Positions 1 through 64,000 of a stretch of 64,000 bases of DNA are shown one piece after another. Every line of letters starts with the position of its first letter. Position 1 is the stretch's first letter. Source of the stretch: Mucilaginibacter flavus (GTDB taxonomy: Bacteria > Bacteroidota > Bacteroidia > Sphingobacteriales > Sphingobacteriaceae); NCBI RefSeq assembly GCF_030409315.1, contig NZ_JAUFPS010000014.1, positions 62,001 through 126,000 on the forward strand, written 5' to 3'. The notes beneath the pieces were generated by a model that was not told the DNA's origin, did not search any database, and saw only the letters and a list, made by a program, of their open reading frames with translations. The position numbers and the translations under genes are program-made.

Positions 1-2
1 AG

Positions 3-458
3 GATATCAATGAAGTTGCCATAAGCTCAACCCGTATCCGCACGGCGCTGTTAGATGGAAAAATAGATTTAGCCAATACCTTTTTGGGCTATCCGTTTTT
101 TATTACCGGTAAAGTAGTGCGTGGCGATCAGATTGGCCGGCAAATAGGCTACCCAACGGCTAATATTGTTGTGGAAGAAAAATATAAGCTTATTCCATCT
201 GATGGAATCTTTGCCGTTACGGTAATCATTGCCGGCGAAACCTATAAAGGTATGGCCTACATTGGTACCCGCCCAACTGTAAACGGCTTAACCCGTAACA
301 TCGAGGTTAATATCTTCGATTTTGATCAGGAGATCTATAACCAAACCATCAAAATGGAATTTCACCACTATGTACGTGGCGATGTAAAATTTGACGGACT
401 GGAAGCCCTGAAAGTTCAACTGGCCCAGGATAAGGTGGACGTGTTGGCGTTGTTATAG
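3..458 (+). CDS. ribF: Bifunctional riboflavin kinase/FAD synthetase, C-terminal part
   Basis: Makes FMN from riboflavin and FAD from FMN in the cytoplasm. The gene enters from the left edge, so the N-terminal nucleotidyltransferase domain is mostly missing. In the open frame from base 3 the motif SSTRIRTAL, which closes the FMN adenylyltransferase domain, is followed by LGYPFF and the riboflavin kinase signature IGYPTANI, then GMAYIGTRPT and the acidic NIEVNIFDFD segment. This order is diagnostic of RibF. A TTG at 84 is not the real start, because family sequence continues upstream of it. The stop at 456-458 fits a full-length C-terminus. Next gene downstream is secA on the same strand, after a repeat-filled gap. 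Confidence 0.95.
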   Translation, partial: DINEVAISSTRIRTALLDGKIDLANTFLGYPFFITGKVVRGDQIGRQIGYPTANIVVEEKYKLIPSDGIFAVTVIIAGETYKGMAYIGTRPTVNGLTRNIEVNIFDFDQEIYNQTIKMEFHHYVRGDVKFDGLEALKVQLAQDKVDVLALL

Positions 459-462
459 AAGC

Positions 463-568
463 CCCACCCAAACCCTCCCCTAAAGGGTAGGGCTTAAAAC
501 AGAAATTTTGTCAATTTAAAAAGTTTCTTAAAAGTCTCCCCCTTCAGGGGGAGATTTAGAGGGGGTTT
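463..568. repeat. REP-like palindromic intergenic repeat (CTCCCCCTTCAGGGGGAG type)
   Basis: Fills the ribF-secA gap. It contains two nested hairpins: CCCTCCCC/GGGtAGGG around 472-491, and a perfect CTCCCCC-TTCA-GGGGGAG stem at 536-553. An outer pairing AAACCCTC (about 468) with GAGGGGGTTT (559-568) brackets both. The same C-rich/G-rich design with a 4-base loop returns downstream of secA at 3967-3998. Elements of this type are common in Bacteroidota intergenic DNA. It may act as a terminator for ribF, but no clear T-run follows. Confidence 0.7.
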
Positions 569-571
569 ACG

Positions 572-579
572 TACCTTTG
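572..579 (+). promoter_or_regulatory. Putative secA promoter -7 element (TACCTTTG)
   Basis: Exact match to the Bacteroidota -7 consensus TAnnTTTG, 69 bases upstream of the secA ATG and directly after the palindromic repeat. No convincing TTTG -33 box is seen at the right spacing, so this is a motif-based guess. Confidence 0.45.
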
Positions 580-647
580 CCTGTCAATATGGCCTCAATT
601 GTCGCTATGGCGTAATTATTGAGTTTGTAGGATCATATCAAAATAAT

Positions 648-3600
648 ATGTTAGATTTTATCAGTAAGCTTTTTGGAAGCAAATCAGAACGGGATGTAAA
701 AGCTATCAGACCTTTGGTTGAAAAAATCAAGGCCGAATACGCGAAACTCGGAAGCATCAGCAATGATGAGCTTAGAGCTAAAACAATAAGTTTTAAACAA
801 ACTATCGCCGATGGCCTTTCTGGTATCGACAGCGAAATAAAAGCTATAAAAGATCGCACCGAAGCCGAACTTGATATGGACGTAGCCGAAAAAGTGGAGT
901 TATACACCCAACTTGATAAGCTTGAAAAAGACCGTAACAAGGAGCTGGAAGATATATTGATTAATATATTGCCCGAAGCATTTGCTGTGGTTAAAGAAAC
1001 TGCCAGCAGGTTAGCGGCCAATAAAACAATTGAAGTTACGGCAACCGATTTCGACCGGGAGCTTGCCGCGCGTAAAAGCAACGTGCTGATAAAAGGCGAT
1101 AAAGCTATTCACCATAACAGCTGGATTGCCGCGGGTAATGAAGTTACCTGGAACATGGTTCATTACGATGTACAGCTGATAGGCGGTGCCGTGTTGCACC
1201 AGGGTAAAATATCCGAAATGGCAACGGGTGAAGGTAAAACGCTGGTAGCCACGCTGCCTGCATACCTTAACGCGCTTGCTGGCCAGGGTGTACACATTGT
1301 AACCGTAAACGACTACCTGGCACGCCGCGATAGCGAGTGGATGGGCCCATTGTATGAGTTCCACGGTTTATCTGTTGATTGTATTGATAAACACGAGCCA
1401 AATTCTGAAGAACGCCGCAAGGCTTACTTAGCCGATATTACTTTTGGCACAAATAACGAGTTCGGTTTTGATTACCTGCGTGACAATATGACACGTAGCC
1501 CCGAAGAATTGGTGCAACGCAAATTACACTTCGCGATGGTGGATGAGGTCGATTCGGTTTTGATTGATGATGCCCGTACACCGCTAATTATATCTGGTCC
1601 TATTCCACGTGGCGACGAACATGAGTTTTATGAGTTAAAACCACGCATTGAGCGTTTGGTTAATGCCCAAAAAGCATACGTTAACCAGGTGTTGAATGAA
1701 GCCAAAAAAGCGATCAATGACGGTAACGCGGATGTTGATGGCGGCGGTTTAGCATTATTACGCGCTTATCGCGGTTTGCCAAAAAGCAAAGCTTTAATTA
1801 AGTTTTTGAGCGAAGGCGGTAACAGAACGGTGTTGCAAAAAGTGGAAAACCACTACATGCAGGATCAGGGCAAGGACATGCCTAAAGTAGATGCCGAGCT
1901 TTACTTTGTTATCGACGAAAAAAATAACCAGGTTGAACTGGCCGAAAAAGGCATTGAGTTGATCACCTCATCTGGCGAAGATCCTCATTTCTTTGTGATG
2001 CCGGATGTGGGTACCGAAATTGCCAACATCGAAAAATCAACCTTAACTAATGAAGAAAAGATTGCCCGCAAGGATGAGTTGATGCGCGATTTCTCGATCA
2101 AATCAGAACGTATCCATTCGGTTAACCAATTGCTTAAAGCTTATACCTTATTTGAAAAGGATACCGAATACATCCTGGACGAAGGCAAGGTTAAAATTGT
2201 AGATGAGCAAACCGGTCGTGTGTTAGACGGTCGCCGTTATTCTGATGGTTTACACCAGGCAATTGAGGCTAAAGAGAATGTAAAGGTAGAGGATGCAACC
2301 CAAACGTTCGCGACCGTTACCCTGCAAAACTACTTTAGGATGTACCACAAGCTTTGCGGTATGACGGGTACTGCTGTTACCGAGGCTGGTGAGTTTTGGG
2401 AAATATACAAGCTGGATGTGGTTGAAATACCTACCAACACCCCTGCAAGCCGCGAGGACAGGCAGGATTTGGTTTACCGCACCGTGCGTGAAAAATACAA
2501 TGCCGTTGCAGACGAGATTGTGAAACTTACCCAGGCCGGTCGCCCGGTGCTGGTAGGTACAACCTCGGTTGAAATTTCGGAATTATTGAGCCGTATGCTT
2601 AAACTGCGCGGCATAAAACACAACGTACTGAACGCCAAAATGCACCAGAAAGAAGCCGATATTGTGGCCGAAGCAGGTAAGGCAGGTACAGTTACCATTG
2701 CTACCAACATGGCTGGTCGTGGTACGGATATTAAACTGGGCGAAGGTGTACAGGCGGCAGGTGGTTTAGCCATTGTAGGTACCGAACGCCATGAATCTCG
2801 CCGTGTGGATAGGCAGTTACGCGGTCGTTCTGGTCGCCAGGGTGATCCGGGTTCTTCACAGTTCTTTGTATCGTTAGAAGATAACCTGATGCGTTTATTC
2901 GGATCGGAAAGAATTTCTGGCCTGATGGTGCGTATGGGTATCGAAGAGGGCGAAGTTATTCAGCACTCTATGATCTCTAAATCTATCGAACGTGCGCAGA
3001 AAAAGGTAGAAGAAAACAACTTTGGTATCCGTAAGCGTTTGCTGGAGTATGACGACGTGATGAACTCACAACGTACTGTAGTTTACACCAAACGCCGTAA
3101 CGCGCTGTTTGGCGAGCGCCTGGATGTTGATTTGAGCAACACTATTTTTGATGTGGTTGAAGATATCACTACCGAATATAAAGAAGCTAACAACTACGAA
3201 GGTTTTACGTTAGAGATGATTCGCCTGTTTTCTGTTGATGTGGAGATTGATGCCGATAAATTTGGCGCAAACTCTATCAACGCTTTAGTTGATCATACCT
3301 TCCAAACCGTAATGGACTTTTACAAACGTAAAGGCGATGCGGTTGCAGCACAGGCTTACCCGGTATTGAAAGATGTTTACGATACGCGTGGCCAATACGT
3401 TGAAAACATTGTGGTACCATTTAGCGACGGCATCCATGGCATACAGGTTTCTGTTCCGTTGAAAAAAGCGGTTGAAAACCATGGTCATGAAGTGTTTAAA
3501 TCTTTTGAGAAAAACGTTACCCTGTACCTGATAGATGATGCCTGGAAAGAGCACTTGCGTGAAATGGATGAGTTAAAACAATCTGTACAGAACGCGGTTT

Positions 3601-3959
3601 ATGAGCAGAAGGACCCGCTATTGGTTTACAAGTTTGAAGCTTTTGAATTGTTCCGTGGCATGTTGGCCAATGTTAATAAAGAGATTGTGAGCTTCCTGTT
3701 CCGCGGCGGTATCCCGGTTCAGCAACAGGCGGAAGAAGTAAGGGAAGCCAAACCAGAGCCAAAATTGGATTTGCGCAAGCTAAAAACCACCAAAGCCGAG
3801 ATGGTAAGCGAAAACAATGGCGTACCGATGGACGATTTTCCGCAGGAGGTTCAAAAAGCAAGCCCGGTAAGGGTTGAGCAAAAAATCGGTCGTAATGATC
3901 CTTGCCCATGCGGTAGTGGCAAAAAGTTTAAAAACTGCCACGGCGTAGGGCAAAATTAA
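648..3959 (+). CDS. secA: Preprotein translocase ATPase SecA
   Basis: ATP-driven motor that pushes unfolded preproteins through SecYEG at the inner membrane. The 1103 residues contain Walker A MATGEGKT (191-198), the DEAD-box region [13 protein letters not shown] (from 299), [16 protein letters not shown] and [18 protein letters not shown] in the second nucleotide-binding fold, and a C-terminal zinc-binding tail [16 protein letters not shown] (CxCx8CH) that in E. coli binds SecB or lipids. It is longer than the E. coli protein (about 900), mainly through insertions in the first half, as usual in Bacteroidota. The ATG at 648 starts with [16 protein letters not shown], the expected N-terminus. 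It stands alone, followed by a strong hairpin. Confidence 0.98.
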
Positions 3960-3966
3960 GAAGCCC

Positions 3967-3998
3967 CACCCGGCCTCCCCTGAAGGGGAGGCCGGGTG
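3967..3998 (+). terminator. Strong hairpin after secA (14-bp perfect stem)
   Basis: CACCCGGCCTCCCC and its exact reverse complement enclose a TGAA loop, starting 8 bases after the secA stop. An A-rich rather than T-rich tract follows on the + strand, so it could stabilise the 3' end or act as a REP-type element instead of a classical intrinsic terminator. It belongs to the same C-rich palindrome family as 463-568. Confidence 0.65.
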
Positions 3999-4010
3999 AA
4001 AAATAAAAAG

Positions 4011-4091
4011 GGCCTGTCATCCTGAGCCCGTCGAAGGATCGCGCGTAGAGGCCCTGCCCACCATGCTTCGACGGGCTCAGCATGACAGGCC
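4011..4091. repeat. Large palindromic repeat (CTGTCATcCTGAGCCCGTCGAAG arms)
   Basis: Two 26-base arms (4011-4036 and 4066-4091) are complementary except for one C/C mismatch and enclose 29 bases. Arm words GTCATCCTGAGC and GTCGAAGG are a hallmark intergenic REP-like family of Bacteroidota. Related copies occur at 5867-5957, 7001-7155 and 7270-7360 in this window. Confidence 0.85.
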
Positions 4092-4111
4092 ATATTAGAT
4101 GTAAATAAAAA

Positions 4112-4576
4112 ATGAAAAAAGCAGTATTTGATCATAAAGCTAAACAGGCCCTCATCAAGTACTGCTTTTTTTTTATGCTGATAGGTTTATCAACCCAAAC
4201 CTTTGCCCAAACCCGCGGTAAGGTTGAAGTGGTTAAAGATCCATTGATGGATACATTGATAGCCAAACGCTTTGCGTTAAACAAAGAAACGGGTATAGCG
4301 CCAGGTGTATCCTCATCATACGGTTACCGGGTTCAATTCTTTAGCGGCAGCAACCGTAAGGATGCCTATAATGCCCAGGCCCGCTTACAAAATCAATTCC
4401 CCGAACTGCGAACGTACATTTTATACAGCGAACCCAATTTTAAAGTACGTGCAGGCGATTTCAGGACCCGCCTGGAAGCCGAGAAACTGATGCAGCAATT
4501 GCGCGCCCAGTTCCCGAGCCTGTTTATTATATCCGAAAAAATAAATCTACCTAAAGCTGATGCCAACGATGATTAA
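4112..4576 (+). CDS. Secreted SPOR-domain protein
   Basis: Small exported protein (154 aa) with a C-terminal SPOR domain, a fold that binds glycan strands of peptidoglycan stripped of stem peptides. The N-terminus has a basic segment and hydrophobic stretch (about 17-32) ending in TFAQ, a probable signal peptide. The SPOR repeat covers about residues 70-145: GYRVQFFSGSNRKDA, then FKVRAGDFRTRLEAEKL, the typical beta-alpha-beta pattern with RxGxF. It overlaps the next gene by 8 bases (ATGATTAA), so the two are probably co-transcribed and translationally coupled. The exact partner is unknown; a role at the division site or in envelope maintenance is inference. Confidence 0.85.
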   Translation: MKKAVFDHKAKQALIKYCFFFMLIGLSTQTFAQTRGKVEVVKDPLMDTLIAKRFALNKETGIAPGVSSSYGYRVQFFSGSNRKDAYNAQARLQNQFPELRTYILYSEPNFKVRAGDFRTRLEAEKLMQQLRAQFPSLFIISEKINLPKADANDD

Positions 4577-5753
4577 AGAAAAAATACAGGAGTTATCCCA
4601 AAAAATATTTGACGATGTGGTAGCCAACCGCCGCCACCTGCATACTAATCCCGAGTTATCTTTTCATGAGCAAAAAACATCTGCTTTTGTAGCGGGAAAG
4701 CTTGAAGAATTAGGATTGACTTATGAAAAAATGGCCGATACCGGCCTGGTAGCTTTAATTAAAGGCGATTTACCATCTGATAAAGTAGTAGCCCTGCGCG
4801 CTGATATGGACGCTTTGCCTATCACTGAGGCAAATGATGTGCCATACAAATCGCAAAACGTTGGTGTAATGCACGCCTGCGGTCATGATGCGCATACCTC
4901 GTCATTATTAGGAACTGCTAAGATCTTAACCGAACTTAAAAGCGAATTTGCCGGTACGGTAAAACTGATCTTTCAGCCTGCTGAAGAAAAATTGCCCGGC
5001 GGTGCAAGTTTAATGATCAAAGAAGGTGTACTGGAAAATCCAAAACCCCAGGCAGTATTAGGCCAACACGTAATGCCTTTAATAGAGGCCGGTAAGGTAG
5101 GTTTCCGTGCAGGTAAGTACATGGCCTCGACAGATGAACTTTATGTTACTGTGAAAGGTAAAGGAGGCCATGGCGCGCAACCACAACAGAATATAGATCC
5201 GGTGATTATTACCGCGCATATATTAACGGCTTTGCAGCAAGTGGTAAGCAGGTTTGCCGATCCTAAAAGCCCGTCGGTTTTATCATTCGGTAAAGTAATT
5301 GCCAATGGTGCTACCAACGTAATCCCTAACGAGGTTTACCTGGAAGGAACCTTCCGCACCATGGACGAAGCTTGGCGTGCCGAAGCCCACAAACGCATGA
5401 AAAAGATGGCCGAAGGTATTGCCGAAAGTATGGGCGGTAGCTGTGATTTTAATATTATGCGTGGTTACCCGTTCCTGATCAACGAAGAGGTGTTAACAAA
5501 CGCCACCCGCGGTCATGCCGAAGATTATTTAGGTAAAGAAAATGTGCTCGACCTGGATATCTGGATGGCTGCCGAAGATTTTGCCTATTACTCGCAGGTT
5601 GCCGATAGCTGCTTTTACCGCTTAGGCACCCGCAACGAAGCCCGGGGCATCACCTCATCGGTACATACCCCAACCTTTGATGTGGAGGAAGATGCTTTTA
5701 AAATAAGTACCGGGTTAATGGCGTATTTGGCTATTAAGCAGCTGGGTAATTAA
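4569..5753 (+). CDS. M20 family amidohydrolase/peptidase
   Basis: Zinc-dependent amidohydrolase of the M20D group (hippurate hydrolase, N-acyl-amino-acid or N-acetyl-diaminopimelate deacetylase relatives). Metal-binding motif HACGHDAH starts at residue 102 (His102, Cys104, His106, Asp107), followed by QPAEEKLPGGA and a late HTPTFDVEEDAF segment carrying the last metal-binding histidine. The dimerisation domain (KGKGGHGAQPQQNIDP) lies in the middle. The ATG at 4569 is preferred over one at 4560, because homologues begin close to IQELSQKIFDDVVANRR and it gives an 8-base overlap with the SPOR gene. Substrate cannot be told from sequence. Cell-wall peptide turnover would fit the neighbour, but this is inference. 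Confidence 0.9.
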   Translation: MIKEKIQELSQKIFDDVVANRRHLHTNPELSFHEQKTSAFVAGKLEELGLTYEKMADTGLVALIKGDLPSDKVVALRADMDALPITEANDVPYKSQNVGVMHACGHDAHTSSLLGTAKILTELKSEFAGTVKLIFQPAEEKLPGGASLMIKEGVLENPKPQAVLGQHVMPLIEAGKVGFRAGKYMASTDELYVTVKGKGGHGAQPQQNIDPVIITAHILTALQQVVSRFADPKSPSVLSFGKVIANGATNVIPNEVYLEGTFRTMDEAWRAEAHKRMKKMAEGIAESMGGSCDFNIMRGYPFLINEEVLTNATRGHAEDYLGKENVLDLDIWMAAEDFAYYSQVADSCFYRLGTRNEARGITSSVHTPTFDVEEDAFKISTGLMAYLAIKQLGN

Positions 5754-5775
5754 AGCTCAGCTAAATGAATAAGAA

Positions 5776-5808
5776 AGACTTACGAAGTTTTTAAAACTTC
5801 GTAAGTCT
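5776..5808. terminator. Perfect 16-bp inverted repeat after the M20 gene
   Basis: AGACTTACGAAGTTTT and its complement are separated by one T, 22 bases after the stop. The word ACTTACGAAGTTTTAAAACTTCGTAAGT is compact and self-complementary. It has A/T runs at its centre rather than a T-run at the end, so it may be a repeat or protein site rather than a terminator. Confidence 0.5.
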
Positions 5809-5866
5809 GGTACTACGTTATAAAAAGTCTGAAATCAAGTCGTCCCATGGCTTGTTGTAAAAAAAG

Positions 5867-5957
5867 TTGTCATCCTGAACGCAGTGAAGGATCTTCTTCA
5901 ATGGAAAAGCAGGCGACTTACAGGGCGAAGAAGATCCTTCGTTCCTCAGGATGACAA
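5867..5957. repeat. Palindromic REP-like repeat (TTGTCATCCTGAACGCAGTGAAGGATC arms)
   Basis: Left arm 5867-5899 pairs with right arm 5927-5957 around a 27-base spacer, with a few mismatches. The arm words TCATCCTGA and GAAGGATCTTC are shared with 4011-4091 and 7270-7360. The rest of the gap 5754-6052 holds no recognisable gene. Confidence 0.8.
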
Positions 5958-6052
5958 GGTGGAGAAAATGGGTTTGAGTCATTTCCGCTTTCAGAATCCG
6001 CAGATTTTGCAACACAGCATGACATGGGGACAAAACCGTCAATAGTTTAGTG

Positions 6053-6982
6053 ATGAAGAAATTATTATTAGTTGTAGGGTTTACTATTGTTAGCAGTTTT
6101 GCTTTTGCACAGCAAATTCCGCGTTTTAATCCCGATACAATCCGTACCATTGTTATCGATTCATTGGTTGATATTAAATCGCATAAGCTAAACGCGCAGG
6201 ATTTTATTGATGCCGTGATGGCCGATACCAGCTTTTACAAGGCTTTTCAAAACATGAAGGGCTACGCCTTTACTGCCGAGAACCGCATTTTTACCTACGA
6301 TAAAAAGAACAAGGTTGATGGTAGGGTTTACCGCAAGCTGAGGCATAGTAATGTGGTCGGTCAGCATAAAATAGAATACCTGGCTAAAAAGGACAGTGGC
6401 GCGGTTTATAAAAAGAACGGCAAATACGAGTTGTACACCGTAGAGATGTTTGATTACATTTTCATGAATGCCTATAATTCAGATTTTGTAGCCCAGGGGG
6501 ACGGGCTGCCTGGCGTTGGTGGCAAAGATGAAGGATACAAGGCCAAATTAAAAACGTTGGTATTTACACCCGGCAGAAGGGTGAGGGGTATCCCATTCAT
6601 TGGCGATAAAACCGAGATATTCAGCAGGGACATGCAGCAGTTTTATTACTACGAATTTGCCCGCGGTAAATACCTGGATAGTATTCCGGTATATCGTTTT
6701 AAAGTTCGCTGCAAACCTAGCACATCTGATGGTGATACTATGATTAAGGAAATGACCACCATTTTTGACGAGCGCACTTTCGAAATCCTCGGCCGGTACA
6801 TCGATCTTAAATTCAGCAACATGTTTATCGATTTTAACGTGCAGATGAACATCGAACTTAACAACTTCAACGGACAGCTACTGCCTATAAAAATCACCTA
6901 TCAAGGCAACTGGAATATCCCTTTCCACAAGGAAGAACGCGCCAGCTTTTTAATTGTGCATAAAGATTATAGGAAAGAGTAA
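6053..6982 (+). CDS. Secreted protein of unknown function
   Basis: I do not recognise a named family. The 309-residue product starts with a clear signal peptide (MKKLLLVVGFTIVSSFAFAQ) and has no membrane segment or lipobox, so it is likely periplasmic or outer-membrane associated. It is rich in beta-strand-like alternation (FKVRCKPS, MTTIFDERTFEILGRYIDLKFSNMFIDF), resembling periplasmic proteins with LolA-like or barrel folds, but no catalytic motif is visible. The ATG at 6053 is chosen over the GTG one codon upstream because the signal peptide begins there. It stands between two repeat-filled gaps, so it is probably monocistronic. Confidence 0.75.
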   Translation: MKKLLLVVGFTIVSSFAFAQQIPRFNPDTIRTIVIDSLVDIKSHKLNAQDFIDAVMADTSFYKAFQNMKGYAFTAENRIFTYDKKNKVDGRVYRKLRHSNVVGQHKIEYLAKKDSGAVYKKNGKYELYTVEMFDYIFMNAYNSDFVAQGDGLPGVGGKDEGYKAKLKTLVFTPGRRVRGIPFIGDKTEIFSRDMQQFYYYEFARGKYLDSIPVYRFKVRCKPSTSDGDTMIKEMTTIFDERTFEILGRYIDLKFSNMFIDFNVQMNIELNNFNGQLLPIKITYQGNWNIPFHKEERASFLIVHKDYRKE

Positions 6983-7000
6983 AAGGAGATAAAAAGTACC

Positions 7001-7155
7001 GTCATTGCGAGTTGTAAAATCCAGGGAGTCTGAAAGTGAAACGACAACGTCAAAAAAAAATGGGGTCATGGGTAGCCTGTCGAAGCACGCGGGCGAAGGC
7101 CTCTGCGCGCGAGTCTTCGACAGGCTCAGACTGACGGCCCTCTTTGTTTTTTACA
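7001..7155. repeat. Dispersed palindromic repeat, full copy
   Basis: Holds an inner palindrome AGCCTGTCGAAG...CTTCGACAGGCT (about 7074-7126) and outer flanks GTTGTAAAA/TTTTTACAAC. The reverse complement of this stretch matches 20850-20960 over about 110 bases, where one arm of the inner palindrome (about 44 bases) is missing. A third fragment lies at 21184-21226. The short open frame inside it is not a gene. Confidence 0.8.
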
Positions 7156-7165
7156 ACTTGTCATC

Positions 7166-7242
7166 GGTAGGTACAAAGCAATCCCCTATTCGCAGATCAA
7201 ACATGTAAAGTGGCTCTGTATATCGGGGATTGTTTCGTCGTA
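7166..7242. repeat. Degenerate palindrome (GTACAAAGCAATCCCC / GGGGATTGTTTCGTC)
   Basis: Diverged copy of the GATTGCTTCGTTCCTCGCAATGACG palindrome family seen intact at 39799-39882. The arms lie near 7168-7186 and 7223-7240. It is followed by a further repeat, so the whole gap 6983-7435 is repeat DNA without a gene. Confidence 0.5.
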
Positions 7243-7269
7243 TCTCCTATCTATGATGTATTTTGAACT

Positions 7270-7360
7270 CTGTCATCCAACGCAGTGAAAGATCTAATCC
7301 ACGCCATTCCTATTCGCTCTGAAAATTTGCGAATAGATGCTTCGTTCCTCAGCATGACAG
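7270..7360. repeat. Palindromic REP-like repeat (CTGTCAT...ATGACAG)
   Basis: Outer arms CTGTCATCC and CAGCATGACAG flank an inner ATTCGC/GCGAAT hairpin. Shares the words CGCAGTGAAAGATC and GCTTCGTTCCTCAG with 5867-5957. Confidence 0.65.
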
Positions 7361-7435
7361 GGTAGAGAGGATAGTTCGTAACATCATTCGTCATTCAGGG
7401 CCGTGGGTTTTTAAGCTATTTACGACAATCAATAA

Positions 7436-8755
7436 TTACTTCCTCCTCACACACCAAATCTTATTACTCGAATCATCAGCCACTAACAACGAACCATCTT
7501 TAGCTACTGCAACCCCAACCGGACGGCCGTACACTTTAGCCCTTTTAGCATCGGCAACAAAACCTGTTAAAAAATCTTCTATTTGCCCAGTAGGTTTATT
7601 GTTTATAAACGGGACAAATACCACTTTATACCCAACCAGGTTTGAACTGTTCCACGAGCCATGCTGGCCGATAAACGCGCCGTTTCGATATTTTGCCGGG
7701 AATGACTTGCCGTTATAAAAGGCTAAGCCTAATGATGCGGTGTGTGATCCTAAAGCAACATCGGGTACGATGGCCTTTTTCACCATCTCATCGCTTTCGC
7801 CTTGATGGTTGGGGTCTTCATGCTGGCCGAAGTAGGCGTAGGGCCAGCCATAAAATCCATTCTCTTTTACGCTGGTCAAATAATCGGGCACCAGGTTATC
7901 TCCTAAATTATCTCTTTCGTTTACGGATGTATATAAAGCGCCGGTTCCGGGCTGCAATGCCATCCCTACAGGGTTACGTAAGCCGCTGGCATAAATGCGT
8001 TCGCCGGTACCATCGGGGTTAATTTCCAGGATATCGGCGCGGCGGTTTTCTACTTCCATACCATGCTCGGCATCGTTGGTGCCCGATCCTACCGATACGT
8101 AAATTTTTGTGCCCGTTGCATTGGCGCAAAGGTTACGGGTCCAGTGATTGTTGTAACCTCCCGCTGGCAAGCTCAAAATCTTTACACCTTTGCCGCTAAC
8201 GGCGTTTGCGCCCAATTTGTAGGGGTAGCGCCATAAGGCATCGGTATTGGCAACATAAAACCAATCGCCCAAAATCAGCATACCATATGGTTGATTTAAG
8301 CCGCTTAAAAAAGTGGTTTTAAAATCGGGCCTGCCATCGCCATTAGTATCTCTAAACAAGGTTACCCGGTTAGCGCTTTTGCCCAGGTTTTGAGATTTGC
8401 TCACGCCGATGATATCGGCCCCTATTTTCTTTAAACCCATGATTTCGGTATTGGCTTCGGATACAAAAACATCGCCGTTGGCGGCAACGTAAATATTACG
8501 CGGATTATTTAAGCCATCGGCATATAAACTCACTGTAAAACCTGCGGGGGCAACCGGTGTTTTGTTTTTGGGCCAGCCAATAACATCGCAGTAATTTTTT
8601 ACCGCTTTAGTGGCATAAGGAGCATCCAATTTAACTACCTGGTTGCTTTTGTCGGCAACGGTATCCGCGTTGTTAAAATTGCTGGCTTTTTTGGGTTTGC
8701 AGGCGGCGAAAAGTAAAGCCGGTATAATTATAAGCAAGCCGTAATGATGCTTCAT
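7436..8755 (-). CDS. PQQ-dependent sugar dehydrogenase (sorbosone/GSDH-type) lipoprotein
   Basis: Periplasmic or outer-membrane-anchored beta-propeller of the soluble glucose/sorbosone dehydrogenase type, predicted to oxidise sugars with PQQ as cofactor. The signal peptide ends with lipobox LFAAC (Cys19). The body shows propeller repeats typical of the family: NPRNIYVAANGDVFVSEANT, FLSGLNQPYGMLILGDWFYVANTDALWRYPY, ASGLRNPVGMALQPGTGALYTSVNERDNLG, and the late QHGSWNSSNLVGYKVVFVPF. Length (439 aa) is normal. No PQQ biosynthesis gene is nearby, so the cofactor would be scavenged or made elsewhere. It is a single gene facing away from the following locus, and the substrate is unknown. Confidence 0.85.
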   Translation of the reverse strand: MKHHYGLLIIIPALLFAACKPKKASNFNNADTVADKSNQVVKLDAPYATKAVKNYCDVIGWPKNKTPVAPAGFTVSLYADGLNNPRNIYVAANGDVFVSEANTEIMGLKKIGADIIGVSKSQNLGKSANRVTLFRDTNGDGRPDFKTTFLSGLNQPYGMLILGDWFYVANTDALWRYPYKLGANAVSGKGVKILSLPAGGYNNHWTRNLCANATGTKIYVSVGSGTNDAEHGMEVENRRADILEINPDGTGERIYASGLRNPVGMALQPGTGALYTSVNERDNLGDNLVPDYLTSVKENGFYGWPYAYFGQHEDPNHQGESDEMVKKAIVPDVALGSHTASLGLAFYNGKSFPAKYRNGAFIGQHGSWNSSNLVGYKVVFVPFINNKPTGQIEDFLTGFVADAKRAKVYGRPVGVAVAKDGSLLVADDSSNKIWCVRRK

Positions 8756-8886
8756 TTTTTTAGGTTTGTTCTCTTAAAAGTTAACTTTTTTAACGATACT
8801 TTGTTTTGCTAATCGCCTGCTTTATAACTATTTTGATATAATGCATTACCATGTGTGTTTTTTACACTGGCTTCGATAAAAAAATA

Positions 8887-8894
8887 TACATTTG
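8887..8894 (+). promoter_or_regulatory. Putative promoter -7 element (TACATTTG)
   Basis: Matches TAnnTTTG, 29 bases upstream of the ATG of the gliding-CTD protein in a divergent gap. No clear -33 box. Confidence 0.45.
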
Positions 8895-8923
8895 AAGGAT
8901 AGCTTTTAAAGTTAACCTAATTA

Positions 8924-10894
8924 ATGCGCCGGCATCTTCTTTCTTTATATTTATTAGTGGCATTAACATTTGTCGTTGGCAATGCCAATGCGCAAACGGC
9001 CGACGTGTGTAAAGGCGCCCTGGGCGATGCTGTAGTTAACGAAACTTTTGGAGCGGGCAATAATTTTGGTGCAGCGCTGCCTTATACCACCATGTATTAT
9101 GTTAGCTCATTTTGCCCTAATGATGGTTATTATACTATTGCCAATAGTACGGTTGATCTTAATTCGGGTGGGAGCTGTCATGATACCTGGCACACGGTAA
9201 CCCAGGATCACACCGGCGACCCTAATGGGTATTTTATGTTTATAAATGCTTCATTTGCCAAAAGCGTTTTTTACACCCAACCTATCAACCTGCAGTTGTG
9301 TCAAAAAACAACCTATGAGTTTTCGGCATATGTGTTAAACCTCATCAAGCTATCTGCAAGTAATGATCAAACCATCCAGCCGGATATTAAATTTACCATC
9401 AAGGCTCCCGATGGAACTATCCTAAAATCAAGCGAAAATGTAGTACCGCCAACTGCAGGACCCGAATGGCAAAAGTTTAGCTTATTTTTTACCACACCAG
9501 CCAATATCAACAGCGTTATTGTTGAGCTGTCAAATGAAGCGCCCGGCGGTAACGGAAATGATTTGTTATTGGATGATATTCAGTTTAGGGCCTGTGGCCC
9601 GGTAATTCAAACGGGGTTTACTACCATTGGTGCAAACCAGCCCCAAAATCAATGCGTGGGCCAATCTCAGAATTATACTTTAAAAGCACAGGTAGGTGAC
9701 GGGTATACCGATCCGGCGCTGCAATGGCAGATCAATAAATCTGATGGGAACGGCTGGGTAGATATTGCCGGACAAACAACAGATACTTATAATTTCACCA
9801 TAAACAATAATGTGGCCAGCGTTTACCAGTACCGGTTATCGGCAGCCGAGCAATCGAATATCGGTTCGCCGGAGTGCAGAGTTTCGTCGGCACCGCTTAG
9901 CGTTACGGTTAACTCATACCCGGTTGTGCCGGATATACCTCCGGTAGGGGTTTGCGAAGGGGACGCGGTTGCCATTGCAGCATCCGGCGGAGTGGCCTAC
10001 GAGTGGGCTGGGCCGGCTATTACCAACGCTAATAAAAATCAAAACCCATTAGTTATTGATGCCGCCGCGTTAGCCGTTAGCGGCAACTACACCGTTACAG
10101 TAACGAATGCCAGTGGTTGTAGTGTTACCAAAAGCACTAAAATAACGGTTAACCCCAAACCTGTTATTACGGTTGCTAACCCTGTTTATACTATTTGCAA
10201 AGGTGCCGGCACTACCATTGCGGCTTCATCGTCCGGTGCGGTGAGTTATAGCTGGACACCCGCAACAGGTTTAAGCGATGCTACATCTGCCACGCCCGTG
10301 GCTACGCCGACAGACACTACTGTTTACATAGTTGTTGCAACTACCAGTTCGGGCTGCGTTGAATCGGCCAAAGTAACCGTTAATGTACTGCCGCCACCTA
10401 TAGCGGATGCTGGCAAGGATCGCGCTATGTTTGAAGGGCAATCTATCACCCTTGGTGGTACTGCGAAAAACGCCAATGTATACTCTTGGACCCCCACTAC
10501 GGCATTAAGTGACCCCACTATTCTTAACCCGGTTGCCAGCCCAACCGATGATATTACCTACACGTTGCACGTATCATCGCAATATAATTGCGGCATAGCC
10601 GAAAGCAGCGTTTTTGTGCGGGTTTATAAAAAAATCATCGTCCCCAATTCTTTCTCGCCCAATGGCGATGGTGTTAATGATTCCTGGAATATAGAAGCAC
10701 TGTTTACTTATCCCGAAAGCGAGCTCACGGTATTTAACCGCTACGGGCAGGTGGTTTTTAAAAGCAAAGGCTATGACAAGCCCTGGCGCGGAACCAGCAA
10801 TGGTATCACCTTGCCAACCGGAACTTATTATTACACTATTGATCTTAAAAATGGTACGCCCAAACTATCGGGTTGGGTGTTGCTGGTTAAGTAG
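8924..10894 (+). CDS. Secreted protein with Ig-like repeats and T9SS type B sorting domain
   Basis: Predicted cell-surface or released protein exported by Sec and then by the type IX secretion system. The signal peptide is MRRHLLSLYLLVALTFVVGNANAQ. Residues about 30-225 form a carbohydrate-binding-like N-terminal domain with QPINLQLCQKTTYEFSAYVLN and VIVELSNEAPGGNGNDLLLDDIQF, as in secreted Bacteroidota adhesins. Residues about 230-560 are Ig/PKD-like repeats with recurring VCEGD/ICKGAG openings and SYSWTPATGLSD/YSWTPTTALSD segments. The last about 85 residues are the gliding-motility C-terminal domain: VPNSFSPNGDGVNDSWNI, LTVFNRYGQVVFKS, LPTGTYYYTI. It is the only T9SS client recognised here, and porV and gldJ lie 7-10 kb away. 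Ligand unknown. Confidence 0.88.
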   Translation: MRRHLLSLYLLVALTFVVGNANAQTADVCKGALGDAVVNETFGAGNNFGAALPYTTMYYVSSFCPNDGYYTIANSTVDLNSGGSCHDTWHTVTQDHTGDPNGYFMFINASFAKSVFYTQPINLQLCQKTTYEFSAYVLNLIKLSASNDQTIQPDIKFTIKAPDGTILKSSENVVPPTAGPEWQKFSLFFTTPANINSVIVELSNEAPGGNGNDLLLDDIQFRACGPVIQTGFTTIGANQPQNQCVGQSQNYTLKAQVGDGYTDPALQWQINKSDGNGWVDIAGQTTDTYNFTINNNVASVYQYRLSAAEQSNIGSPECRVSSAPLSVTVNSYPVVPDIPPVGVCEGDAVAIAASGGVAYEWAGPAITNANKNQNPLVIDAAALAVSGNYTVTVTNASGCSVTKSTKITVNPKPVITVANPVYTICKGAGTTIAASSSGAVSYSWTPATGLSDATSATPVATPTDTTVYIVVATTSSGCVESAKVTVNVLPPPIADAGKDRAMFEGQSITLGGTAKNANVYSWTPTTALSDPTILNPVASPTDDITYTLHVSSQYNCGIAESSVFVRVYKKIIVPNSFSPNGDGVNDSWNIEALFTYPESELTVFNRYGQVVFKSKGYDKPWRGTSNGITLPTGTYYYTIDLKNGTPKLSGWVLLVK

Positions 10895-10899
10895 AAATA

Positions 10900-10934
10900 G
10901 AGTCAAGAACCAACAACCAGGAATTAAGAAAGCT
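10900..10934. repeat. Heptamer-phased array (GAGTCAA GAACCAA CAACCAG GAATTAA GAAAGCT)
   Basis: Five consecutive 7-base words begin six bases after the stop of the preceding gene. Same word family (GARTCAA) as the arrays at 43177-43265 and 44826-44874. Confidence 0.6.
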
Positions 10935-10942
10935 GCCTTTTA

Positions 10943-11464
10943 CTAAAACGCGATGAACTTGTCAATTTGCTCATCAGTAAACTTTAAGGTATCGGCGTTT
11001 ATCAGCTTGCCATCGGCATCAAATTCCTTGTGTATGGCAGCTATGTGAAGCTTTAGGGGCATTACGTTAAGGTGTACATAATGGCAAACCCCGGTAAAGT
11101 GATCTATCCCACGGATGTTCCCGTACTTGCCCGATGATACGCCCACCAACGCGGCTTTTTTATCGTAAAAACTATCCGGGAAGCTACAGGCGTCAATAAA
11201 AACTTTCAGCACACCGGGGTAGCTGCCATTATACTCGGGGATAATAAATAAAAACTTATCGGTTTGCGTAACAATCTCCTGTATTTCTGAAAATTCGGCA
11301 CTTCGCTTACCGTACAGGTCGGTTTGTAGTAAGTTGGCGGGCAATTGTCCTAAGGATAACAAATTAGCTTCAACACCTTTTTCGCCCAGCTTTTGCTGAT
11401 AATATTTAGCCATTTTTAAAGTTGAACTGCCCGGGCGATTGGTGGATGCTATAATAGTTACCAT
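10943..11464 (-). CDS. NADPH-dependent FMN reductase family protein
   Basis: Flavodoxin-fold reductase (173 aa) of the NAD(P)H:quinone/azo/chromate reductase group. The FMN-phosphate loop follows the first strand (IIASTNRPGSSTLKMA, residues 4-19), and the second signature FIIPEYNGSYPGVLKVFIDA lies near residue 75-95, both typical of the family. A GVSSGKYGNIRG loop completes the flavin site. Cytoplasmic, no signal. It converges on the end of the gliding-CTD gene; upstream is the repeat-bearing gap before parA. The physiological electron acceptor cannot be deduced. Confidence 0.85.
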   Translation of the reverse strand: MVTIIASTNRPGSSTLKMAKYYQQKLGEKGVEANLLSLGQLPANLLQTDLYGKRSAEFSEIQEIVTQTDKFLFIIPEYNGSYPGVLKVFIDACSFPDSFYDKKAALVGVSSGKYGNIRGIDHFTGVCHYVHLNVMPLKLHIAAIHKEFDADGKLINADTLKFTDEQIDKFIAF

Positions 11465-11470
11465 GTATTA

Positions 11471-11605
11471 ATTATTGAATTATTGATTTACTGAATTACT
11501 GAGTTTTATATTGAAGAACACCTGGGTTAATAAACTTTACGCAAAGTAAAATACATGTAAAATGAGCCAGGATTCGATAATTCAATAAATCAGTAATTCA
11601 ATAAT
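11471..11605. repeat. Inverted pair of octamer arrays, (ATTAYTGA)4 ... (TCARTAAT)4
   Basis: At 11471-11502 four 8-base words follow each other: ATTATTGA, ATTATTGA, TTTACTGA, ATTACTGA. At 11574-11605 the complementary words TCGATAAT, TCAATAAA, TCAGTAAT, TCAATAAT follow. Together they could form an imperfect 32-bp stem around about 70 bases in the gap between the FMN reductase and parA. Confidence 0.75.
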
Positions 11606-11762
11606 TGCCTTAATTATGTTTGTAAATTGACTAAACCTGTGGATTTCCTAATTGTTTAATTCCGTATCTTTACGCATTAGAATAAAACTTTACGAAAGTA
11701 GAATTTCTAAAGCTACTTTACGTTATTATAAATCATCGTAATATCAAATATATACATATAGA

Positions 11763-12566
11763 ATGAGTAAAATTATTGCTTTGGCCAACCAGAAAGGTGG
11801 CGTAGGAAAAACTACATCATCTATAAACCTGGCTGCAAGTTTAGCTGTATTAGATTTTAAAACATTATTGGTTGATGCCGATCCACAGGCTAACTCTACA
11901 TCCGGGATAGGTTTCGATCCTCGTAATATTAAGAACAGTATTTACGAATGTATCATTAACCAGGTTGATCCGCATGATGCAATTCAAAAAACAGAAACGC
12001 CTAACCTAGACCTGTTACCAGCACATATTGACCTTGTAGGCGCCGAGATTGAGATGATCAATTTAAGCGGTCGCGAGTATAAAATGAAACAGGTGTTTGA
12101 TGCAGTGAAAGACGAATATGACTTTATCATCATTGATTGCTCGCCATCGTTAGGTTTAATTACCATTAACGCGCTTACCGCTGCAGATTCTGTTATTATA
12201 CCGGTACAGTGCGAATACTTCGCGTTAGAGGGCTTGGGTAAATTGTTAAATACCATTAAAATAGTTCAATCGCGCCTTAACCCGCAATTGGAGATTGAAG
12301 GCATCCTGTTAACCATGTATGATGTGCGTTTACGCTTGAGCAACCAGGTGGTTGACGAGGTTAAAACGCATTTTGAAGATATGGTGTTTGATACCATTAT
12401 ACAACGTAACACCCGCTTAAGCGAGGCGCCAAGTTTTGGTGTATCGGTAATTATGCACGATGCTACCTGTAAAGGAGCGATCAATTACTTAAACCTTGCA
12501 CGCGAAATTTTGAATAAGAATGGCCTTGTAAAAAGCGAGGTAACAACGGCAACAGCATCAGTATAA
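11763..12566 (+). CDS. parA: Chromosome partitioning ATPase ParA (Soj)
   Basis: Walker-type ATPase that binds DNA non-specifically and, with ParB, segregates the replication origin. The deviant Walker A KGGVGKTT is at residues 11-18, switch I DADPQANST follows near 40, and the Walker B IIDCSPSLG lies near 120. The late segment FDTIIQRNTRLSEAPSFG is characteristic of chromosomal Soj/ParA. Full-length at 267 aa. It is followed after four bases by parB in the usual operon. No parS palindrome was found by eye in or around the two genes. The origin may be not far away on the chromosome, though that is inference. Confidence 0.96.
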   Translation: MSKIIALANQKGGVGKTTSSINLAASLAVLDFKTLLVDADPQANSTSGIGFDPRNIKNSIYECIINQVDPHDAIQKTETPNLDLLPAHIDLVGAEIEMINLSGREYKMKQVFDAVKDEYDFIIIDCSPSLGLITINALTAADSVIIPVQCEYFALEGLGKLLNTIKIVQSRLNPQLEIEGILLTMYDVRLRLSNQVVDEVKTHFEDMVFDTIIQRNTRLSEAPSFGVSVIMHDATCKGAINYLNLAREILNKNGLVKSEVTTATASV

Positions 12567-12570
12567 GTAA

Positions 12571-13497
12571 ATGAGCAGTGAAAGAAGAAATGCCCTGGGC
12601 AAAGGATTAAGTGCGCTGTTGAATGACTCTGTAAACGTACAACCATACCAAAATAAAAGCAGTAATAAAAAAGAGGAGGCTTCAACATCGGCTGCCGAGG
12701 TAAATAGCCTTGGTTCGGTTAACGAGATCCGCTTAAGCGAGATTGAGGTAAACCCTTTTCAGCCACGTACCGATTTTGATGAGCAGGCTCTAAATGAACT
12801 GGCCGACTCTATTAAACTGCAGGGCCTTATACAACCAATAACGGTAAGACGTGTTAACGCGCATCAATATCAGCTGATATCGGGCGAGCGCCGTTTCCGG
12901 GCTTCAAAGCTGGCTGGCTTAACCCAGGTGCCTGCGTATGTGCGTACGGCTAACGACCAGCAGATGCTGGAAATGGCCCTGATAGAAAACATACAGCGCG
13001 AAAACCTGAATGCCATTGAGGTTGCCCTTAGCTTTCAGCGCATGATTGAGGAGTGTAACCTTAAACAGGAAGAACTGGGCGATAGGGTGAGCAAAAACAG
13101 ATCGACAGTTACCAACTACCTGCGTTTATTAAAATTGCCGCCAAGCATCCAGGCTTCTATAAGGGACGGTGCTTTAACTATGGGCCATGCTAAGGCATTG
13201 ATCACCATGGATGACCCGGCCAAGCAATTATATTTACATCAGCATATCATTCAGCAAGGTTTATCCGTTCGTAAGGTTGAAGAATTGGTTAGGGAGATGC
13301 AGAAGGCTCCGGTTAAAAAAGAAGGCAAACAGCCCGAGCCGGTATCATACCAAATGCAAAAAATTCAGGACGACTTAGCTTCAAAGTTTAGTACACGGGT
13401 AACACTTAAGGTAGGCGCCAAAGGTAATGGCGTTATTGAAATACCATTCCTGTCAGAAGATGACCTGGGCCGTATTTTGGAGATGCTGGATTGGTAA
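12571..13497 (+). CDS. parB: Chromosome partitioning protein ParB
   Basis: CTP-dependent DNA clamp that loads at parS. N-terminal NALGKGLSALL is the ParA-interacting peptide. The ParB/Srx domain has VNPFQPRTDFDEQALNELA, the GERRFRAS motif (CTP binding), and ENIQRENLNAIEVALSF. A helix-turn-helix region (QEELGDRVSKNRSTVTNYLRLL) recognises parS, and the C-terminal dimerisation segment ends in EDDLGRILEMLDW. 308 aa, normal. Expressed with parA; a hairpin terminator follows 30 bases after the stop. Confidence 0.96.
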   Translation: MSSERRNALGKGLSALLNDSVNVQPYQNKSSNKKEEASTSAAEVNSLGSVNEIRLSEIEVNPFQPRTDFDEQALNELADSIKLQGLIQPITVRRVNAHQYQLISGERRFRASKLAGLTQVPAYVRTANDQQMLEMALIENIQRENLNAIEVALSFQRMIEECNLKQEELGDRVSKNRSTVTNYLRLLKLPPSIQASIRDGALTMGHAKALITMDDPAKQLYLHQHIIQQGLSVRKVEELVREMQKAPVKKEGKQPEPVSYQMQKIQDDLASKFSTRVTLKVGAKGNGVIEIPFLSEDDLGRILEMLDW

Positions 13498-13526
13498 AAC
13501 CGTGCAATAATTATCAAAAATATAAG

Positions 13527-13557
13527 CCGCGAGCCATTAAAATGCTCGCGGTTTTTT
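13527..13557 (+). terminator. Intrinsic terminator after parB
   Basis: CCGCGAGC (13527-13534) pairs with GCTCGCGG (13544-13551), followed by six Ts. Confidence 0.85.
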
Positions 13558-13707
13558 ATTTATATCCATGTATAAACATCAGCATATAATATTTCGGGTT
13601 TAAATAAGTTACTGATGTACTGTGTTAAAGCATACGCTTAATACAAGCTTAAAAATTATCTTTGTCACAATTTAAATGCAAGCCGCTAAGCCCATTGGGT
13701 GGCTTTA

Positions 13708-14388
13708 ATGAGTTATATGTATAAATATTTGTTAATTATTGGTTTTACAATGCTGTTTGCCTTTACTGCGAAGGCTCAAACGCCGCACGCGGATACCGCT
13801 ACTGTAGCTAAAAAAGACACTTTTAAAAAAGCATCCAACACGGCGCCGGGCTCGTTTGCGCCGCCAATAAAAAAAGAAAAGGTATACCACCCCGATAGTA
13901 CCCATAGCCCGCACAAAGCGGTAATGCATTCGTTGATGATTCCGGGATGGGGGCAGGTTTATAACCATAGCTGGTGGAAAGTGCCTATCATTTACGGGGG
14001 CCTGGGTTTATTGGGTTCGGCGGTTGTATTCAACCAAAAATATTATAAGCAGTTTGATGTAGTAGCGCACTATTACAGAAACGGCATAACCCCCAAAACT
14101 ACAGATCCTTATTATAAAGAGTGGAAGGCTTATACCGATAATCAGGTGCCCGCGCAAAACGTTTATGATTACCTGGATAGTTACCGCCGCAACCGCGATT
14201 TAGCCATTTTGGGTATTTTAGGAGCCTGGGGTATCCAAACGGTGGAGGCTTATATCGAAGCAAAATTTATTAACGCCTATACGGTAGATAATAACTTTAG
14301 TATGAAAGTAACGCCATCGCTCATAAATCAGCCGGTTTACGCGCAAAGTAGCTATGTTCCGGCTATAAAAGTTACCTTTACGTTTTAA
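13708..14388 (+). CDS. DUF5683 membrane-associated protein
   Basis: Exported protein with signal peptide YKYLLIIGFTMLFAFTAKAQ and a C-terminal DUF5683 domain (about residues 75-225): HSLMIPGWGQVYNHSWWKVPIIYGG, two hydrophobic segments (IIYGGLGLLGSAVVF and AILGILGAWGIQTVEAYIEAKF) and a YRRNRD motif between them. The function of the domain is unknown. It is often found beside parAB and dapB in Bacteroidota, as here. The frame opens with GTG at 13699, but ATG at 13708 or 13717 gives a more normal signal peptide. It probably shares a transcript with dapB, 44 bases downstream. Confidence 0.8.
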   Translation: MSYMYKYLLIIGFTMLFAFTAKAQTPHADTATVAKKDTFKKASNTAPGSFAPPIKKEKVYHPDSTHSPHKAVMHSLMIPGWGQVYNHSWWKVPIIYGGLGLLGSAVVFNQKYYKQFDVVAHYYRNGITPKTTDPYYKEWKAYTDNQVPAQNVYDYLDSYRRNRDLAILGILGAWGIQTVEAYIEAKFINAYTVDNNFSMKVTPSLINQPVYAQSSYVPAIKVTFTF

Positions 14389-14432
14389 CAGTATATTTAT
14401 AGCTTAGCTGTTAATCAACATAAATTTAAAAA

Positions 14433-15182
14433 ATGAAAATAGCGTTACTGGGCTACGGAAAAATGGGCAAAATCATAGAGAAGATTGCCCTTAGCCGTAA
14501 GCATGAAATTGTTTCAACCATTGATAATGAAAACCTGCATGAGCTTACTGCCGAAAACCTGCAAAAGGCCGACGCGGTAATTGAATTTACCATGCCGGGA
14601 TCTGTAATAAGCAATATTGAACATTGCTTTAACGCGGGCGTGCCCATAGTAGTAGGTACAACAGGCTGGTACGATAGGTTAGATGAGATCAAACAGAAGT
14701 GCAAGGATAGCGATAGCGCCTTACTGTACGCCACCAACTTTAGCGTGGGTGTAAATATATTTTTCCATATTAACCGTTTATTGGCTAAGGTGATGAATAA
14801 CTACCCGTATTATGATGTACAGGTAGAAGAAATTCACCACATGCAAAAGCTGGATTCGCCAAGCGGAACGGCCATTACCATTGCCGAAGGTATTATTGAT
14901 AACCTTAATGCAAAAACCGACTGGGTTAATGTTTTAACCACGGATGATAATGATGATGACAAAAATGTAAAGCAGGACGAATTGCTGATAGAATCATTAA
15001 GGATTGATAGTGTACCGGGCACCCATACCGTTATTTACGATTCTGAAGTTGATACCATCGAATTTAAACATACTGCCCACAATCGTAATGGCTTTGCCTT
15101 AGGCGCGGTACTTGCCGCCGAGTGGATTCATGACAAAAAAGGATTTTACTCTGTTGATGCCATGTTCGATTTTAAAAGCTAA
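14433..15182 (+). CDS. dapB: 4-hydroxy-tetrahydrodipicolinate reductase
   Basis: Reduces the product of DapA to tetrahydrodipicolinate in the lysine and diaminopimelate pathway. The Rossmann motif GYGKMG (residues 7-12) binds NAD(P)H. The motifs VVGTTGWYD, ATNFSVGVNIFFHIN and the catalytic signature EEIHHMQKLDSPSGTA are as in DapB, with conserved His-His and Lys. At 249 aa it is slightly shorter than the E. coli enzyme, as in other Bacteroidota. Cytoplasmic. A strong hairpin follows 45 bases after the stop. Confidence 0.96.
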   Translation: MKIALLGYGKMGKIIEKIALSRKHEIVSTIDNENLHELTAENLQKADAVIEFTMPGSVISNIEHCFNAGVPIVVGTTGWYDRLDEIKQKCKDSDSALLYATNFSVGVNIFFHINRLLAKVMNNYPYYDVQVEEIHHMQKLDSPSGTAITIAEGIIDNLNAKTDWVNVLTTDDNDDDKNVKQDELLIESLRIDSVPGTHTVIYDSEVDTIEFKHTAHNRNGFALGAVLAAEWIHDKKGFYSVDAMFDFKS

Positions 15183-15227
15183 GCACTCGTTTTATGAGCA
15201 GGCACAATGGTGCCGATATAGTATTAA

Positions 15228-15264
15228 AAAAAGCGATAGTCATTTCCATGACTGTCGCTTTTTT
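15228..15264 (+). terminator. Intrinsic terminator after dapB
   Basis: AAAAAGCGAtAGTCAT and ATGACTgTCGCTTTTT enclose TTCC, with an A-run on the left and a T-run on the right, so it could work in both directions. The remaining gap to 15504 is AT-rich and holds a promoter-like motif, but no gene. Confidence 0.85.
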
Positions 15265-15463
15265 GCTATTTCTCCGGCTCCCGATACTATTTTACCAATT
15301 GTTTTTGGTGCTTGTTTAAGGTGAAAAAATATGGCTCATTGTATTTTAACCAATGGTTTATATTATTTTAACAGCAAAGTACTTTTGTTAAACAAGTGCT
15401 TGTATTATTTTGCCAAAACGTTTGTAAATAACTGCAAAACAGTATTTTATTAAAATTAAAAAT

Positions 15464-15471
15464 TAGGTTTG
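15464..15471 (+). promoter_or_regulatory. Putative promoter -7 element (TAGGTTTG)
   Basis: TAnnTTTG match 33 bases upstream of the GH12-like gene ATG. The -33 region is only AT-rich. Confidence 0.45.
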
Positions 15472-15504
15472 AACCATATTATAAACCTATAAACTTTAAT
15501 TAAA

Positions 15505-16254
15505 ATGAAAAAAATTACAATCGGGCTGCTTGCCCTGGCATTCCTTAACTCATGCTCAAAAAACAATTCTGATGCTCCTAAACCTGCCGGCGCTGTAAAA
15601 GCCTACCAGGAAACCTGGAGCTGGAATGGTACTTTAAATTATTCGCCCTACACTATACAAAATAATGTATGGGCGGGTGTTTCAGGCTCTAATCAAAAGG
15701 TATGGGCCAACTCGGCATCCAATTGGGGAGCAAATGCCTGGGAGCCCAACACCAATGGTGTAAAATCGTATCCAAACGTAAACCTCGATGTAAACAAGAA
15801 ATTTAGCAGTATGAGCGCCTTAAACTCAAACTATAATTTCTCCATGTCGAACTGGATAGGTGTTTGGGATGTGGCTTATGATTTTTGGTTTGATAACTAT
15901 AACTATGAAATAATGGTTTGGGAGCAATGGAAAGATAGCTCACCTATTTCATACAGCTATAATTCAAGCGGACCGGTTTGGGCTTATACTAACGTTAATG
16001 TTGGTGGTCGTACGTATAACATCGCCCGTGGGCATACCGATCATGATTGTATCAGCTTTGTAGCTACCAGCCAAAACACCAGTGGTTATGTAGATATGAA
16101 AGCAATGGTGCAGTGGATTGACAACAACACAAACTGGGGCTACAACTTTAAAAACAGAACCCTATCAAGAGTAGGCTTTGGTGCCGAGTTTTCTTCAACC
16201 AACGGACAGCAGTTAAACTTTACATCAAATAGTTACTCGTTAAACGCGTACTAA
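15505..16254 (+). CDS. GH12-like endoglucanase lipoprotein
   Basis: Predicted surface or periplasmic lipoprotein (lipobox LNSC, Cys17) with a glycoside hydrolase family 12 jelly-roll. Family landmarks in order: NNVWAGVSGSNQKVW near the N-terminus, MSNWIGVWDVAYDFWFD, the nucleophile-bearing strand YEIMVWEQW (Glu135), the cord-like VNVGGRTYNI, and the late strand VGFGAEFSS with candidate acid/base Glu228. GH12 members cleave beta-1,4-glucan or xyloglucan internally with retention. 249 aa is normal for the catalytic domain plus lipid anchor. No transporter, SusCD pair or other hydrolase is adjacent, and it has its own promoter motif and terminator. The assignment is by motif recall. Confidence 0.75.
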   Translation: MKKITIGLLALAFLNSCSKNNSDAPKPAGAVKAYQETWSWNGTLNYSPYTIQNNVWAGVSGSNQKVWANSASNWGANAWEPNTNGVKSYPNVNLDVNKKFSSMSALNSNYNFSMSNWIGVWDVAYDFWFDNYNYEIMVWEQWKDSSPISYSYNSSGPVWAYTNVNVGGRTYNIARGHTDHDCISFVATSQNTSGYVDMKAMVQWIDNNTNWGYNFKNRTLSRVGFGAEFSSTNGQQLNFTSNSYSLNAY

Positions 16255-16274
16255 GTAAAAGGTGCATTAAACTG

Positions 16275-16314
16275 AAAAGAGGTTGTATCCGGTAAAATGG
16301 AGCAACCTCTTTTT
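16275..16314. terminator. Intrinsic terminator between the GH12 gene and the convergent CAP gene
   Basis: AAAAGAGGTTG (from 16275) pairs with CAACCTCTTTT (from 16303), with a T-run at the right and A-run at the left. It lies between convergent genes and may serve both. Confidence 0.8.
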
Positions 16315-16342
16315 ATTTTGAAGTTATTGAGGATAATGTCGG

Positions 16343-16855
16343 TTACCGCTTGCCCATTAGTAAAACCCAATAATTTCCATACCGGGCGGCACCAGCTTCG
16401 TGGTAAGTAGAATCCATCATAACGGTACAGTGCTCGGGGCTGTCTTTCCAGGCCATTACCGTGGCAGCTGTTGCGTCATAGTTTTGAGCAATATCTTCGC
16501 CGAGACTAACCGCGTTATAACCTTCCTGTTTGGCCCAGTCGCCGGGAGTAACACCCTGGGGCGATACATGAGCGAAGTAATTTTTATCGTACATATCCTT
16601 GGCATGGTCGGCAGCCGCCTTTTGGAGTTCATCGTTCCAGATCACCGGCTTTACAGGCTTCATGCTATCGGTGCCGCAATAACAGCCTTTGGCCCGCAGG
16701 GCGTTTAAATTGCTAAGTAAATCTGCTTTAATATCAACTAATTGAGGCGGGGCTACGGTGGTATCTTTTTTACAGCCGGCAAGGCTTATCAAAAGCCCAC
16801 CCAGCAGCATGGCCTGCCGGTAATAAAAACCAATTGTAGTACCAGGGGCTTTCAT
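16343..16855 (-). CDS. CAP-domain (SCP-like) lipoprotein
   Basis: Exported 170-aa protein with lipobox LAGC (Cys28) and a CAP/SCP-PR1 domain covering about residues 42-170. Signature elements are WNDELQKAAADHAKDM, YFAHVSPQGVTPGDW (CAP His), LGEDIAQNY (CAP Glu), AWKDSPEHCTVMMDSTYHEAGAA and YWVLLMGK. Bacterial CAP proteins are extracellular, of mostly unknown activity; lipid binding or peptidase-like roles are discussed. It faces the GH12 gene convergently. The 278-base gap to ispF (16856-17133) has no recognisable gene or repeat. Confidence 0.85.
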   Translation of the reverse strand: MKAPGTTIGFYYRQAMLLGGLLISLAGCKKDTTVAPPQLVDIKADLLSNLNALRAKGCYCGTDSMKPVKPVIWNDELQKAAADHAKDMYDKNYFAHVSPQGVTPGDWAKQEGYNAVSLGEDIAQNYDATAATVMAWKDSPEHCTVMMDSTYHEAGAARYGNYWVLLMGKR

Positions 16856-17133
16856 AAGTGTTTTTCGTTATTAAAGCTAAAATACAATAATATCGGTATT
16901 GCAGATAGTGTAAAGTATCGGGGAATCAATTTGGGATAGATGATCGTAGAAGTTGTTTAAAACTAAAAACAGATCATTGGCATTGTTAAAATCCGGGGTC
17001 TCTTAATGACTACTACAAATGAAAAATGGGCTTGTTAACACTCTTTTTTTGCATCTCTACAAAACACGATAAAGCCTTTTGCCATGAAAAACTCTTTACA
17101 TTGACTCCTGAGTCTTAATTTCCGTCTCTATAA

Positions 17134-17616
17134 TCAATCGCGTTCTATCAAACAAACCGCATAGGCCACAACACCTTCCTCACGGCCTATAAAGCCCAGT
17201 TGCTCGTTGGTGGTTGCTTTGATGGAAATGTCCTCTTCGCTGATGGAAGCGGCTTTGGCTATGTGAACTTTCATAGCCGGGATGTGCGGATTTATTTTGG
17301 GTGCTTCCAGGCATACCATGGCATCTATATTGCCAATGCTAAACCCTTTTTCTTTTATCAATACAACAACCTGCTGCAACAATAGCAAACTGCTGATACC
17401 CTTCCAGCGGTTATCGGTGTTTGAAAAGTGGAAGCCGATATCGCGCAGGTTCGCGGCCCCAAGCAGGGCATCGCAAATGGCGTGCAACAGTACATCGGCA
17501 TCGGAATGTCCGTAGGCACCTGCATGGTGCTCCAAATTAACGCCGCCTAAAACGAATGGATGATTTTCTCTTAACTGGTGTACATCAAACCCAAAACCTA
17601 TCTTAATTTTACCCAT
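17134..17616 (-). CDS. ispF: 2-C-methyl-D-erythritol 2,4-cyclodiphosphate synthase
   Basis: Fifth enzyme of the MEP isoprenoid pathway; it cyclises CDP-methylerythritol phosphate and releases CMP. Metal ligands are in GFDVHQL (Asp11, His13), with the conserved HSDADVLLHAICDALLGAA and FSNTDNRWKG motifs. The C-terminal IKATTNEQLGFIGREEG is typical. 160 aa, normal. Its ATG overlaps the porV stop codon (TAATG), so it is translated from the porV transcript. This porV-ispF pairing looks like gene packing rather than shared function. Confidence 0.96.
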   Translation of the reverse strand: MGKIKIGFGFDVHQLRENHPFVLGGVNLEHHAGAYGHSDADVLLHAICDALLGAANLRDIGFHFSNTDNRWKGISSLLLLQQVVVLIKEKGFSIGNIDAMVCLEAPKINPHIPAMKVHIAKAASISEEDISIKATTNEQLGFIGREEGVVAYAVCLIERD

Positions 17617-18785
17617 TATTTTGACACATTGGACGTACCACCAAAGTTTGCCGATAGCGTAAACCGTAAAGTATTAGCAAGCGGACTATTTTGCTGACTG
17701 GCAGCCAGGTACGAGAAATCGAAATTAAAAACATCGTATTTAACACCAAACCCAAGGGTTATGTAACGCCTGTCGCTGGTGCTGGGGTTTTCATAGTGAT
17801 AACCCGCCCTTAGCGCAAACTGGTTATTATACCAATATTCGGCCCCTGGTGAAAAGCTATACTCTTTCAACTCGCCGCTAAAACCGCCCGGCGCATCACC
17901 GAATGACTGGAAAATGCCAGATGGCACGGATACATCGTCATTTTTACCGCTGATGATAACACCGTTTGCATCCCTTACAGGTGGTGAAGGTGTTAATTGT
18001 TTATTGATATCAAAAGCGACGGTAAATACATTTACATCGTCCAGTTTCCAGGTATTGGCAACGCCAAACTTTAAATTGGTAGGTATAAAATATTTAGGCC
18101 CGTTATCATTATAGCTAATTTTTGTACCAATGTTAGATATATTAACCCCAAAGGCAAATGAATTGTCATCGCCATAAGTGTTTTTATAAAACATAGATGC
18201 ATCTGCCGCGAACGCGTTTCCGGCTTTACCCGATTGACTTGAGCCCGGTGTAGCGAACGAGATACTGGAGATACTGGAATGGATATATCTACCGGTTAAG
18301 CCCAAAGAAAAGTTATCACCAAACTTACGTGCAAAGGTAATATCAAAAGAAAACTCGCTGGGGGTGTAGGTTCCCTGGCTGTTTGATTGATCGTCATTTA
18401 ACTGCAACGATCCATAGTTAAAGTATCTTAATGATGCGCCGAGGGTATTGCGCTCATCTAACTTATGGGCATAACTGAGGTATGAAAGACTGATATCGGG
18501 CACCAAATGCCTTAACCAGGGGCTGTATGAAAGTGATACCGCGTCATTGCTTTCCAAAAAAGCAAGTTTTGAAGGGTTCCAGAAACTGGCATTTACATCT
18601 GGCGACAAAGCCACGCCGGCTTCGCCCATCGCTCCGGAGCGCGAATCGGGTGTAATGTTTAAAAAAGGCACCTCCACGCGTGATCCTCTGAATGTGCTTC
18701 CATCGGTGCTTGTTTGAGCAATAGCAACAAATGGCGATAAATACAACGAAAGAAATGCGATATTCCGAAAGGTAAAAATCTTCAT
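17616..18785 (-). CDS. porV: Type IX secretion outer-membrane protein PorV
   Basis: Outer-membrane beta-barrel of the FadL type that shuttles type IX substrates from the translocon to the sortase PorU and the attachment complex. The signal peptide ends in FVAIAQ. The PorV hallmark follows: VPFLNITPDSRSGAMGEAGVALSPDVNASFWNPSKLAF. Alternating strands run to LRFTLSANFGG at the C-terminus. I start at the ATG 18785, because the longer frame to 18794 begins with TTG and adds nothing typical. 389 aa is normal. Flavobacterium has porV, porU and gldJ together. Here gldJ is divergently next to porV and porU is absent from the window. Confidence 0.9.
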   Translation of the reverse strand: MKIFTFRNIAFLSLYLSPFVAIAQTSTDGSTFRGSRVEVPFLNITPDSRSGAMGEAGVALSPDVNASFWNPSKLAFLESNDAVSLSYSPWLRHLVPDISLSYLSYAHKLDERNTLGASLRYFNYGSLQLNDDQSNSQGTYTPSEFSFDITFARKFGDNFSLGLTGRYIHSSISSISFATPGSSQSGKAGNAFAADASMFYKNTYGDDNSFAFGVNISNIGTKISYNDNGPKYFIPTNLKFGVANTWKLDDVNVFTVAFDINKQLTPSPPVRDANGVIISGKNDDVSVPSGIFQSFGDAPGGFSGELKEYSFSPGAEYWYNNQFALRAGYHYENPSTSDRRYITLGFGVKYDVFNFDFSYLAASQQNSPLANTLRFTLSANFGGTSNVSK

Positions 18786-19024
18786 TGGGTGCAATTTAGC
18801 TTTATTATTTCAAATGATAAATATACGGCTGTAATTTGATCCGGTTTTTAAACGATCATTTTATTGATAACTTATCAAATAAAACTTTTTTTCGCAACCA
18901 ATTTTAGTGCTATTGCGTTAAACCGACTGATAATGGTTTGATTTATTTAGAAGAATGAGCGAGGTGAATTAGCTTTATATCCATTTTTTTCTAAATTTAC
19001 GTCGCTTAATATAATTGTAAAATT

Positions 19025-20707
19025 ATGAAAATACTTTTTACTAAAACTGCTTTAGTGTTTGTGGCCGCGGCCGCTTTGGTAAGCAGCTGCAGTAAACCGC
19101 CGCAATCTGCAAAGACCGGTTTAGTTTATAACAACAAAAGTAACGGTGGTTATGAACGTTACAGGCAAACCCACCCTGCACCCGGCCCGGGCTTAGTGCC
19201 TATTGAGGGTGGTACCTTTGTTTTGGGTGGCAGCGCAGATCAGGATGTTACTTTTGATTACAACAACGTACGCCGCAGGGTTTCTGTTCCTTCATTTTAC
19301 ATGGATGAAACGGAAGTTGCCAACCAGGACTGGCTGGATTACCTGCACTGGATAAGCGTTACCTTTCCACAGGATCGTGAATTATATTACAACGCGTTGC
19401 CAGATACACTGGTTTGGCGTAAACCATTATCATACAATGACCCTTATGTTGACAACTACTTACGCCACCCGGCGTTCCAGGATTATCCTGTTGTAGGTGT
19501 TTCATGGGATCAGGCTCAGGATTACTGCCAATGGCGTACCGACCGTACCAACGAAAACATTTTGCGTGAAACCGGCCGTTTAGTTACCTGGAAAGACCAG
19601 AGCGCTAAAGGTAAAAAAGGCGCTGCCCCGGCAAGTGGTACAACATCTGAGCCTTTCAATACCGATATTTATTTGAACGGCCAAATTAAAGGCCAGGGTA
19701 TTGATGGTAAAAAAATGATACCTAACATCAGCCCTAACGCTGTTGCAGGCACCGGCAAAAACAAAAACCCGGTGAGGCCTGTGCGTATGGAAGATGGTAT
19801 ATTGAAACAAGCCTACCGCCTGCCTTCAGAAGCTGAGTGGGAATACGCCGCTTTGGCACTTGCCGGCAATACCGAATTTGAAAACATCAACGATGGCAAA
19901 ATGTATGCATGGAACGGTATGGGTGTACGTTCGTCAAAAAGCAAAACCCGTGGTTTAATATTAGCCAACTTTAAACGTGGTGCCGGTGACAACGCCGGTG
20001 TTGGTGGCTACCTGAATGACAAGGCCGATATTACAGCTCCGGTACGTTCATACCCGCCAAATGATTTTGGTTTGTTCAACATGTCGGGCAACGTGAACGA
20101 GTGGGTGCAGGATACTTACCGCCAAACTTCATTTGAAGAAACAGAAGATTTCAACCCTTTCCGTGGTAACCAGTATACCAACAAACGTTTAGCCGATCCA
20201 AGCAAAGGTTTGATAGCTAAAGATAAATATGGTAAGCCTATTAAAGATCCGGCTAAGTCAAACAAAAAGATGAAATACTCTGATTACCTGGCTGTACAGT
20301 TAGGTCAGCAGCCTAATTCTGTAAATAGCGCCACGCCTAATGGAGCAACCGGCAATGCAGGTGCGGCTCCGTCAAACGGAACTACCCAGGCTACTGTATC
20401 AACCTTGGTAAAAGACTCAGGTAAAAAATATGATCCGGATTTCAGGGGCGAAAAAGATACTGTAAGCACAGTTCTTTATGGCACCACCACGTTGGTTAAT
20501 GACCATTCAAAGGTTTATAAAGGTGGCTCATGGAACGATCTGGCCTATTGGATGAATCCTGCCACACGTCGTTTTATGGACGAGGATGAGTCAAGCGCCG
20601 AGATAGGTTTCCGCTGCGCAATGACACTTGTTGGAGCACCAGAAATTTACCCTAACGGTAAACCACACTACCCGATTAAAAAGCCAAAACCTTTTAAAGC
20701 TAAATAA
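19025..20707 (+). CDS. gldJ: Gliding/T9SS lipoprotein GldJ (SUMF1/FGE-sulfatase fold)
   Basis: Lipoprotein (lipobox VSSC, Cys22) with a formylglycine-generating-enzyme-like domain, associated with the type IX motor ring. The order TGLVYNNKSNGGYERY, GPGLVPIEGGTFVLGG, FYMDETEVANQDWLDYL, NYLRHPAFQDYPVVGVSWDQAQDYCQWRTDRTNE, RLPSEAEWEYAA, NMSGNVNEWVQDTY and IGFRCAMTLVG matches GldJ better than the related GldK, as does the length (560). A Gly/Asn/Thr-rich linker lies near residues 430-455. A TAAATTTA element at about 18993 may be its promoter. A hairpin follows. GldK is the main alternative name. Confidence 0.82.
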   Translation: MKILFTKTALVFVAAAALVSSCSKPPQSAKTGLVYNNKSNGGYERYRQTHPAPGPGLVPIEGGTFVLGGSADQDVTFDYNNVRRRVSVPSFYMDETEVANQDWLDYLHWISVTFPQDRELYYNALPDTLVWRKPLSYNDPYVDNYLRHPAFQDYPVVGVSWDQAQDYCQWRTDRTNENILRETGRLVTWKDQSAKGKKGAAPASGTTSEPFNTDIYLNGQIKGQGIDGKKMIPNISPNAVAGTGKNKNPVRPVRMEDGILKQAYRLPSEAEWEYAALALAGNTEFENINDGKMYAWNGMGVRSSKSKTRGLILANFKRGAGDNAGVGGYLNDKADITAPVRSYPPNDFGLFNMSGNVNEWVQDTYRQTSFEETEDFNPFRGNQYTNKRLADPSKGLIAKDKYGKPIKDPAKSNKKMKYSDYLAVQLGQQPNSVNSATPNGATGNAGAAPSNGTTQATVSTLVKDSGKKYDPDFRGEKDTVSTVLYGTTTLVNDHSKVYKGGSWNDLAYWMNPATRRFMDEDESSAEIGFRCAMTLVGAPEIYPNGKPHYPIKKPKPFKAK

Positions 20708-20728
20708 GCAGCTAAGTACATTTAAATA

Positions 20729-20760
20729 CAAAGGCCGTTCAGTAATATGAATGGCCTTTG
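20729..20760 (+). terminator. Hairpin after gldJ
   Basis: CAAAGGCCgTTCA pairs with TGAAtGGCCTTTG. The following T-run is weak (TTGCGTTT). Confidence 0.65.
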
Positions 20761-20849
20761 TTGCGTTTAAAACCAAGCTATGATAATGCCGAGTAAACCA
20801 AAATGCCCCCTATTATCATAGATTGGAGGGAGATGTCGTCATAAATAGT

Positions 20850-20960
20850 TGAAAAAAACAAAGAGGGCTGTCAGTCTTCGACAGGCTACCCATGCCCCTT
20901 TTTTTCTTGATGCTGTCATTTTCACTTTCGCAGGCCTCGGATTTTATTACTCAGCATAAC
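20850..20960. repeat. Dispersed repeat, internally deleted inverted copy of 7001-7155
   Basis: Matches the reverse complement of 7001-7155 from AAACAAAGAGGG through CAGTCTTCGACAGGCTACCCATG to GGATTTTATTACTCAGCATAAC. About 44 bases present in the 7-kb copy (one palindrome arm plus loop) are absent here. Confidence 0.75.
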
Positions 20961-20993
20961 GTATTCGTTTTAGACTAATGTGGTGGGTTTGAA

Positions 20994-21178
20994 CACTGGC
21001 GACTACTCATCCGAGCTTAACTCCGCTGGTTAGCGGATGGCCGACCCTCTCTCCGGCTAAAGCTGCAAAAAGGGTAAAAACATTCCTTTTTATTTCCCCG
21101 CCCCTCTATGCGACGCAGTCGGAGAAAGAGGAAGAACAAGCGTAGCGATGTTCGGGGTGAGTCGTCTGCGCCATTCGA
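20994..21178. repeat. Palindromic intergenic insert
   Basis: Imperfect long palindrome: GGCGACTACTCATCCGAG at the left, CGGGGTGAGTCGTCTGCGCC at the right, and C/T-rich against G/A-rich inner parts (CCCTCTCTCCGGC and GGAGAAAGAGGAAG). It lies between the two direct copies of a GTCATTTTCACTTTC...-type sequence at 20915-20958 and 21184-21226. No open frame of note. The gap 20761-21432 as a whole is repeat DNA. Confidence 0.5.
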
Positions 21179-21183
21179 TATAC

Positions 21184-21226
21184 GTCATTTCCACTTTCAC
21201 AGGCCTTTGATTTTACAACTCAACAT
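21184..21226. repeat. Fragment of the 7001-7155 / 20850-20960 repeat
   Basis: GTCATTTCCACTTTCACAGG, then TTGATTTTACAACTCAACAT, is a direct copy of 20915-20958 and an inverted copy of 7001-7055. Confidence 0.65.
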
Positions 21227-21382
21227 GGATTCATTTTTTAATTTGTCATATGAACCTGTTCCGTTAAGAACAAACTCGTTATAGGTAGGTTAAATTGCAG
21301 GCATCGCCTTGCGACAGCGGTGAGCAACGTATTTAAAAAACATTCACTGGTGCAGCAACTATACCTTCGCACATAAAATAAA

Positions 21383-21413
21383 AAAGCCCGGTAACTTTAC
21401 ATCACCGGGCTTT
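21383..21413 (-). terminator. Intrinsic terminator of the susCD transcript
   Basis: On the minus strand AAAGCCCGGT and ACCGGGCTTT enclose 11 bases and are followed by TTTTATTTTATG. It lies 20 bases after the susD stop. Confidence 0.88.
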
Positions 21414-21432
21414 AATTTATATAACAGTTTTT

Positions 21433-22839
21433 TTAGTAACCTGCATTTTGTATTAAGTTTGAGTTTGCGTCCATCTCGCGTTTAGGGATCGGAAAAATAA
21501 GTTTCGGTGAGTTCCATACAAATGTATCCACCGCGTTGCCATCTCCATCAATAGAATGTGTGCTCTCCTGGTAACGCTTTAAATCGGCCAGGCGTTGCCC
21601 TTCAAACGGTAGCTCTACACGGCGCTCCTTCTTAACTGCCGCTAACAACTCTGCACCGGTAATAGCTGTAGTGTTAGCTAATTTAGCCCTGTTCCTGATC
21701 ACGTTAATATCAGCCGCGGCACCTATCAAATCAGCCCCCCCCTTCAAAATTCTGGCTTCAGCCCTAATCAGGTAAATTTCGGCTAAACGGATGGTTATAA
21801 CATTACCAAAGGTGTTGTTAAACTTAGAGGTAAAAACATCATAGAACTCATTTTTACGGTCGTCGCCATCTTCATACCGTGCAAGGTGCTGATCAAAAAT
21901 GATGGTTTCGCCACGACCTGCAAAATCCGAACTTGCGTAAACTTCATTTAGAGCATTAAAGCCCGACTGCGCCGATATCTGTATTGCAAATATATCTTCG
22001 GTACTATTAAATACATGCGTAGCCTGTGTTGGATGCTGAAACTCACTTCCAAAAGAACTCACCAGGCTATAAGCGCCAGATTCAATAATTTTTGAGGCTT
22101 CTGTTTCTGCCAGGGCATAGTTTTGCTGGGTAAGATAAATTCTTGCAAGCACTGCCGACGCCGCAAAAGAATCGGCATATGGTGTACGTGCAGAAGGATC
22201 GGCGTCGTTAGTTAAGTTTGCTTCAGCAACTTTTAAATCGGCAATAGCCTGCGCATAAATTTCGGCAACTGTGTTACGCTTCACTTTCTGTATACCAGCG
22301 ATGGTTGTAGTTGGCGTTAAAACCAACGGAACGGCCAGATTGGTAGTAGGTGTGCCATCATTCCAGGCCTTGCCAAATGCTCGGGCTAGGTCAAAGTAGG
22401 TCATGCCTCTTAAAAATTTGGCTTCGCCTTCTACGCGGGCCTTATCGGCCGCCACAACAAGGTTTAAATTGGCCAAAACGGTGTTACAAACACCTATGGT
22501 ATTGAAACCACTATCCCAAACACCTTCAACAAATGCATTATCAACTGTAATTTTTTTATTGTCGAGCTCGGTATAGTCAGAGAAAGTACCCTGGTATTGA
22601 AAATCACCATCATCTGCCAAAAAATCTGTAGTTGATTGCAACCTACCGCCATATAATCCTCTTAATCCGGCGGCAGTATATGCGCCAATCAAAACGCCCT
22701 CCACATCTTTCGATGTTTTTAACGCCAGGTTTGATTCAACAGAGTTTTGGGGTTTTATATCCAGTTGCTTTTGGCAACCGGTATTATATAACATTACTAA
22801 TGTGCTTAATGTTATAATTGAATATTTTATTTTTTTCAT
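21433..22839 (-). CDS. SusD/RagB-family nutrient-binding lipoprotein
   Basis: Surface lipoprotein (Cys22 after LYNTG) that caps a SusC channel and binds its ligand. Family features: early KTSKDVEGVLIGAY, the TPR-type helices AEAKFLRGMTYFDLARAFG and AYADSFAAS-like region, VTIRLAEIYLIRAEARILKGG, AAADINVIRNRA, and the C-terminal KERRVELPFEGQRLADLKRY followed by FPIPKREMDANSNLIQNAGY. 468 aa, typical. It is expressed after susC with a 16-base gap and ends at a good terminator. The ligand is unknown; no hydrolase, sigma/anti-sigma pair or sensor adjoins it. Confidence 0.93.
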   Translation of the reverse strand: MKKIKYSIITLSTLVMLYNTGCQKQLDIKPQNSVESNLALKTSKDVEGVLIGAYTAAGLRGLYGGRLQSTTDFLADDGDFQYQGTFSDYTELDNKKITVDNAFVEGVWDSGFNTIGVCNTVLANLNLVVAADKARVEGEAKFLRGMTYFDLARAFGKAWNDGTPTTNLAVPLVLTPTTTIAGIQKVKRNTVAEIYAQAIADLKVAEANLTNDADPSARTPYADSFAASAVLARIYLTQQNYALAETEASKIIESGAYSLVSSFGSEFQHPTQATHVFNSTEDIFAIQISAQSGFNALNEVYASSDFAGRGETIIFDQHLARYEDGDDRKNEFYDVFTSKFNNTFGNVITIRLAEIYLIRAEARILKGGADLIGAAADINVIRNRAKLANTTAITGAELLAAVKKERRVELPFEGQRLADLKRYQESTHSIDGDGNAVDTFVWNSPKLIFPIPKREMDANSNLIQNAGY

Positions 22840-22855
22840 CTTTCTTCAGCTTAAA

Positions 22856-25800
22856 TTAAAATCCCACGTTAATACCAAAAGTTATTGTTTTAGCCTGCGG
22901 AACAGCGTAAAAATCATAGTTTTGGGTAATGTTGCCAGAAAACGCGTCGGAGTTCACCTCCGGATCGGCACCTTTATACTTTGTCCATGTAGCCAAATTT
23001 GTAGCCTGGGCATATACTCTTAAGCTATGTAGTTTAATTTTTTCAAGTACACTTTTAGGAAAGTTATAACCCAATACAATGTTTTTTAGGCGCAGGTATG
23101 ATCCATCGCTTAAATACCTTGAACTTGGCGATACACCGTTGCCACCAAATAATCTGGCCTCGGGCACATTAGTAATATCACCCGGTTTTTTCCATGAATT
23201 AAGCTGATCAATGGTTTGGTTATCCGCGCCATTATTAAAACCAACAGACATATACTGGCCACCACCATTATAAATTTTATCGCCATATACCTCTTGCAAT
23301 AAAAAGCTAAACTCAAATCCCTTATAGGCTACAGTGTTATTTAAGCCGGCATTAAATTTAGGGTTAGGATCGCCAACAACCACCTGGGTTGCAGCGTTGT
23401 AATCGTTGGTAGTTGTTCTATCGCGCTTACCGCCACCCAAATCTGTGTTTTTGTAGTAAAGGGCATCGCCATTTTTAGGATCGGCACCTGCAAACTCCGC
23501 TGTATAAAATATACCCAATGGTTGCCCCTCAACAGCGCGGTTAACACCATCGCCAGCTCCTTTAATTACCTGACCTTTTAAATCGGTAATTTTATTGCGG
23601 TTTATAGAAAAATTAAAGCTTGTGCTCCAGGTTACCCCGTTACCAACAATATTTTTTGAATCAATCTGCAATTCAAACCCTTTATTTTGAAGTTTACCCA
23701 GGTTTTGCGTTATGGTGGTAAAGCCCGATGTAGCCGGTACCTGTACATTTAACAGTAAATCTTTTGTTTTACGCAGATAAACATCAAACTGGCCAGTTAA
23801 CCTGCCATTAAAAAACCCTACGTCCAAACCTAAATCAGCAGTAGCAGATGTTTCCCATTTTAGATCGGGGTTAGCTAACTGCGTTGGCCTTGCACCAGCA
23901 ACACCGGCATAACCAAACTCAGAGAATAAGCCACGTGATGGAAAATTACCAATCTCGGAGTTACCTGTTAAACCATAGCTGGCCCTTAGCTTTAAATCAG
24001 AAACCAACTGCTGCTTTTTCATGAACTCTTCTTGTGATATAACCCAACCTACTGAAGCTGCCGGGAAAAAACCATAACGGTGATTGGTACCAAATCTTGA
24101 TGACCCATCTATACGTCCATTTAAGGTTAACAGATACTTGTCATCATATTTATAGTTTGCCCTTGCAAAATAAGACAGCAGCGAGTAAGCCGTAGAAGTT
24201 GATGACCCGGCAGTAATATTAGCCGAAGCGTTTAATTTTCTATAAGCATCGCTCGGAAACTGTTGCCCGCTAATTGAGTTTAAGTCATTTTGCTGACGCT
24301 GATACGTCATACCACCCACCGCGTTAATACTGCTTTTACCAATGTCTGTAATAAATTGTAAAAAGTTATTGGTGTTAAAGTTAACAGCTGTTACAGATGA
24401 ATTAAAGCCCGAACCATTTGGTGTACCCGAGTTACGTGACGTTAACGCACCAGTATAATTATCTTCGCTGGAATTTAATATATCCACGCCAACTTCAGAG
24501 CGGAAGCTTAACGACCTCAGTAATTTTACCTGGGCATAAACGTTTCCAAGATTCCTGTAATCGGTAGTATTAAAATACGAGTTTTGAGAGTTTAACAATG
24601 GGTTAAAATAAATAGGGAAGTTTGCGTTTGGCAAACCTGTTGTAAGATCAAGCGCGCCACTTGTTAAACCGGTACGCGGGTCTATAGTAGGTGTTATTGG
24701 AGAAAGCGCCACTATCTGTCCGGGTGTTGAAAACGCATCGTCATTATCTAAACGAAAATTTTTGGTACGCGATACACTTAAATTGGCTCCTACCTCTAAC
24801 CATTTATTAGCCTGGTTGCTTACGTTGGTTCTTAAACTATATTGGTTAAGCGCATTGCCAATTGTAAAAGCTTTTTGATTATTGTAGGTTCCAGATATAT
24901 AAAATTTAGTTTTATCGTTACCACCAGATAGTACCAGGTTGTAATTTTGAACCGGGGCATGCTGGGTTATTTGGTCCTGCCAATTTGTATTTACGGCATA
25001 CGTTTTATAGTTATCGCTACCTGCGGCATACCGCTTTAACCTGGCTTCAATTGAAGCGGTAGAGTACCCACCAGCAGTACCTGCTAATCTTAACAAAGTA
25101 ACATATTGCTGGGCGTCCAAAAACTGGCGCTCGCGGGTAGGCTTGCTAAAACCATAGTATTCGTTATAAGTTACTTTGGTATCGCCGGCCTTACCTTTTT
25201 TGGTAGTTATTAATACAACCCCGTTGGATGCCCTTGAACCATATATAGCCGCGGCAGATGCGTCTTTTAAGATGTCAATTGATTCGATATCATTCTGGTT
25301 TAAATCAACCAAAGGATTGGTTGACGCGCCATTGCTTGAAAAATCATCAACCGTAATTGGTAAACCATCAACCACATACAATGGCTGGTTACCTGCCGAT
25401 ACTGAAGAAGCACCACGGATACGAACCTGGATACCCTGCCCCAATTTACCATTCTGAGCCTGGATATAAACACCCGGCGTACGGCCTTGTATAGCCGATT
25501 CCAAACTTGGCACCGGAATATTTTCAATATCGGCGCCCTTAATTTTTGATACCGAACCTGTTAATGAAGCACGGCTTTGCGTACCGTAACCTACTACTAC
25601 TACCTCGGTAAGTTGCTTCGCATCTACCGATAAGCCTAAATTAATTACAAGCCTGTTAATAGCTACTTCTGCAGGGGTGTAGCCTAAAAAATTGAATACC
25701 AAAGTCTTTGCGGTTGCAGGTACCGAAAGACTGTATCCTCCGTTTAAGTCTGTTTGAGTACCAATGCCTGAAACTCCTTTCACGGTTACACTTACCCCAG

Positions 25801-25915
25801 GTAAGGGCGACCCATCTTTTTGATCTGTCACTTTACCTGTAATTACCCTGTTTTGTGCAAAAACAAAGGAAATGCAGGAAAATAACAACAAAATTGTTAG
25901 TAGATTTTTCTTCAT
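22856..25915 (-). CDS. SusC/RagA-family TonB-linked outer-membrane protein
   Basis: TonB-dependent outer-membrane importer of 1019 aa. The signal peptide is MKKNLLTILLLFSCISFVFAQ, followed by a carboxypeptidase-like domain (about 23-100: VITGKVTDQKDGSPLPGVSV). Near 105-115 the TonB-box-like EVVVVGYGTQ appears. The plug domain has PSLESAIQGRTPGVYI, then the SusC signature DASAAAIYGSRASNGVVLITTKKG. The barrel ends in AKTITFGINVGF. The gene leads the susCD operon. The 130-base upstream gap is very AT-rich, and I could not find a clear TAnnTTTG box. The TonB operon at 46-51 kb could supply the energy. Confidence 0.95.
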   Translation of the reverse strand: MKKNLLTILLLFSCISFVFAQNRVITGKVTDQKDGSPLPGVSVTVKGVSGIGTQTDLNGGYSLSVPATAKTLVFNFLGYTPAEVAINRLVINLGLSVDAKQLTEVVVVGYGTQSRASLTGSVSKIKGADIENIPVPSLESAIQGRTPGVYIQAQNGKLGQGIQVRIRGASSVSAGNQPLYVVDGLPITVDDFSSNGASTNPLVDLNQNDIESIDILKDASAAAIYGSRASNGVVLITTKKGKAGDTKVTYNEYYGFSKPTRERQFLDAQQYVTLLRLAGTAGGYSTASIEARLKRYAAGSDNYKTYAVNTNWQDQITQHAPVQNYNLVLSGGNDKTKFYISGTYNNQKAFTIGNALNQYSLRTNVSNQANKWLEVGANLSVSRTKNFRLDNDDAFSTPGQIVALSPITPTIDPRTGLTSGALDLTTGLPNANFPIYFNPLLNSQNSYFNTTDYRNLGNVYAQVKLLRSLSFRSEVGVDILNSSEDNYTGALTSRNSGTPNGSGFNSSVTAVNFNTNNFLQFITDIGKSSINAVGGMTYQRQQNDLNSISGQQFPSDAYRKLNASANITAGSSTSTAYSLLSYFARANYKYDDKYLLTLNGRIDGSSRFGTNHRYGFFPAASVGWVISQEEFMKKQQLVSDLKLRASYGLTGNSEIGNFPSRGLFSEFGYAGVAGARPTQLANPDLKWETSATADLGLDVGFFNGRLTGQFDVYLRKTKDLLLNVQVPATSGFTTITQNLGKLQNKGFELQIDSKNIVGNGVTWSTSFNFSINRNKITDLKGQVIKGAGDGVNRAVEGQPLGIFYTAEFAGADPKNGDALYYKNTDLGGGKRDRTTTNDYNAATQVVVGDPNPKFNAGLNNTVAYKGFEFSFLLQEVYGDKIYNGGGQYMSVGFNNGADNQTIDQLNSWKKPGDITNVPEARLFGGNGVSPSSRYLSDGSYLRLKNIVLGYNFPKSVLEKIKLHSLRVYAQATNLATWTKYKGADPEVNSDAFSGNITQNYDFYAVPQAKTITFGINVGF

Positions 25916-26045
25916 AAAGTTAAAATGTTAATTAAAAAAAGTAAGTTATTAACAAAAAGGCAATAAAACAATATGTTCAATAACGATATATTGCTTTTAT
26001 TATAAAATAAACACGAATATTATATTGCCTGGTAAAAAATTTTAC

Positions 26046-26543
26046 CTAAAATTCTATAAGTATCTGTCCTTTTTCAACTTTTTCGCCTGCCTTTATCTTT
26101 ATCTTTTTGATAACTACATCGGCGGGGGCTTTGATGATGTTTTCCATTTTCATGGCCTCTAACACAAAAAGATTATCGCCTTTTTTCACGTCCTGCCCTT
26201 CTATAGCAAACACTTTGAGCACCATACCCGGCATCGGGGCTTTTATTTCACTGATCCTGGTGTTATTTAAACTACTCAGGCCCAGTTTATCTAATAAAAC
26301 ATCAAATTGATCTTTGGCGGCAATGGTATAGGTGTTAGCGTTCACCTTAATTTCGGCAGTTTTATCGGCCCGGTTAAAAGATACTACGTCGAGGTTATAG
26401 GATTGGTTGCCTTCAATAATATGGTAAATGCCCGCGTTAATATGCCTGATATCAGCTTCTACTACAGTTTTATTAAGTAACAAATCATCGGCATTTCTTT
26501 CAACTTCAAAATTATAACTATCGTTTACTTTTAACTGGTACAT
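26046..26543 (-). CDS. Biotin/lipoyl-attachment domain protein (biotin carboxyl carrier)
   Basis: Carries biotin for an acyl-CoA or pyruvate-type carboxylase. The motif EAMKME has the biotinylated Lys132, 33 residues before the C-terminus, the usual spacing. It is preceded by APMPGMVLKVFAIEGQDVKKGD and followed by VEKGQILIEF. The first about 90 residues form a separate domain (YQLKVNDSYNFEVERNADD) often seen in Bacteroidota carriers. ATG 26543 is chosen over a far-upstream start at 26648, because the extra 35 residues are unlike the family. No carboxylase subunit is nearby, so it may serve a complex encoded elsewhere. Confidence 0.88.
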   Translation of the reverse strand: MYQLKVNDSYNFEVERNADDLLLNKTVVEADIRHINAGIYHIIEGNQSYNLDVVSFNRADKTAEIKVNANTYTIAAKDQFDVLLDKLGLSSLNNTRISEIKAPMPGMVLKVFAIEGQDVKKGDNLFVLEAMKMENIIKAPADVVIKKIKIKAGEKVEKGQILIEF

Positions 26544-26730
26544 AAATGTAATTCGTTTTAGGTGATGGTTCTTAAGCGAAATGAAAGCCGCGTAACGTGC
26601 TGTGAAATAGTATACTTTAAAGTTATTAATCTTTTGGGCAAAAAGCAAACCAATTACCCTGCAATCAATAATAAATCAGTCACTTATATTGTATACTTAA
26701 TTTATGAGAAAAGGTTACCGCAAACAGAAA

Positions 26731-27393
26731 TTATTGGGTAAATACGTACTGAATCATATTAGCACCCATTTTAAGCGCTTTAATACGAGTTTCCTGGCTA
26801 TCGCCTGCGTAAGTGCCATAATCCTCCCAGCCATTGCCCAAATCGCACTCATAGTCGTAAAAGCACACCAGGCGACCTTTATAAATAAGACCAAAACCTT
26901 GCGCGCGCGTACCATCGTGCTCGTGTACTTTGGGCAAACCATTAGGGAAACTGTATTTCTGGTGATAGATGGGGTGGTTAAGCGGCAGTTCGACAAATTC
27001 AAGTTCGGGGAAAACTTTTTTCATTTGCGGCCTGATAAATTTATCCAATCCGTAATTATCGTCGATGTGTAAAAAACCGCCGCTGGTGAGGTATTTACGC
27101 AGGTTACGGGCCTCCTGATCGCTAAAAATAACGTTGCCATGCCCGGTCATAAAAACAAAGGGATAATTGAATAACGATGAGCTGCCAACTTCAACTACTT
27201 CATCCTCTGCATCAAAATTGGTTTTAAGGTTTTCGTTGCAAAATTTAACCAGGTTGGTCAAAGCGGTGCGGTCGCCGTACCAATCGCCGCCGCCGGCATA
27301 TTTAAGCCGGGCAATTTTGTAAGATGGCGCATTAAAACTACTCATTACCATAATGACAGCAAAGGCGGTTAATATGTACCTCAATTTATTCAT
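26731..27393 (-). CDS. DUF4159 protein, exported
   Basis: DUF4159 family, related to glutamine-amidotransferase-like flavodoxin folds; function unknown. After a signal peptide (NKLRYILTAFAVIMVMSSFNA) the domain shows IARLKYAGGGDWYGDRTALTNLVKFCNENLK, FVFMTGHGNVIFSDQEARNLRKYLTSGGFLHIDDNYGLD, and CFYDYECDLGNGWEDY near the end. The ATG at 27393 overlaps the rsmE stop as ATGA, so translation is coupled; a longer start at 27423 would lie well inside rsmE. 220 aa. The pairing with rsmE is common in Bacteroidota. Confidence 0.85.
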   Translation of the reverse strand: MNKLRYILTAFAVIMVMSSFNAPSYKIARLKYAGGGDWYGDRTALTNLVKFCNENLKTNFDAEDEVVEVGSSSLFNYPFVFMTGHGNVIFSDQEARNLRKYLTSGGFLHIDDNYGLDKFIRPQMKKVFPELEFVELPLNHPIYHQKYSFPNGLPKVHEHDGTRAQGFGLIYKGRLVCFYDYECDLGNGWEDYGTYAGDSQETRIKALKMGANMIQYVFTQ

Positions 27394-28100
27394 GGGCGAT
27401 TTAAAAAGTTGATCTCGAAGCAAGCTTCCAATGCTGCCGTTTCGGTACGTAACCGGGCCTGCCCTAAAGTTATGGGTTTAAAACCATTCTCTGAAGCAAG
27501 TTCAATTTCTGCCGGTGAAAAATCGCCTTCGGGGCCAATCAGTATAAGATAACTACCGCCAGGGATTATTTCCTTACGCAGGTCCAGCTTTTCGCCTGGC
27601 TCGCAATGCGCTATAAACTTTTGTCCATCAAAAGGCGTGGTTAATAGCTGGTTCAGTCTAACCGCCTCATTTAAAACAGGGTGATAAGCCTTAAGGGATT
27701 GTTTAATAGCGGCGGTGATGATTTTGTTTAACCTATCAACCTTGGCCTCTTTACGTTCAGAGCGCTGGGTGATGATGAGCGAAACCTCGTCGATGCCAAT
27801 CTCTGTGGCTTTTTCTAAAAACCACTCCAGGCGTTCAATATTTTTAGTGGGTGCAACCGCAATGTGCAGGTAATGATTACTTTTGTTAAATTCGGGGGTA
27901 ACAGCAGTTATGTTAAGGATGGTACGCTTGGGATGCGCATCATGTATGGCGGCATTATAAAAACCACCCTTACCGTCTATCAGCTGAACTTCATCGCCAA
28001 TCTCAAGCCGTAATACACGTATAGCGTGTTTACTTTCTTCTTCACTTAAAAAGTACTGGGGGTGCGTGGGCTGAAGATCTGGTGTGTAAAATAGATGCAT
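27390..28100 (-). CDS. rsmE: 16S rRNA (uracil(1498)-N3)-methyltransferase
   Basis: SPOUT methyltransferase that methylates N3 of U1498 in 16S rRNA with SAM. The N-terminal PUA-like part contains LSEEESKHAIRVLRLEIGDEV. The trefoil-knot SAM site is LILIGPEGDFSPAEIELA and ITLGQARLRTETAALEA. TQRSERKEAKVDRLNKIITAAIKQS is the conserved central motif. 236 aa, normal. It is followed by the overlapping DUF4159 gene, and upstream by corC with an 11-base gap, suggesting one transcript. Confidence 0.96.
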   Translation of the reverse strand: MHLFYTPDLQPTHPQYFLSEEESKHAIRVLRLEIGDEVQLIDGKGGFYNAAIHDAHPKRTILNITAVTPEFNKSNHYLHIAVAPTKNIERLEWFLEKATEIGIDEVSLIITQRSERKEAKVDRLNKIITAAIKQSLKAYHPVLNEAVRLNQLLTTPFDGQKFIAHCEPGEKLDLRKEIIPGGSYLILIGPEGDFSPAEIELASENGFKPITLGQARLRTETAALEACFEINFLNRP

Positions 28101-28111
28101 GGCAAAGCAGA

Positions 28112-29452
28112 TTAATGTAAATCTACAGCATCTTCTTCATTTATCAGCAATTCAAGTTTAACAGATTCAATGTTCTGGTCGGATTTACGTAAAACGGTGA
28201 TGTTGTAGCCGTTTGATTCTTTTTGCTCACCCACATCAGGGATCTTGCCAAAAATATCGCCAAGCCAACCGCTTACAGTGTCAAAATCACCATCTTCGGG
28301 CAAATCGTGCGGCAGGTGTTCATTCACATCATAAATTGGGGCCAGCGCGTTTACAATAAACTCACGTTCGTTCACCTTTTCTACAATGGGTTTTTCTTCA
28401 TCGTACTCATCCTGTATCTCGCCTACCAGTTCTTCTACAATATCTTCCAGTGTAACCATACCGGCGGTGCCGCCAAACTCGTCCAGTACAATAGCTATCT
28501 GGATGCGCTTTTGCTGCAGCTCGGCCATCAGATCGTTGATCTTTTTGGTTTCGGGGATAAAGTAAGGTTTACGGATGATATTTTTGAGTACGATCTCTTC
28601 GTTACGGGCCAGCAAAGGCAAAATGTCTTTGGCATGCACAATGCCGATGATCTTATCTATTACATCATCAAAAACCGGCATACGGGAATAGCCTTCGTCG
28701 ATGATCATATCCAATAACTCCTGTGTGGTTGACGCGATATCGATACCCGATATTTTGGTACGTGGTACCATGATGTTTTTTACCACACGTTCGTTAAAAT
28801 CAAATACGTTTTGGATCAACTCATGTTCGTTAGAATCCAACGCGCCGGTTTCCTTGCCCTGCTCTAAAAGGTATTGTAATTCTTCAGAACTATGATGTGC
28901 TTCGCCGCCCGGAACGGTTTGAATTCCCAGCAATTTCAAAATGAAGTTGGCAAAGGTATTCAGTGTCCAGATGAACGGGCGAAAGGTGATGTAGAAGATC
29001 CGAAGCGGTAAAGACACCGTTAATACCGTACGTACCGAACGTTGAATAGCCAACGATTTAGGCGCCAGTTCGCCAAATACGATATGGAATACCGTAATCA
29101 GCGTAAAGGCCACTACATGGCTTATATTGATAATTACGTTTGATGTAATGGTTAGCCCAACTGCCGAAAACAAGCGGAGCATAATGGTGGTAACCACCCC
29201 CTCGCCTACCACACCAAGTGCCAGGGAAGCAATGGTAATACCCAGCTGTGTGGCAGCCAGGTATCCATCTAAATTATACATTATCCCCCGTGCTACTTTG
29301 GCCATACGGCTGCCGGTTTTAGCCTGCAACTCAATTTGCGACCCTCTTACGCGCACCATAGCAAACTCGGCGGCTACAAAAAAGCCGTTAAGCGCAACCA
29401 GCGCAAGGGTAGCAACAATGTAATAACCGTTTATTTCGAGATCGGGGGCCAT
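28112..29452 (-). CDS. CNNM/CorC-family transporter (DUF21-CBS-CorC_HlyC)
   Basis: Inner-membrane protein with an N-terminal DUF21/CNNM domain (about 1-185, four hydrophobic segments, FVAAEFAMVRVRGSQIE), a pair of CBS domains (about 200-330: IMVPRTKISGIDI, GYSRMPVFDDVIDKIIGIVHAKD) and a C-terminal CorC_HlyC domain (about 345-435). Family members are linked to magnesium or cobalt export. GldE of gliding bacteria has the same architecture but usually sits by gldD, absent here. ATG 29452 is preferred to the TTG one codon upstream. Four bases separate it from the ppa gene upstream. Confidence 0.88.
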   Translation of the reverse strand: MAPDLEINGYYIVATLALVALNGFFVAAEFAMVRVRGSQIELQAKTGSRMAKVARGIMYNLDGYLAATQLGITIASLALGVVGEGVVTTIMLRLFSAVGLTITSNVIINISHVVAFTLITVFHIVFGELAPKSLAIQRSVRTVLTVSLPLRIFYITFRPFIWTLNTFANFILKLLGIQTVPGGEAHHSSEELQYLLEQGKETGALDSNEHELIQNVFDFNERVVKNIMVPRTKISGIDIASTTQELLDMIIDEGYSRMPVFDDVIDKIIGIVHAKDILPLLARNEEIVLKNIIRKPYFIPETKKINDLMAELQQKRIQIAIVLDEFGGTAGMVTLEDIVEELVGEIQDEYDEEKPIVEKVNEREFIVNALAPIYDVNEHLPHDLPEDGDFDTVSGWLGDIFGKIPDVGEQKESNGYNITVLRKSDQNIESVKLELLINEEDAVDLH

Positions 29453-29459
29453 CAATTAA

Positions 29460-30005
29460 TTATTGGTGATCGGGAAAAGTAGTTTTGTACAATTCCAGGC
29501 TCTCATTTATTACTTTATGCGCGTAACGTACACCTAATAAATGCTCGATGGTTACGTTTTTGCCTTCCAGTTTTTTGTAGTCTTTAAAGAAACGTACAAT
29601 CTCTGTCATGGCGTGTGGAGGCAATTCATTAAGGTCGTTAATGTAGTTAACCGACATGTCGTTTTTTGCTACCGCGATGATTTTATCATCCTGCTCGCCG
29701 TTATCAACCATGTGCATTACACCAACAACTTTGGCTTCGATGATTGACATTGGGAAAACGTCAATTGAGCAAAGTACCAATATATCCAGGGGATCTTTAT
29801 CATCGCAATAAGTTTGCGGAATAAAGCCGTAATTGGCCGGGTACATTACAGAAGAAAATAAAACACGATCTAATTTCAATAAACCAGAATCCTTGTCAAT
29901 TTCATATTTGGCTTTTGAGCCCTTTGGTATTTCGATAATAGCGTTAACAGTTTCAGGAATGTTATCACCGGGCGAAACCTGGTGCCAGGGGTGTTGTGTA
30001 CTCAT
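29460..30005 (-). CDS. ppa: Inorganic pyrophosphatase (family I)
   Basis: Hydrolyses pyrophosphate to phosphate and so drives biosynthetic reactions forward. The signature [11 protein letters not shown] (metal-binding aspartates, around residue 70) and [21 protein letters not shown] are typical, with [15 protein letters not shown] before it. 181 aa, cytoplasmic. Same strand and close spacing with corC downstream and dedA upstream (21 bases), suggesting one transcript. Confidence 0.96.
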
Positions 30006-30026
30006 GGGTATCTATATATGTTATTT

Positions 30027-30668
30027 TTATACTGTCTCTTTATTTTCGGCCACTTTTCTGCGGATGTAGGCCACTACAAGCGGGATGGTAGTAACTACTA
30101 TCAAACCCAATACAATGTACTGCATGTAATCTTTCAATTGCGGAAACCTTTTTCCTAAAAAAAAGCCGCCAAGGGTAAACGTACATACCCAGGTTACACT
30201 TCCTATAAGGTTGTATAAGCCAAATTTTTTGATGTCAACCTTTACAACTCCCGCAAATATAGGAGCAAATGTTCTAACTATCGGGAAAAATCTACCTAAA
30301 ATGAGTGCCATGCCACCATGCTTATTGTAAAAATCGCTGGCCAGGATCACGTATCGCTTCTTAAAAAACAACGAATCGTTTTTATTAAATAGCACGGGCC
30401 CCGTTCGGTAACCAAACCAATAACCCGTAAAATTCCCTAATATGCCAGCCGCGATGAGCGACAACACCAATGTAGATATGGATACATCAACCTTACCTGC
30501 AGAACATAGCAAACCTGCCATGAAAAGCAAATAGTCTCCTGGTAAAAAAAAACCAAAAAACAATCCGGTTTCAGCAAAAACAACAACAAGCAGAAGATAA
30601 AAACCTCCCCTGCTGATGATGGATTGAGCGTCCGTTAAATTTTGAAGGTAATCCCAAAAACTTTCCAT
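30027..30668 (-). CDS. DedA/VTT-family membrane protein
   Basis: Polytopic inner-membrane protein (213 aa) of the DedA family; members act in undecaprenyl-phosphate or lipid flipping and membrane potential maintenance. Motifs: ETGLFFGFFLPGDYLLFMAGLL, GNFTGYWFGYRTGP and GRFFPIVRTFAPIFAG (conserved Gly-Arg and Arg). It lies between nuoN and ppa on the same strand, 56 bases after nuoN, so it may be reached by readthrough from the nuo operon. Confidence 0.9.
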   Translation of the reverse strand: MESFWDYLQNLTDAQSIISRGGFYLLLVVVFAETGLFFGFFLPGDYLLFMAGLLCSAGKVDVSISTLVLSLIAAGILGNFTGYWFGYRTGPVLFNKNDSLFFKKRYVILASDFYNKHGGMALILGRFFPIVRTFAPIFAGVVKVDIKKFGLYNLIGSVTWVCTFTLGGFFLGKRFPQLKDYMQYIVLGLIVVTTIPLVVAYIRRKVAENKETV

Positions 30669-30724
30669 TCACTATATCTGTAAAACTACAAATATTAAAT
30701 CAATTTGCAGTACACAGTTATTTA

Positions 30725-32107
30725 TTAAATGAAGCGGGAGATAAAGTCAGGGTAGATACCGATGATGATGGTAGCTAAAGCGCTAACTGCAAATACTACC
30801 TTATAATAGGCCGGTACCACCAGTTCAGTACGATCTGCACTGCGGAAATACATGGCCACAATAACCCTGAAATAGTAAAAGATACTGATGATGGCATTGA
30901 TAACCGCTATAATAACCAACCAAAACTGGTACCTGCTTAACGCGCCGGTAAACATAAAAAACTTACCTATAAACCCAGCTGTAAGCGGGATACCTGCCAA
31001 TGAGAGCATGGCTACCGTTAATACCAGGGCCAGGAAAGGGTTCTTTTTAGCTAAACCGTTAAAGCTTTCAAAGTTATCATTACCGCTTTGCTGCTGTACC
31101 AATATTAGTCCTCCAAAAGCGATGATAGATGCCACCGAATAAGCCGTAGCATAAATAAATACCGAGTTGGCGGATGCAGCACCTAAGGCCACAATAGCAA
31201 ACAACAGGTAGCCGGCGTGCGAGATACTGGAGAAAGCCAGCATGCGTTTAAAGCTTTGCTGATACAGCGCGGTAATGTTGCCAATAAACAAGGTAGCTAC
31301 CGTAATCACCAATAATATAGGTGCCCAGAAATCTGAAAGTGGTGCAAAACAAGCCGAGAATAAACGAAGGAATACCGCGAAGCCTGCAGTTTTTACTACT
31401 GTTGACATGAAAGCGGTGATCAAAGTTGGTGAGCCTTCGTACACATCCGGGGTCCAGAAGTGGAATGGAGCGGCGCCAACTTTAAAGCATAAGCCTACAA
31501 TGATTAAACCGATACCGGTGTAAAACATAGGGTCGATATGCGGATGAGCCAAAACCCAGTCGCGGATAACTTCCACGCTGAATGAACCGGTAGAGCCGTA
31601 AATTAAAGTAATACCAAACAACAGGAAGCCTGTTGAAAAAGCCCCCATTAAAAAGTATTTCAAAGCGGCTTCGTTTGAAGCAAAATCGTTTTTCTTGATC
31701 CCGGCCAGAATGTATAAACTTACCGACATGATTTCAATACCGATAAACATCATGGTAAGGTTATAGTAAGAAACCATTACAATGATACCTGCCAGGGAGA
31801 ACAACATAATGGCATAATACTCGGCCACGTGGTTGCTGATCTTTTCAAAATATCCTCCGGATAGTAATACAATTAGTATAGTGGTAATAATAGCGATAGA
31901 AGAAAACACAACCGAAAAGTTGTTAAACAACATCATACCATGGTAAATAGGCACCGCTGTATCCGGAGTTTTATATTCCGCAATAGCGAAACCCAGGGCA
32001 GCAATTAAGCCGATAACGGTAACCGGTAACAAAGCCTTGGTAGCTTTGTATAAACCCAGGTAAAGTAATATTATCGGTAAAACAGATATAATGATTAAAG
32101 TAGTCAT
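30725..32107 (-). CDS. nuoN: NADH-quinone oxidoreductase subunit N
   Basis: One of three antiporter-like proton-pumping subunits of complex I in the inner membrane. 460 aa and about 14 hydrophobic segments. The antiporter signature surrounds FHFWTPDVYEGSPTLITAFMSTVVKTAGF, with the conserved Lys and Glu pattern, and SLAGIPLTAGFIGKFFMF follows. It is the last nuo gene, separated from nuoM by about 570 bases that hold a foreign-looking four-helix-bundle gene and two heptamer arrays. Confidence 0.95.
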   Translation of the reverse strand: MTTLIIISVLPIILLYLGLYKATKALLPVTVIGLIAALGFAIAEYKTPDTAVPIYHGMMLFNNFSVVFSSIAIITTILIVLLSGGYFEKISNHVAEYYAIMLFSLAGIIVMVSYYNLTMMFIGIEIMSVSLYILAGIKKNDFASNEAALKYFLMGAFSTGFLLFGITLIYGSTGSFSVEVIRDWVLAHPHIDPMFYTGIGLIIVGLCFKVGAAPFHFWTPDVYEGSPTLITAFMSTVVKTAGFAVFLRLFSACFAPLSDFWAPILLVITVATLFIGNITALYQQSFKRMLAFSSISHAGYLLFAIVALGAASANSVFIYATAYSVASIIAFGGLILVQQQSGNDNFESFNGLAKKNPFLALVLTVAMLSLAGIPLTAGFIGKFFMFTGALSRYQFWLVIIAVINAIISIFYYFRVIVAMYFRSADRTELVVPAYYKVVFAVSALATIIIGIYPDFISRFI

Positions 32108-32111
32108 TTTC

Positions 32112-32181
32112 TTAAACTCTAAGTTCTAATCTCTAAATTCTAATCTCTAAATTCTAAACTTTAACCTCTAAACTTCAAAAG
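32112..32181. repeat. Heptamer-phased array, ten words (CTAAATT/CTAATCT/CTAAACT)
   Basis: Read from 32112 in steps of seven: TTAAACT, CTAAGTT, CTAATCT, CTAAATT, CTAATCT, CTAAATT, CTAAACT, TTAACCT, CTAAACT, TCAAAAG. It directly abuts the nuoN start. An array of complementary words lies on the other side of the four-helix-bundle gene (32646-32680). Confidence 0.75.
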
Positions 32182-32236
32182 CTATTGATTAAATTCTAAA
32201 ATCCAATTTTAAAATTCTTTTGTTTGGGTATTTTGT

Positions 32237-32605
32237 TTAATTACTATTTTTTGTTTTTTCAAGGATCGCTCCGAAGATCTTCGTCAATTCAATTGTTTCC
32301 TGAATTAGCGCCTCTCTCGTTAACTCTTGTTGTTCGTTTATATCTACAAGCCTGAGCCACAATCTGCTTTCTTTAGCTTCTTTCCTGCAAATCTTTACTT
32401 TATGCACAAAATCATTCCGGCTGAAGCTTTCGTTTGCCTCTATAAAGTTTGCCGCAACTGAACCTGATGATCGAATCAATTGCCTGTAATATTCATTATT
32501 ATGAATATTTTTATCTATCCTTTTTAAAAACTCTTTACAATTATTGGCAAATTCATAAGTTCTATCTTCCAGATTGAACTTTTTTTCCTTGAACTCACCT
32601 TCCAT
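32237..32605 (-). CDS. Four-helix-bundle protein (23S rRNA intervening-sequence/Avd-like family)
   Basis: A 122-residue, highly charged, helical protein of the family first found in intervening sequences of 23S rRNA genes and related to the Avd accessory protein of diversity-generating retroelements. The family core QLIRSSGSVAANFIEANES (about 42-60) and the helix DFVHKVKICRKEAKESRLWLRLV are clear. Members are thought to form pentameric barrels and bind nucleic acid; the function of free-standing copies is unknown. It interrupts the nuo operon between nuoM and nuoN in the same direction and is bordered by oppositely oriented heptamer arrays. No reverse transcriptase or rRNA gene is present. 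Confidence 0.88.
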   Translation of the reverse strand: MEGEFKEKKFNLEDRTYEFANNCKEFLKRIDKNIHNNEYYRQLIRSSGSVAANFIEANESFSRNDFVHKVKICRKEAKESRLWLRLVDINEQQELTREALIQETIELTKIFGAILEKTKNSN

Positions 32606-32645
32606 TTCTCTTTCTAAACTACAATTTGATCTTTCCCGAATTACC

Positions 32646-32680
32646 TTTTAGAATTTAGAAATTAGTTTTTAGAGCTTAAA
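32646..32680. repeat. Heptamer-phased array (TTTTAGA ATTTAGA AATTAGT TTTTAGA GCTTAAA)
   Basis: Five 7-base words, complementary in type to those at 32112-32181. The last overlaps the nuoM stop codon. Coordinates may be off by one. Confidence 0.65.
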
Positions 32681-34151
32681 ATACCAGCTTCCCGTTGAGT
32701 GTATTCATCAAATTAGTAACCGCGGCTTCAGATATGTGTAATATCGGTTGCGGGTACACGCCTATTACAATAATTAACGCGCAGATGATACCTAACACTA
32801 ATTGCTCAGATCCGGTGATGTCTGTAAACTTAGCGGTTAGTTCGTTAACCTCGCCTTGCATTACATTTTTGTACATGCGTAACATGTACACGGCACCCAG
32901 AATAATGGTTGAACCCGCGAAAATTACAATGGTAAGATTTTGGTAATGCGCCGCGCTGTAATTAAACATGCTGCCTATTAACAAAAACTCGCCCACAAAA
33001 CCGTTAGTTAACGGCAAGCCTACTGTGCCTAATACTATAATTAAAAACGCGATTGCAAATTTAGGAGCCACTTTAGCTATACCACCAAGCTGACTGATAT
33101 CGCGGGTGCCTAAACGCCTGCTGATGATATCCCAGATAAAGAACATCCCTATTACATTGATACCATGACTTAGCATTTGTACCAAAGCACCTTGTAAGCC
33201 CTGTATATTCCAAACAAATATGCCGGCTGCGATAAGACCAACGTGTGCTATTGATGAGTAAGCAACCAGGCGCTTTCCATCTTTTTGATTAAAAGCGATG
33301 ATGGAAGCGTATACAATACCGATAACTGCCAAAATGGTAATCAACGTTTGCCAGTGAACCAAACCAAGCGGGGCATTAGGTATTAACCAACGGATAACAC
33401 CATATACACCCATTTTAAGCATGATACCCGATAACATCATGGTACCACCTGTAGGCGCTTCGGTATAAGTATCGGGCTGCCAGGTGTGGAAAGGGAATAC
33501 CGGCATCTTAATGGCAAATGCCAGGAAGAATGCTAAAAACACCCACGATTGCTGCGGAGCAGTTAATTTTAAAGCATAAAAAGTATGAATGCTAAATGTT
33601 TTATCCGGCGATTGCAGGTACAGGTAGATCAACGCTACCAGCATAAACAACGAGCCTGCAAACGTATAGATGAAAAACTTAAGCGTAATGCGGATGCGGT
33701 TTTCGCCACCCCAAAGTGCACAGATAAAATAGATAGGGATTAACGCCGCTTCCCAGCCAACGTAAAACAGGAAGCCATCTAAAGCGGTAAATACCACCAG
33801 CATACCAGCCTGCATAAATAATATCAGGGCATAAAACGCGCCCGAGTTTTTATACTCGTGGTTAAAGGTGCTCAAAATGATAAGCGGTACCAGTATGGTA
33901 GTTAACAATACCATAATCATGCTAATGCCGTCTATCCCGGCACTAAAGTAAATGCCAAACTTAGCTATCCATGGTACATCAATACCAAACTGTGTAGTTG
34001 CGTCGGGTACAAACTTGCTTAAAAACAGACCTGCTATTGCCAGTTCGGCAATAGAGAAAAATAAAGCGGCGTATCTGGCTGCCGAATTTTTCAAAAAGGC
34101 AACTATAACTGCGGCTATTACCGGTAAAAAAATTAATATACTAACGGTCAT
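32676..34151 (-). CDS. nuoM: NADH-quinone oxidoreductase subunit M
   Basis: Antiporter-like proton-pumping subunit of complex I. 491 aa, about 14 membrane segments. Key elements are VGWEAALIPIYFICALWGGENR (conserved Glu), FAIKMPVFPFHTWQPDTYTEAPTGGTMMLSGIMLKMGVYG and FNQKDGKRLVAYSSIAHVGL. It begins 24 bases downstream of nuoL and its 3' end carries a heptamer array. Confidence 0.96.
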   Translation of the reverse strand: MTVSILIFLPVIAAVIVAFLKNSAARYAALFFSIAELAIAGLFLSKFVPDATTQFGIDVPWIAKFGIYFSAGIDGISMIMVLLTTILVPLIILSTFNHEYKNSGAFYALILFMQAGMLVVFTALDGFLFYVGWEAALIPIYFICALWGGENRIRITLKFFIYTFAGSLFMLVALIYLYLQSPDKTFSIHTFYALKLTAPQQSWVFLAFFLAFAIKMPVFPFHTWQPDTYTEAPTGGTMMLSGIMLKMGVYGVIRWLIPNAPLGLVHWQTLITILAVIGIVYASIIAFNQKDGKRLVAYSSIAHVGLIAAGIFVWNIQGLQGALVQMLSHGINVIGMFFIWDIISRRLGTRDISQLGGIAKVAPKFAIAFLIIVLGTVGLPLTNGFVGEFLLIGSMFNYSAAHYQNLTIVIFAGSTIILGAVYMLRMYKNVMQGEVNELTAKFTDITGSEQLVLGIICALIIVIGVYPQPILHISEAAVTNLMNTLNGKLVF

Positions 34152-34175
34152 TTTTATTTTTTAAACGCTTATCGT

Positions 34176-36089
34176 TTATACTTTAGTTAAACCAAATACG
34201 CTATACAGTAATACAGCTACAATACCCAATACCATTACAAATATGTAGAAACCCACGTTACCTGTTTGCAGTAAACGCAAACCCTTACTGGTTTCAACAG
34301 TGCCTTTACCAATGCCGTTCACCAGGCCATCAATCCCCATTTTATCTATAACGTTATAGAAGAATGTTGATAGGAAATCCAATGGTTTACGGATCAAAAA
34401 GTCGTACAGCTCATCAACATAAAATTTATGGTATGACAGGCCGGTTAATGCCGGGCGCTCTTCGGTATCAGCTACCGGCAGGCTGCCATTTTTAACATAT
34501 TTTATATAAGCGTATACCAGTGCGATGAATGCGACACCTACCGAAATACCCATTAATAATTTTTCGGTTCCGGCTGATAATTCTGCTGATGGCAATACAG
34601 CGTTTGATGCTTTAAATAATGGCTCAAGGAAATGCTCTAATGCAGCATGGCCGCCTAATGCTTCGGGCCAGTTGATTAAACCACCTACTATAGAAAGGGC
34701 TGCCAATACAATCAAAGGAATAGTCATGGTTGCAGGTGACTCATGTACGTGATGCTCCTGCTCATGTGTACCACGAAATTTACCCCAGAAAGTAAGGTAC
34801 ATCATCCTAAACATATAGAATGAGGTAAGCATCGCCGTAAACACACCAACTACATAAAATGTAGTGCTATGCGCGAATGCGTGCGACAGGATCTCGTCTT
34901 TGGAGAAGAAACCCGAAAAAGGTGGGATACCTGCTATGGCGATAGTACCAATCAGCATAGTAATAAAAGTAACTTTGATTTTTCCTTTAAGGCCGCCCAT
35001 TTTGCGCATATCCTGCTCGCCACCCATGGCGTGAATAACAGAGCCTGCGCCCAGGAATAATAAAGCTTTAAAGAAAGCGTGCGTTAATACGTGGAAGAAA
35101 GCGCCGGTGTAAGCACCAACACCTAAACCCAAAAACATATACCCCAATTGAGATACGGTTGAATAAGCCAGTACCTTTTTGATATCTGTTTGCGTAACCG
35201 CTATTAATGCCGCGAATAATGCAGTTGCCAAACCTACAATGGCGATGATCTCCATGGTATCCGGCGCAAGGCTAAAGAAAATATTTGAGCGGGCAATCAT
35301 ATAGATCCCTGCTGTAACCATGGTTGCAGCGTGGATCAATGCCGATACCGGGGTTGGACCGGCCATCGCATCTGGTAACCAGGTAAACAATGGCAATTGT
35401 GCCGATTTACCGGTAGCGCCTATAAACAATAATATGGTAATGGTAAAGAACGGAGCGGCGCCCACTTTCATGGTAGCGGCTTTAGGGAATAAAGTGGCAA
35501 ATTCAACGCTACCAAAAGCGTAGATAATCAGGAACACGCCTAACAGGAAACCCAAATCTCCTATACGGTTCATAATAAAAGCTTTCTTGGCGGCATCGGC
35601 ATAAGCCGGATTGGTATACCAGAAACCGATAAGCAGGTATGAACATAAACCTACACCCTCCCAGCCAATAAACATAATGATGTAGTTTGAACCCATCACC
35701 AGTAAAAGCATAAAGAATACAAACAGGTTTAAGTAAGCGAAAAATTTACCGAAACCCTTATCATCGTGCATATAACCGATAGAATACAGATGGATTAGGA
35801 AACCTACACCTGTAATGATTAAAAGCATGATAGAACTTAACTGATCGACCAAAAACGCGAATGGCACATGAATTGGGCCTGCGCTAATCCAGTTAAAGTA
35901 TGTAACGTTGATAGGCGCGCCTGTTGACTTTACCTGTAAAAAAGTGGCGATACTTAAGCCAAAAGATACCAGCACCAGCAAGCTGCCAATAAAGCCTGTT
36001 AAGTTTTTTGAAAATGAATTACGGCCAAGTCCGTTAATAATAAAACCGGCTAACGGTAATATGGGAATAAGCCAGATTAATTGATTCAT
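34176..36089 (-). CDS. nuoL: NADH-quinone oxidoreductase subunit L
   Basis: Distal antiporter-like subunit with the long lateral helix. 637 aa. Motifs: FIGWEGVGLCSYLLIGFWY, AQLPLFTWLPDAMAGPTPVSALIHAATMVTAGIYM, TQTDIKKVLAYSTVSQLGYM and GIPPFSGFFSKDEIL. The C-terminal hydrophobic helix (NVGFYIFVMVLGIVAVLLYSVFGL) anchors the lateral arm. A 179-base gap with two heptamer arrays and a half palindrome separates it from nuoK. Confidence 0.97.
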   Translation of the reverse strand: MNQLIWLIPILPLAGFIINGLGRNSFSKNLTGFIGSLLVLVSFGLSIATFLQVKSTGAPINVTYFNWISAGPIHVPFAFLVDQLSSIMLLIITGVGFLIHLYSIGYMHDDKGFGKFFAYLNLFVFFMLLLVMGSNYIIMFIGWEGVGLCSYLLIGFWYTNPAYADAAKKAFIMNRIGDLGFLLGVFLIIYAFGSVEFATLFPKAATMKVGAAPFFTITILLFIGATGKSAQLPLFTWLPDAMAGPTPVSALIHAATMVTAGIYMIARSNIFFSLAPDTMEIIAIVGLATALFAALIAVTQTDIKKVLAYSTVSQLGYMFLGLGVGAYTGAFFHVLTHAFFKALLFLGAGSVIHAMGGEQDMRKMGGLKGKIKVTFITMLIGTIAIAGIPPFSGFFSKDEILSHAFAHSTTFYVVGVFTAMLTSFYMFRMMYLTFWGKFRGTHEQEHHVHESPATMTIPLIVLAALSIVGGLINWPEALGGHAALEHFLEPLFKASNAVLPSAELSAGTEKLLMGISVGVAFIALVYAYIKYVKNGSLPVADTEERPALTGLSYHKFYVDELYDFLIRKPLDFLSTFFYNVIDKMGIDGLVNGIGKGTVETSKGLRLLQTGNVGFYIFVMVLGIVAVLLYSVFGLTKV

Positions 36090-36098
36090 GTGTCCTTG

Positions 36099-36126
36099 TT
36101 ATACGTGTTACGTTCTACGTGATACG
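36099..36126. repeat. Heptamer-phased array (TTATACG TGTTACG TTCTACG TGATACG)
   Basis: Four words of pattern TNNTACG immediately upstream of the nuoL start. Period is exactly seven. Confidence 0.7.
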
Positions 36127-36175
36127 TTTTTATTTATCTGATCGTTAAAGCGAACTTTCAATTCCTGATCTGTAT

Positions 36176-36207
36176 ATCGGGGATTGCTTCGTTCCTCGCA
36201 ATGACGG
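36176..36207. repeat. Half copy of the GATTGCTTCGTTCCTCGCAATGACG palindrome
   Basis: Contains the right arm of the 39799-39882 palindrome without a left arm. Confidence 0.7.
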
Positions 36208-36230
36208 TTTGTTATATATTTATTATGCTT

Positions 36231-36265
36231 TCAAATCCGAAATCGAAATTCCGAACTCCGAAATC
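36231..36265. repeat. Heptamer-phased array (TCAAATC CGAAATC GAAATTC CGAACTC CGAAATC)
   Basis: Five 7-base words just downstream of the nuoK stop. Different word from the neighbouring array, same period. Confidence 0.7.
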
Positions 36266-36268
36266 ATC

Positions 36269-36598
36269 TTACCATTTAAGCCTGTTCAGCACATTAATGT
36301 CTATCGAATTGGTATTACGGTAGATCATTACAATGATGGCCAGCCCTATGGCTACTTCGGCCGCGGCAAGGGCCATAATAAAGAATACGAAAACCTGCCC
36401 GGTTGCATCGCCCCTGTAAACAGAGAATGCGGTTAGTAACAAGTTTACAGCGTTCAGCATCAGCTCGACCGACATAAAAATTACGATAGCGTTACGACGG
36501 ATCAATACGCCTATTACGCCTATCGAAAAAATAATAGCACTTAATAAAATGTAGTGATTAAGCGGTACCGCGTGTATGGTATTTGTTAAACTTTCCAT
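36269..36598 (-). CDS. nuoK: NADH-quinone oxidoreductase subunit K
   Basis: Small membrane subunit with three helices (109 aa). The conserved membrane glutamate lies in FMSVELMLNAVNLLL, and a second in ALAAAEVAIGLAIIV. The family motif GVLIRRNAIVIFMSVE is intact. It overlaps nuoJ by one base (stop/start fusion), indicating coupled translation. Confidence 0.97.
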   Translation of the reverse strand: MESLTNTIHAVPLNHYILLSAIIFSIGVIGVLIRRNAIVIFMSVELMLNAVNLLLTAFSVYRGDATGQVFVFFIMALAAAEVAIGLAIIVMIYRNTNSIDINVLNRLKW

Positions 36599-37098
36599 TA
36601 GGCAGCAGTTTTAGGGTCTTTTGTAGCCAGTAAAACAGCGCCTACCATTGCCGATAGCAACAGTACAGACGATACTTCAAAAGGCAGTAAAAATTCGTTG
36701 AACAATACTTTACCAAGGTTTTTCACCAGGCCCAGTTCAGGGTTTTGCAACACTACCGGATTTGACTGGGCAACCAGTTTTAATGATGATGCCAGCGCTA
36801 CCGCCAGGATACCACCGCCAAATACACCTGCTACTTTCACCATAAATGGTTTAACCGGCTCACTATCCTTATTCAGGTTGATGAGCATCAGCGTGTATAG
36901 GAACAACACCAGAATGGCTCCCATGTAAACAATAAAGTTTACGATAGCCAAAAACTGAGCATTCAGTAAAATGTAATGAATGGTGAATGTAAAAAAGGTA
37001 AGTATAAGATAAAGGATACTATGTACCGGATTTTTGGCCGTTATCACCAATATCGAAAAGAATATGGACAAAAATGCGATGAAGTAAAATGTACTCAT
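36598..37098 (-). CDS. nuoJ: NADH-quinone oxidoreductase subunit J
   Basis: Membrane subunit with five helices. The ATG at 37098 is preferred to the TTG at 37143 because NuoJ proteins begin just before FFSILVITAKNPVHSILYLILTFF. The conserved FIVYMGAILVLFLYTLML (pi-bulge helix) is present. 166 aa. The gap to nuoI is short (about 60 bases). Confidence 0.94.
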   Translation of the reverse strand: MSTFYFIAFLSIFFSILVITAKNPVHSILYLILTFFTFTIHYILLNAQFLAIVNFIVYMGAILVLFLYTLMLINLNKDSEPVKPFMVKVAGVFGGGILAVALASSLKLVAQSNPVVLQNPELGLVKNLGKVLFNEFLLPFEVSSVLLLSAMVGAVLLATKDPKTAA

Positions 37099-37158
37099 GT
37101 TTATATTTACAAAATACCCTGCCCAGCTAAAAGAGTTGGGCAAAGGTATAAAACTTCT

Positions 37159-37656
37159 TTATTGATTTAATGGAGCCTCTACTAATTTGTCTTTGCCGTA
37201 AATAAAATCTTTACGTAAGTAATCTGCAGGTACTATATCCCCGTCAAGGTAAATAGCTTCTTTAGGGCAGGCCTCTTCGCACAATCCGCAAAAAATGCAA
37301 CGCAGCATGTTTATCTCGTAAACAGCAGCATATTTTTCTTCGCGATATAAATGCTCTTCGCCTTTCTGACGCTCAGCTGCAGTCATGGTAATGGCTTCTG
37401 CGGGGCATGATAAAGCGCATAAACCACAGGCCGTGCAACGCTCTTTACCATTTTCATCGCGTTTAAGCGAGTGCATACCACGAAAGTTTTCAGAAAATTC
37501 GCGCTTCTCTTCGGGATAACTGATGGTTACCGGTTTTTTGAAAAAGTGTTTCATGGTAGTCGCCAAACCGCCAATAATGGCAGGTAGGTAAGCACGCTCC
37601 ATTAAATTGAGCGGCTTTACTTCCAATACTTTTTTCTTATTGCTTAATGATTCCAT
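37159..37656 (-). CDS. nuoI: NADH-quinone oxidoreductase subunit I
   Basis: Electron-transfer subunit carrying clusters N6a and N6b that pass electrons toward NuoB. Two ferredoxin motifs are intact: CTACGLCALSCPAEAI and CIFCGLCEEACPKEAI. 165 aa. It lies 4 bases from nuoH, on the same transcript. Confidence 0.97.
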   Translation of the reverse strand: MESLSNKKKVLEVKPLNLMERAYLPAIIGGLATTMKHFFKKPVTISYPEEKREFSENFRGMHSLKRDENGKERCTACGLCALSCPAEAITMTAAERQKGEEHLYREEKYAAVYEINMLRCIFCGLCEEACPKEAIYLDGDIVPADYLRKDFIYGKDKLVEAPLNQ

Positions 37657-37660
37657 TTAA

Positions 37661-38701
37661 TTAAAATCCAAAGTGTTTAAGTGCTGTACTCACCACGCCG
37701 GTAAGCACAATGTTGCCAATTGCCAACGGGATCAATATTTTCCAGCCCAGGTCCATCAACTGATCGTAACGGAAACGAGGGATTGTCCAGCGTACCCACA
37801 TAAAGAAGAAGATGAACAGGAATATTTTAGCGAATAATACAACCGTACCAATCAGCGGACCGATTGCCGGGCCTACATGCGCGGTAACCCAATCCATACC
37901 CGGGTAGTTGTAACCACCCCAATACAGGGTAGCCATTACTGCCGATGAAATGAACATGTTGATATACTCGGCAAACAGGTAAAACCCTAATTTCATGGAA
38001 GAGTACTCGGTATGATAACCACCCACCAATTCGGTTTCGCACTCGGGCAAGTCAAATGGCGTACGGTTGGTTTCAGCAAATGCGCAAACGATGAATAGGA
38101 TAAAGCCCAGTGGCTGGCGGATCACGTTCCAATTAGCACCATGCTGCTGCTCGGCAATTTCTTTTAAACTTAAAGTACCGGTTAACATCAGCAAAGCGAT
38201 GATGGATAAGCCCATCGAAATTTCATAGCTGATATTTTGCGATGCCGCGCGAATAGCACCTAATAATGAGTATTTATTGTTTGAAGCCCAGCCGCCAATC
38301 ATTACACCGTAAACACCTAATGATACAACGCCAAAAATGTATAATACACCTACGTTAATATCGGTTACCTGTAAATCAATGGTATGACCGCCAACTACCA
38401 TTTTTTGTCCCCATGGAATAACTGCCGAACCTATACAGGCCGTTAGTATAGCCAAACAAGGACCTACGATGAATAAAAACGGAGTAGCGTTGGTAGGGAT
38501 GATCTCTTCTTTTAAAAACATTTTGCCACCATCGGCCAGGGGCTGTAAAATACCCCATGGACCGGCACGGTTAGGACCTATCCTATCCTGGAAAAACGCG
38601 GCAATTTTACGCTCGGCATAGGTTGAGTACATGGCCACAACCAAACTGATCAGGAATATGATAACGATCAGTACAATCCTAAATATTAAATCGGTTCCCA
38701 T
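37661..38701 (-). CDS. nuoH: NADH-quinone oxidoreductase subunit H
   Basis: Membrane subunit at the quinone-binding site. 346 aa and eight membrane segments. Landmarks: YSTYAERKIAAFFQDRIGPNRAGPWGILQPLADGGKMFLKE, AFAETNRTPFDLPECETELVGGYHTEYSS and the C-terminal WVRWTIPRFRYDQLMDLGWKILIPLAI. Start overlaps the nuoG stop by one base. Confidence 0.97.
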   Translation of the reverse strand: MGTDLIFRIVLIVIIFLISLVVAMYSTYAERKIAAFFQDRIGPNRAGPWGILQPLADGGKMFLKEEIIPTNATPFLFIVGPCLAILTACIGSAVIPWGQKMVVGGHTIDLQVTDINVGVLYIFGVVSLGVYGVMIGGWASNNKYSLLGAIRAASQNISYEISMGLSIIALLMLTGTLSLKEIAEQQHGANWNVIRQPLGFILFIVCAFAETNRTPFDLPECETELVGGYHTEYSSMKLGFYLFAEYINMFISSAVMATLYWGGYNYPGMDWVTAHVGPAIGPLIGTVVLFAKIFLFIFFFMWVRWTIPRFRYDQLMDLGWKILIPLAIGNIVLTGVVSTALKHFGF

Positions 38702-39696
38702 TATAATCGTGTATCCCTTTCAAATTGTTCTTTATTCGCTTCCAGAAGTACCGGGTTTGTTTTAACAACCGGCAGCGGTGTAAACTCATAGTGGTTTGCG
38801 CTGATTACCGATTTATGCGATATTTTGCGTGGGCCTTCAATTACCCAATCGGCAGTTTTCTTTGTTTCAAAACGGCAGGTGTTGCAGATAAATTCTTCAA
38901 CCTCGCCATAAACATCTTTACGGCCGGTTACCCTGATCACATCTTCACCTTTGTACCATAAGGTTGTTTTACCGCAGCATTTATCGCAATCACGGTGCGC
39001 GTCAACCGGTTTGGTAAACCATACACGATTTTTAAAGCGGAAAGTTTTATCGGTTAACGCACCAACAGGGCAAACATCAATCACGTTACCAGAAAAATCG
39101 TTATCAACAGCTTTGGTAATGTAAGTTGAGATCTCTGAATGATCGCCCCTGTTCAGGATACCGTGTAAACGGGTGTTGGTGATCTGATCGGCAGTGAAAA
39201 CACAACGATAGCAAAGGATGCAACGCGTCATGTGCAGCTGAATTTTATCGCCAATGTCGATTTTCTCGAATGTACGGCGATCAAATTCGTAACGGGTTTT
39301 AGCAGCACCGTGCTCAAAGCCTAAATCCTGTAAATGACATTCACCAGCCTGGTCACATACCGGGCAATCCAGCGGGTGGTTGATCAGCAACATTTCAACA
39401 ATACCTTTACGTGCTTCAAGCACTTCGGGCGATGTAATATTTTGCACTTCCATGCCATCCATTACACCGGTACGGCAAGATGCTACCAGTTTAGGCATAG
39501 GGCGTGGGTCTTTTTCAGATCCTTTGGTTACCTTAACCAAACAGGTACGGCATTTACCACCGCTGCCTTCCAGCTTGGAGTAATAGCACATAGCAGGCGG
39601 AACAATATCGCCACCTATCTGCCTCGCGGCATTAAGTATGCTTGTTCCTGGTTCTACTTCAACGGGTATTCCGTCTATGGTTACTTTCATCGACAT
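38701..39696 (-). CDS. nuoG: Short NuoG: 2Fe-2S/4Fe-4S subunit without the molybdopterin-like domain
   Basis: Holds the N-terminal iron-sulfur part of NuoG only (331 aa against about 700-900 in many bacteria). Cluster ligands are visible: N1b (CYYS...GGKCRTC and SCRTGV), N3 (HPLDCPVCDQAGEC, HxxxCxxCxxxxxC), N4 (CILCYRC and CPVGAL). A further cysteine group CDKCC/CNTC lies near 240-270. The long C-terminal Mo/W-oxidoreductase-like domain is absent, and the frame ends cleanly into nuoH, so this is not a frameshift. Short forms are usual in this part of Bacteroidota as far as I recall. Confidence 0.93.
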   Translation of the reverse strand: MSMKVTIDGIPVEVEPGTSILNAARQIGGDIVPPAMCYYSKLEGSGGKCRTCLVKVTKGSEKDPRPMPKLVASCRTGVMDGMEVQNITSPEVLEARKGIVEMLLINHPLDCPVCDQAGECHLQDLGFEHGAAKTRYEFDRRTFEKIDIGDKIQLHMTRCILCYRCVFTADQITNTRLHGILNRGDHSEISTYITKAVDNDFSGNVIDVCPVGALTDKTFRFKNRVWFTKPVDAHRDCDKCCGKTTLWYKGEDVIRVTGRKDVYGEVEEFICNTCRFETKKTADWVIEGPRKISHKSVISANHYEFTPLPVVKTNPVLLEANKEQFERDTRL

Positions 39697-39717
39697 TTAT
39701 ATATAACGTCCTTGTAT

Positions 39718-39759
39718 AAACTCTAAATTCTAAATTCTAATTTCTAAACCCTAAAGTTT
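39718..39759. repeat. Heptamer-phased array (AAACTCT AAATTCT AAATTCT AATTTCT AAACCCT AAAGTTT)
   Basis: Six 7-base words upstream of nuoG; same word family as 32112-32181. Confidence 0.72.
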
Positions 39760-39798
39760 AGAAGCTTGTCGTTGTATACAACGATCTTCATTTCATTC

Positions 39799-39882
39799 CG
39801 TCATTGCGAGGAACGAAGCAATCTCTAAACTTTACAGGGCAACCCTGCTATTTTGGGGATTGCTTCGTTCCTCGCAATGACG
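39799..39882. repeat. Perfect palindromic repeat, 25-bp arms
   Basis: CGTCATTGCGAGGAACGAAG plus CAATC (39799-39823) is exactly complementary to 39858-39882, with a 34-base loop. It lies within the nuoF-nuoG gap. Partial copies are at 36176-36207, 41361-41395 and 7166-7242. Confidence 0.9.
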
Positions 39883-39895
39883 CGGGGTTTTAGTA

Positions 39896-41254
39896 TTATG
39901 CTAAAACTTCTGGTTTCGGCAACGGATCGGCATAATGAGCTAACCCGAAATTCCTAACAGTGGCTTCCGCTCCGTGCGTTACGTGCCATTCAAATTCATC
40001 TCTGAAGTGGCGGATCGCGCTGGCAACTGGCCACGCTGCCGCGTCACCTAACGGGCAAATGGTATTTCCTTCAATTTTTTTAGATACATCAACCAACAGG
40101 TCCATGTCGCTCATACGGCCATGTCCATGCTCTAAACGGTGTAATACTTTTTCCATCCATCCGGTACCTTCACGGCAAGGCGAACATTGTCCGCAGCTTT
40201 CGTGATGATAAAAACGGGTAAAGTTCCAGGTATTACGCACAATGCACTGGTCTTCATCATACGCTATAAAACCGCCAGATCCCATCATGGTACCGCTTAC
40301 AAAACCGCCATCGCTTAATGACTCATAGCTCATGAGGCGAGGTTCGTTGTTGATGGTTTTCATGAACAGGTTAGCAGGTAAAATTGGCACCGATGAACCG
40401 CCGGCTACAACCGCTTTTAAGCGTTTGCCATTGGCAATACCACCGCAATATTCGTCTGAGTATAAAAATTCTTCAACCGGTAAGCCCAGGTCAATTTCAT
40501 ATACACCCGGTTTCTTTACGTTACCACCAGCCGAGATCAGCTTAGTACCTGTACTTCTGCCGATACCAATTTTCGCGTACTCTTCGCCACCTTCGTTAAT
40601 GATAGGTACGACAGCAGCAATTGACTCAACATTGTTTACCACTGTTGGGCAACCATACAAGCCGGCAATAGCCGGGAATGGCGGTTTAATACGCGGGTTA
40701 CCACGTTTGCCCTCTAATGACTCTAACAAGGCGGTTTCTTCACCGCAGATGTAAGCACCACCACCTGGTTGTACATACAACTCCAGGTCGTAACCTGTGC
40801 CTAATATATTTTTACCTAAAAATCCTTTTGCTTTTGCTTCCGCGATGGCTCTTTCCAATATGCGGATCTGCGGCATCATTTCGCCACGTACGTAGATGTA
40901 TGATGTTTTGGCACCCAACGCGAAACTGGCTACTATCATCCCCTCAATTAATAAGTGAGGGATATAAGTCATCAAATAACGGTCTTTAAAAGTACCGGGT
41001 TCAGATTCATCGGCGTTGCAAACCAGGTAGCGCGCCACACCTTCTGGCTTAGCCAAAAAGCTCCACTTCATCCCGGTTGGGAAACCCGCACCACCACGAC
41101 CACGTAAACCCGATTTCTTAACCTCTTCAACAATCTCTTCGGGTGTCATTTTCAATGCTTTCTCAACAGAAGCATAGCCACCTTTTGAGCGGTAAACATC
41201 AAATGTGTTGATGCCGGGTACGTTTATATGTTCTAAAAGTAATTTGCGACCCAT
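39896..41254 (-). CDS. nuoF: NADH-quinone oxidoreductase subunit F
   Basis: NADH- and FMN-binding subunit. [16 protein letters not shown] is the NADH loop, [23 protein letters not shown] the FMN site, and the N3 cluster ligands are [15 protein letters not shown] plus [13 protein letters not shown]. 452 aa, normal. The flanking gaps are unusually long for a nuo operon and filled with repeats. Confidence 0.97.
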
Positions 41255-41257
41255 GTG

Positions 41258-41337
41258 TTTAATTTCTAAACTCTAAAAGGTAAAATTCTATTTTTTAAAT
41301 TATCTAAAACCTAAGTTCTAAATCCTAAACTCTAAAA
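41258..41337. repeat. Interrupted heptamer array (TTCTAAA CTCTAAA ... CCTAAGT TCTAAAT CCTAAAC TCTAAAA)
   Basis: Two runs of TCTAAA-type words upstream of nuoF, separated by about 30 bases of AT-rich sequence that only partly keeps the phase. Confidence 0.6.
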
Positions 41338-41360
41338 AGCCGGAACAAAGTTCCTTTGAT

Positions 41361-41395
41361 TATCGGGGATTGCTTAGTACCTCACAATGACGGGG
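41361..41395. repeat. Diverged half palindrome (GGGGATTGCTTAGTACCTCACAATGACG)
   Basis: Right arm of the 39799-39882 family with several substitutions. Confidence 0.6.
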
Positions 41396-41401
41396 TGAAA
41401 C

Positions 41402-41437
41402 AGTCCTTGATCCTTTGTCCTTCCGTCCTTAGTCCTT
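41402..41437. repeat. Heptamer-phased array (AGTCCTT GATCCTT TGTCCTT cCGTCCTT AGTCCTT)
   Basis: Words of pattern NNTCCTT with one extra base. It runs over the nuoE stop codon (41429-41431), so its last words encode the final residues of NuoE. Confidence 0.65.
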
Positions 41438-41950
41438 CTTCTTCCTTAAATCGCCTATCAGTTTTTCAACTGAGCTTTCGGTTAAGTTTTCGTAAAAAGT
41501 ATACTCGGGGCCAATTTGTAAAACAGGGCCAAAACCGCAGGCTGCAAGGCATTCAACACCTCTCCAGCTAAATAAGCCGTCGGTGGTAACTTCGCCTTCA
41601 GCTACACCTAAAGTTTTTTCAATATGATCCATTATTTTATCGGCACCAACCACGCCACAAGGGCCGGTACGGCAAACCTCTAAAACATATTTACCGCTTG
41701 GTTTAAGCAGGTACATGGTATAAAATGTAGCTACTTCATAAACCTCTATCGGTTGTATTTTTAAAAACGCGGCAACCTGGTCCATCGCGTTAGGGCTAAC
41801 CCAGCCAAACTCGGCCTGTACATAATGCAGGATAGGCAACAACGCCGATTTTTGTTTACCCTCTGGATAGCGGGTAACAGCGTCGGCCATTTTATTCAGC
41901 AGTTCCGGGCTAAACTCTACCGAAACCTGAGCATCTTCAACTCTAAGCAT
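41429..41950 (-). CDS. nuoE: NADH-quinone oxidoreductase subunit E
   Basis: Thioredoxin-like subunit with the N1a 2Fe-2S cluster. Ligands are in CRTGPCGVVGADK and CLAACGFGPVLQIG. HYVQAEFGWVSPNAMDQVAAFL is the conserved N-terminal helix pair. 173 aa; the C-terminal lysine-rich tail coincides with a repeat array. Overlaps nuoD by 8 bases. Confidence 0.96.
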   Translation of the reverse strand: MLRVEDAQVSVEFSPELLNKMADAVTRYPEGKQKSALLPILHYVQAEFGWVSPNAMDQVAAFLKIQPIEVYEVATFYTMYLLKPSGKYVLEVCRTGPCGVVGADKIMDHIEKTLGVAEGEVTTDGLFSWRGVECLAACGFGPVLQIGPEYTFYENLTESSVEKLIGDLRKKKD

Positions 41951-43154
41951 CTAACTCTCCGGCTATAACGTTTAAACTACTCATATTAATAATCGCGTCT
42001 GATAACAACATACCGCGGCTCATTGGCGCATACATCTGGTAATTGATAAAGCTTGGTCTGCGGAAATGCAAACGGTAAGGGCTGCGCCCGCCATCATTCA
42101 CCAGGTAAAAACCCAATTCGCCATTGGCACCTTCAACCGAATGATAAACCTCGGTGTTAGGGGTTGGAATTTCGCCCATCACAATTTTAAAGTGATAGAT
42201 TAAAGCTTCCATGTTATTATAAACTTCTTCTTTTGGAGGCAGGTAAAACTCAGGCACATCGGCGTGGAAAATATCCGATGGCTCTTTTTCCAATTTTGCC
42301 AGGGCCTGTTCAATCAGGCGCAGGCTTTGCCACATTTCTTCGTTACGTACCAAAAAGCGGCTGTAAACATCGCCATTGGTCCCAACCGGCACCTCAAATT
42401 CAAAATCTTCGTATGATGAGTATGGGTTCATAGCCCTTACATCATAATCAACACCGGCGGCGCGCAATAAAGGGCCTGTCCAGCTATAAGCTAAAGCATC
42501 CTCGGCAGTAACAGCAGCCACATCTTTTGTTCTGTCAACAAAAATGCGGTTACGATTAAACAGCGATTCAAACTCTTTTAATGTTTTAGGGAAATCAACC
42601 AAAAACTTACGCAGTTTGGCAAAAGCGATGGTATTGAAGTTACGCTCAAAACCTCCTATACGGCCAATATTGGTTGTTAAACGGCTACCGCAAACCTCTT
42701 CATAAATTTCGTAGATGGCCTCACGGAACTCCATCATGTACAGGAAGCCCGTAAAAGCGCCAGTATCTACGCCTAATACACCGTTACATACAATATGATC
42801 GGCAATACGGGCAAGTTCCATCACAATTACACGCAGGTAATCCACACGTTTTGGCGTGGTGATGCCCAAAAGCTTTTCTACCGTCATGTGCCAGCCCATG
42901 TTATTGATTGGCGATGAGCAATAGTTTAACCTATCTGTAAGTGGGGTGATCTGGTAAAAAGGGCGGTGCTCGGCAATTTTTTCAAACGCGCGGTGAATGT
43001 ACCCTATGGTTGATACGCCGCTTACAATTCTTTCGCCATCCAGCTGCAGCACGTTTTGAAACACACCATGGGTTGCAGGGTGGGTTGGGCCGAGGTTTAA
43101 GGTCGAAAGCTCGCTTTGCGGATCGTTATCTGTATATACAGGATGGTTTTGCAT
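41943..43154 (-). CDS. nuoD: NADH-quinone oxidoreductase subunit D
   Basis: 49-kDa-like subunit that forms the quinone pocket with NuoB. LGPTHPATHGVFQNVLQLDGE holds the conserved quinone-site His, and RVDYLRVIVMELARIADHIV and RLHFRRPSFINYQMYAPMSRG are intact. 403 aa; the C-terminus ends ..AGELDA instead of the usual ..GEVDR. Upstream is a 117-base gap with an inverted pair of heptamer arrays. Confidence 0.97.
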   Translation of the reverse strand: MQNHPVYTDNDPQSELSTLNLGPTHPATHGVFQNVLQLDGERIVSGVSTIGYIHRAFEKIAEHRPFYQITPLTDRLNYCSSPINNMGWHMTVEKLLGITTPKRVDYLRVIVMELARIADHIVCNGVLGVDTGAFTGFLYMMEFREAIYEIYEEVCGSRLTTNIGRIGGFERNFNTIAFAKLRKFLVDFPKTLKEFESLFNRNRIFVDRTKDVAAVTAEDALAYSWTGPLLRAAGVDYDVRAMNPYSSYEDFEFEVPVGTNGDVYSRFLVRNEEMWQSLRLIEQALAKLEKEPSDIFHADVPEFYLPPKEEVYNNMEALIYHFKIVMGEIPTPNTEVYHSVEGANGELGFYLVNDGGRSPYRLHFRRPSFINYQMYAPMSRGMLLSDAIINMSSLNVIAGELDA

Positions 43155-43176
43155 CAGTATAAATTATTATTTATTA

Positions 43177-43265
43177 GAGTCGAGAACCGGGAATCAAGAG
43201 ATAGTTACAGTTGTATTTCGTTTTATTTATTTCTTGACTCTTGATTCTTATATCTTGATTCTATA
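43177..43265. repeat. Inverted pair of heptamer arrays (GAGTCGA.../...TTCTTGA CTCTTGA)
   Basis: Left run 43177-43204: GAGTCGA, GAACCGG, GAATCAA, GAGATAG. Right run 43231-43265: TTCTTGA, CTCTTGA, TTCTTAT, ATCTTGA, TTCTATA. The two are complementary in word type and could fold into an imperfect hairpin in the nuoC-nuoD gap. Confidence 0.72.
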
Positions 43266-43271
43266 TATATG

Positions 43272-43775
43272 TTATCTTCCGAAAAAGTAATCTTTCTTAT
43301 CAACGCGGTTAGGGTCTTCCAGCGGAAATTCCTTACGCATCGGGAAAGCTGTCATATCATCAACGTTTAAAATACGGCGCAAATCCGGGTGACCATCGAA
43401 GATCACACCAAAAAAGTCGTAAGTTTCACGTTCCATCCAGTTAGCTCCTTCCCAAAGTACAGTAGCTGTTGGGATGTGTACATCACCATCAACCAAAAAT
43501 ACTTTAATGCGGATGCGGGTATTGGTTGTTAAGCTGTGCAAGTGGTAGACAATACCAATTTGCTTTTCCTGCTCAGGGTAGTGTATGCCGGTAATATCTG
43601 TTAAAAATATAAAGCGAAGAGCGCCGTCAGTTTTCAAAAAAGTTAACAGGTCGATGATCTGCTCGCGGCTCGTTTCTACCGTAAGCAAACCGTAAGGTTC
43701 GCCAACAAGAGTAACCTGCTCGCCAAATTTCTCGTCGATTCTTTTTAAAAGCTCTTCGTTAGGGATAGTGGCCAT
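43272..43775 (-). CDS. nuoC: NADH-quinone oxidoreductase subunit C
   Basis: 30-kDa-like subunit of the peripheral arm. The signature ANWMERETYDFFGVIFDGHPDLRRIL is complete, with FPLEDPNRVDKKDYFFGR at the end. 167 aa; not fused to nuoD, unlike E. coli. The start overlaps the nuoB stop by one base. Confidence 0.96.
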   Translation of the reverse strand: MATIPNEELLKRIDEKFGEQVTLVGEPYGLLTVETSREQIIDLLTFLKTDGALRFIFLTDITGIHYPEQEKQIGIVYHLHSLTTNTRIRIKVFLVDGDVHIPTATVLWEGANWMERETYDFFGVIFDGHPDLRRILNVDDMTAFPMRKEFPLEDPNRVDKKDYFFGR

Positions 43776-44317
43776 TATTGGATTCCGTATTTAGCTAATA
43801 ATTCCTGGTATTTAGGCTCGTTTCTTCTGCGCAGGGTTTCGGTTTTCACCAACTCCTGGATGTTCATAAAGCCATCAATGATAGCTTCCGGGCGCGGAGG
43901 ACAACCAGGAACATAAACATCCACCGGGATAACTTCATCAATGCCTTGCAAAACAGAATAGGTATCAAATATACCACCGCTTGACGCGCATGCGCCTACA
44001 GCCATAACCCAACGGGGCTCGGCCATTTGCAGGTATACCTGACGAAGTACAGGTGCCATTTTTTTGGCGATAGTACCCATAACCATCAGCAAATCGGCCT
44101 GGCGTGGCGAAAAGCTCAAACGCTCGGCACCAAAACGGGAAAGATCATAGTGAGAGGCCATTGTTGCCATAAATTCGATGCCGCAGCATGAAGTGGCGAA
44201 AGGCAAGGGCCATAATGAGTTAGCGCGGGCAAGTCCAACCGCTTTATCAAGTGAGGTAGCAAAAAAGCCGGAACCTTCAACCCCTAAAGGGGCATTTACT
44301 ATTTGAATATCACTCAT
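43775..44317 (-). CDS. nuoB: NADH-quinone oxidoreductase subunit B
   Basis: Carries the terminal N2 cluster that reduces quinone. Cysteines in [12 protein letters not shown], the GACASSGG motif and [11 protein letters not shown] are all present. 180 aa, normal. A 119-base gap to nuoA carries only a short TTTAGA/TCTAAA inverted repeat near 44421. Confidence 0.97.
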
Positions 44318-44436
44318 TGAATAATGTTAATAGAAAACATGCCTTTGATGACAGGTAACGAGCGCAAATTTAGTTAAATAACGATGTAAAAGGTACACTA
44401 TGCGCAGCCAAGGATATATTTAGAATGAATCTAAAC

Positions 44437-44805
44437 TTAATCCCAGTCTAACGCGCCTTTTTTAATAACGTAGATAAAACCTAATAAAAGGGTAGCCATA
44501 AAGATGAACATTTCTACCATTCCTTGTTCGCCCATTGCTTTGAAATTTACAGCCCACGGGTACATGAATATAACCTCCACATCAAAAAGCACAAACAAAA
44601 TAGCAACCAGGAAGTACTTGATAGAGATGGGAGTACGGGCGTTACCAACAACCTCGATGCCCGATTCAAAAGGCGTTAGTTTATCTTTTGTTTTACGTTT
44701 AGGGCCTATTTTGTGTGTTACAAACATAGTAGTAACTACAAACCCTATTGCAACCAGCATTTGAAAAATGATGGGCAAATAATTGATGGGTAAACTCTGT
44801 TCCAT
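44437..44805 (-). CDS. nuoA: NADH-quinone oxidoreductase subunit A
   Basis: First gene of the complex I operon; membrane subunit with three helices. Motifs: LTPFESGIEVVGNARTPISIKYFLVAILFVLFDVEVIFMYPWAV. ATG 44805 gives 122 aa and the usual N-terminus MEQSLPINYL; the open frame to 44853 starts with TTG and reads through a heptamer array. A TATATTTG element ends only about 6 bases upstream of the ATG, so the transcript may have almost no leader, unless the true promoter lies further upstream. Confidence 0.94.
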   Translation of the reverse strand: MEQSLPINYLPIIFQMLVAIGFVVTTMFVTHKIGPKRKTKDKLTPFESGIEVVGNARTPISIKYFLVAILFVLFDVEVIFMYPWAVNFKAMGEQGMVEMFIFMATLLLGFIYVIKKGALDWD

Positions 44806-44810
44806 GGATG

Positions 44811-44818
44811 CAAATATA
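44811..44818 (-). promoter_or_regulatory. Putative nuo operon -7 element (TATATTTG)
   Basis: Exact TAnnTTTG match on the minus strand, immediately upstream of the nuoA ATG. With the usual spacing to the start site, transcription would begin at or next to the ATG. Confidence 0.45.
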
Positions 44819-44825
44819 GTAGAAA

Positions 44826-44874
44826 GAATCAAGAATTTAGAGTCAAGAATCAAGAGGCAAGAATCAAGATAAAA
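44826..44874. repeat. Heptamer-phased array, seven words (GAATCAA GAATTTA GAGTCAA ...)
   Basis: GAATCAA, GAATTTA, GAGTCAA, GAATCAA, GAGGCAA, GAATCAA, GATAAAA in perfect 7-base phase upstream of nuoA. Complementary words lie at 44995-45022. Confidence 0.78.
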
Positions 44875-44953
44875 CTTCTTTTAGTTGAGCAGCTTTATAT
44901 TGATTGCATTCAATATCCTTTTACGAAAAGGACTACCGGAAGCCATATTTAAA

Positions 44954-44999
44954 ACAAAAAAAGAGCCAAGACTCAGAGAAACGCATTTCTCCAGTCTTG
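44954..44999 (-). terminator. Intrinsic terminator of the exbB-TPR operon
   Basis: On the minus strand CAAGACT...AGAAA pairs with TTTCT...AGTCTTG around a 4-base loop, followed by GGCTCTTTTTTTG. It lies about 30 bases beyond the TPR gene stop. Confidence 0.8.
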
Positions 45000-45022
45000 A
45001 CTCTTGATTCTTGATTCTAAAA
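44995..45022. repeat. Heptamer-phased array (TCTTGAC TCTTGAT TCTTGAT TCTAAAA)
   Basis: Four words complementary to those at 44826-44874, partly overlapping the terminator stem. Confidence 0.65.
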
Positions 45023-45026
45023 AAGA

Positions 45027-46721
45027 CTATTTGCCTTTAGCAGCACCACCGCCTTTGCGGGCAAAGAAAGCGATAACCTGTTTATTGGTTGGATCGTTGT
45101 CTTTTGCTTTGGTGTAAAAATCTGTTGCTTTGGCTAAATCCTTCTCTTTAAACTCGGCGAAGGTACCCAGGTAAACATAAGATTCAGCAAGGTTCTTTTT
45201 AGTTTTATCATCCGGTGAGCCTTTAGCATTGGCTACCTCGATATATTTTTCATAAAAAGGTTTAGCGTAACCTACAATGTTGTTACGGTCTTTATCTTTC
45301 AATTCGTTAACCCTTGCGCGATAAATGTAACCATCGGCAGTTGAAGGGCTTTTTTGAGTTACATATGAGAAAGCAGAATCTGCACGTGCAATTACTGAAT
45401 CGGCACCTGGTTTTTTCTCGTCATAACCGTAGTAGTAGCTAACACCTTCGTAAAAGTAATCTAACAATTTAACGTTACGACCACTTTTTTGAGTTACCAA
45501 TTTGTAAGCATCACCAGCCTGGATATATTTCTTTTGACCAAACAGCGATTTAGCGATCTCGCCGTAAACATCAGTTTGGGTTGAATCCATTGCAAGCGCT
45601 TTTCTTAAAGTATTGATACCTACAGAATCCTGGTTTGATTTCATCTGGATTCTACCCAGGTATAAGTAATCACGTGGCAATATCCTTTTAGGATCTGCTT
45701 TGGTTATCCAGGTATTCATCGCGGTTGATGCAGCAGGGTAATCTTTATTCTCATAAGCCGCATAAGCTAAATAGCGATATGCCCTTAAGTTTGAATTGGA
45801 TGTTTTTGCAAGATCAGCGGCAACAGTTTGCAGTTCCTGGTATTGACCTGCACTGATCAGGAAGTCGGCATAACGCATTTGCGACTCTGGCGAAAGATCT
45901 GTTAAGCTCAGGTATTTTTTATACTCTTCAACGGCTTGCTTGATTTTTACAGATGCCATTTTAGGATCGGCAGTTGCCCAACGGTTGTCGGTTTCTGCCC
46001 ATTCGCGGTAAGCCGGACCGTAGTTAGGGTCGATAGCTAAAGCGTCCTGGAATTGTTTTTCAGAATCCTCAAAGTTATTGGCATATTTCCATAAAACGCC
46101 GGTGGCTACCTTAGCCGCTGGGTTTTTAGGATCGATGGTTGAAGCATCTGAGTAAGCCTGGTAAGCTTCGTTACTTTTAATTTGTGAAGCAAAGGCGTCA
46201 CCTAAAGTAATCAAAAGCTCAACATCTTTAGGAGCTACAACTTTACCTTTTTGCAAAACAGCAATGGCCGCGCTTGCATCATCAACAGATACTTTGCCAT
46301 CGGTAGTTACCGGTAACAGGTAGGCCTTACCAACATAAGTGTATGGATCGCCGCTTTTGCCTGCAAGGGCAACCGCCTGGTTAAAGTTGGTTGTAGCGCC
46401 AGCTTTATCTTTGTTTAAACGGGCAACCGCTCCTAAACCTGCATAATTTAAGCCCGATTTTGGATTTACAGCAATACCTTTATCAAAAGCAGTTTTAGCC
46501 GAATCGGCGTAATCCTGTTTAATGTATACCCAGCCCAGGTAAAAGAAATTCTCGTCCTTAGTGCTCTGAGTCACTGTAAGGTTTTTGAGCATCGATTTGG
46601 CTTTTTGATATTGTTCGGCGTCAATAGCTTTTTTGGCGTCGGCAAGACTCTGCGCAAAAACTGATGAACCTATAAATACCAGTCCTAATGATGCCGTAGC
46701 TATTTTACTGATTATTTTCAT
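45027..46721 (-). CDS. Exported TPR-repeat protein
   Basis: 564-aa protein with a signal peptide (..LVFIGSSVFAQ) and tandem tetratricopeptide repeats along most of its length, for example EQYQKAKSMLKNL, NFFYLGWVYIKQDYADSAKTAFDKGIAV, GPAYREWAETDNRW and QTDVYGEIAKSLFGQKKYIQAGDAYKLV. TPR solenoids bind other proteins; a periplasmic scaffold for the TonB machinery is plausible from position as the last gene of the exbB operon but not shown. The C-terminal GGGAAKGK tail is low complexity. Gap to the PstS-like gene is 9 bases. Confidence 0.85.
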   Translation of the reverse strand: MKIISKIATASLGLVFIGSSVFAQSLADAKKAIDAEQYQKAKSMLKNLTVTQSTKDENFFYLGWVYIKQDYADSAKTAFDKGIAVNPKSGLNYAGLGAVARLNKDKAGATTNFNQAVALAGKSGDPYTYVGKAYLLPVTTDGKVSVDDASAAIAVLQKGKVVAPKDVELLITLGDAFASQIKSNEAYQAYSDASTIDPKNPAAKVATGVLWKYANNFEDSEKQFQDALAIDPNYGPAYREWAETDNRWATADPKMASVKIKQAVEEYKKYLSLTDLSPESQMRYADFLISAGQYQELQTVAADLAKTSNSNLRAYRYLAYAAYENKDYPAASTAMNTWITKADPKRILPRDYLYLGRIQMKSNQDSVGINTLRKALAMDSTQTDVYGEIAKSLFGQKKYIQAGDAYKLVTQKSGRNVKLLDYFYEGVSYYYGYDEKKPGADSVIARADSAFSYVTQKSPSTADGYIYRARVNELKDKDRNNIVGYAKPFYEKYIEVANAKGSPDDKTKKNLAESYVYLGTFAEFKEKDLAKATDFYTKAKDNDPTNKQVIAFFARKGGGAAKGK

Positions 46722-46730
46722 CTTATTTAG

Positions 46731-47657
46731 TTATAATTTACTTCTTACGTTAATTTCTCTTGGTGGCATATTATCAGGCAATAAACCCGATCTTAATATG
46801 ATTCGCTGCCCTACATCACCAGCTATAAAATTGGCAAATCCCATTGCTAAGCCCGATTTACTTGAACAGTCAACAATATATAATCCCCTGCTTAAAGGGT
46901 ACTGTTTTAAGACAAGTGTTTCCTGCGAAGGTTTAAAATACTGGTCGGGATACTTTTTATTAGCTTCATCCTTAACGCCTACAATTTTAATATTATCTAC
47001 GTAGGAGGCATAATCTTTATCCGGATCTACCAGCCAGCTGTAACCTGTAATACCCAAGGCCCCGGGATGTTCGCTCACATACTTTAGTACCTCTTTGTTA
47101 GATTTAAGCGCGTAAATATTTTTTTGCTTAAATTCCTTATTACCCGATAACTCTTTCAAATATCTTACCAAACTTGAATTGGGGTTATCAAAAACTATAG
47201 TTTTATTAGGATCACCCACTCCGTTAAGCATCTTTTTTAACTCCCCAACAGAGGTAAGGGTATCCTTTGAACTCTTATTTACAATAAGTGTTACCGCGTC
47301 AATAGCAAAGCGTAATACCTTAACATCTAATGAACGCCTTTTAATCACATTAATTTCGGCTGTATCCAAATCTCGCGATAGTATGGCTACCCTCACGCTA
47401 TCGTTCAACAGTAAATTCACAGCATGGTTTTCTGTAAGGTATGATACTTCGGGATCGGCTTTAGGATATCTGCTTTTAAAAATATACATCTCCTGCCCTA
47501 CTATTGGTGCAAACGAATCATCAACAGCAAATTTCACTTTACCAGATGTAAAATCATCTGTGCCAAGATCCTTTACAGGTTTTTGATCACAAGCTTGTAA
47601 AGTAGCTATTACACCCAATGCCAGAAACGCGTATTTTAACTTATTCATCGTCTTCAT
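46731..47657 (-). CDS. PstS-like substrate-binding lipoprotein
   Basis: Periplasmic binding protein fold of the phosphate-binding PstS group (308 aa), lipidated at Cys23 (LQAC). Seen: KFAVDDSFAPIVGQEMYIFKSRYPKADPEVSY, then TVIFDNPNSSLVRYLKELSG (typical NSSxxR phosphate-type loop) and GALGITGYSWLVD. No ABC permease or ATPase is near, so it is unlikely to be a plain importer component. It sits in the TonB operon between a small membrane protein and the TPR gene. ATG 47657 or 47648 may be the start; both leave the signal peptide intact and overlap the upstream stop. Confidence 0.82.
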   Translation of the reverse strand: MKTMNKLKYAFLALGVIATLQACDQKPVKDLGTDDFTSGKVKFAVDDSFAPIVGQEMYIFKSRYPKADPEVSYLTENHAVNLLLNDSVRVAILSRDLDTAEINVIKRRSLDVKVLRFAIDAVTLIVNKSSKDTLTSVGELKKMLNGVGDPNKTIVFDNPNSSLVRYLKELSGNKEFKQKNIYALKSNKEVLKYVSEHPGALGITGYSWLVDPDKDYASYVDNIKIVGVKDEANKKYPDQYFKPSQETLVLKQYPLSRGLYIVDCSSKSGLAMGFANFIAGDVGQRIILRSGLLPDNMPPREINVRSKL

Positions 47658-47889
47658 CTTCCTTGTCGTACTGATCTTTTTTGAACAATCTTGAAAACCT
47701 TAAACCCGCGTAAACGATAATAAAGGCCCCAAAAAGAATACGTTGATATGGCTGTAAGGATAATTGAAGCTTATCCCAAAACATGATCATTAATCCAAAA
47801 GCTACAAAGCAAATGAATACGGTAGCTCCTATAATAAGCAAAAACCGCCTTTTGGGCGATTTTTGCTTATTTCTAAAATTTGTTGACAT
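47641..47889 (-). CDS. Small two-helix membrane protein
   Basis: 82 aa, with a basic N-terminus (FRNKQKSPKRR), two hydrophobic segments (about 16-36 and 50-64) and a very acidic tail (KKDQYDKEDEDDE). I do not recognise a named family. It lies between tonB (4 bases upstream) and the PstS-like gene, which it overlaps, so it is a real operon member. A role in the Ton complex is inference. Confidence 0.7.
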   Translation of the reverse strand: MSTNFRNKQKSPKRRFLLIIGATVFICFVAFGLMIMFWDKLQLSLQPYQRILFGAFIIVYAGLRFSRLFKKDQYDKEDEDDE

Positions 47890-47893
47890 TATC

Positions 47894-48724
47894 TTAATTG
47901 TCTCCAGCTAAGGTAAAGCTTACTGGTACGCTATATTGTACGCGTACCGGACGGCCGTTTTGGATACCTGGCTTCCATTTTGGTGAAGATTTCAAAGCGC
48001 GGATCGCTTCGGCATCAGTACCCTGGCTAAGGCTTCTTGAAACCTTAATATCAGTTAATGAACCATCACGTTCCACAACGAAGGTAAGGATTACACGACC
48101 TTGGGTACCGTTTTCACGGTCAACAGCAGGGTAACGGATAGTTTTACCTAAGTATCTTCCAAAAGCCTCAACACCCCCCGGAAACTCCGGTAAGTTTTCA
48201 ACTGATGCAAAGATCTTATTAGGATCTTCCTCAACTACTTGTTTAATATCTGAGTTACCTACCGGCTCATCAATTCTGATTTCCTGGTTAGGATCACCTT
48301 TTTGATCTTTTTGTCCCGGATCTGCTACAGCAAGTTCCTTAACGGTTGGTGGATCTTTCTCCTTAACCTCGTTATCTGGTTTTACAACCGGAGGCGGGAA
48401 ACGCACCTGGTCCACTTTTGGTTTTGGTGGTTCTGGTGGCGGCGGAGGTGGTTTTTTGGTTTGATCCACCGGTGGCGGCGGTAACAGAACAACGTCTGTT
48501 ATCTTTACTTTTTCATCAGCTTTTGGAACCAACCCTTTCAGTTTGTTAATTATAGTAGGCAAAGAAATGATAAACACAAACACTATAATGGCAATTACAA
48601 GTGCCCTGTTAGTGTTTTTTGAATTATCCTTTCTCAGTTCATAAGCACCGTATGCTTTATTCCTGCTATTAAAAACAACGTCGATCCATTTCTGATCTAA
48701 TATGTCTAATTTTGATCCAAACAT
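47894..48724 (-). CDS. tonB: Energy transducer TonB
   Basis: Links the inner-membrane ExbB/ExbD motor to outer-membrane receptors. One membrane helix (about 42-62, ALVIAIIVFVFIISLPTII) follows a cytoplasmic DVVFNSRNKAYGAYELRKD segment typical of Bacteroidota TonB. A proline-rich spacer (about 82-125, PPPPPVDQTKKPPPPPPEPP-type) spans the periplasm. The C-terminal TonB domain is FPGGVEAFGRYLGKTIRYP...GRVILTFVVERDGSL...KPGIQNGRPVRVQYSVPVSF. 276 aa. Confidence 0.95.
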   Translation of the reverse strand: MFGSKLDILDQKWIDVVFNSRNKAYGAYELRKDNSKNTNRALVIAIIVFVFIISLPTIINKLKGLVPKADEKVKITDVVLLPPPPVDQTKKPPPPPPEPPKPKVDQVRFPPPVVKPDNEVKEKDPPTVKELAVADPGQKDQKGDPNQEIRIDEPVGNSDIKQVVEEDPNKIFASVENLPEFPGGVEAFGRYLGKTIRYPAVDRENGTQGRVILTFVVERDGSLTDIKVSRSLSQGTDAEAIRALKSSPKWKPGIQNGRPVRVQYSVPVSFTLAGDN

Positions 48725-48759
48725 TTTTGTCAGGCTTTAATGTTAGTTAACGTTATTTA

Positions 48760-49308
48760 TTATTTCTTGGTATCGTTGTACAGATTTTCTCTCTTCAACA
48801 GTTCAATTTCTGGTGCTGTGATATCAACAATACCGTACATCTGTATATTGGTGATGTTCATTTCATCCAATACGCTAACCACGTTTTTGTATTTTGACTT
48901 GTCACTTGGTTTTATTACAACAAAAATAGTTTTACCGGTTTTGTCCTGCACTTCTTTACTTTTTTCAACAAGTAATTTGCGCAAGCCATCTTTGCCGTAG
49001 TTGATAACTTCTGGTGCCGATTTGCCTGGTTCGCCAAGATACCACTCCAATTTATCATCACTACCTAACAACAGGGTTAATGAACGTGAAGCGGCAATAG
49101 GCAACTGATCTTTGGTTTTCTCATCCTTATCAGGCATTGCAAGGTCCATCGCTTTAGGCTTGGCCAATGTGGTGGTCATGATAAAGAAAGTAATTAATAA
49201 GAAAGCCAGATCCACCATCGCGGTTAAATCTATACGGGTTGATTGCTTTTTACTGCGTACCTTACCGCCTTTATGTTTGCCTCCCCCGGAGGTGTCTAAT
49301 TCTGCCAT
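48760..49308 (-). CDS. exbD: ExbD/TolR-family biopolymer transport protein (second copy)
   Basis: Single-span inner-membrane subunit of the Ton motor. TM segment IDLTAMVDLAFLLITFFIMTTTL contains the functional Asp. The periplasmic domain has VVIKPSDKSKYKNVVSVLDEMNITNIQMYGIVDI. 182 aa. It begins 6 bases after the first exbD; the two probably form a heterodimer in the channel (inference). Confidence 0.93.
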   Translation of the reverse strand: MAELDTSGGGKHKGGKVRSKKQSTRIDLTAMVDLAFLLITFFIMTTTLAKPKAMDLAMPDKDEKTKDQLPIAASRSLTLLLGSDDKLEWYLGEPGKSAPEVINYGKDGLRKLLVEKSKEVQDKTGKTIFVVIKPSDKSKYKNVVSVLDEMNITNIQMYGIVDITAPEIELLKRENLYNDTKK

Positions 49309-49314
49309 GATTCC

Positions 49315-49941
49315 TTATTTTGATTTAGGGGCAGGTCCACCGCCACTAACTGAGGTTATTAAACTAAACTTATTAAGTTTTTGCTTTTGCAAAATCCCAA
49401 TAACATCCTTTATAACAGGGTAGTCTTCCTTGCTATCGCCTTTTATAGCTACACGCATTTGTACGTTGTGCAATGCAGCGGTAGCTTTACGGGCTTCACG
49501 TATCCAGTTAAAAAGCTCATTAGTTACAGAGTCTCTTGGGATACCAGGCTGAGCGAAGGTTTTCTTTTGCTCTGATGATAGCGCAAGGAACTGATGCATG
49601 TTGGCAATCGGTACTCCAAATGATTCTACACTTGAAAACTTTTTCAGCTCTTCTGGTGTAAATGTCTGTTTGTAAATAGCCCCAACTTGCTCTAAGGTAG
49701 CTTTACGAAGATCCGTTCCTTCAATACCGAAGAAAGCTTTATTGCTGCCTACAGTTACTGTAGCAAAATTTTCATCAGGAACAGGTATTTGAATAGAAGA
49801 CCTTGGCACATCGATTGGAACCGGATCATCGGTTCTTGGTTTTGCAGTTAATATAAAGAAAGTTAACAACAGGAATGCCACATCGCACATGGCGGTCATG
49901 TCAATTGCTGTACTCTTTCTTGGAACTTTTATCCTTGCCAT
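49315..49941 (-). CDS. exbD: ExbD/TolR-family biopolymer transport protein (first copy)
   Basis: 208 aa. TM segment STAIDMTAMCDVAFLLLTFFIL carries the conserved Asp. The periplasmic part is longer than in the second copy and includes an insertion near residues 90-130. C-terminal VAIKGDSKEDYPVIKDVIGILQKQKLNKFSLIT is the ExbD domain. It follows exbB after 87 bases. Confidence 0.92.
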   Translation of the reverse strand: MARIKVPRKSTAIDMTAMCDVAFLLLTFFILTAKPRTDDPVPIDVPRSSIQIPVPDENFATVTVGSNKAFFGIEGTDLRKATLEQVGAIYKQTFTPEELKKFSSVESFGVPIANMHQFLALSSEQKKTFAQPGIPRDSVTNELFNWIREARKATAALHNVQMRVAIKGDSKEDYPVIKDVIGILQKQKLNKFSLITSVSGGGPAPKSK

Positions 49942-50028
49942 ATTAAAAATCTTTTAAAAATATATAGTGTAATGAATTAAAATCTCTGCCTTTACAATTG
50001 TGCTTAAGGCAGAAGCACTAATATATTT

Positions 50029-50868
50029 TTATTTGTTTTTGTGTGATGACGCAAATGTTTGAACAATGCTGAAACCGGTTTCGTCAATAGCGTAAGTCAG
50101 TTTATCAATTTTTGATGTAAATACGTTGTACATGATAATTGAGATAGCTGAAGTACTGATACCTAAAGCTGTGTTGATCAAAGCTTCAGAGATGTGTGAC
50201 GAAAGCTCAGAAGGGTTTGGAGCACCTGCGGCAGCTAACGTAGAGAATGCACCAATCATACCGATTACCGTACCTAACAAACCGGTTAATGTACCGATAG
50301 ATACTAATGTAGCGATGATGGTTAAGTTTTGCTCTAACATAGGCATTTCTAAAGCTGTAGCTTCTTCGATGTCTTTTTGGATAGCTAATGTTTTTTGGTC
50401 AACGTCAAGGTTTGGTTCAGCTTCCATTTCAGCATATTTTTTCAACGCCGATTTGATAACTGCTGCTACAGAACCTTTTTGTTTATCGCACTCAGCTGAT
50501 GCTGCGTTGATGTTGCCAGCGTTTAAAGAAGCCTGTACTTTTCTAACGAAAGAATCAACGCTTCCTGTACCTGATGCTTTACCGATAACTACGAAACGCT
50601 CGATAGAGAACACGATAACCATTAACAGGAAAGACATGATCATTGGCACGATAACACCACCTTTGTGTACAGTACCGAAGATATCTGCAGGCGTACCGTT
50701 AGCAGAAGTATCGCCGCCTTTAAAGTGGCTTGGATCGCCCAGGATGAAAATAAATATGCAGATTGCTACTATAATACAAATTGGAATAGTTAAAGAAGCA
50801 AACATGCCAGATGCACTTGAGCTTTCTTTTTTAACAGGAGTAGTTGGTTTTGTTGGAGCGTTTGCCAT
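50029..50868 (-). CDS. exbB: MotA/TolQ/ExbB proton channel protein
   Basis: Inner-membrane proton channel subunit that drives TonB. 279 aa with an N-terminal tail (residues 1-20, Lys/Pro/Ser-rich), a first TM (about 25-44), an MIMSFLLMVIVFSIERFVVIG helix, and the core GTLTGLLGTVIGMIGAFSTLAAAGAPNPSELSSHISEALINTALGISTSAISIIMYNVF. This is the start of a seven-gene operon. A TATTTTTG box lies at 50940-50947 and a heptamer array just upstream of the ATG. Confidence 0.95.
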   Translation of the reverse strand: MANAPTKPTTPVKKESSSASGMFASLTIPICIIVAICIFIFILGDPSHFKGGDTSANGTPADIFGTVHKGGVIVPMIMSFLLMVIVFSIERFVVIGKASGTGSVDSFVRKVQASLNAGNINAASAECDKQKGSVAAVIKSALKKYAEMEAEPNLDVDQKTLAIQKDIEEATALEMPMLEQNLTIIATLVSIGTLTGLLGTVIGMIGAFSTLAAAGAPNPSELSSHISEALINTALGISTSAISIIMYNVFTSKIDKLTYAIDETGFSIVQTFASSHKNK

Positions 50869-50873
50869 TACTT

Positions 50874-50901
50874 TTAATTTTTAGTTTTTAGTTTTTGTTT
50901 A
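50874..50901. repeat. Heptamer-phased array (TTAATTT TTAGTTT TTAGTTT TTGTTTA)
   Basis: Four 7-base words directly upstream of the exbB ATG, in its probable 5' leader. Confidence 0.65.
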
Positions 50902-50939
50902 TATTATAAGTTAGTTAAATGTGCATGTTTTGCGAATAA

Positions 50940-50947
50940 CAAAAATA
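50940..50947 (-). promoter_or_regulatory. Putative exbB promoter -7 element (TATTTTTG)
   Basis: TAnnTTTG match on the minus strand, 72 bases before the exbB ATG. The rest of the 411-base gap (50869-51279) is strongly AT-rich, with poly-A/T tracts and no gene or clear -33 box. Confidence 0.5.
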
Positions 50948-51279
50948 GAATTTTCTTTAAATAAAAAAATCATTTATATTATTCTTTACAATTTTTTAAT
51001 ACCAAATTACATTTTGTTTGCAATTGGATATAGATAACGCAACAATGTTAATTTATTGTGTGTTACCACAACAATTATTTGCAATGAAAACCATTTTTTT
51101 TAACATTATCAAGCAATACTAATAAAATTTATGCGACTATTCTGTTACAATAACTTTTAGCTTTATATTTATTATGCCTGTAACGCCAAACAAAATTGGC
51201 CCGGTTTATATGTTTTGGTGTATAATTTACGCTTAGTATTGGCTTAAATGGCAGTTTGCCCGGCAATTAGCCTATAAAA

Positions 51280-51615
51280 TTAACCGCCTGCCTTTTTTGC
51301 CTTAAAACCATCGGTTTGCAGCAAGGTTAATATTTTATCCCTAAAATCGCCCTGGATCAATATTTCGCCGTCTTTTACCGAACCACCTACCCCACATTTT
51401 GTTTTTAACTTTTTGCCTATGGTTTCCAAATCGGCATCGGTACCAATAAAGCCGGTAACCCGGGTTACCAGCTTGCTGCCACCTTTCCTATCCAGGTATA
51501 TTTTTAAGTTTTGCTGTTGCGGCGGTAATGTTTCAGCGGCATCGTTCCCGTTTTCCTGGTATGCAAAATCCGGATCGGTTGAATAAACTACGCCTGTAAA
51601 ATTCTTTTTAGCCAT
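51280..51615 (-). CDS. SUI1/eIF1-like translation factor (YciH family)
   Basis: 111 aa. The SUI1 fold region is [63 protein letters not shown] in part, with the Cys-Gly-Val-Gly-Gly-Ser loop that marks the family. Homologues bind the ribosome and improve start-site fidelity in vitro; the role in bacteria is unclear. 11 bases downstream of the lipid kinase gene on the same strand. Confidence 0.92.
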
Positions 51616-51626
51616 AATAGTATGTT

Positions 51627-52508
51627 TTAATAGCCGGGACCTACAATTATTTTTAATGAACCAGGTATTATATTGATATTTAAATTGGCCTGCATTATTT
51701 GCGGTTCGCCATCCAGGTGAATTGGCCCTTCTGTTTCACGGAACACCTTTATTTGCTTACCCCTGATGATCTCAATATATTTTGAACCTTCAATGGTTTT
51801 AAGCATCAGCCTTGTGCCAATCTCGGGCAGACGCCATACGGGAAATTTACGGATGATACATACATCTAATAAACCATCCTGCACAGATGCGTTGGGCGAT
51901 ATATGCACATCATTACCCCATTGTGATGAATTGGCTATACTAACTATAAAAGCTTCGCGCTCATACATCTTTCCGTCAATTTCAATGCGGTAACGCTGCG
52001 GTTTATAACTGGCTATTTCCTGCATGGTTGATTTGATATAGGTTAAAAACCCCCGCTTTTTGCCGTGCGAAAACACTTCGGCTATGTGCGCGTCAAAACC
52101 CATACCTGCCATATTAAAAAATGGCTGCCCATTCATCTGGCCAGAATCGATAGATTCTACTTTATAAGCGCTCAATGCCTTAATTGAATCGGCAGTATTC
52201 ATCGGGATACTTAAAAACCGGGCTAAACCATTGCCCGATCCAAACGGAACCACGCCCAATGCTGTACTGCTGCCAACTATAGCCGATGCTATTTCATTAA
52301 CCGTACCATCGCCCCCTACCGCTACTACCTCATCATATTTACCGGCCGCTTCAGCAGCTATTTGCTTAGCGTGCGAAACCCCGTCGGTAAATATCACATC
52401 ATAATCAAATACTTTTTTATCAAGGTTCTGATCAATCAAATCCGGCACACCGTCCTTCTTCTTCCCGCCCGATATAGGGTTTATTATAAATAGTGCTCTA
52501 CGTTTCAA
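51627..52508 (-). CDS. Diacylglycerol/lipid kinase family protein
   Basis: Cytoplasmic lipid kinase of the DagK/YegS family. [11 protein letters not shown] starts the nucleotide domain, [15 protein letters not shown] is the GGDGT motif, and [15 protein letters not shown] follows. The C-terminal half holds the substrate domain ([15 protein letters not shown]). The start is a TTG: an in-frame TAG lies just upstream and no ATG precedes the conserved first strand. 293 aa. Which lipid it phosphorylates is not evident. Confidence 0.9.
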
Positions 52509-52569
52509 CTATCTGGTATTATTTAAAGTATCAAAAGTAAATGTATTTTCGGCTTTGTGAAATTTGTTT

Positions 52570-52577
52570 TATTTTTG
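52570..52577 (+). promoter_or_regulatory. Putative metK promoter -7 element (TATTTTTG)
   Basis: TAnnTTTG match. Predicted transcription start about 5-8 bases downstream coincides with the first base-paired part of the riboswitch. Confidence 0.55.
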
Positions 52578-52582
52578 CCACC

Positions 52583-52662
52583 CGAAAGTGGAATGATTTA
52601 ACTACCCGGCAACCGCCGGTACCGGATTGCAACCACGTAAAAAAGTGCTAAAACCAATGCTT
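52583..52662 (+). ncRNA. SAM-II-like riboswitch upstream of metK
   Basis: Contains in order the SAM-II core words TGATTTAACT, TTGCAACCAC and GTGCTAAAACC. A P1 stem GTGG (52588-52591) with CCAC (52633-52636) encloses the conserved loop. The loop also carries an extra C/G-rich hairpin (CCGG...CCGG, about 52606-52624) not found in the minimal alpha-proteobacterial form. It sits between a promoter motif and metK, whose product makes the ligand SAM, so feedback by blocking translation is likely. Identified from remembered consensus. Confidence 0.75.
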
Positions 52663-52729
52663 CTTTTTACTAAGTTCCATCTTTAAATCTCCTCTTTATT
52701 GTTTTACGTTAATTGTATAAAAAATTTAT

Positions 52730-53980
52730 ATGCCATATTTATTTACTTCCGAATCCGTATCGGAAGGTCACCCGGATAAAGTTGCCGACCAGATCTCAGA
52801 CGCGCTGATTGATCATTTTTTAGCATTCGACCCTAATTCAAAAGTTGCCTGCGAAACCCTGGTAACTACCGGGCAGGTAATTTTGGCGGGCGAAGTAAAA
52901 TCAAAGGCCTATTTAGATGTTCAAAAAATTGCCCGCGAGGTAATCAACAAAATTGGTTACACCAAAGGCGAGTATATGTTTGATGGCAGTTCATGCGGCG
53001 TGCTATCGGCCATCCACGAGCAATCGCCGGATATTAACCAGGGCGTTGAGCGTAAAGCACCAGAAGAACAAGGCGCCGGCGACCAGGGTATGATGTTTGG
53101 CTACGCTACTGCCGAAACGGAAAACTATATGCCATTGGCCCTGGATATCGCCCATGCTTTATTAATAGAGCTTGCCGCTATCCGTCGCGAAAACACCGAG
53201 ATCAAATACCTGCGCCCGGATGCAAAATCACAAGTTACTTTAGAGTATGATGACGACAATACCCCACAACGTATTGATGCCATTGTAATATCAACCCAAC
53301 ACGATGATTTTGATGAAGAAGCTGCAATGCTTGCTAAAATAAGCGCCGATATCATCAGCATACTTATCCCTCGCGTTAAAGCTAAATATCCAAAATACGC
53401 GCACTTCTTTAACGATCAAATCAAATATCACATTAATCCAACCGGCAAATTTGTTATTGGCGGTCCGCATGGCGATACTGGCTTAACCGGTCGTAAAATT
53501 ATTGTGGATACTTATGGTGGCAAAGGGGCACACGGTGGTGGCGCGTTTTCTGGTAAAGATCCTTCAAAAGTTGATCGCTCTGCCGCATATGCAACCCGTC
53601 ACATCGCTAAAAACCTGGTAGCTGCCGGCGTTTGTACCGAAGTATTGGTACAGGTATCATACGCAATTGGTGTTGCACAACCTATGGGTATTTACGTAAA
53701 CACCTATGGCACTGCCAAAATTGACCTGCATGATGGCGCTATTGCAGCCAAAGTGGAAGAGGTGTTTAACATGACTCCATACGCTATTGAAACCCGTTTT
53801 AAATTGCGCAACCCTATTTATAGCGAAACCGCTGCTTACGGCCACTTTGGTAAACCAAGCGAAACCGTAACCAAAACATTCATTGCCCACGATGGCAGCG
53901 AACTAAAACGCGAAGTTGAACTGTTTACCTGGGAAAAATTAGACTACGTAGATAAAGTAAAAACAGCCTTCGGTTTATAA
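52730..53980 (+). CDS. metK: S-adenosylmethionine synthase
   Basis: Makes SAM from methionine and ATP. Signatures: [18 protein letters not shown] near the N-terminus, [15 protein letters not shown] (the first family pattern), [21 protein letters not shown] and [19 protein letters not shown] (second pattern). 416 aa. It is preceded by a SAM-II-like riboswitch with a 67-base run to the ATG, and followed by an intrinsic terminator. The lipid kinase upstream is divergent. Confidence 0.98.
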
Positions 53981-53994
53981 GAGCAAGGACTTTT

Positions 53995-54015
53995 AGAATA
54001 AGGAATAAAGATAAA
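53995..54015. repeat. Short heptamer run (AGAATAA GGAATAA AGATAAA)
   Basis: Three 7-base words just after metK; weaker than the other arrays and could be chance. Confidence 0.35.
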
Positions 54016-54048
54016 AAGCGATCGGTTTTAGGGCCGGTCGCTTTTTTT
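54013..54048 (+). terminator. Intrinsic terminator after metK
   Basis: AAAAAGCGAtCGG pairs with CCGgTCGCTTTTT, then more Ts. Between convergent genes; may serve both. Confidence 0.85.
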
Positions 54049-54103
54049 GTGTAGTGCTCAGATGTTCTGCACAGAGACGTAACTATGCGTCTCTACTAAA
54101 ATC

Positions 54104-57100
54104 TTATTCCTCTTCTTCCTCGCTCGCTTCCTCCAATACACCTTCAGCTTGTTTAAAATTGCTTTTTACAAAATGGCACCATTGGCATTCTTTTTTGCCG
54201 CAGCCAGTATTAAAATCATGGGCCATTATTTTGGCATAAGTTTCGGTGATCTGTTCCGTTACCAGTTCAATATCTGCCGGACTAATCACATATTTTTGCT
54301 TGTAATACTCGCCGTCGTTTACCGGTTCAACAAAATCAAAAACGGTATCAATTACCTCCCAATCGTTGGTACGGTCACGGTCTACCAATATTTTGTAAAA
54401 CACACCCTGGCGCCAGTAATCGCCGCCTTGCGGAGCATCAAACGTTGGGCTTTGCAGTTTGTCTTTGGCGTTTTTTACTTTACCGGTTTTGTAGTCAACT
54501 ACGGTAACCTGCTTGCCGTCGAACTCCATTTTGTCAAGGTTTCCTTTTATGGGTACGCCGTTTACCTCGATGTTTTTAATGGCCTTTTCAGTTACGGCTA
54601 CTTTATTCCAGCCGTTTACGTTTTGCTCATAGTATGGGGGCAATATCTTTTCGCCGTAGGCTAAGCGGCGTTTGTATTCATCCTTAGTAAACGAGTCACG
54701 GTTGCGGGCCATGTACCATTTAAACTCGTTCATGAATTGCTCGGTCGATAAAAATTCGTTATCATTTTCTTTGAGCAAACGATAAGTTTTATTCAAAGCC
54801 CAGTGTACGGCCTGACCAAAGGTGGCCGAAGGACTTTTGCCCGATGGCACCCTGATTAAACACTGAAAATAAAAACGCAGCGGGCAATCCAGGTAATTAT
54901 TTAAATGCGTTACCGATAGCGTATAGTTTTGCAGCAGCTGACTGATGTAGTTGGTATCTAACAGCTCTACCTTTGGCTTTTCGGTTTCGCTAAACTGGGT
55001 AGCTATAAAGCCAATCATGGCATCGGGCATAATTTTTGGATATTGCAGCTCGGTAGCGGTGCTGGCCAATATCTCACCGATGAATTGCGTGGCTTCATTG
55101 TCTTTCCCCTTTTTATCCTTACCTGCGTAAGATATCATGAGGTTTTGCTTGGCACGGGTAACGGCCACATAAAACAGGCGGCGGGCTTCTTCTTTTTGGG
55201 CAATATCATCAGATGATGCCTGGGTTAAGGTATCGGGCAAACTAAAGCCATTGTTGCGGCCTTTGCTATCCCAGGTACGTTTATCACAGCCAATGAAAAA
55301 TACATGTTCAAATTCAAGGCCTTTTGAGCCGTGAGCAGTTAAAAAGTTAACGCCGTTATCGCTGTAGATAATTTTATTAAGGTCGAGCCGGATGCCGTTC
55401 TTTTTCATCAGATCAATAGTGGCAATTAGGTCCGATAATTTGATATCCGGGTTTTTGCGACTTTCGTCCTTCAAAAAGTCGAAGAAACTGGTGAGCATCT
55501 GCATGTAGCCACCTTTATCAGTTTGCTGCATAATGTATTTGAGGATGCCCGTTTTGGCGATAACATCCTGAAAAAAATATTGCACCGTAACATTCACCGC
55601 CGATTTTAACAGCTCATCTAAATTATAAATGAGGTATTTCATTTCGGTGTACTTATCCTGCGCGAAAAGGTCGGGTTGGGTAGGCACCTTTAGTTCGTGA
55701 ATATACCTGCGGATGGAGATTTTGCCTTTATCGCGACTATTAGCCGAAAAGTTCTCCTGCGATACCGCTATGCTGGCCTTCGCTATCTCGATAGGCGCAA
55801 TGTTGAAGAAATCGTAATGTAATATCTCAAACAACAACTCATCGCCGCTGTAAGGCGAATCGAGCTCCATTTCAAGGTAACGCAATATGTTGATGATCTT
55901 TTCACCAAAAGGCTGTGTAAGGATATCAATTTTACGCTTGGTATTTATGGCTATCTTTTGCACCTCCAGGTATTGGATCATTTCTTCAACCTGGCTGTGG
56001 TTACGGTAAATTACCGCTATTTCGCCCGGCTCGGTACCATTATCAACCAGGTTTTTAATTTGCGCCGATACATCAACCAGCTCCTGTTCCGGATTTTCAT
56101 ATTCGCGGATCACCGGCTCAACAGGCATTTGAGCGAAGCGCGGGTGCGATGCGCGCAAATCTTTATCAAGCTTTAGCTGCGTAGTTAAACGTTCAAAGTT
56201 ATTATTGATGAGCGCTTTGGAGATATCGAGAATATGCTGGTTTGAACGGTAGTTGTGCTTTAGCACCACGGTGTGCAACGTGCTCACATAATCATTGGCA
56301 AAATCGAGGATGTTTTTCATGTTGGCACCCTGAAATTTAAAGATCGACTGGTCATCATCGCCTACTACAAAAACGTTGGGTACCTCCCAGTAGTTTAGCA
56401 AAAAGCGTAACAGTTCGTTTTGCGATCCGCTGGTATCCTGAAACTCATCTACCAAAATATACTGGTACCGCTCCTGGTACTTGCGTAAAATTTCTTCGTT
56501 ATCCCTAAATGCGCGCAACACCCAAATGATCATGTCGTCATAATCATAGCGGCCACGGGCTTTCATTTTTACATCGTAGTTCTGGTATTCGTGTACGGCA
56601 GCCAGCAGCTTTTTCATCAGGTCGTGCGCAGCATCAATGTCTTTTTGTTTTGGGTCGCCTACTTTAATACCGGTTTTAGAGTTGGCTCGTTTGTAGGTAA
56701 ACTCCTCGCGGTTGGGGATATCATCAAGATATGCCTGCACGGCCTGTTCAATCATCTCCATGTTCCAGTTTTCGCGTTTCATGGTGCTGAACAGGTCTTT
56801 AAGGCGTTTGGTATCATAATACACATCGCCGGTAAAGCGCTTGAGCAAATGATCATTATCAAACTCATCAACCAGCTCGCGGAACAGCATAGCCGATTCC
56901 AGATCGGACAAGGCCTCCAAATTCAACTTGCCAAAATACTCCAGGTTTTCCTGGATGATATCATTACAAAAGGCATGGAAAGTATATATGTTAATGCGGT
57001 AAGCATCCGGACCAATAAATTCAAAAAGGCGCTTGCGCATGGCCACCGCGCCGGCATCGGTATAAGTTAAGCACAGGATTTCGTTGGGCAGGGCATCGGT

Positions 57101-57277
57101 ATCGGTTAATATTTTACCTATCCGGGCAGCCAGGATCTGGGTTTTACCCGTACCCGGACCGGCCACCACCAACACCGGGCCATCCATTGTATTTACAGCA
57201 GCCAGTTGCTCGGGGTTTAATCCCGCCAAAGCTGCCTGAAATTTTTCGTTGTATTTATTAAACGCGGAATTTTGCAT
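54104..57277 (-). CDS. UvrD/PcrA-like helicase fused to a PD-(D/E)XK (RecB/AddB-type) nuclease
   Basis: 1057-aa DNA helicase-nuclease. SF1A motifs in order: GPGTGKT (40-46), LTYTDAGA, LVDEFQDTSGSQ, VVGDDDQSIFKFQGA, LTAHGSKGLEFEHVFF and EEARRLFYVAVTRAKQNLM. The C-terminal about 270 residues carry the nuclease: GNLDKMEFDGKQVTVVDYKTGK. Cys in LDCPLRFYFQ plus three late cysteines CGKKECQWC match the four-cysteine iron-sulfur staple of AddB/AdnB-type nucleases. Likely in double-strand-break processing. ATG 57277 is preferred to TTG 57301. Ends in an acidic tail (EEASEEEEE). Confidence 0.9.
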   Translation of the reverse strand: MQNSAFNKYNEKFQAALAGLNPEQLAAVNTMDGPVLVVAGPGTGKTQILAARIGKILTDTDALPNEILCLTYTDAGAVAMRKRLFEFIGPDAYRINIYTFHAFCNDIIQENLEYFGKLNLEALSDLESAMLFRELVDEFDNDHLLKRFTGDVYYDTKRLKDLFSTMKRENWNMEMIEQAVQAYLDDIPNREEFTYKRANSKTGIKVGDPKQKDIDAAHDLMKKLLAAVHEYQNYDVKMKARGRYDYDDMIIWVLRAFRDNEEILRKYQERYQYILVDEFQDTSGSQNELLRFLLNYWEVPNVFVVGDDDQSIFKFQGANMKNILDFANDYVSTLHTVVLKHNYRSNQHILDISKALINNNFERLTTQLKLDKDLRASHPRFAQMPVEPVIREYENPEQELVDVSAQIKNLVDNGTEPGEIAVIYRNHSQVEEMIQYLEVQKIAINTKRKIDILTQPFGEKIINILRYLEMELDSPYSGDELLFEILHYDFFNIAPIEIAKASIAVSQENFSANSRDKGKISIRRYIHELKVPTQPDLFAQDKYTEMKYLIYNLDELLKSAVNVTVQYFFQDVIAKTGILKYIMQQTDKGGYMQMLTSFFDFLKDESRKNPDIKLSDLIATIDLMKKNGIRLDLNKIIYSDNGVNFLTAHGSKGLEFEHVFFIGCDKRTWDSKGRNNGFSLPDTLTQASSDDIAQKEEARRLFYVAVTRAKQNLMISYAGKDKKGKDNEATQFIGEILASTATELQYPKIMPDAMIGFIATQFSETEKPKVELLDTNYISQLLQNYTLSVTHLNNYLDCPLRFYFQCLIRVPSGKSPSATFGQAVHWALNKTYRLLKENDNEFLSTEQFMNEFKWYMARNRDSFTKDEYKRRLAYGEKILPPYYEQNVNGWNKVAVTEKAIKNIEVNGVPIKGNLDKMEFDGKQVTVVDYKTGKVKNAKDKLQSPTFDAPQGGDYWRQGVFYKILVDRDRTNDWEVIDTVFDFVEPVNDGEYYKQKYVISPADIELVTEQITETYAKIMAHDFNTGCGKKECQWCHFVKSNFKQAEGVLEEASEEEEE

Positions 57278-57419
57278 AGATAGTAAAATTACGAAAAGCA
57301 CTGAAATATTGCCGTTGGTAAAATCTGCTGATACGATAATTAAAACTCCCGCGAACTGTATTTGATGGAGTGGATTATTTAAATCTTAAGATTTCGTATT
57401 CGCAATACCTGAATTTTAT

Positions 57420-57427
57420 TAAATTTG
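57420..57427 (+). promoter_or_regulatory. Putative promoter -7 element of the toxin-antitoxin pair (TAAATTTG)
   Basis: TAnnTTTG match 17 bases upstream of the ATG at 57445, which supports that start over the GTG at 57370. Confidence 0.5.
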
Positions 57428-57444
57428 TGAAAAGGGCCAATTAT

Positions 57445-57678
57445 ATGCGCACATCTCAAATACGAAAACAACTGCATGATTATATTGAAACTGCAGAAGG
57501 CAACAAGCTTAAAGCGATATATACCTTACTACAAGATGAGATTTCTGATGGCTATGAACTCACTAAAGTACAAAGAGATGAGTTAGACAGAAGATATCAC
57601 GATCATCAAAATGGAGTTGGCCAATCCTATACTTGGGAAGAAACCTTAGCTATGGCAAAACAAGCTGTGGTAAAATAG
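57445..57678 (+). CDS. Addiction-module antitoxin-like protein
   Basis: 77-aa protein resembling the short antitoxins paired with ParE toxins: N-terminal MRTSQIRKQLHDYIETAEGNK helix and a C-terminal LDRRYHDHQNGVGQSYTWEETL, reminiscent of the 'WEEV' ending of TIGR02574-type antitoxins. The GTG start at 57370 would add 25 residues unlike the family. It lies 12 bases from the toxin gene on the same strand. Autoregulation is expected but no operator was identified. Confidence 0.75.
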   Translation: MRTSQIRKQLHDYIETAEGNKLKAIYTLLQDEISDGYELTKVQRDELDRRYHDHQNGVGQSYTWEETLAMAKQAVVK

Positions 57679-57690
57679 TCGCTTATCTTC

Positions 57691-57990
57691 ATGAGTTATG
57701 ATCTGAAAATTCGCCAGGAGGCTTCGAAGGAGTTTTCAAATGCATTTGCATGGTACGAAGAACAACAACAAGGACTTGGTGCGACTTTTGCAAATGCTAT
57801 TCAAAGAAAACTAAATCAGATTACCAGATACCCGTATCACTACAAAGCCGACTACAATCAATATCATCAGGCGGTAATAGAGAAATTTCCATTCCTGATA
57901 GTTTATACAATAGATGAAAAGTTAAAGCAAATTAATGTAATGGCGATATTTCACACAAGCAGAAATCCCGACAGGAAATTTAGAAAATAA
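57691..57990 (+). CDS. RelE/ParE-family toxin
   Basis: 99-aa toxin of the ParE/RelE fold. N-terminal LKIRQEASKEFSNAFAWYEEQQQGLGATFANAIQRKL is the helical hairpin, then YHYKADYNQYHQAVIEKFPFLIVYTIDEKLKQINVMAIFHTSRNP gives the strands, ending in the typical basic RNPDRKFRK. ParE members poison gyrase and RelE members cut mRNA; motifs here fit ParE more. The gene is followed by a hairpin shared with the convergent receptor gene. Confidence 0.85.
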   Translation: MSYDLKIRQEASKEFSNAFAWYEEQQQGLGATFANAIQRKLNQITRYPYHYKADYNQYHQAVIEKFPFLIVYTIDEKLKQINVMAIFHTSRNPDRKFRK

Positions 57991-58028
57991 GATACCTTTT
58001 ACTTACGGTCTCTCAATAAGTAAAACAA

Positions 58029-58072
58029 AAAAACTCCCTTCGGTAGCAATATGAGCGGCCAAAGGGAGTTTC
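58029..58072 (-). terminator. Intrinsic terminator of the receptor gene (bidirectional possible)
   Basis: AAACTCCCTT (58031) pairs with AAAGGGAGTTT (58061). On the minus strand TTTTTTTGTTTTA follows, so it fits the receptor gene ending at 58099. Confidence 0.8.
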
Positions 58073-58098
58073 CTATTTTAGAATAGCCATCCTGGCTT

Positions 58099-60570
58099 TT
58101 AATTATTGTTATTATTACTGCTGCCTTCCTTCAAGTCATCATTATTGATGGTCTTTTTAGGCTTTTTTGGTTTCTCAACCGACAGGCCGCCAAACTTGTA
58201 GCTAAACGTGATCTCGAAGCTGCGGTTATGCATTACGTTCATGGAGTTTTGGTTGATGTTGGCAGAGTTTACCACCGTTGGGATCTTTAAACCATTGGTA
58301 AAAAAGTTTTCGGCACCAATACCTATACTGCCTTTTTTGTTGGCAAACTTGCGGTTAAGGCTTAAGTTATATATACCAAAACTACCCTGGTAACCCTGCA
58401 GCTGTATCTGGCGCGAACGACGGAAAGCGAACCCCTGGATTGCATATTTATCTGAAAGATCGTAACCGCCAAACAAACGGTAGTTGGCCACCCAGCCATG
58501 GTTAGTGGCGTGGAAAAGCGGATCAGGGTCCTGGTTATCGAGGTCTAAATAATACATATCAATACCCGCGTTTAAGGTTAACTTGCTGATAGGCGAAAGA
58601 TTGGCCGATAAACTCATACCGTACGCGTTTTGCTTGCCCAGGTTTTGGTAATTTGTTTTGATAGTATCGCCGCTGCTGGTGCGGATAGTTTGGATAGCAT
58701 CATTGGTGTTACGCATAAAAGCCGATATATTAAAATGGTTGGCTTTAATGTTGGTACTGTAAGCCAGCTCAAAGTTGTTGGTAAACTCGGGCTGCAAAGC
58801 AGGGTTACCACTGCTGATGTTAAGCGGATTTGATGCCTGGATATTCGGGTTCAAAAACTCAATAGAGGGGCGTTGAATACGGCGGTTATAGCCTAATTTA
58901 ATCATATCGCCATTATCAAACTTTTTGCTAATGTTAAGGCTGGGTACCAAAACGCCATAATCAGGAATGTTTACGGATGACCCGGTTTGGAAATCGGCAT
59001 TGATAGTGGTGTACTCGTAGCGGGTACCTGCTTTAATGGTGTAATTTTTAATCGGGTTAAATGTAAATGATACATACCCCGCCGCAACATTTTGTTTGTA
59101 GTTAAATGAGTTTGACAGACTTGATGATGCCAAAGGCTGGTAATTAAGCGTGCCATCGGCTGCCGATAAGTAAGTATAATCGCTGCTTACGGTACGTACA
59201 ATATCTTTGGCTCCAAACTCAAGTAGGGTGTTTTTAACCAGGGGTGTCTGGTAATCGGCCTCAAGGGTAAATTCCTTATTAATGCTGGTGTTATTATTTT
59301 TTAAACCACCGGTAGTGGCCCCGTTAGTTTGATCAAGAAAAATATTTTCAAAATCGTTATGGCGGTTATTCTGGCTGTATTCTGTTAAAAAGCTAAACTC
59401 CTGTTCGGGTTTTTTACCGGTAAGGGTATAGGTTAAGGTAGCATCTACCGATGTGGAGTTGGCGGTGATTTTATTTTTTTGCAATGATGAGTTGGTGAAA
59501 ACATCATTAAGGTAGTTGGTAGTTAAAAAATCATCTTGTGTAGTTGGACGGGCGTTGGCACCAAATACCACACCCAGACTAAGCGAATTATGTTCATTAA
59601 TATCATAATCCACACCTGCATTATACCTGGCAAACAAATATTTATTATGGGTATTTGCCGATTGCGTGGTACGCGATGCATCACCGGTACTTAAATCGGT
59701 TACGGTTTGGTCGTTATTAAACTCGCCGGGAATGTTATATCCACCGCGACCAAATCCGCCTAATGAAAAATTGAGTTTACCGGTTTTGTAATTACCGTTA
59801 AGCCCCAAACCCGCGCCCCTTGTGCCGGCACTTGAATTGAGGTTAAGTGTCATACCCTTTAAGGTGTTTTGCTTCAGAATAATGTTGATGATACCTCCGC
59901 TGCCCTCGGCATCATACTTGGCCGAGGGTGAAGTAATTACCTCTACGCTTTTGATCAGATCGGCAGGGATTTGTTTCAATGCATCAGAAATACTTGCCGA
60001 TGCCATGGATGACGGGCGGCCGTTAATCAATACTTTGATATTTGAACTACCGCGCACGCTTACGTTGCCATCCAAATCAACAGATACCATGGGTACGCGT
60101 TTCATCACATCGGTGGCATCGCCGCCGCGGGCGGTAAGGTCATTTTCGGCATTGTATACAGTGCGGTCTATCTTTTCTTCAATTACGGCCTTTTTGGCGG
60201 TAACCTGCACTTCGTTAAGTAGCTTAGCGTTAGGGGCAAGTAGTATGCGCCCCAGCTTTAAAGTGCCGCCATCTATTTTAATATTGCTGATGGTTTTATT
60301 GGCATAGCCTAAAAAATTAATGCGCAGACTATAAGTTCCGGCGGGTAGTTTATCGATAGTAAATTTACCATCGGTAGCGGTTACAGTGCCGTTCACTATT
60401 TTACCGGCCTGGTCAAGCACGGTTACGGTGGCGTAGTCTACCGGTTTCTGGCTCAGGGAATCAATAACAGTACCCGAAATGCCCGAACTGGCATCGGTAT
60501 GTATATTGGCGGCTTTTACCATTGTAACTGGCAGCAGGAATAATATCAGGAGGTAAAATTTTAGTTTCAT
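58099..60570 (-). CDS. Outer-membrane beta-barrel receptor (OMP_b-brl_3 / TonB-dependent type)
   Basis: 823-aa outer-membrane protein. Signal peptide MKLKFYLLILFLLPVTMVKA, carboxypeptidase-like domain (about 24-110, SGTVIDSLSQKPVDYATVTV), plug (about 120-230: NDLTARGGDATDVMKRVPMVSVDLDGNVSVRGSSNIKVLINGRP), then a large barrel with repeated aromatic strands such as YNAGVDYDINEHNSLSLGVVFG. The tail is Asn-rich (SSNNNNN). The plug lacks SusC signatures, and no SusD is near, so it is of the uncharacterised barrel group. ATG 60570 chosen over a start at 60594. A regulator/kinase pair lies just upstream. Confidence 0.88.
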   Translation of the reverse strand: MKLKFYLLILFLLPVTMVKAANIHTDASSGISGTVIDSLSQKPVDYATVTVLDQAGKIVNGTVTATDGKFTIDKLPAGTYSLRINFLGYANKTISNIKIDGGTLKLGRILLAPNAKLLNEVQVTAKKAVIEEKIDRTVYNAENDLTARGGDATDVMKRVPMVSVDLDGNVSVRGSSNIKVLINGRPSSMASASISDALKQIPADLIKSVEVITSPSAKYDAEGSGGIINIILKQNTLKGMTLNLNSSAGTRGAGLGLNGNYKTGKLNFSLGGFGRGGYNIPGEFNNDQTVTDLSTGDASRTTQSANTHNKYLFARYNAGVDYDINEHNSLSLGVVFGANARPTTQDDFLTTNYLNDVFTNSSLQKNKITANSTSVDATLTYTLTGKKPEQEFSFLTEYSQNNRHNDFENIFLDQTNGATTGGLKNNNTSINKEFTLEADYQTPLVKNTLLEFGAKDIVRTVSSDYTYLSAADGTLNYQPLASSSLSNSFNYKQNVAAGYVSFTFNPIKNYTIKAGTRYEYTTINADFQTGSSVNIPDYGVLVPSLNISKKFDNGDMIKLGYNRRIQRPSIEFLNPNIQASNPLNISSGNPALQPEFTNNFELAYSTNIKANHFNISAFMRNTNDAIQTIRTSSGDTIKTNYQNLGKQNAYGMSLSANLSPISKLTLNAGIDMYYLDLDNQDPDPLFHATNHGWVANYRLFGGYDLSDKYAIQGFAFRRSRQIQLQGYQGSFGIYNLSLNRKFANKKGSIGIGAENFFTNGLKIPTVVNSANINQNSMNVMHNRSFEITFSYKFGGLSVEKPKKPKKTINNDDLKEGSSNNNNN

Positions 60571-60814
60571 GCTGCAAATAAAGAACACCCCCACCGGTTA
60601 CTAAAACGCAATAGACCGGCACAACAAAATAATCGACGATAAGCCAAATCACCCGGACGGAACTCTGGTTAAGTGCTATCACCCATGCTTCATCGGCACA
60701 ATTTGCCTATTCGTCTATAAATAGGTGAAAAAGCGGCGCGAAGGTTTATTAAGGTTATGGAATCATCATGACGTATTTTCATCTGCACATCCAATCCACA
60801 CCTGCACATCAAAA

Positions 60815-61537
60815 TTACCCCTCCAGTTTCTTCAAAACATCTTTAGCATAGGAGTTTCCTATCGGGATGATGCGTTTGCCAATTTCTATCTGGTTGGATG
60901 AGTAGGCGGTAACGTGGTTGAGCGACACGATGTACGAGCGATGGGCGCGGATAAAGTGATTGGCTGATAATTTTTCTTCCAGGTAGGTAAGCGTTTGGTA
61001 GGTAATTACGGCATTGGTGGTGGTGTATATTTTAACGTAGTCCTTCAGCCCCTCAATATAAAGGATATCAATAAGCAGGATGCGCACCATTTTTTTGTCG
61101 GATTTTACGTAGATAAACGCCAGTCTATCATCTTTAACTAAGGTAGGCGCCGGCGATGTTACAATAATCTTATCGGGGTTGCGGCTGCTTTCGTACTTAT
61201 CAACCGCTTTTAAAAAACGCTCGAAGGATACCGGTTTCAGCAGGTAATCAATCACGTTAAGCTCGTAACCTTCCAAAGCAAATTCGCGGTGCGCGGTAGT
61301 GAGAATTACCGGCGGTGGGTTTTTGAGAGTACGTAATAATTCAATGCCAGTAAGCTGCGGCATCTGGATATCTAAAAACAGCAGGTCTACCTCGTAGCTT
61401 TTAAGCGTGTTATAAACTTCTATAGCGTTGTTGCAGGTGCCAATCAGGTTAAGCTTATCCAATTTACTGATGTGACTTTGCATTACTTCGCGGGCCAGTT
61501 GTTCATCGTCGGCTACCAGGCAGTTGATCTTTTTCAT
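60815..61537 (-). CDS. LytTR-family response regulator
   Basis: 240 aa. Receiver domain with DDEQLAREVMQSHI and phosphorylation Asp56 in LLFLDIQMPQLTGIELL. C-terminal LytTR DNA-binding domain (about 140-238): KKMVRILLIDILYIEGLKDYVKIYTT, RAHRSYIVSLNHVTAYSSNQIEIGKRIIPIGNSY. It overlaps the kinase by 4 bases (ATGA). Targets are not known; the neighbouring receptor gene is one candidate. Confidence 0.94.
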   Translation of the reverse strand: MKKINCLVADDEQLAREVMQSHISKLDKLNLIGTCNNAIEVYNTLKSYEVDLLFLDIQMPQLTGIELLRTLKNPPPVILTTAHREFALEGYELNVIDYLLKPVSFERFLKAVDKYESSRNPDKIIVTSPAPTLVKDDRLAFIYVKSDKKMVRILLIDILYIEGLKDYVKIYTTTNAVITYQTLTYLEEKLSANHFIRAHRSYIVSLNHVTAYSSNQIEIGKRIIPIGNSYAKDVLKKLEG

Positions 61538-62583
61538 AGGTCAAGCTTTAAATCGGCCTCAAAAATTTCGTTGAATTTATTAATCAGCAAGGTGTAGTTG
61601 CCGGGGTAGGTAAGCTCCAACCGACGCTTTACATTTTTGAGGCCGAGGCCTGTGCTGGTAGCCGTAGTATTGGGTTCATAACTATTCTCTACCTTAAAAA
61701 ACAGCCTACTGCCGGTTACCTTTAAATTAATGGTGATGTAACCATTATGTTCGGCAAGGCCATGTTTAAAAGCGTTCTCTACAAAAGGGAGCAACAATAA
61801 GGGCGCAATCATTTTACCGGCAATATCGCCCGAGTATTGGAAGGAGAGCTCCAGCCTATCGGCAAAGCGCATTTGCTCAATACCGATGTAACTTTCCAGG
61901 TGTTTAATCTCGTCTTGCAGCAGTACTTTGTTTTCACTGGCCTCGTACAGCATGTAGTGCATCAGGTCTGACAGGCGCAACACCACTTTTGATGCCTGTT
62001 CACTTCCTTTTAAGGTAAGGGCATATAAACTGTTAAGTGTATTGAAAAAAAAGTGCGGGTTAATCTGGGCTTTCAACAGGCCCATTTCGGCGGTAAACTT
62101 TTCCTGCTCCATTTCGCGCAGGTGCTTTTCCTGTTCAAACGCGTTGCGCATCAATTTGGCAATCATGGCTATGGCCATTACGGGAGTATTGTTGGCCGCG
62201 TTTTTAAAAATGCGTACCGGAATCCAAAAGGTGGTTTTCTCCATTTTAAACATGGCGGGCTCGTGAATTTTATCCCACGGAACCCAAATGGCATATGCGA
62301 AAAAACGTTGAATGAGGCCACCAAAAAGTATGAGCAATAATAATCCAACGGCGTATTTGAAATATTTTTGAGGGTAATAAAATAAGGGCATCAGTAAGTA
62401 AAGGTTTACATAGGTAACCAGCATGCAGGTGGGCACCCCGGTTAACAGCTGTGGGTCCAGCTTAAATGAAAATACATCCTTATCCTCCCATCCGTTGTTT
62501 ACAGATTGGTATAGTACATAAGCCAGCCAAAACAGCAGGTGCCGCATAATGGCCTGGTATCGTATCTGCTTTAGGTTTTGCAT
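61534..62583 (-). CDS. LytS/YehU-type sensor histidine kinase
   Basis: 349-aa inner-membrane kinase. Hydrophobic segments in residues 12-140, then a coiled region (EQEKHLREMEQEKFTAEMGLLKAQ), the His_kinase motif QINPHFFFNTLNSL with His177, and the ATPase part LLLPFVENAFKHGLAEHNGYI and STGLGLKNVKRRLEL. Signals through the overlapping LytTR regulator. Divergent from the DUF5916 gene over a 186-base gap (62584-62769) with no clear motif. Confidence 0.93.
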   Translation of the reverse strand: MQNLKQIRYQAIMRHLLFWLAYVLYQSVNNGWEDKDVFSFKLDPQLLTGVPTCMLVTYVNLYLLMPLFYYPQKYFKYAVGLLLLILFGGLIQRFFAYAIWVPWDKIHEPAMFKMEKTTFWIPVRIFKNAANNTPVMAIAMIAKLMRNAFEQEKHLREMEQEKFTAEMGLLKAQINPHFFFNTLNSLYALTLKGSEQASKVVLRLSDLMHYMLYEASENKVLLQDEIKHLESYIGIEQMRFADRLELSFQYSGDIAGKMIAPLLLLPFVENAFKHGLAEHNGYITINLKVTGSRLFFKVENSYEPNTTATSTGLGLKNVKRRLELTYPGNYTLLINKFNEIFEADLKLDL

Positions 62584-62769
62584 GTTGTAAAAATCAATAT
62601 TCTTAGCGGGCTATATCCGGTTATTAGACCAACGCCCCATTCCGGGCCCTTAATTGTACGTTTTTTACCGTTAACATGTTTGGGGTTGTTAACAGCTTGT
62701 TGATGGTTGCAAATAAGCACTACGTCTAAAACTAAAAATATTGCGTTTTTAGCGCCATTTATTTGAGGC

Positions 62770-64000
62770 ATGAAAATATTTCAGCGCCTCAATTATCGCC
62801 AATTTGGGTTGATTTTATACCTTATATTACAAGCAGCCTTGCAAGGGTTACACGCCCAGGAGGCTTTTTTACCGTTGCCCGAGGCTCAACGCCCGCATTT
62901 ACAAGCCACCCGCACTACCGAAAAAATAACCATCGATGGCCTGCCCGATGAAGCGGCCTGGGATAAAGCCCCCGTTGCCACTTATTTCACCACGGCCTAT
63001 CCCCGGCAGGGTAATAAAGCAACGTACGATACCAAGGTGCGGTTATTGTACGATGATAAAAATATTTACATCAGCGCGGTATGTGATTTTCCACCGGGTA
63101 AAAAAGATATCCAGGTACAGGATTTGCGCCGGGATTTTAGTTATAGCAATAACGAACTTTTTGAAATCCTGATCGATCCATTCAAAGATCCCCGCCTGCC
63201 GGTAATGACTTTTTGCGTAACGCCCTACGGCACCCAGATGGATATTATGCACTATGCCGATTTTAGCTACGATTATAAATGGGATGCCGTTTGGCAGGCC
63301 GCCAGTAAAATACAGGAACACTCCTGGACAACCGAAGTGGCTATCCCCTTCAGCACCCTGCGGTATCCCAAAAATTCCAGTGAATGGAGCATTAACTTTG
63401 CCCGCAACATCAGGCACATCGGCGAAACCAACGGCTGGTCGCCCTGGCCGCAGGCTTATAGCGAAACGCAGATGGCCTATGCAGGTATCCTTACCAATAT
63501 AATACCACCCGATGCTAATTTTAACTTGCGGGTTGAGCCTTACGCATTAGTGAATGCCAATAAGATCGACAATAAAAAGACAAGCTATAAACCGGAGTTT
63601 GGCGGTGAGGTTAAATATGCCATCAACTCCAATACCCTACTGGAGGGTACTGTTAACACCGATTTTGCCCAGGCGGATGTGGATAAGCAGGTGGTAAACC
63701 TAAGCCGCTCAAGTGTGTTCTTTCCAGAAAAGCGGCAGTTCTTTTTAGAGAACGCCAGCCTGTTTTCGGTAGGGCAAAGTGGTATTATTCAACCTTTTTT
63801 TAGCCGGAGGATAGGGCTGAGCGATAACGGCAACCCGCTTACCATTAATGGTGGCTTAAGGTTTGTTCACCAGGATAGCAAGCAATCGGCCGGGGTATTG
63901 GTAATGAAACAAAATGGAGATAGTACCGAAAATGGCGCGCTGTTTGGCGTATTTCGCTACAAACGCAATATCACCAACAGGCTGCAGGTCGGCGGGATGG
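62770..64000 (+). CDS. DUF5916 protein with CBM9-like N-terminal domain, 5' part
   Basis: Open from ATG 62770 to the right edge without a stop (over 410 codons seen). The start gives MKIFQRLNYRQFGLILYLIL, a signal-like segment ending near HAQ. A CBM9-like sandwich follows (about 50-225: ITIDGLPDEAAWDKAPVATYF, VRLLYDDKNIYISAVC, WTTEVAIPFSTLRYP), then the DUF5916 barrel-like part: LEGTVNTDFAQADVDKQVVNL, FFPEKRQFFLENASLFSVG, FFSRRIGLSDNG. These secreted proteins are common in Bacteroidota and may bind carbohydrate; the function is unproven. The remainder lies outside the window. Confidence 0.88.
   Translation, partial: MKIFQRLNYRQFGLILYLILQAALQGLHAQEAFLPLPEAQRPHLQATRTTEKITIDGLPDEAAWDKAPVATYFTTAYPRQGNKATYDTKVRLLYDDKNIYISAVCDFPPGKKDIQVQDLRRDFSYSNNELFEILIDPFKDPRLPVMTFCVTPYGTQMDIMHYADFSYDYKWDAVWQAASKIQEHSWTTEVAIPFSTLRYPKNSSEWSINFARNIRHIGETNGWSPWPQAYSETQMAYAGILTNIIPPDANFNLRVEPYALVNANKIDNKKTSYKPEFGGEVKYAINSNTLLEGTVNTDFAQADVDKQVVNLSRSSVFFPEKRQFFLENASLFSVGQSGIIQPFFSRRIGLSDNGNPLTINGGLRFVHQDSKQSAGVLVMKQNGDSTENGALFGVFRYKRNITNRLQVGGM

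Follow-up and report, generated by a model that had tools for sequence, protein, structure and literature searches.

In the gap between nuoM and nuoN of Mucilaginibacter flavus lies a gene for a four-helix-bundle (4HB) protein, and this gene is bracketed by two arrays of a heptameric word which are inverted to each other. We found that most 4HB genes in our samples, one from the genus and one of named loci from mixed phyla, are bracketed by inverted heptad arms, and that arm-spacer-arm cassettes with shared words and no gene are dispersed in the genome. The explanation that we consider probable is that the 4HB (S23/IVP) gene and its two inverted heptad arms form an inserted element, with the anatomy of an IVS and an organisation resembling that of REPINs and RAYTs. 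The movement of such an element is inferred from its distribution and was not seen.

A four-helix-bundle gene between nuoM and nuoN

The features of this junction are given below with their positions in the window, which is the whole stretch of 64,000 nucleotides that was analysed. The names nuoM and nuoN, and those of the other nuo genes, are presumed ones; no family search was run on nuoM and nuoN.

30725 to 32107, minus strand: nuoN (presumed name), downstream neighbour
32113 to 32174, plus strand: downstream arm (in the sense of the gene), 8.9 heptads, inverted relative to the upstream arm
32237 to 32605, minus strand: 4HB gene (S23 / 23S rRNA IVP family, from profile and model), 122 aa, stop codon included
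32647 to 32681, minus strand: upstream arm (in the sense of the gene), about five heptads of TCTAAAWT type, overlapping the end of nuoM
32676 to 34151, minus strand: nuoM (presumed name), upstream neighbour

The gap measures 568 bases in this genome, and the preliminary description, which put about 570 bases between the two genes at 32112-32680, had its coordinates right. It also proposed an IVS/Avd-like four-helix-bundle gene in the gap. In a profile search the protein passes the cut-offs of both TIGR02436 (62.2 bits, cut-off 24) and PF05635 (46.5 bits, cut-off 33.8), the latter being its sole Pfam match. The AlphaFold2 model consists of four helices with a pLDDT of 91.3, and the closest folds found by Foldseek are those of the PDB entries 2RLD and 2GSC, of which 2RLD also matches the protein by sequence (E 6.6e-11). 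The protein is an S23/IVP-type four-helix bundle. Its likeness to Avd (4DWL and 8UB7) is weak, with Foldseek E-values of 0.05 and more and TM-scores of about 0.6-0.7, and Avd ranks below a pectin methylesterase inhibitor among the fold matches of the model.

The oppositely oriented heptamer arrays that had been noticed on either side of the gene are indeed present. The left array has a period of 7/14 and covers 32113-32174, and the right one covers 32647-32673, extended to 32681 by an inverted-repeat search. In this search the two period-7 arms are mutually inverted over 35 nt, 86% complementary and 488 nt apart, and the right arm runs over the last bases of the nuoM ORF (ORF end 32676). Chance repeats were rejected by shuffling and by controls with sliding cores and non-4HB ORFs. 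In fact, TCTAAWYTCTAAW with at most one mismatch occurs 17 times in the 64-kb window against 1.03 expected from shuffling, and among 156 sliding cores of 320 bp in the window only that of the nuo 4HB gene is bracketed by inverted matches scoring at least 28. The arms pair in the predicted transcript, with an MFE of -134.2 kcal/mol (z -4.57 against 20 shuffles).

No rRNA match was found within 31500-33300, and the gene stands between nuoM and nuoN, not in a 23S rRNA helix. A reverse transcriptase gene beside it was not noticed in the ORF lists of 28-46 kb, for which no profile search was made. A known RNA family at the locus was rejected, with one sub-threshold chance match only.

Inverted arms around other four-helix-bundle genes

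The arm score is that of a local alignment between the upstream flank of a gene and the reverse complement of its downstream flank. The threshold of 28 was fixed after the first comparison, made on the loci of this genome, and the 4HB loci of the genus and the phylum are mostly the best-scoring ones and not a random draw. L142, a repeat of L073, and L152 were excluded from the 77 genus loci. For four copies with an inner stop (L009, L077, L130 and L134), one flank was misplaced in the scripts based on ORF ends, which lowers the counts in the word-protein, paralogue, gene-less match, same-site, G.U and non-4HB ORF comparisons.

The profile search found ten TIGR02436 genes in this genome. Inverted short-period arms are visible by eye at all ten, with differing words and some with a period of 8 or 9; nine of the loci score at least 28 and the tenth scores 26. 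Other copies without flanking arrays, which would have refuted the preliminary description, were therefore not met with. Across the genus 66 of the 77 loci reach the threshold, compared with 7.3% of swapped pairs and with 9/77 in direct orientation. The 4HB family was detected in 88 of the 118 genomes of a phylum sample, where 17 of 30 loci, one per genome, score at least 28 (swaps 2.0%; direct 3/30). Of 32 plasmid records with a relative, 14 were analysed, 13 of them cyanobacterial and one from Bernardetia. Ten of these 14 loci score at least 28, two of them barely (29 and 30), and short arrays are visible by eye at the four others; 5% of the plasmid swaps reach 33, since words are common to several loci.

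The named mixed-phyla loci were obtained by a contig scan with an alignment of 13 cyanobacterial proteins. Of the best 80 of 584 such loci, 60 score at least 28 (swaps 2.3%; direct 9/80), and a split by record titles gives 42/52 outside Bacteroidota and 18/28 inside. Two xanthomonad loci among these best 80, L243 and L260, have GGGGACC arms. The threshold is missed by 13 of the 30 loci from the phylum, by 20 of the best 80 of 584 named loci and by four of the 14 plasmid loci. As controls, it is reached by 6 of 243 non-4HB ORFs with a length of 70-199 aa and by 8 of 490 that are longer, against 61 of the 77 4HB loci by the same measure, and 22 of 2117 sliding cores are bracketed at it.

The arms of one locus match each other and usually do not match those of other loci. 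A single shared transposon end was rejected, because the words vary between copies. Nor is the nuo word enriched in the genome as a whole: TCTAAWYTCTAAW has 13 matches against 22 for the reversed control and is clustered in the nuo operon only.

The locus L107 (genome G103) has arms of GCGAGCG type, and its 4HB match is overlapped by a long open frame that, from the way it reads, is presumably a restriction-modification methylase.

Correspondence between words and proteins

Words were counted as agreeing at a score of 35 or more, in pairs of loci whose flanks are non-homologous by tblastx. Neither the pairs nor the genomes are independent in these comparisons. At non-homologous sites, 80% of the 59 pairs with a protein identity of at least 0.7 agree in word, followed by 26% of the 117 pairs at 0.55-0.7 and 0-1% of the 2575 pairs below. 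The rank correlation of protein identity with word is small (0.13) and was reached by none of 500 permutations. Judged by sequence, 4HB proteins that closely resemble each other mostly have their word in common even at unrelated sites. Within single genomes, none of the 85 pairs below 0.5 identity agree, and of the nine paralogue pairs at 0.5 or above one does, namely L006/L007 (74% identical). The words of one within-genome pair at 73% identity disagree.

A rough tally was made for the AGTATCA-type 32-mer, which has at least five copies in 9 of 11 genomes with a cognate 4HB (broken copies included) and in 4 of 20 without. The exceptions are G022, with 150 copies and no cognate 4HB, and G011 and G024, with a cognate 4HB and no copies. 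Word copy number does not strictly follow the cognate 4HB.

Pairing of the arms in DNA and RNA

An unlikely alternative, and the best surviving one, is that the element works at the level of RNA as an IVS outside rRNA. RNase III would then cut the stem of the transcript and free the neighbouring cistrons, and the 4HB protein would be a passenger or an RNA-binder. The pairing of the arms in the predicted RNA agrees with this, as does the anatomy, which is that of 23S IVSs; excision by RNase III has been shown in vitro for that of Coxiella burnetii (PMC4990558). However, the arm mismatches on the coding strand, counted over 136 of 197 loci with L088, L090, L107 and L108 excluded, comprise 180 G.U and 193 A.C, whereas the control, the terminator-like hairpins of this genome, has 29 G.U and 14 A.C (p 0.03). 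Selection on a sense-RNA stem was rejected for want of a G.U bias in the mismatches. Moreover, the dN/dS of the nuo copy (see below) indicates that the protein matters, which also speaks against the RNA-level reading.

Since the arms have no G.U excess, matching at the DNA level is favoured, and the pairing of the arms seems to be kept there, through recognition, copying or both. RNase III cutting as a consequence is not excluded by the lack of bias. The arms also have a polarity: on the coding strand, the upstream arm is richer in G than in C in 54 of 58 genus loci, one locus is a tie, and three, including the nuo copy, have the reverse polarity (C > G). The other nuo copies share this reverse polarity.

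Gene-less arrays and turnover at single junctions

The array survey covered 861,132 bases of this genome. It found 63 period-7 segments against one in shuffled sequence, 26 against none with period 8 and 40 against none with period 14, while periods 9 and 15 gave seven segments each and the other tested periods 0-2. Merging resulted in 134 arrays, the commonest length class of which is four units (56/134). Inverted pairs less than 700 bp apart number 38, of which 33 are gene-less and five have a 4HB gene, and arrays without a 4HB gene are much commoner than arrays with one. The spacers of the gene-less pairs are mutually unrelated by eye, and AAGA[CT] and [AG]TCTT stand on the inner side in 12 of the 38 inverted pairs. 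As only one of the 134 arrays has a G4 motif, G-quadruplex formation was rejected as their general cause.

The arms of the ten 4HB genes of this genome match 53 of 124 gene-less arrays, compared with 0.1 for shuffled arms. Ten foreign 4HBs drawn at random match a mean of 34.0 arrays (sd 11.5), and the 53 is equalled or exceeded in 62 of 1000 draws, so the excess of this genome's own arms at that threshold is weak. At the strictest threshold the own arms match 45 gene-less arrays against 19.5 for random 4HBs (sd 7.6; 0/1000 draws). One 32-mer arm, with at most three mismatches, has 52 copies in this genome and 150 in G022 and was found in 16 of 31 genomes; its reversed control has no copies. 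In 12 genomes the number of 4HB genes was not significantly correlated with array density (Spearman 0.43, p 0.16). The lowest densities of the 12, 2.1 and 0.8 per 100 kb, are those of G036 and G048, one of which is without any 4HB match and the other has a single 4HB.

Gene-less arrays and arm pairs of the window include the following.

11470 to 11606: gene-less inverted arm pair with the 8-base AATTATTG word, as in the 4HB locus L008 of this genome
39717 to 39755, plus strand: gene-less array with the TCTAAAT word, as at the nuo 4HB gene, nuoF-nuoG junction
41260 to 41336, plus strand: gene-less arrays with the TCTAAAT word, nuoE-nuoF junction
44824 to 45021, no strand assigned: gene-less inverted arm pair with a AGAATCAAG-type word, upstream of nuoA

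Period-7 arrays with differing words stand at further nuo junctions (36098-36265, 39717-39755, 41260-41336, 43214-43262 and 44824-45021 of the window). The nuoK-nuoL junction has two arms of unlike words, which are kept in three species. At the nuoE-nuoF junction of G022, the site of 41260-41336 here, there is a 361-base stretch without arms which contains an open frame for about 119 residues, many of them basic, and which is absent from G056, G020 and G042. The arms around nuoH in a second nuo cluster (C19:195041-196200) lie in two separate gaps and were rejected as a cassette.

A junction that carries a 4HB element in one species may have another cassette in its relative, or be empty there. 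The junction C6:51685-51763 has an arm-spacer-arm structure in five species with two word types, AGTATCA in two species and AGAGTCA/AGAATCA in three, and the arms match within each species. At C6:55426, word and spacer are common to two species and a third has a different word. The 4HB element of G013 has the AGATTTG word, and the same site in G031 and G017 (flanks 86-97% identical) holds a short gene-less pair with another word, together with a scrap of the AGATTTG word. The nuoF-nuoG junction, which in this genome has the array only, contains a different 4HB gene in G022, with arms of its own (score 53). Among 152 same-site pairs of 4HB loci, own arms fit each other more closely than they fit the arms of another species in 105 and less closely in 42, and the preference holds in 9 of 12 same-site groups. 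Own arms are also better matched at 4/4 gene-less sites with at least two species (five examined).

REP-like inverted pairs of CCCCCTGAAGGGGG type occur in G056 and G022 at the gap edges orthologous to C6:55426 and C6:98098-98265 (window 36098-36265), and at C6:55426 that of G056 is in place of heptamer arms. The corresponding places in other species are occupied by heptamer arms, which gives the impression of two repeat systems sharing their sites. Positions 486-586 of L060 (G013) belong to a dispersed high-copy repeat of about 100 bases, with dozens of matches each in G013, G031 and G017.

The arms might also be passive hairpins, made by slippage and template switching at gene edges, with 4HB genes tolerated in or inserted into their loops. 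We regard this as more doubtful still than action in RNA. Gene-less pairs are in the majority, every pair at the junction of the five species is self-matching in spite of two word types, and the better match of own arms, both in the same-site pairs and at the gene-less sites, is what arm-by-arm correction predicts. However, passive hairpins do not account for why 4HB genes are bracketed rather than other small genes, nor for the sharing of words by similar 4HB proteins at unrelated sites.

Distribution and conservation of the nuo copy

We read 30 nuoM-nuoN junctions, taken from the best NuoN loci among 61 genomes searched. The 4HB gene is present in four (this genome, G056, G044 and G004), and the remaining 26 have gaps of 0-66 bases without it, among which the 55-base gap of G020 has kept heptamers. 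A protein search found the nuo 4HB in 7 of 100 genus genomes. In six of these seven, nuoM and nuoN flank the gene on either side, and in G051 nuoM adjoins it and the contig stops where nuoN would start; in the seven genomes of the 100 that have it, it was found at no other junction. The presence of the gene in all relatives would have contradicted the preliminary description, and with 4/30 junctions and 7/100 genus genomes this is not the situation. The arms of all nuo copies have a similar word in the same sense, which is degenerate in G192. In G192 the gene itself is split in two, and in G056 it has a late stop.

For the three of 15 pairs with estimable dS, the dN/dS of the nuo 4HB is 0.04-0.09, and for the other pairs pN is far below pS. 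Combining the low dN/dS with the losses and broken copies, we take the nuo copy to be patchy and decaying in places, yet with a protein that, by these ratios, is under purifying selection. No target-site duplication was noticed by eye at the nuo sites or at the G013/G031/G017 junction. That the gene is a domesticated resident regulator of the nuo operon, with arrays made by local slippage, would suit the purifying selection, the occurrence of this kind of 4HB at nuoM-nuoN only and the arrays at several nuo junctions, but it is very improbable with 93 of the 100 genus genomes giving no match to this 4HB under the E-value applied, copies in pieces (G192) or with a late stop (G056), and the same layout around 4HB genes at unrelated loci.

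The preliminary description went on to suggest an inserted unit ended by heptamer arrays. The patchy occurrence and the arms at other copies support the insertion, but there is no single shared end sequence and arrays without the gene are commoner. For its further suggestion of a minimal mobile or domesticated element, the distribution fits insertion, whereas movement is an inference only and the nuo copy is confined to one junction.

A possible mechanism

In the inserted element that we favour, the arms would commonly have four heptads (about 32 nt), and the 4HB protein would stand in the place of a transposase. The protein may recognise the arms of its own word, as DNA or as a DNA hairpin, although this is inferred without binding data, and the most economical guess is that host enzymes do the cutting and copying. 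In this way both 4HB elements and gene-less cassettes could be spread from one gene junction to another, by analogy with the role proposed for RAYTs in the dispersal of REPINs; this is again inferred. The nuo copy would be an old resident, inherited and often lost, whose protein is still selected. RNase III might act on its long mRNA stem in the manner known from 23S IVSs, a side effect that would let the element live in an operon. Direct movement, target duplication or a catalytic residue was not seen at the loci examined, and the nuo 4HB is known from one junction only.

A wider proposal is possible, and we offer it tentatively, with somewhat less than even confidence. S23/IVP 4HB genes may be the core of a bacteria-wide mobile system that has no recognisable transposase and in which every 4HB subfamily has a heptad word of its own, which it recognises, spreads in the form of arm-4HB-arm units and drives gene-less cassettes in trans; the known heptamer arrays of cyanobacteria, Xanthomonas and Bacteroidota would be its traces and 23S IVSs the members that landed in rRNA.

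Relation to known systems

Like the IVSs of 23S rRNA, the nuo element has an S23-family 4HB ORF in a loop closed by complementary ends, and in the IVS of Coxiella burnetii the stem measures 28 bp and heptameric repeats precede the S23p ORF (PMC4990558). Unlike them, it lies between protein genes, the words vary by locus, and gene-less cassettes are dispersed. Structures of S23/IVP proteins are solved but no function is known for them, and a homopentamer is reported for Xcc0516 of the S23 family (PMC4990558). Solved relatives of the present protein are pentamers. As with REPINs and RAYTs, short inverted doublets separated by a spacer are scattered over extragenic regions, and a protein gene is accompanied by repeats of its own kind, but the protein here is an S23-family 4HB without a tyrosine (Y1) transposase match and the arms are heptad arrays, not palindromic REPs (PMC3116915). 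Because one defining feature of each system was tested and not met, the nuo element is IVS-like and REPIN-like and a member of neither. Avd of the diversity-generating retroelements has a similar, weakly matched fold, but the neighbours here are nuoM and nuoN.

Several phyla have heptamer arrays in abundance, for which there is no explanation so far (PMC4692102, PMC4679880). Those of Xanthomonas and Nostoc are intergenic, and G-quadruplexes were proposed for them; the GGGAATC arrays of Xanthomonas prefer four units and form 70 and 75 convergent pairs in two genomes (PMC4692102). TAACTGA arrays occur in Beggiatoaceae, cyanobacteria and Bacteroidetes (PMC4679880). The arrays described here are likewise intergenic, of period 7 and most often of four units, but the published accounts make no link to S23/4HB genes in the parts examined (PMC4692102, PMC4679880). 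By analogy, the GGGAATC convergent pairs look like the gene-less form of the 4HB element (PMC4692102). The reading of four-unit arrays as G-quadruplexes is not general, given the single G4 motif among the arrays of this genome.

Heptamer arrays and S23 genes are each already known, and the new point is the general link between both. In the open-access literature (subscription journals were not covered) we found no paper connecting 4HB/S23 genes with inverted heptamer arms in general, the lone precedent found being the heptamers in a single 23S IVS (PMC4990558). An unexplained protein family is thus tied to an unexplained class of bacterial repeats, which makes one testable problem of two old puzzles, and should the correspondence of word and protein reflect recognition, it could be examined directly by a binding assay.

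IVP genes have also been described in CRISPR-cas loci, with 18 genes beside cas4 and cas6 (PMC3936711), and the family is also named in the legend of a figure elsewhere (PMC10910872). Arm-bracketed 4HB elements may be the ordinary reason for such published IVP genes in cas loci.

Three of the cyanobacterial plasmid 4HB loci, L154, L156 and L163, are situated in cas loci, two of them with cas6 and cas4 on either side and the third with cas10 and a cmr3-like gene. All three have inverted arms, with scores of 61 and 56 at cas6-cas4 and 29 at cas10 and the cmr3-like gene.
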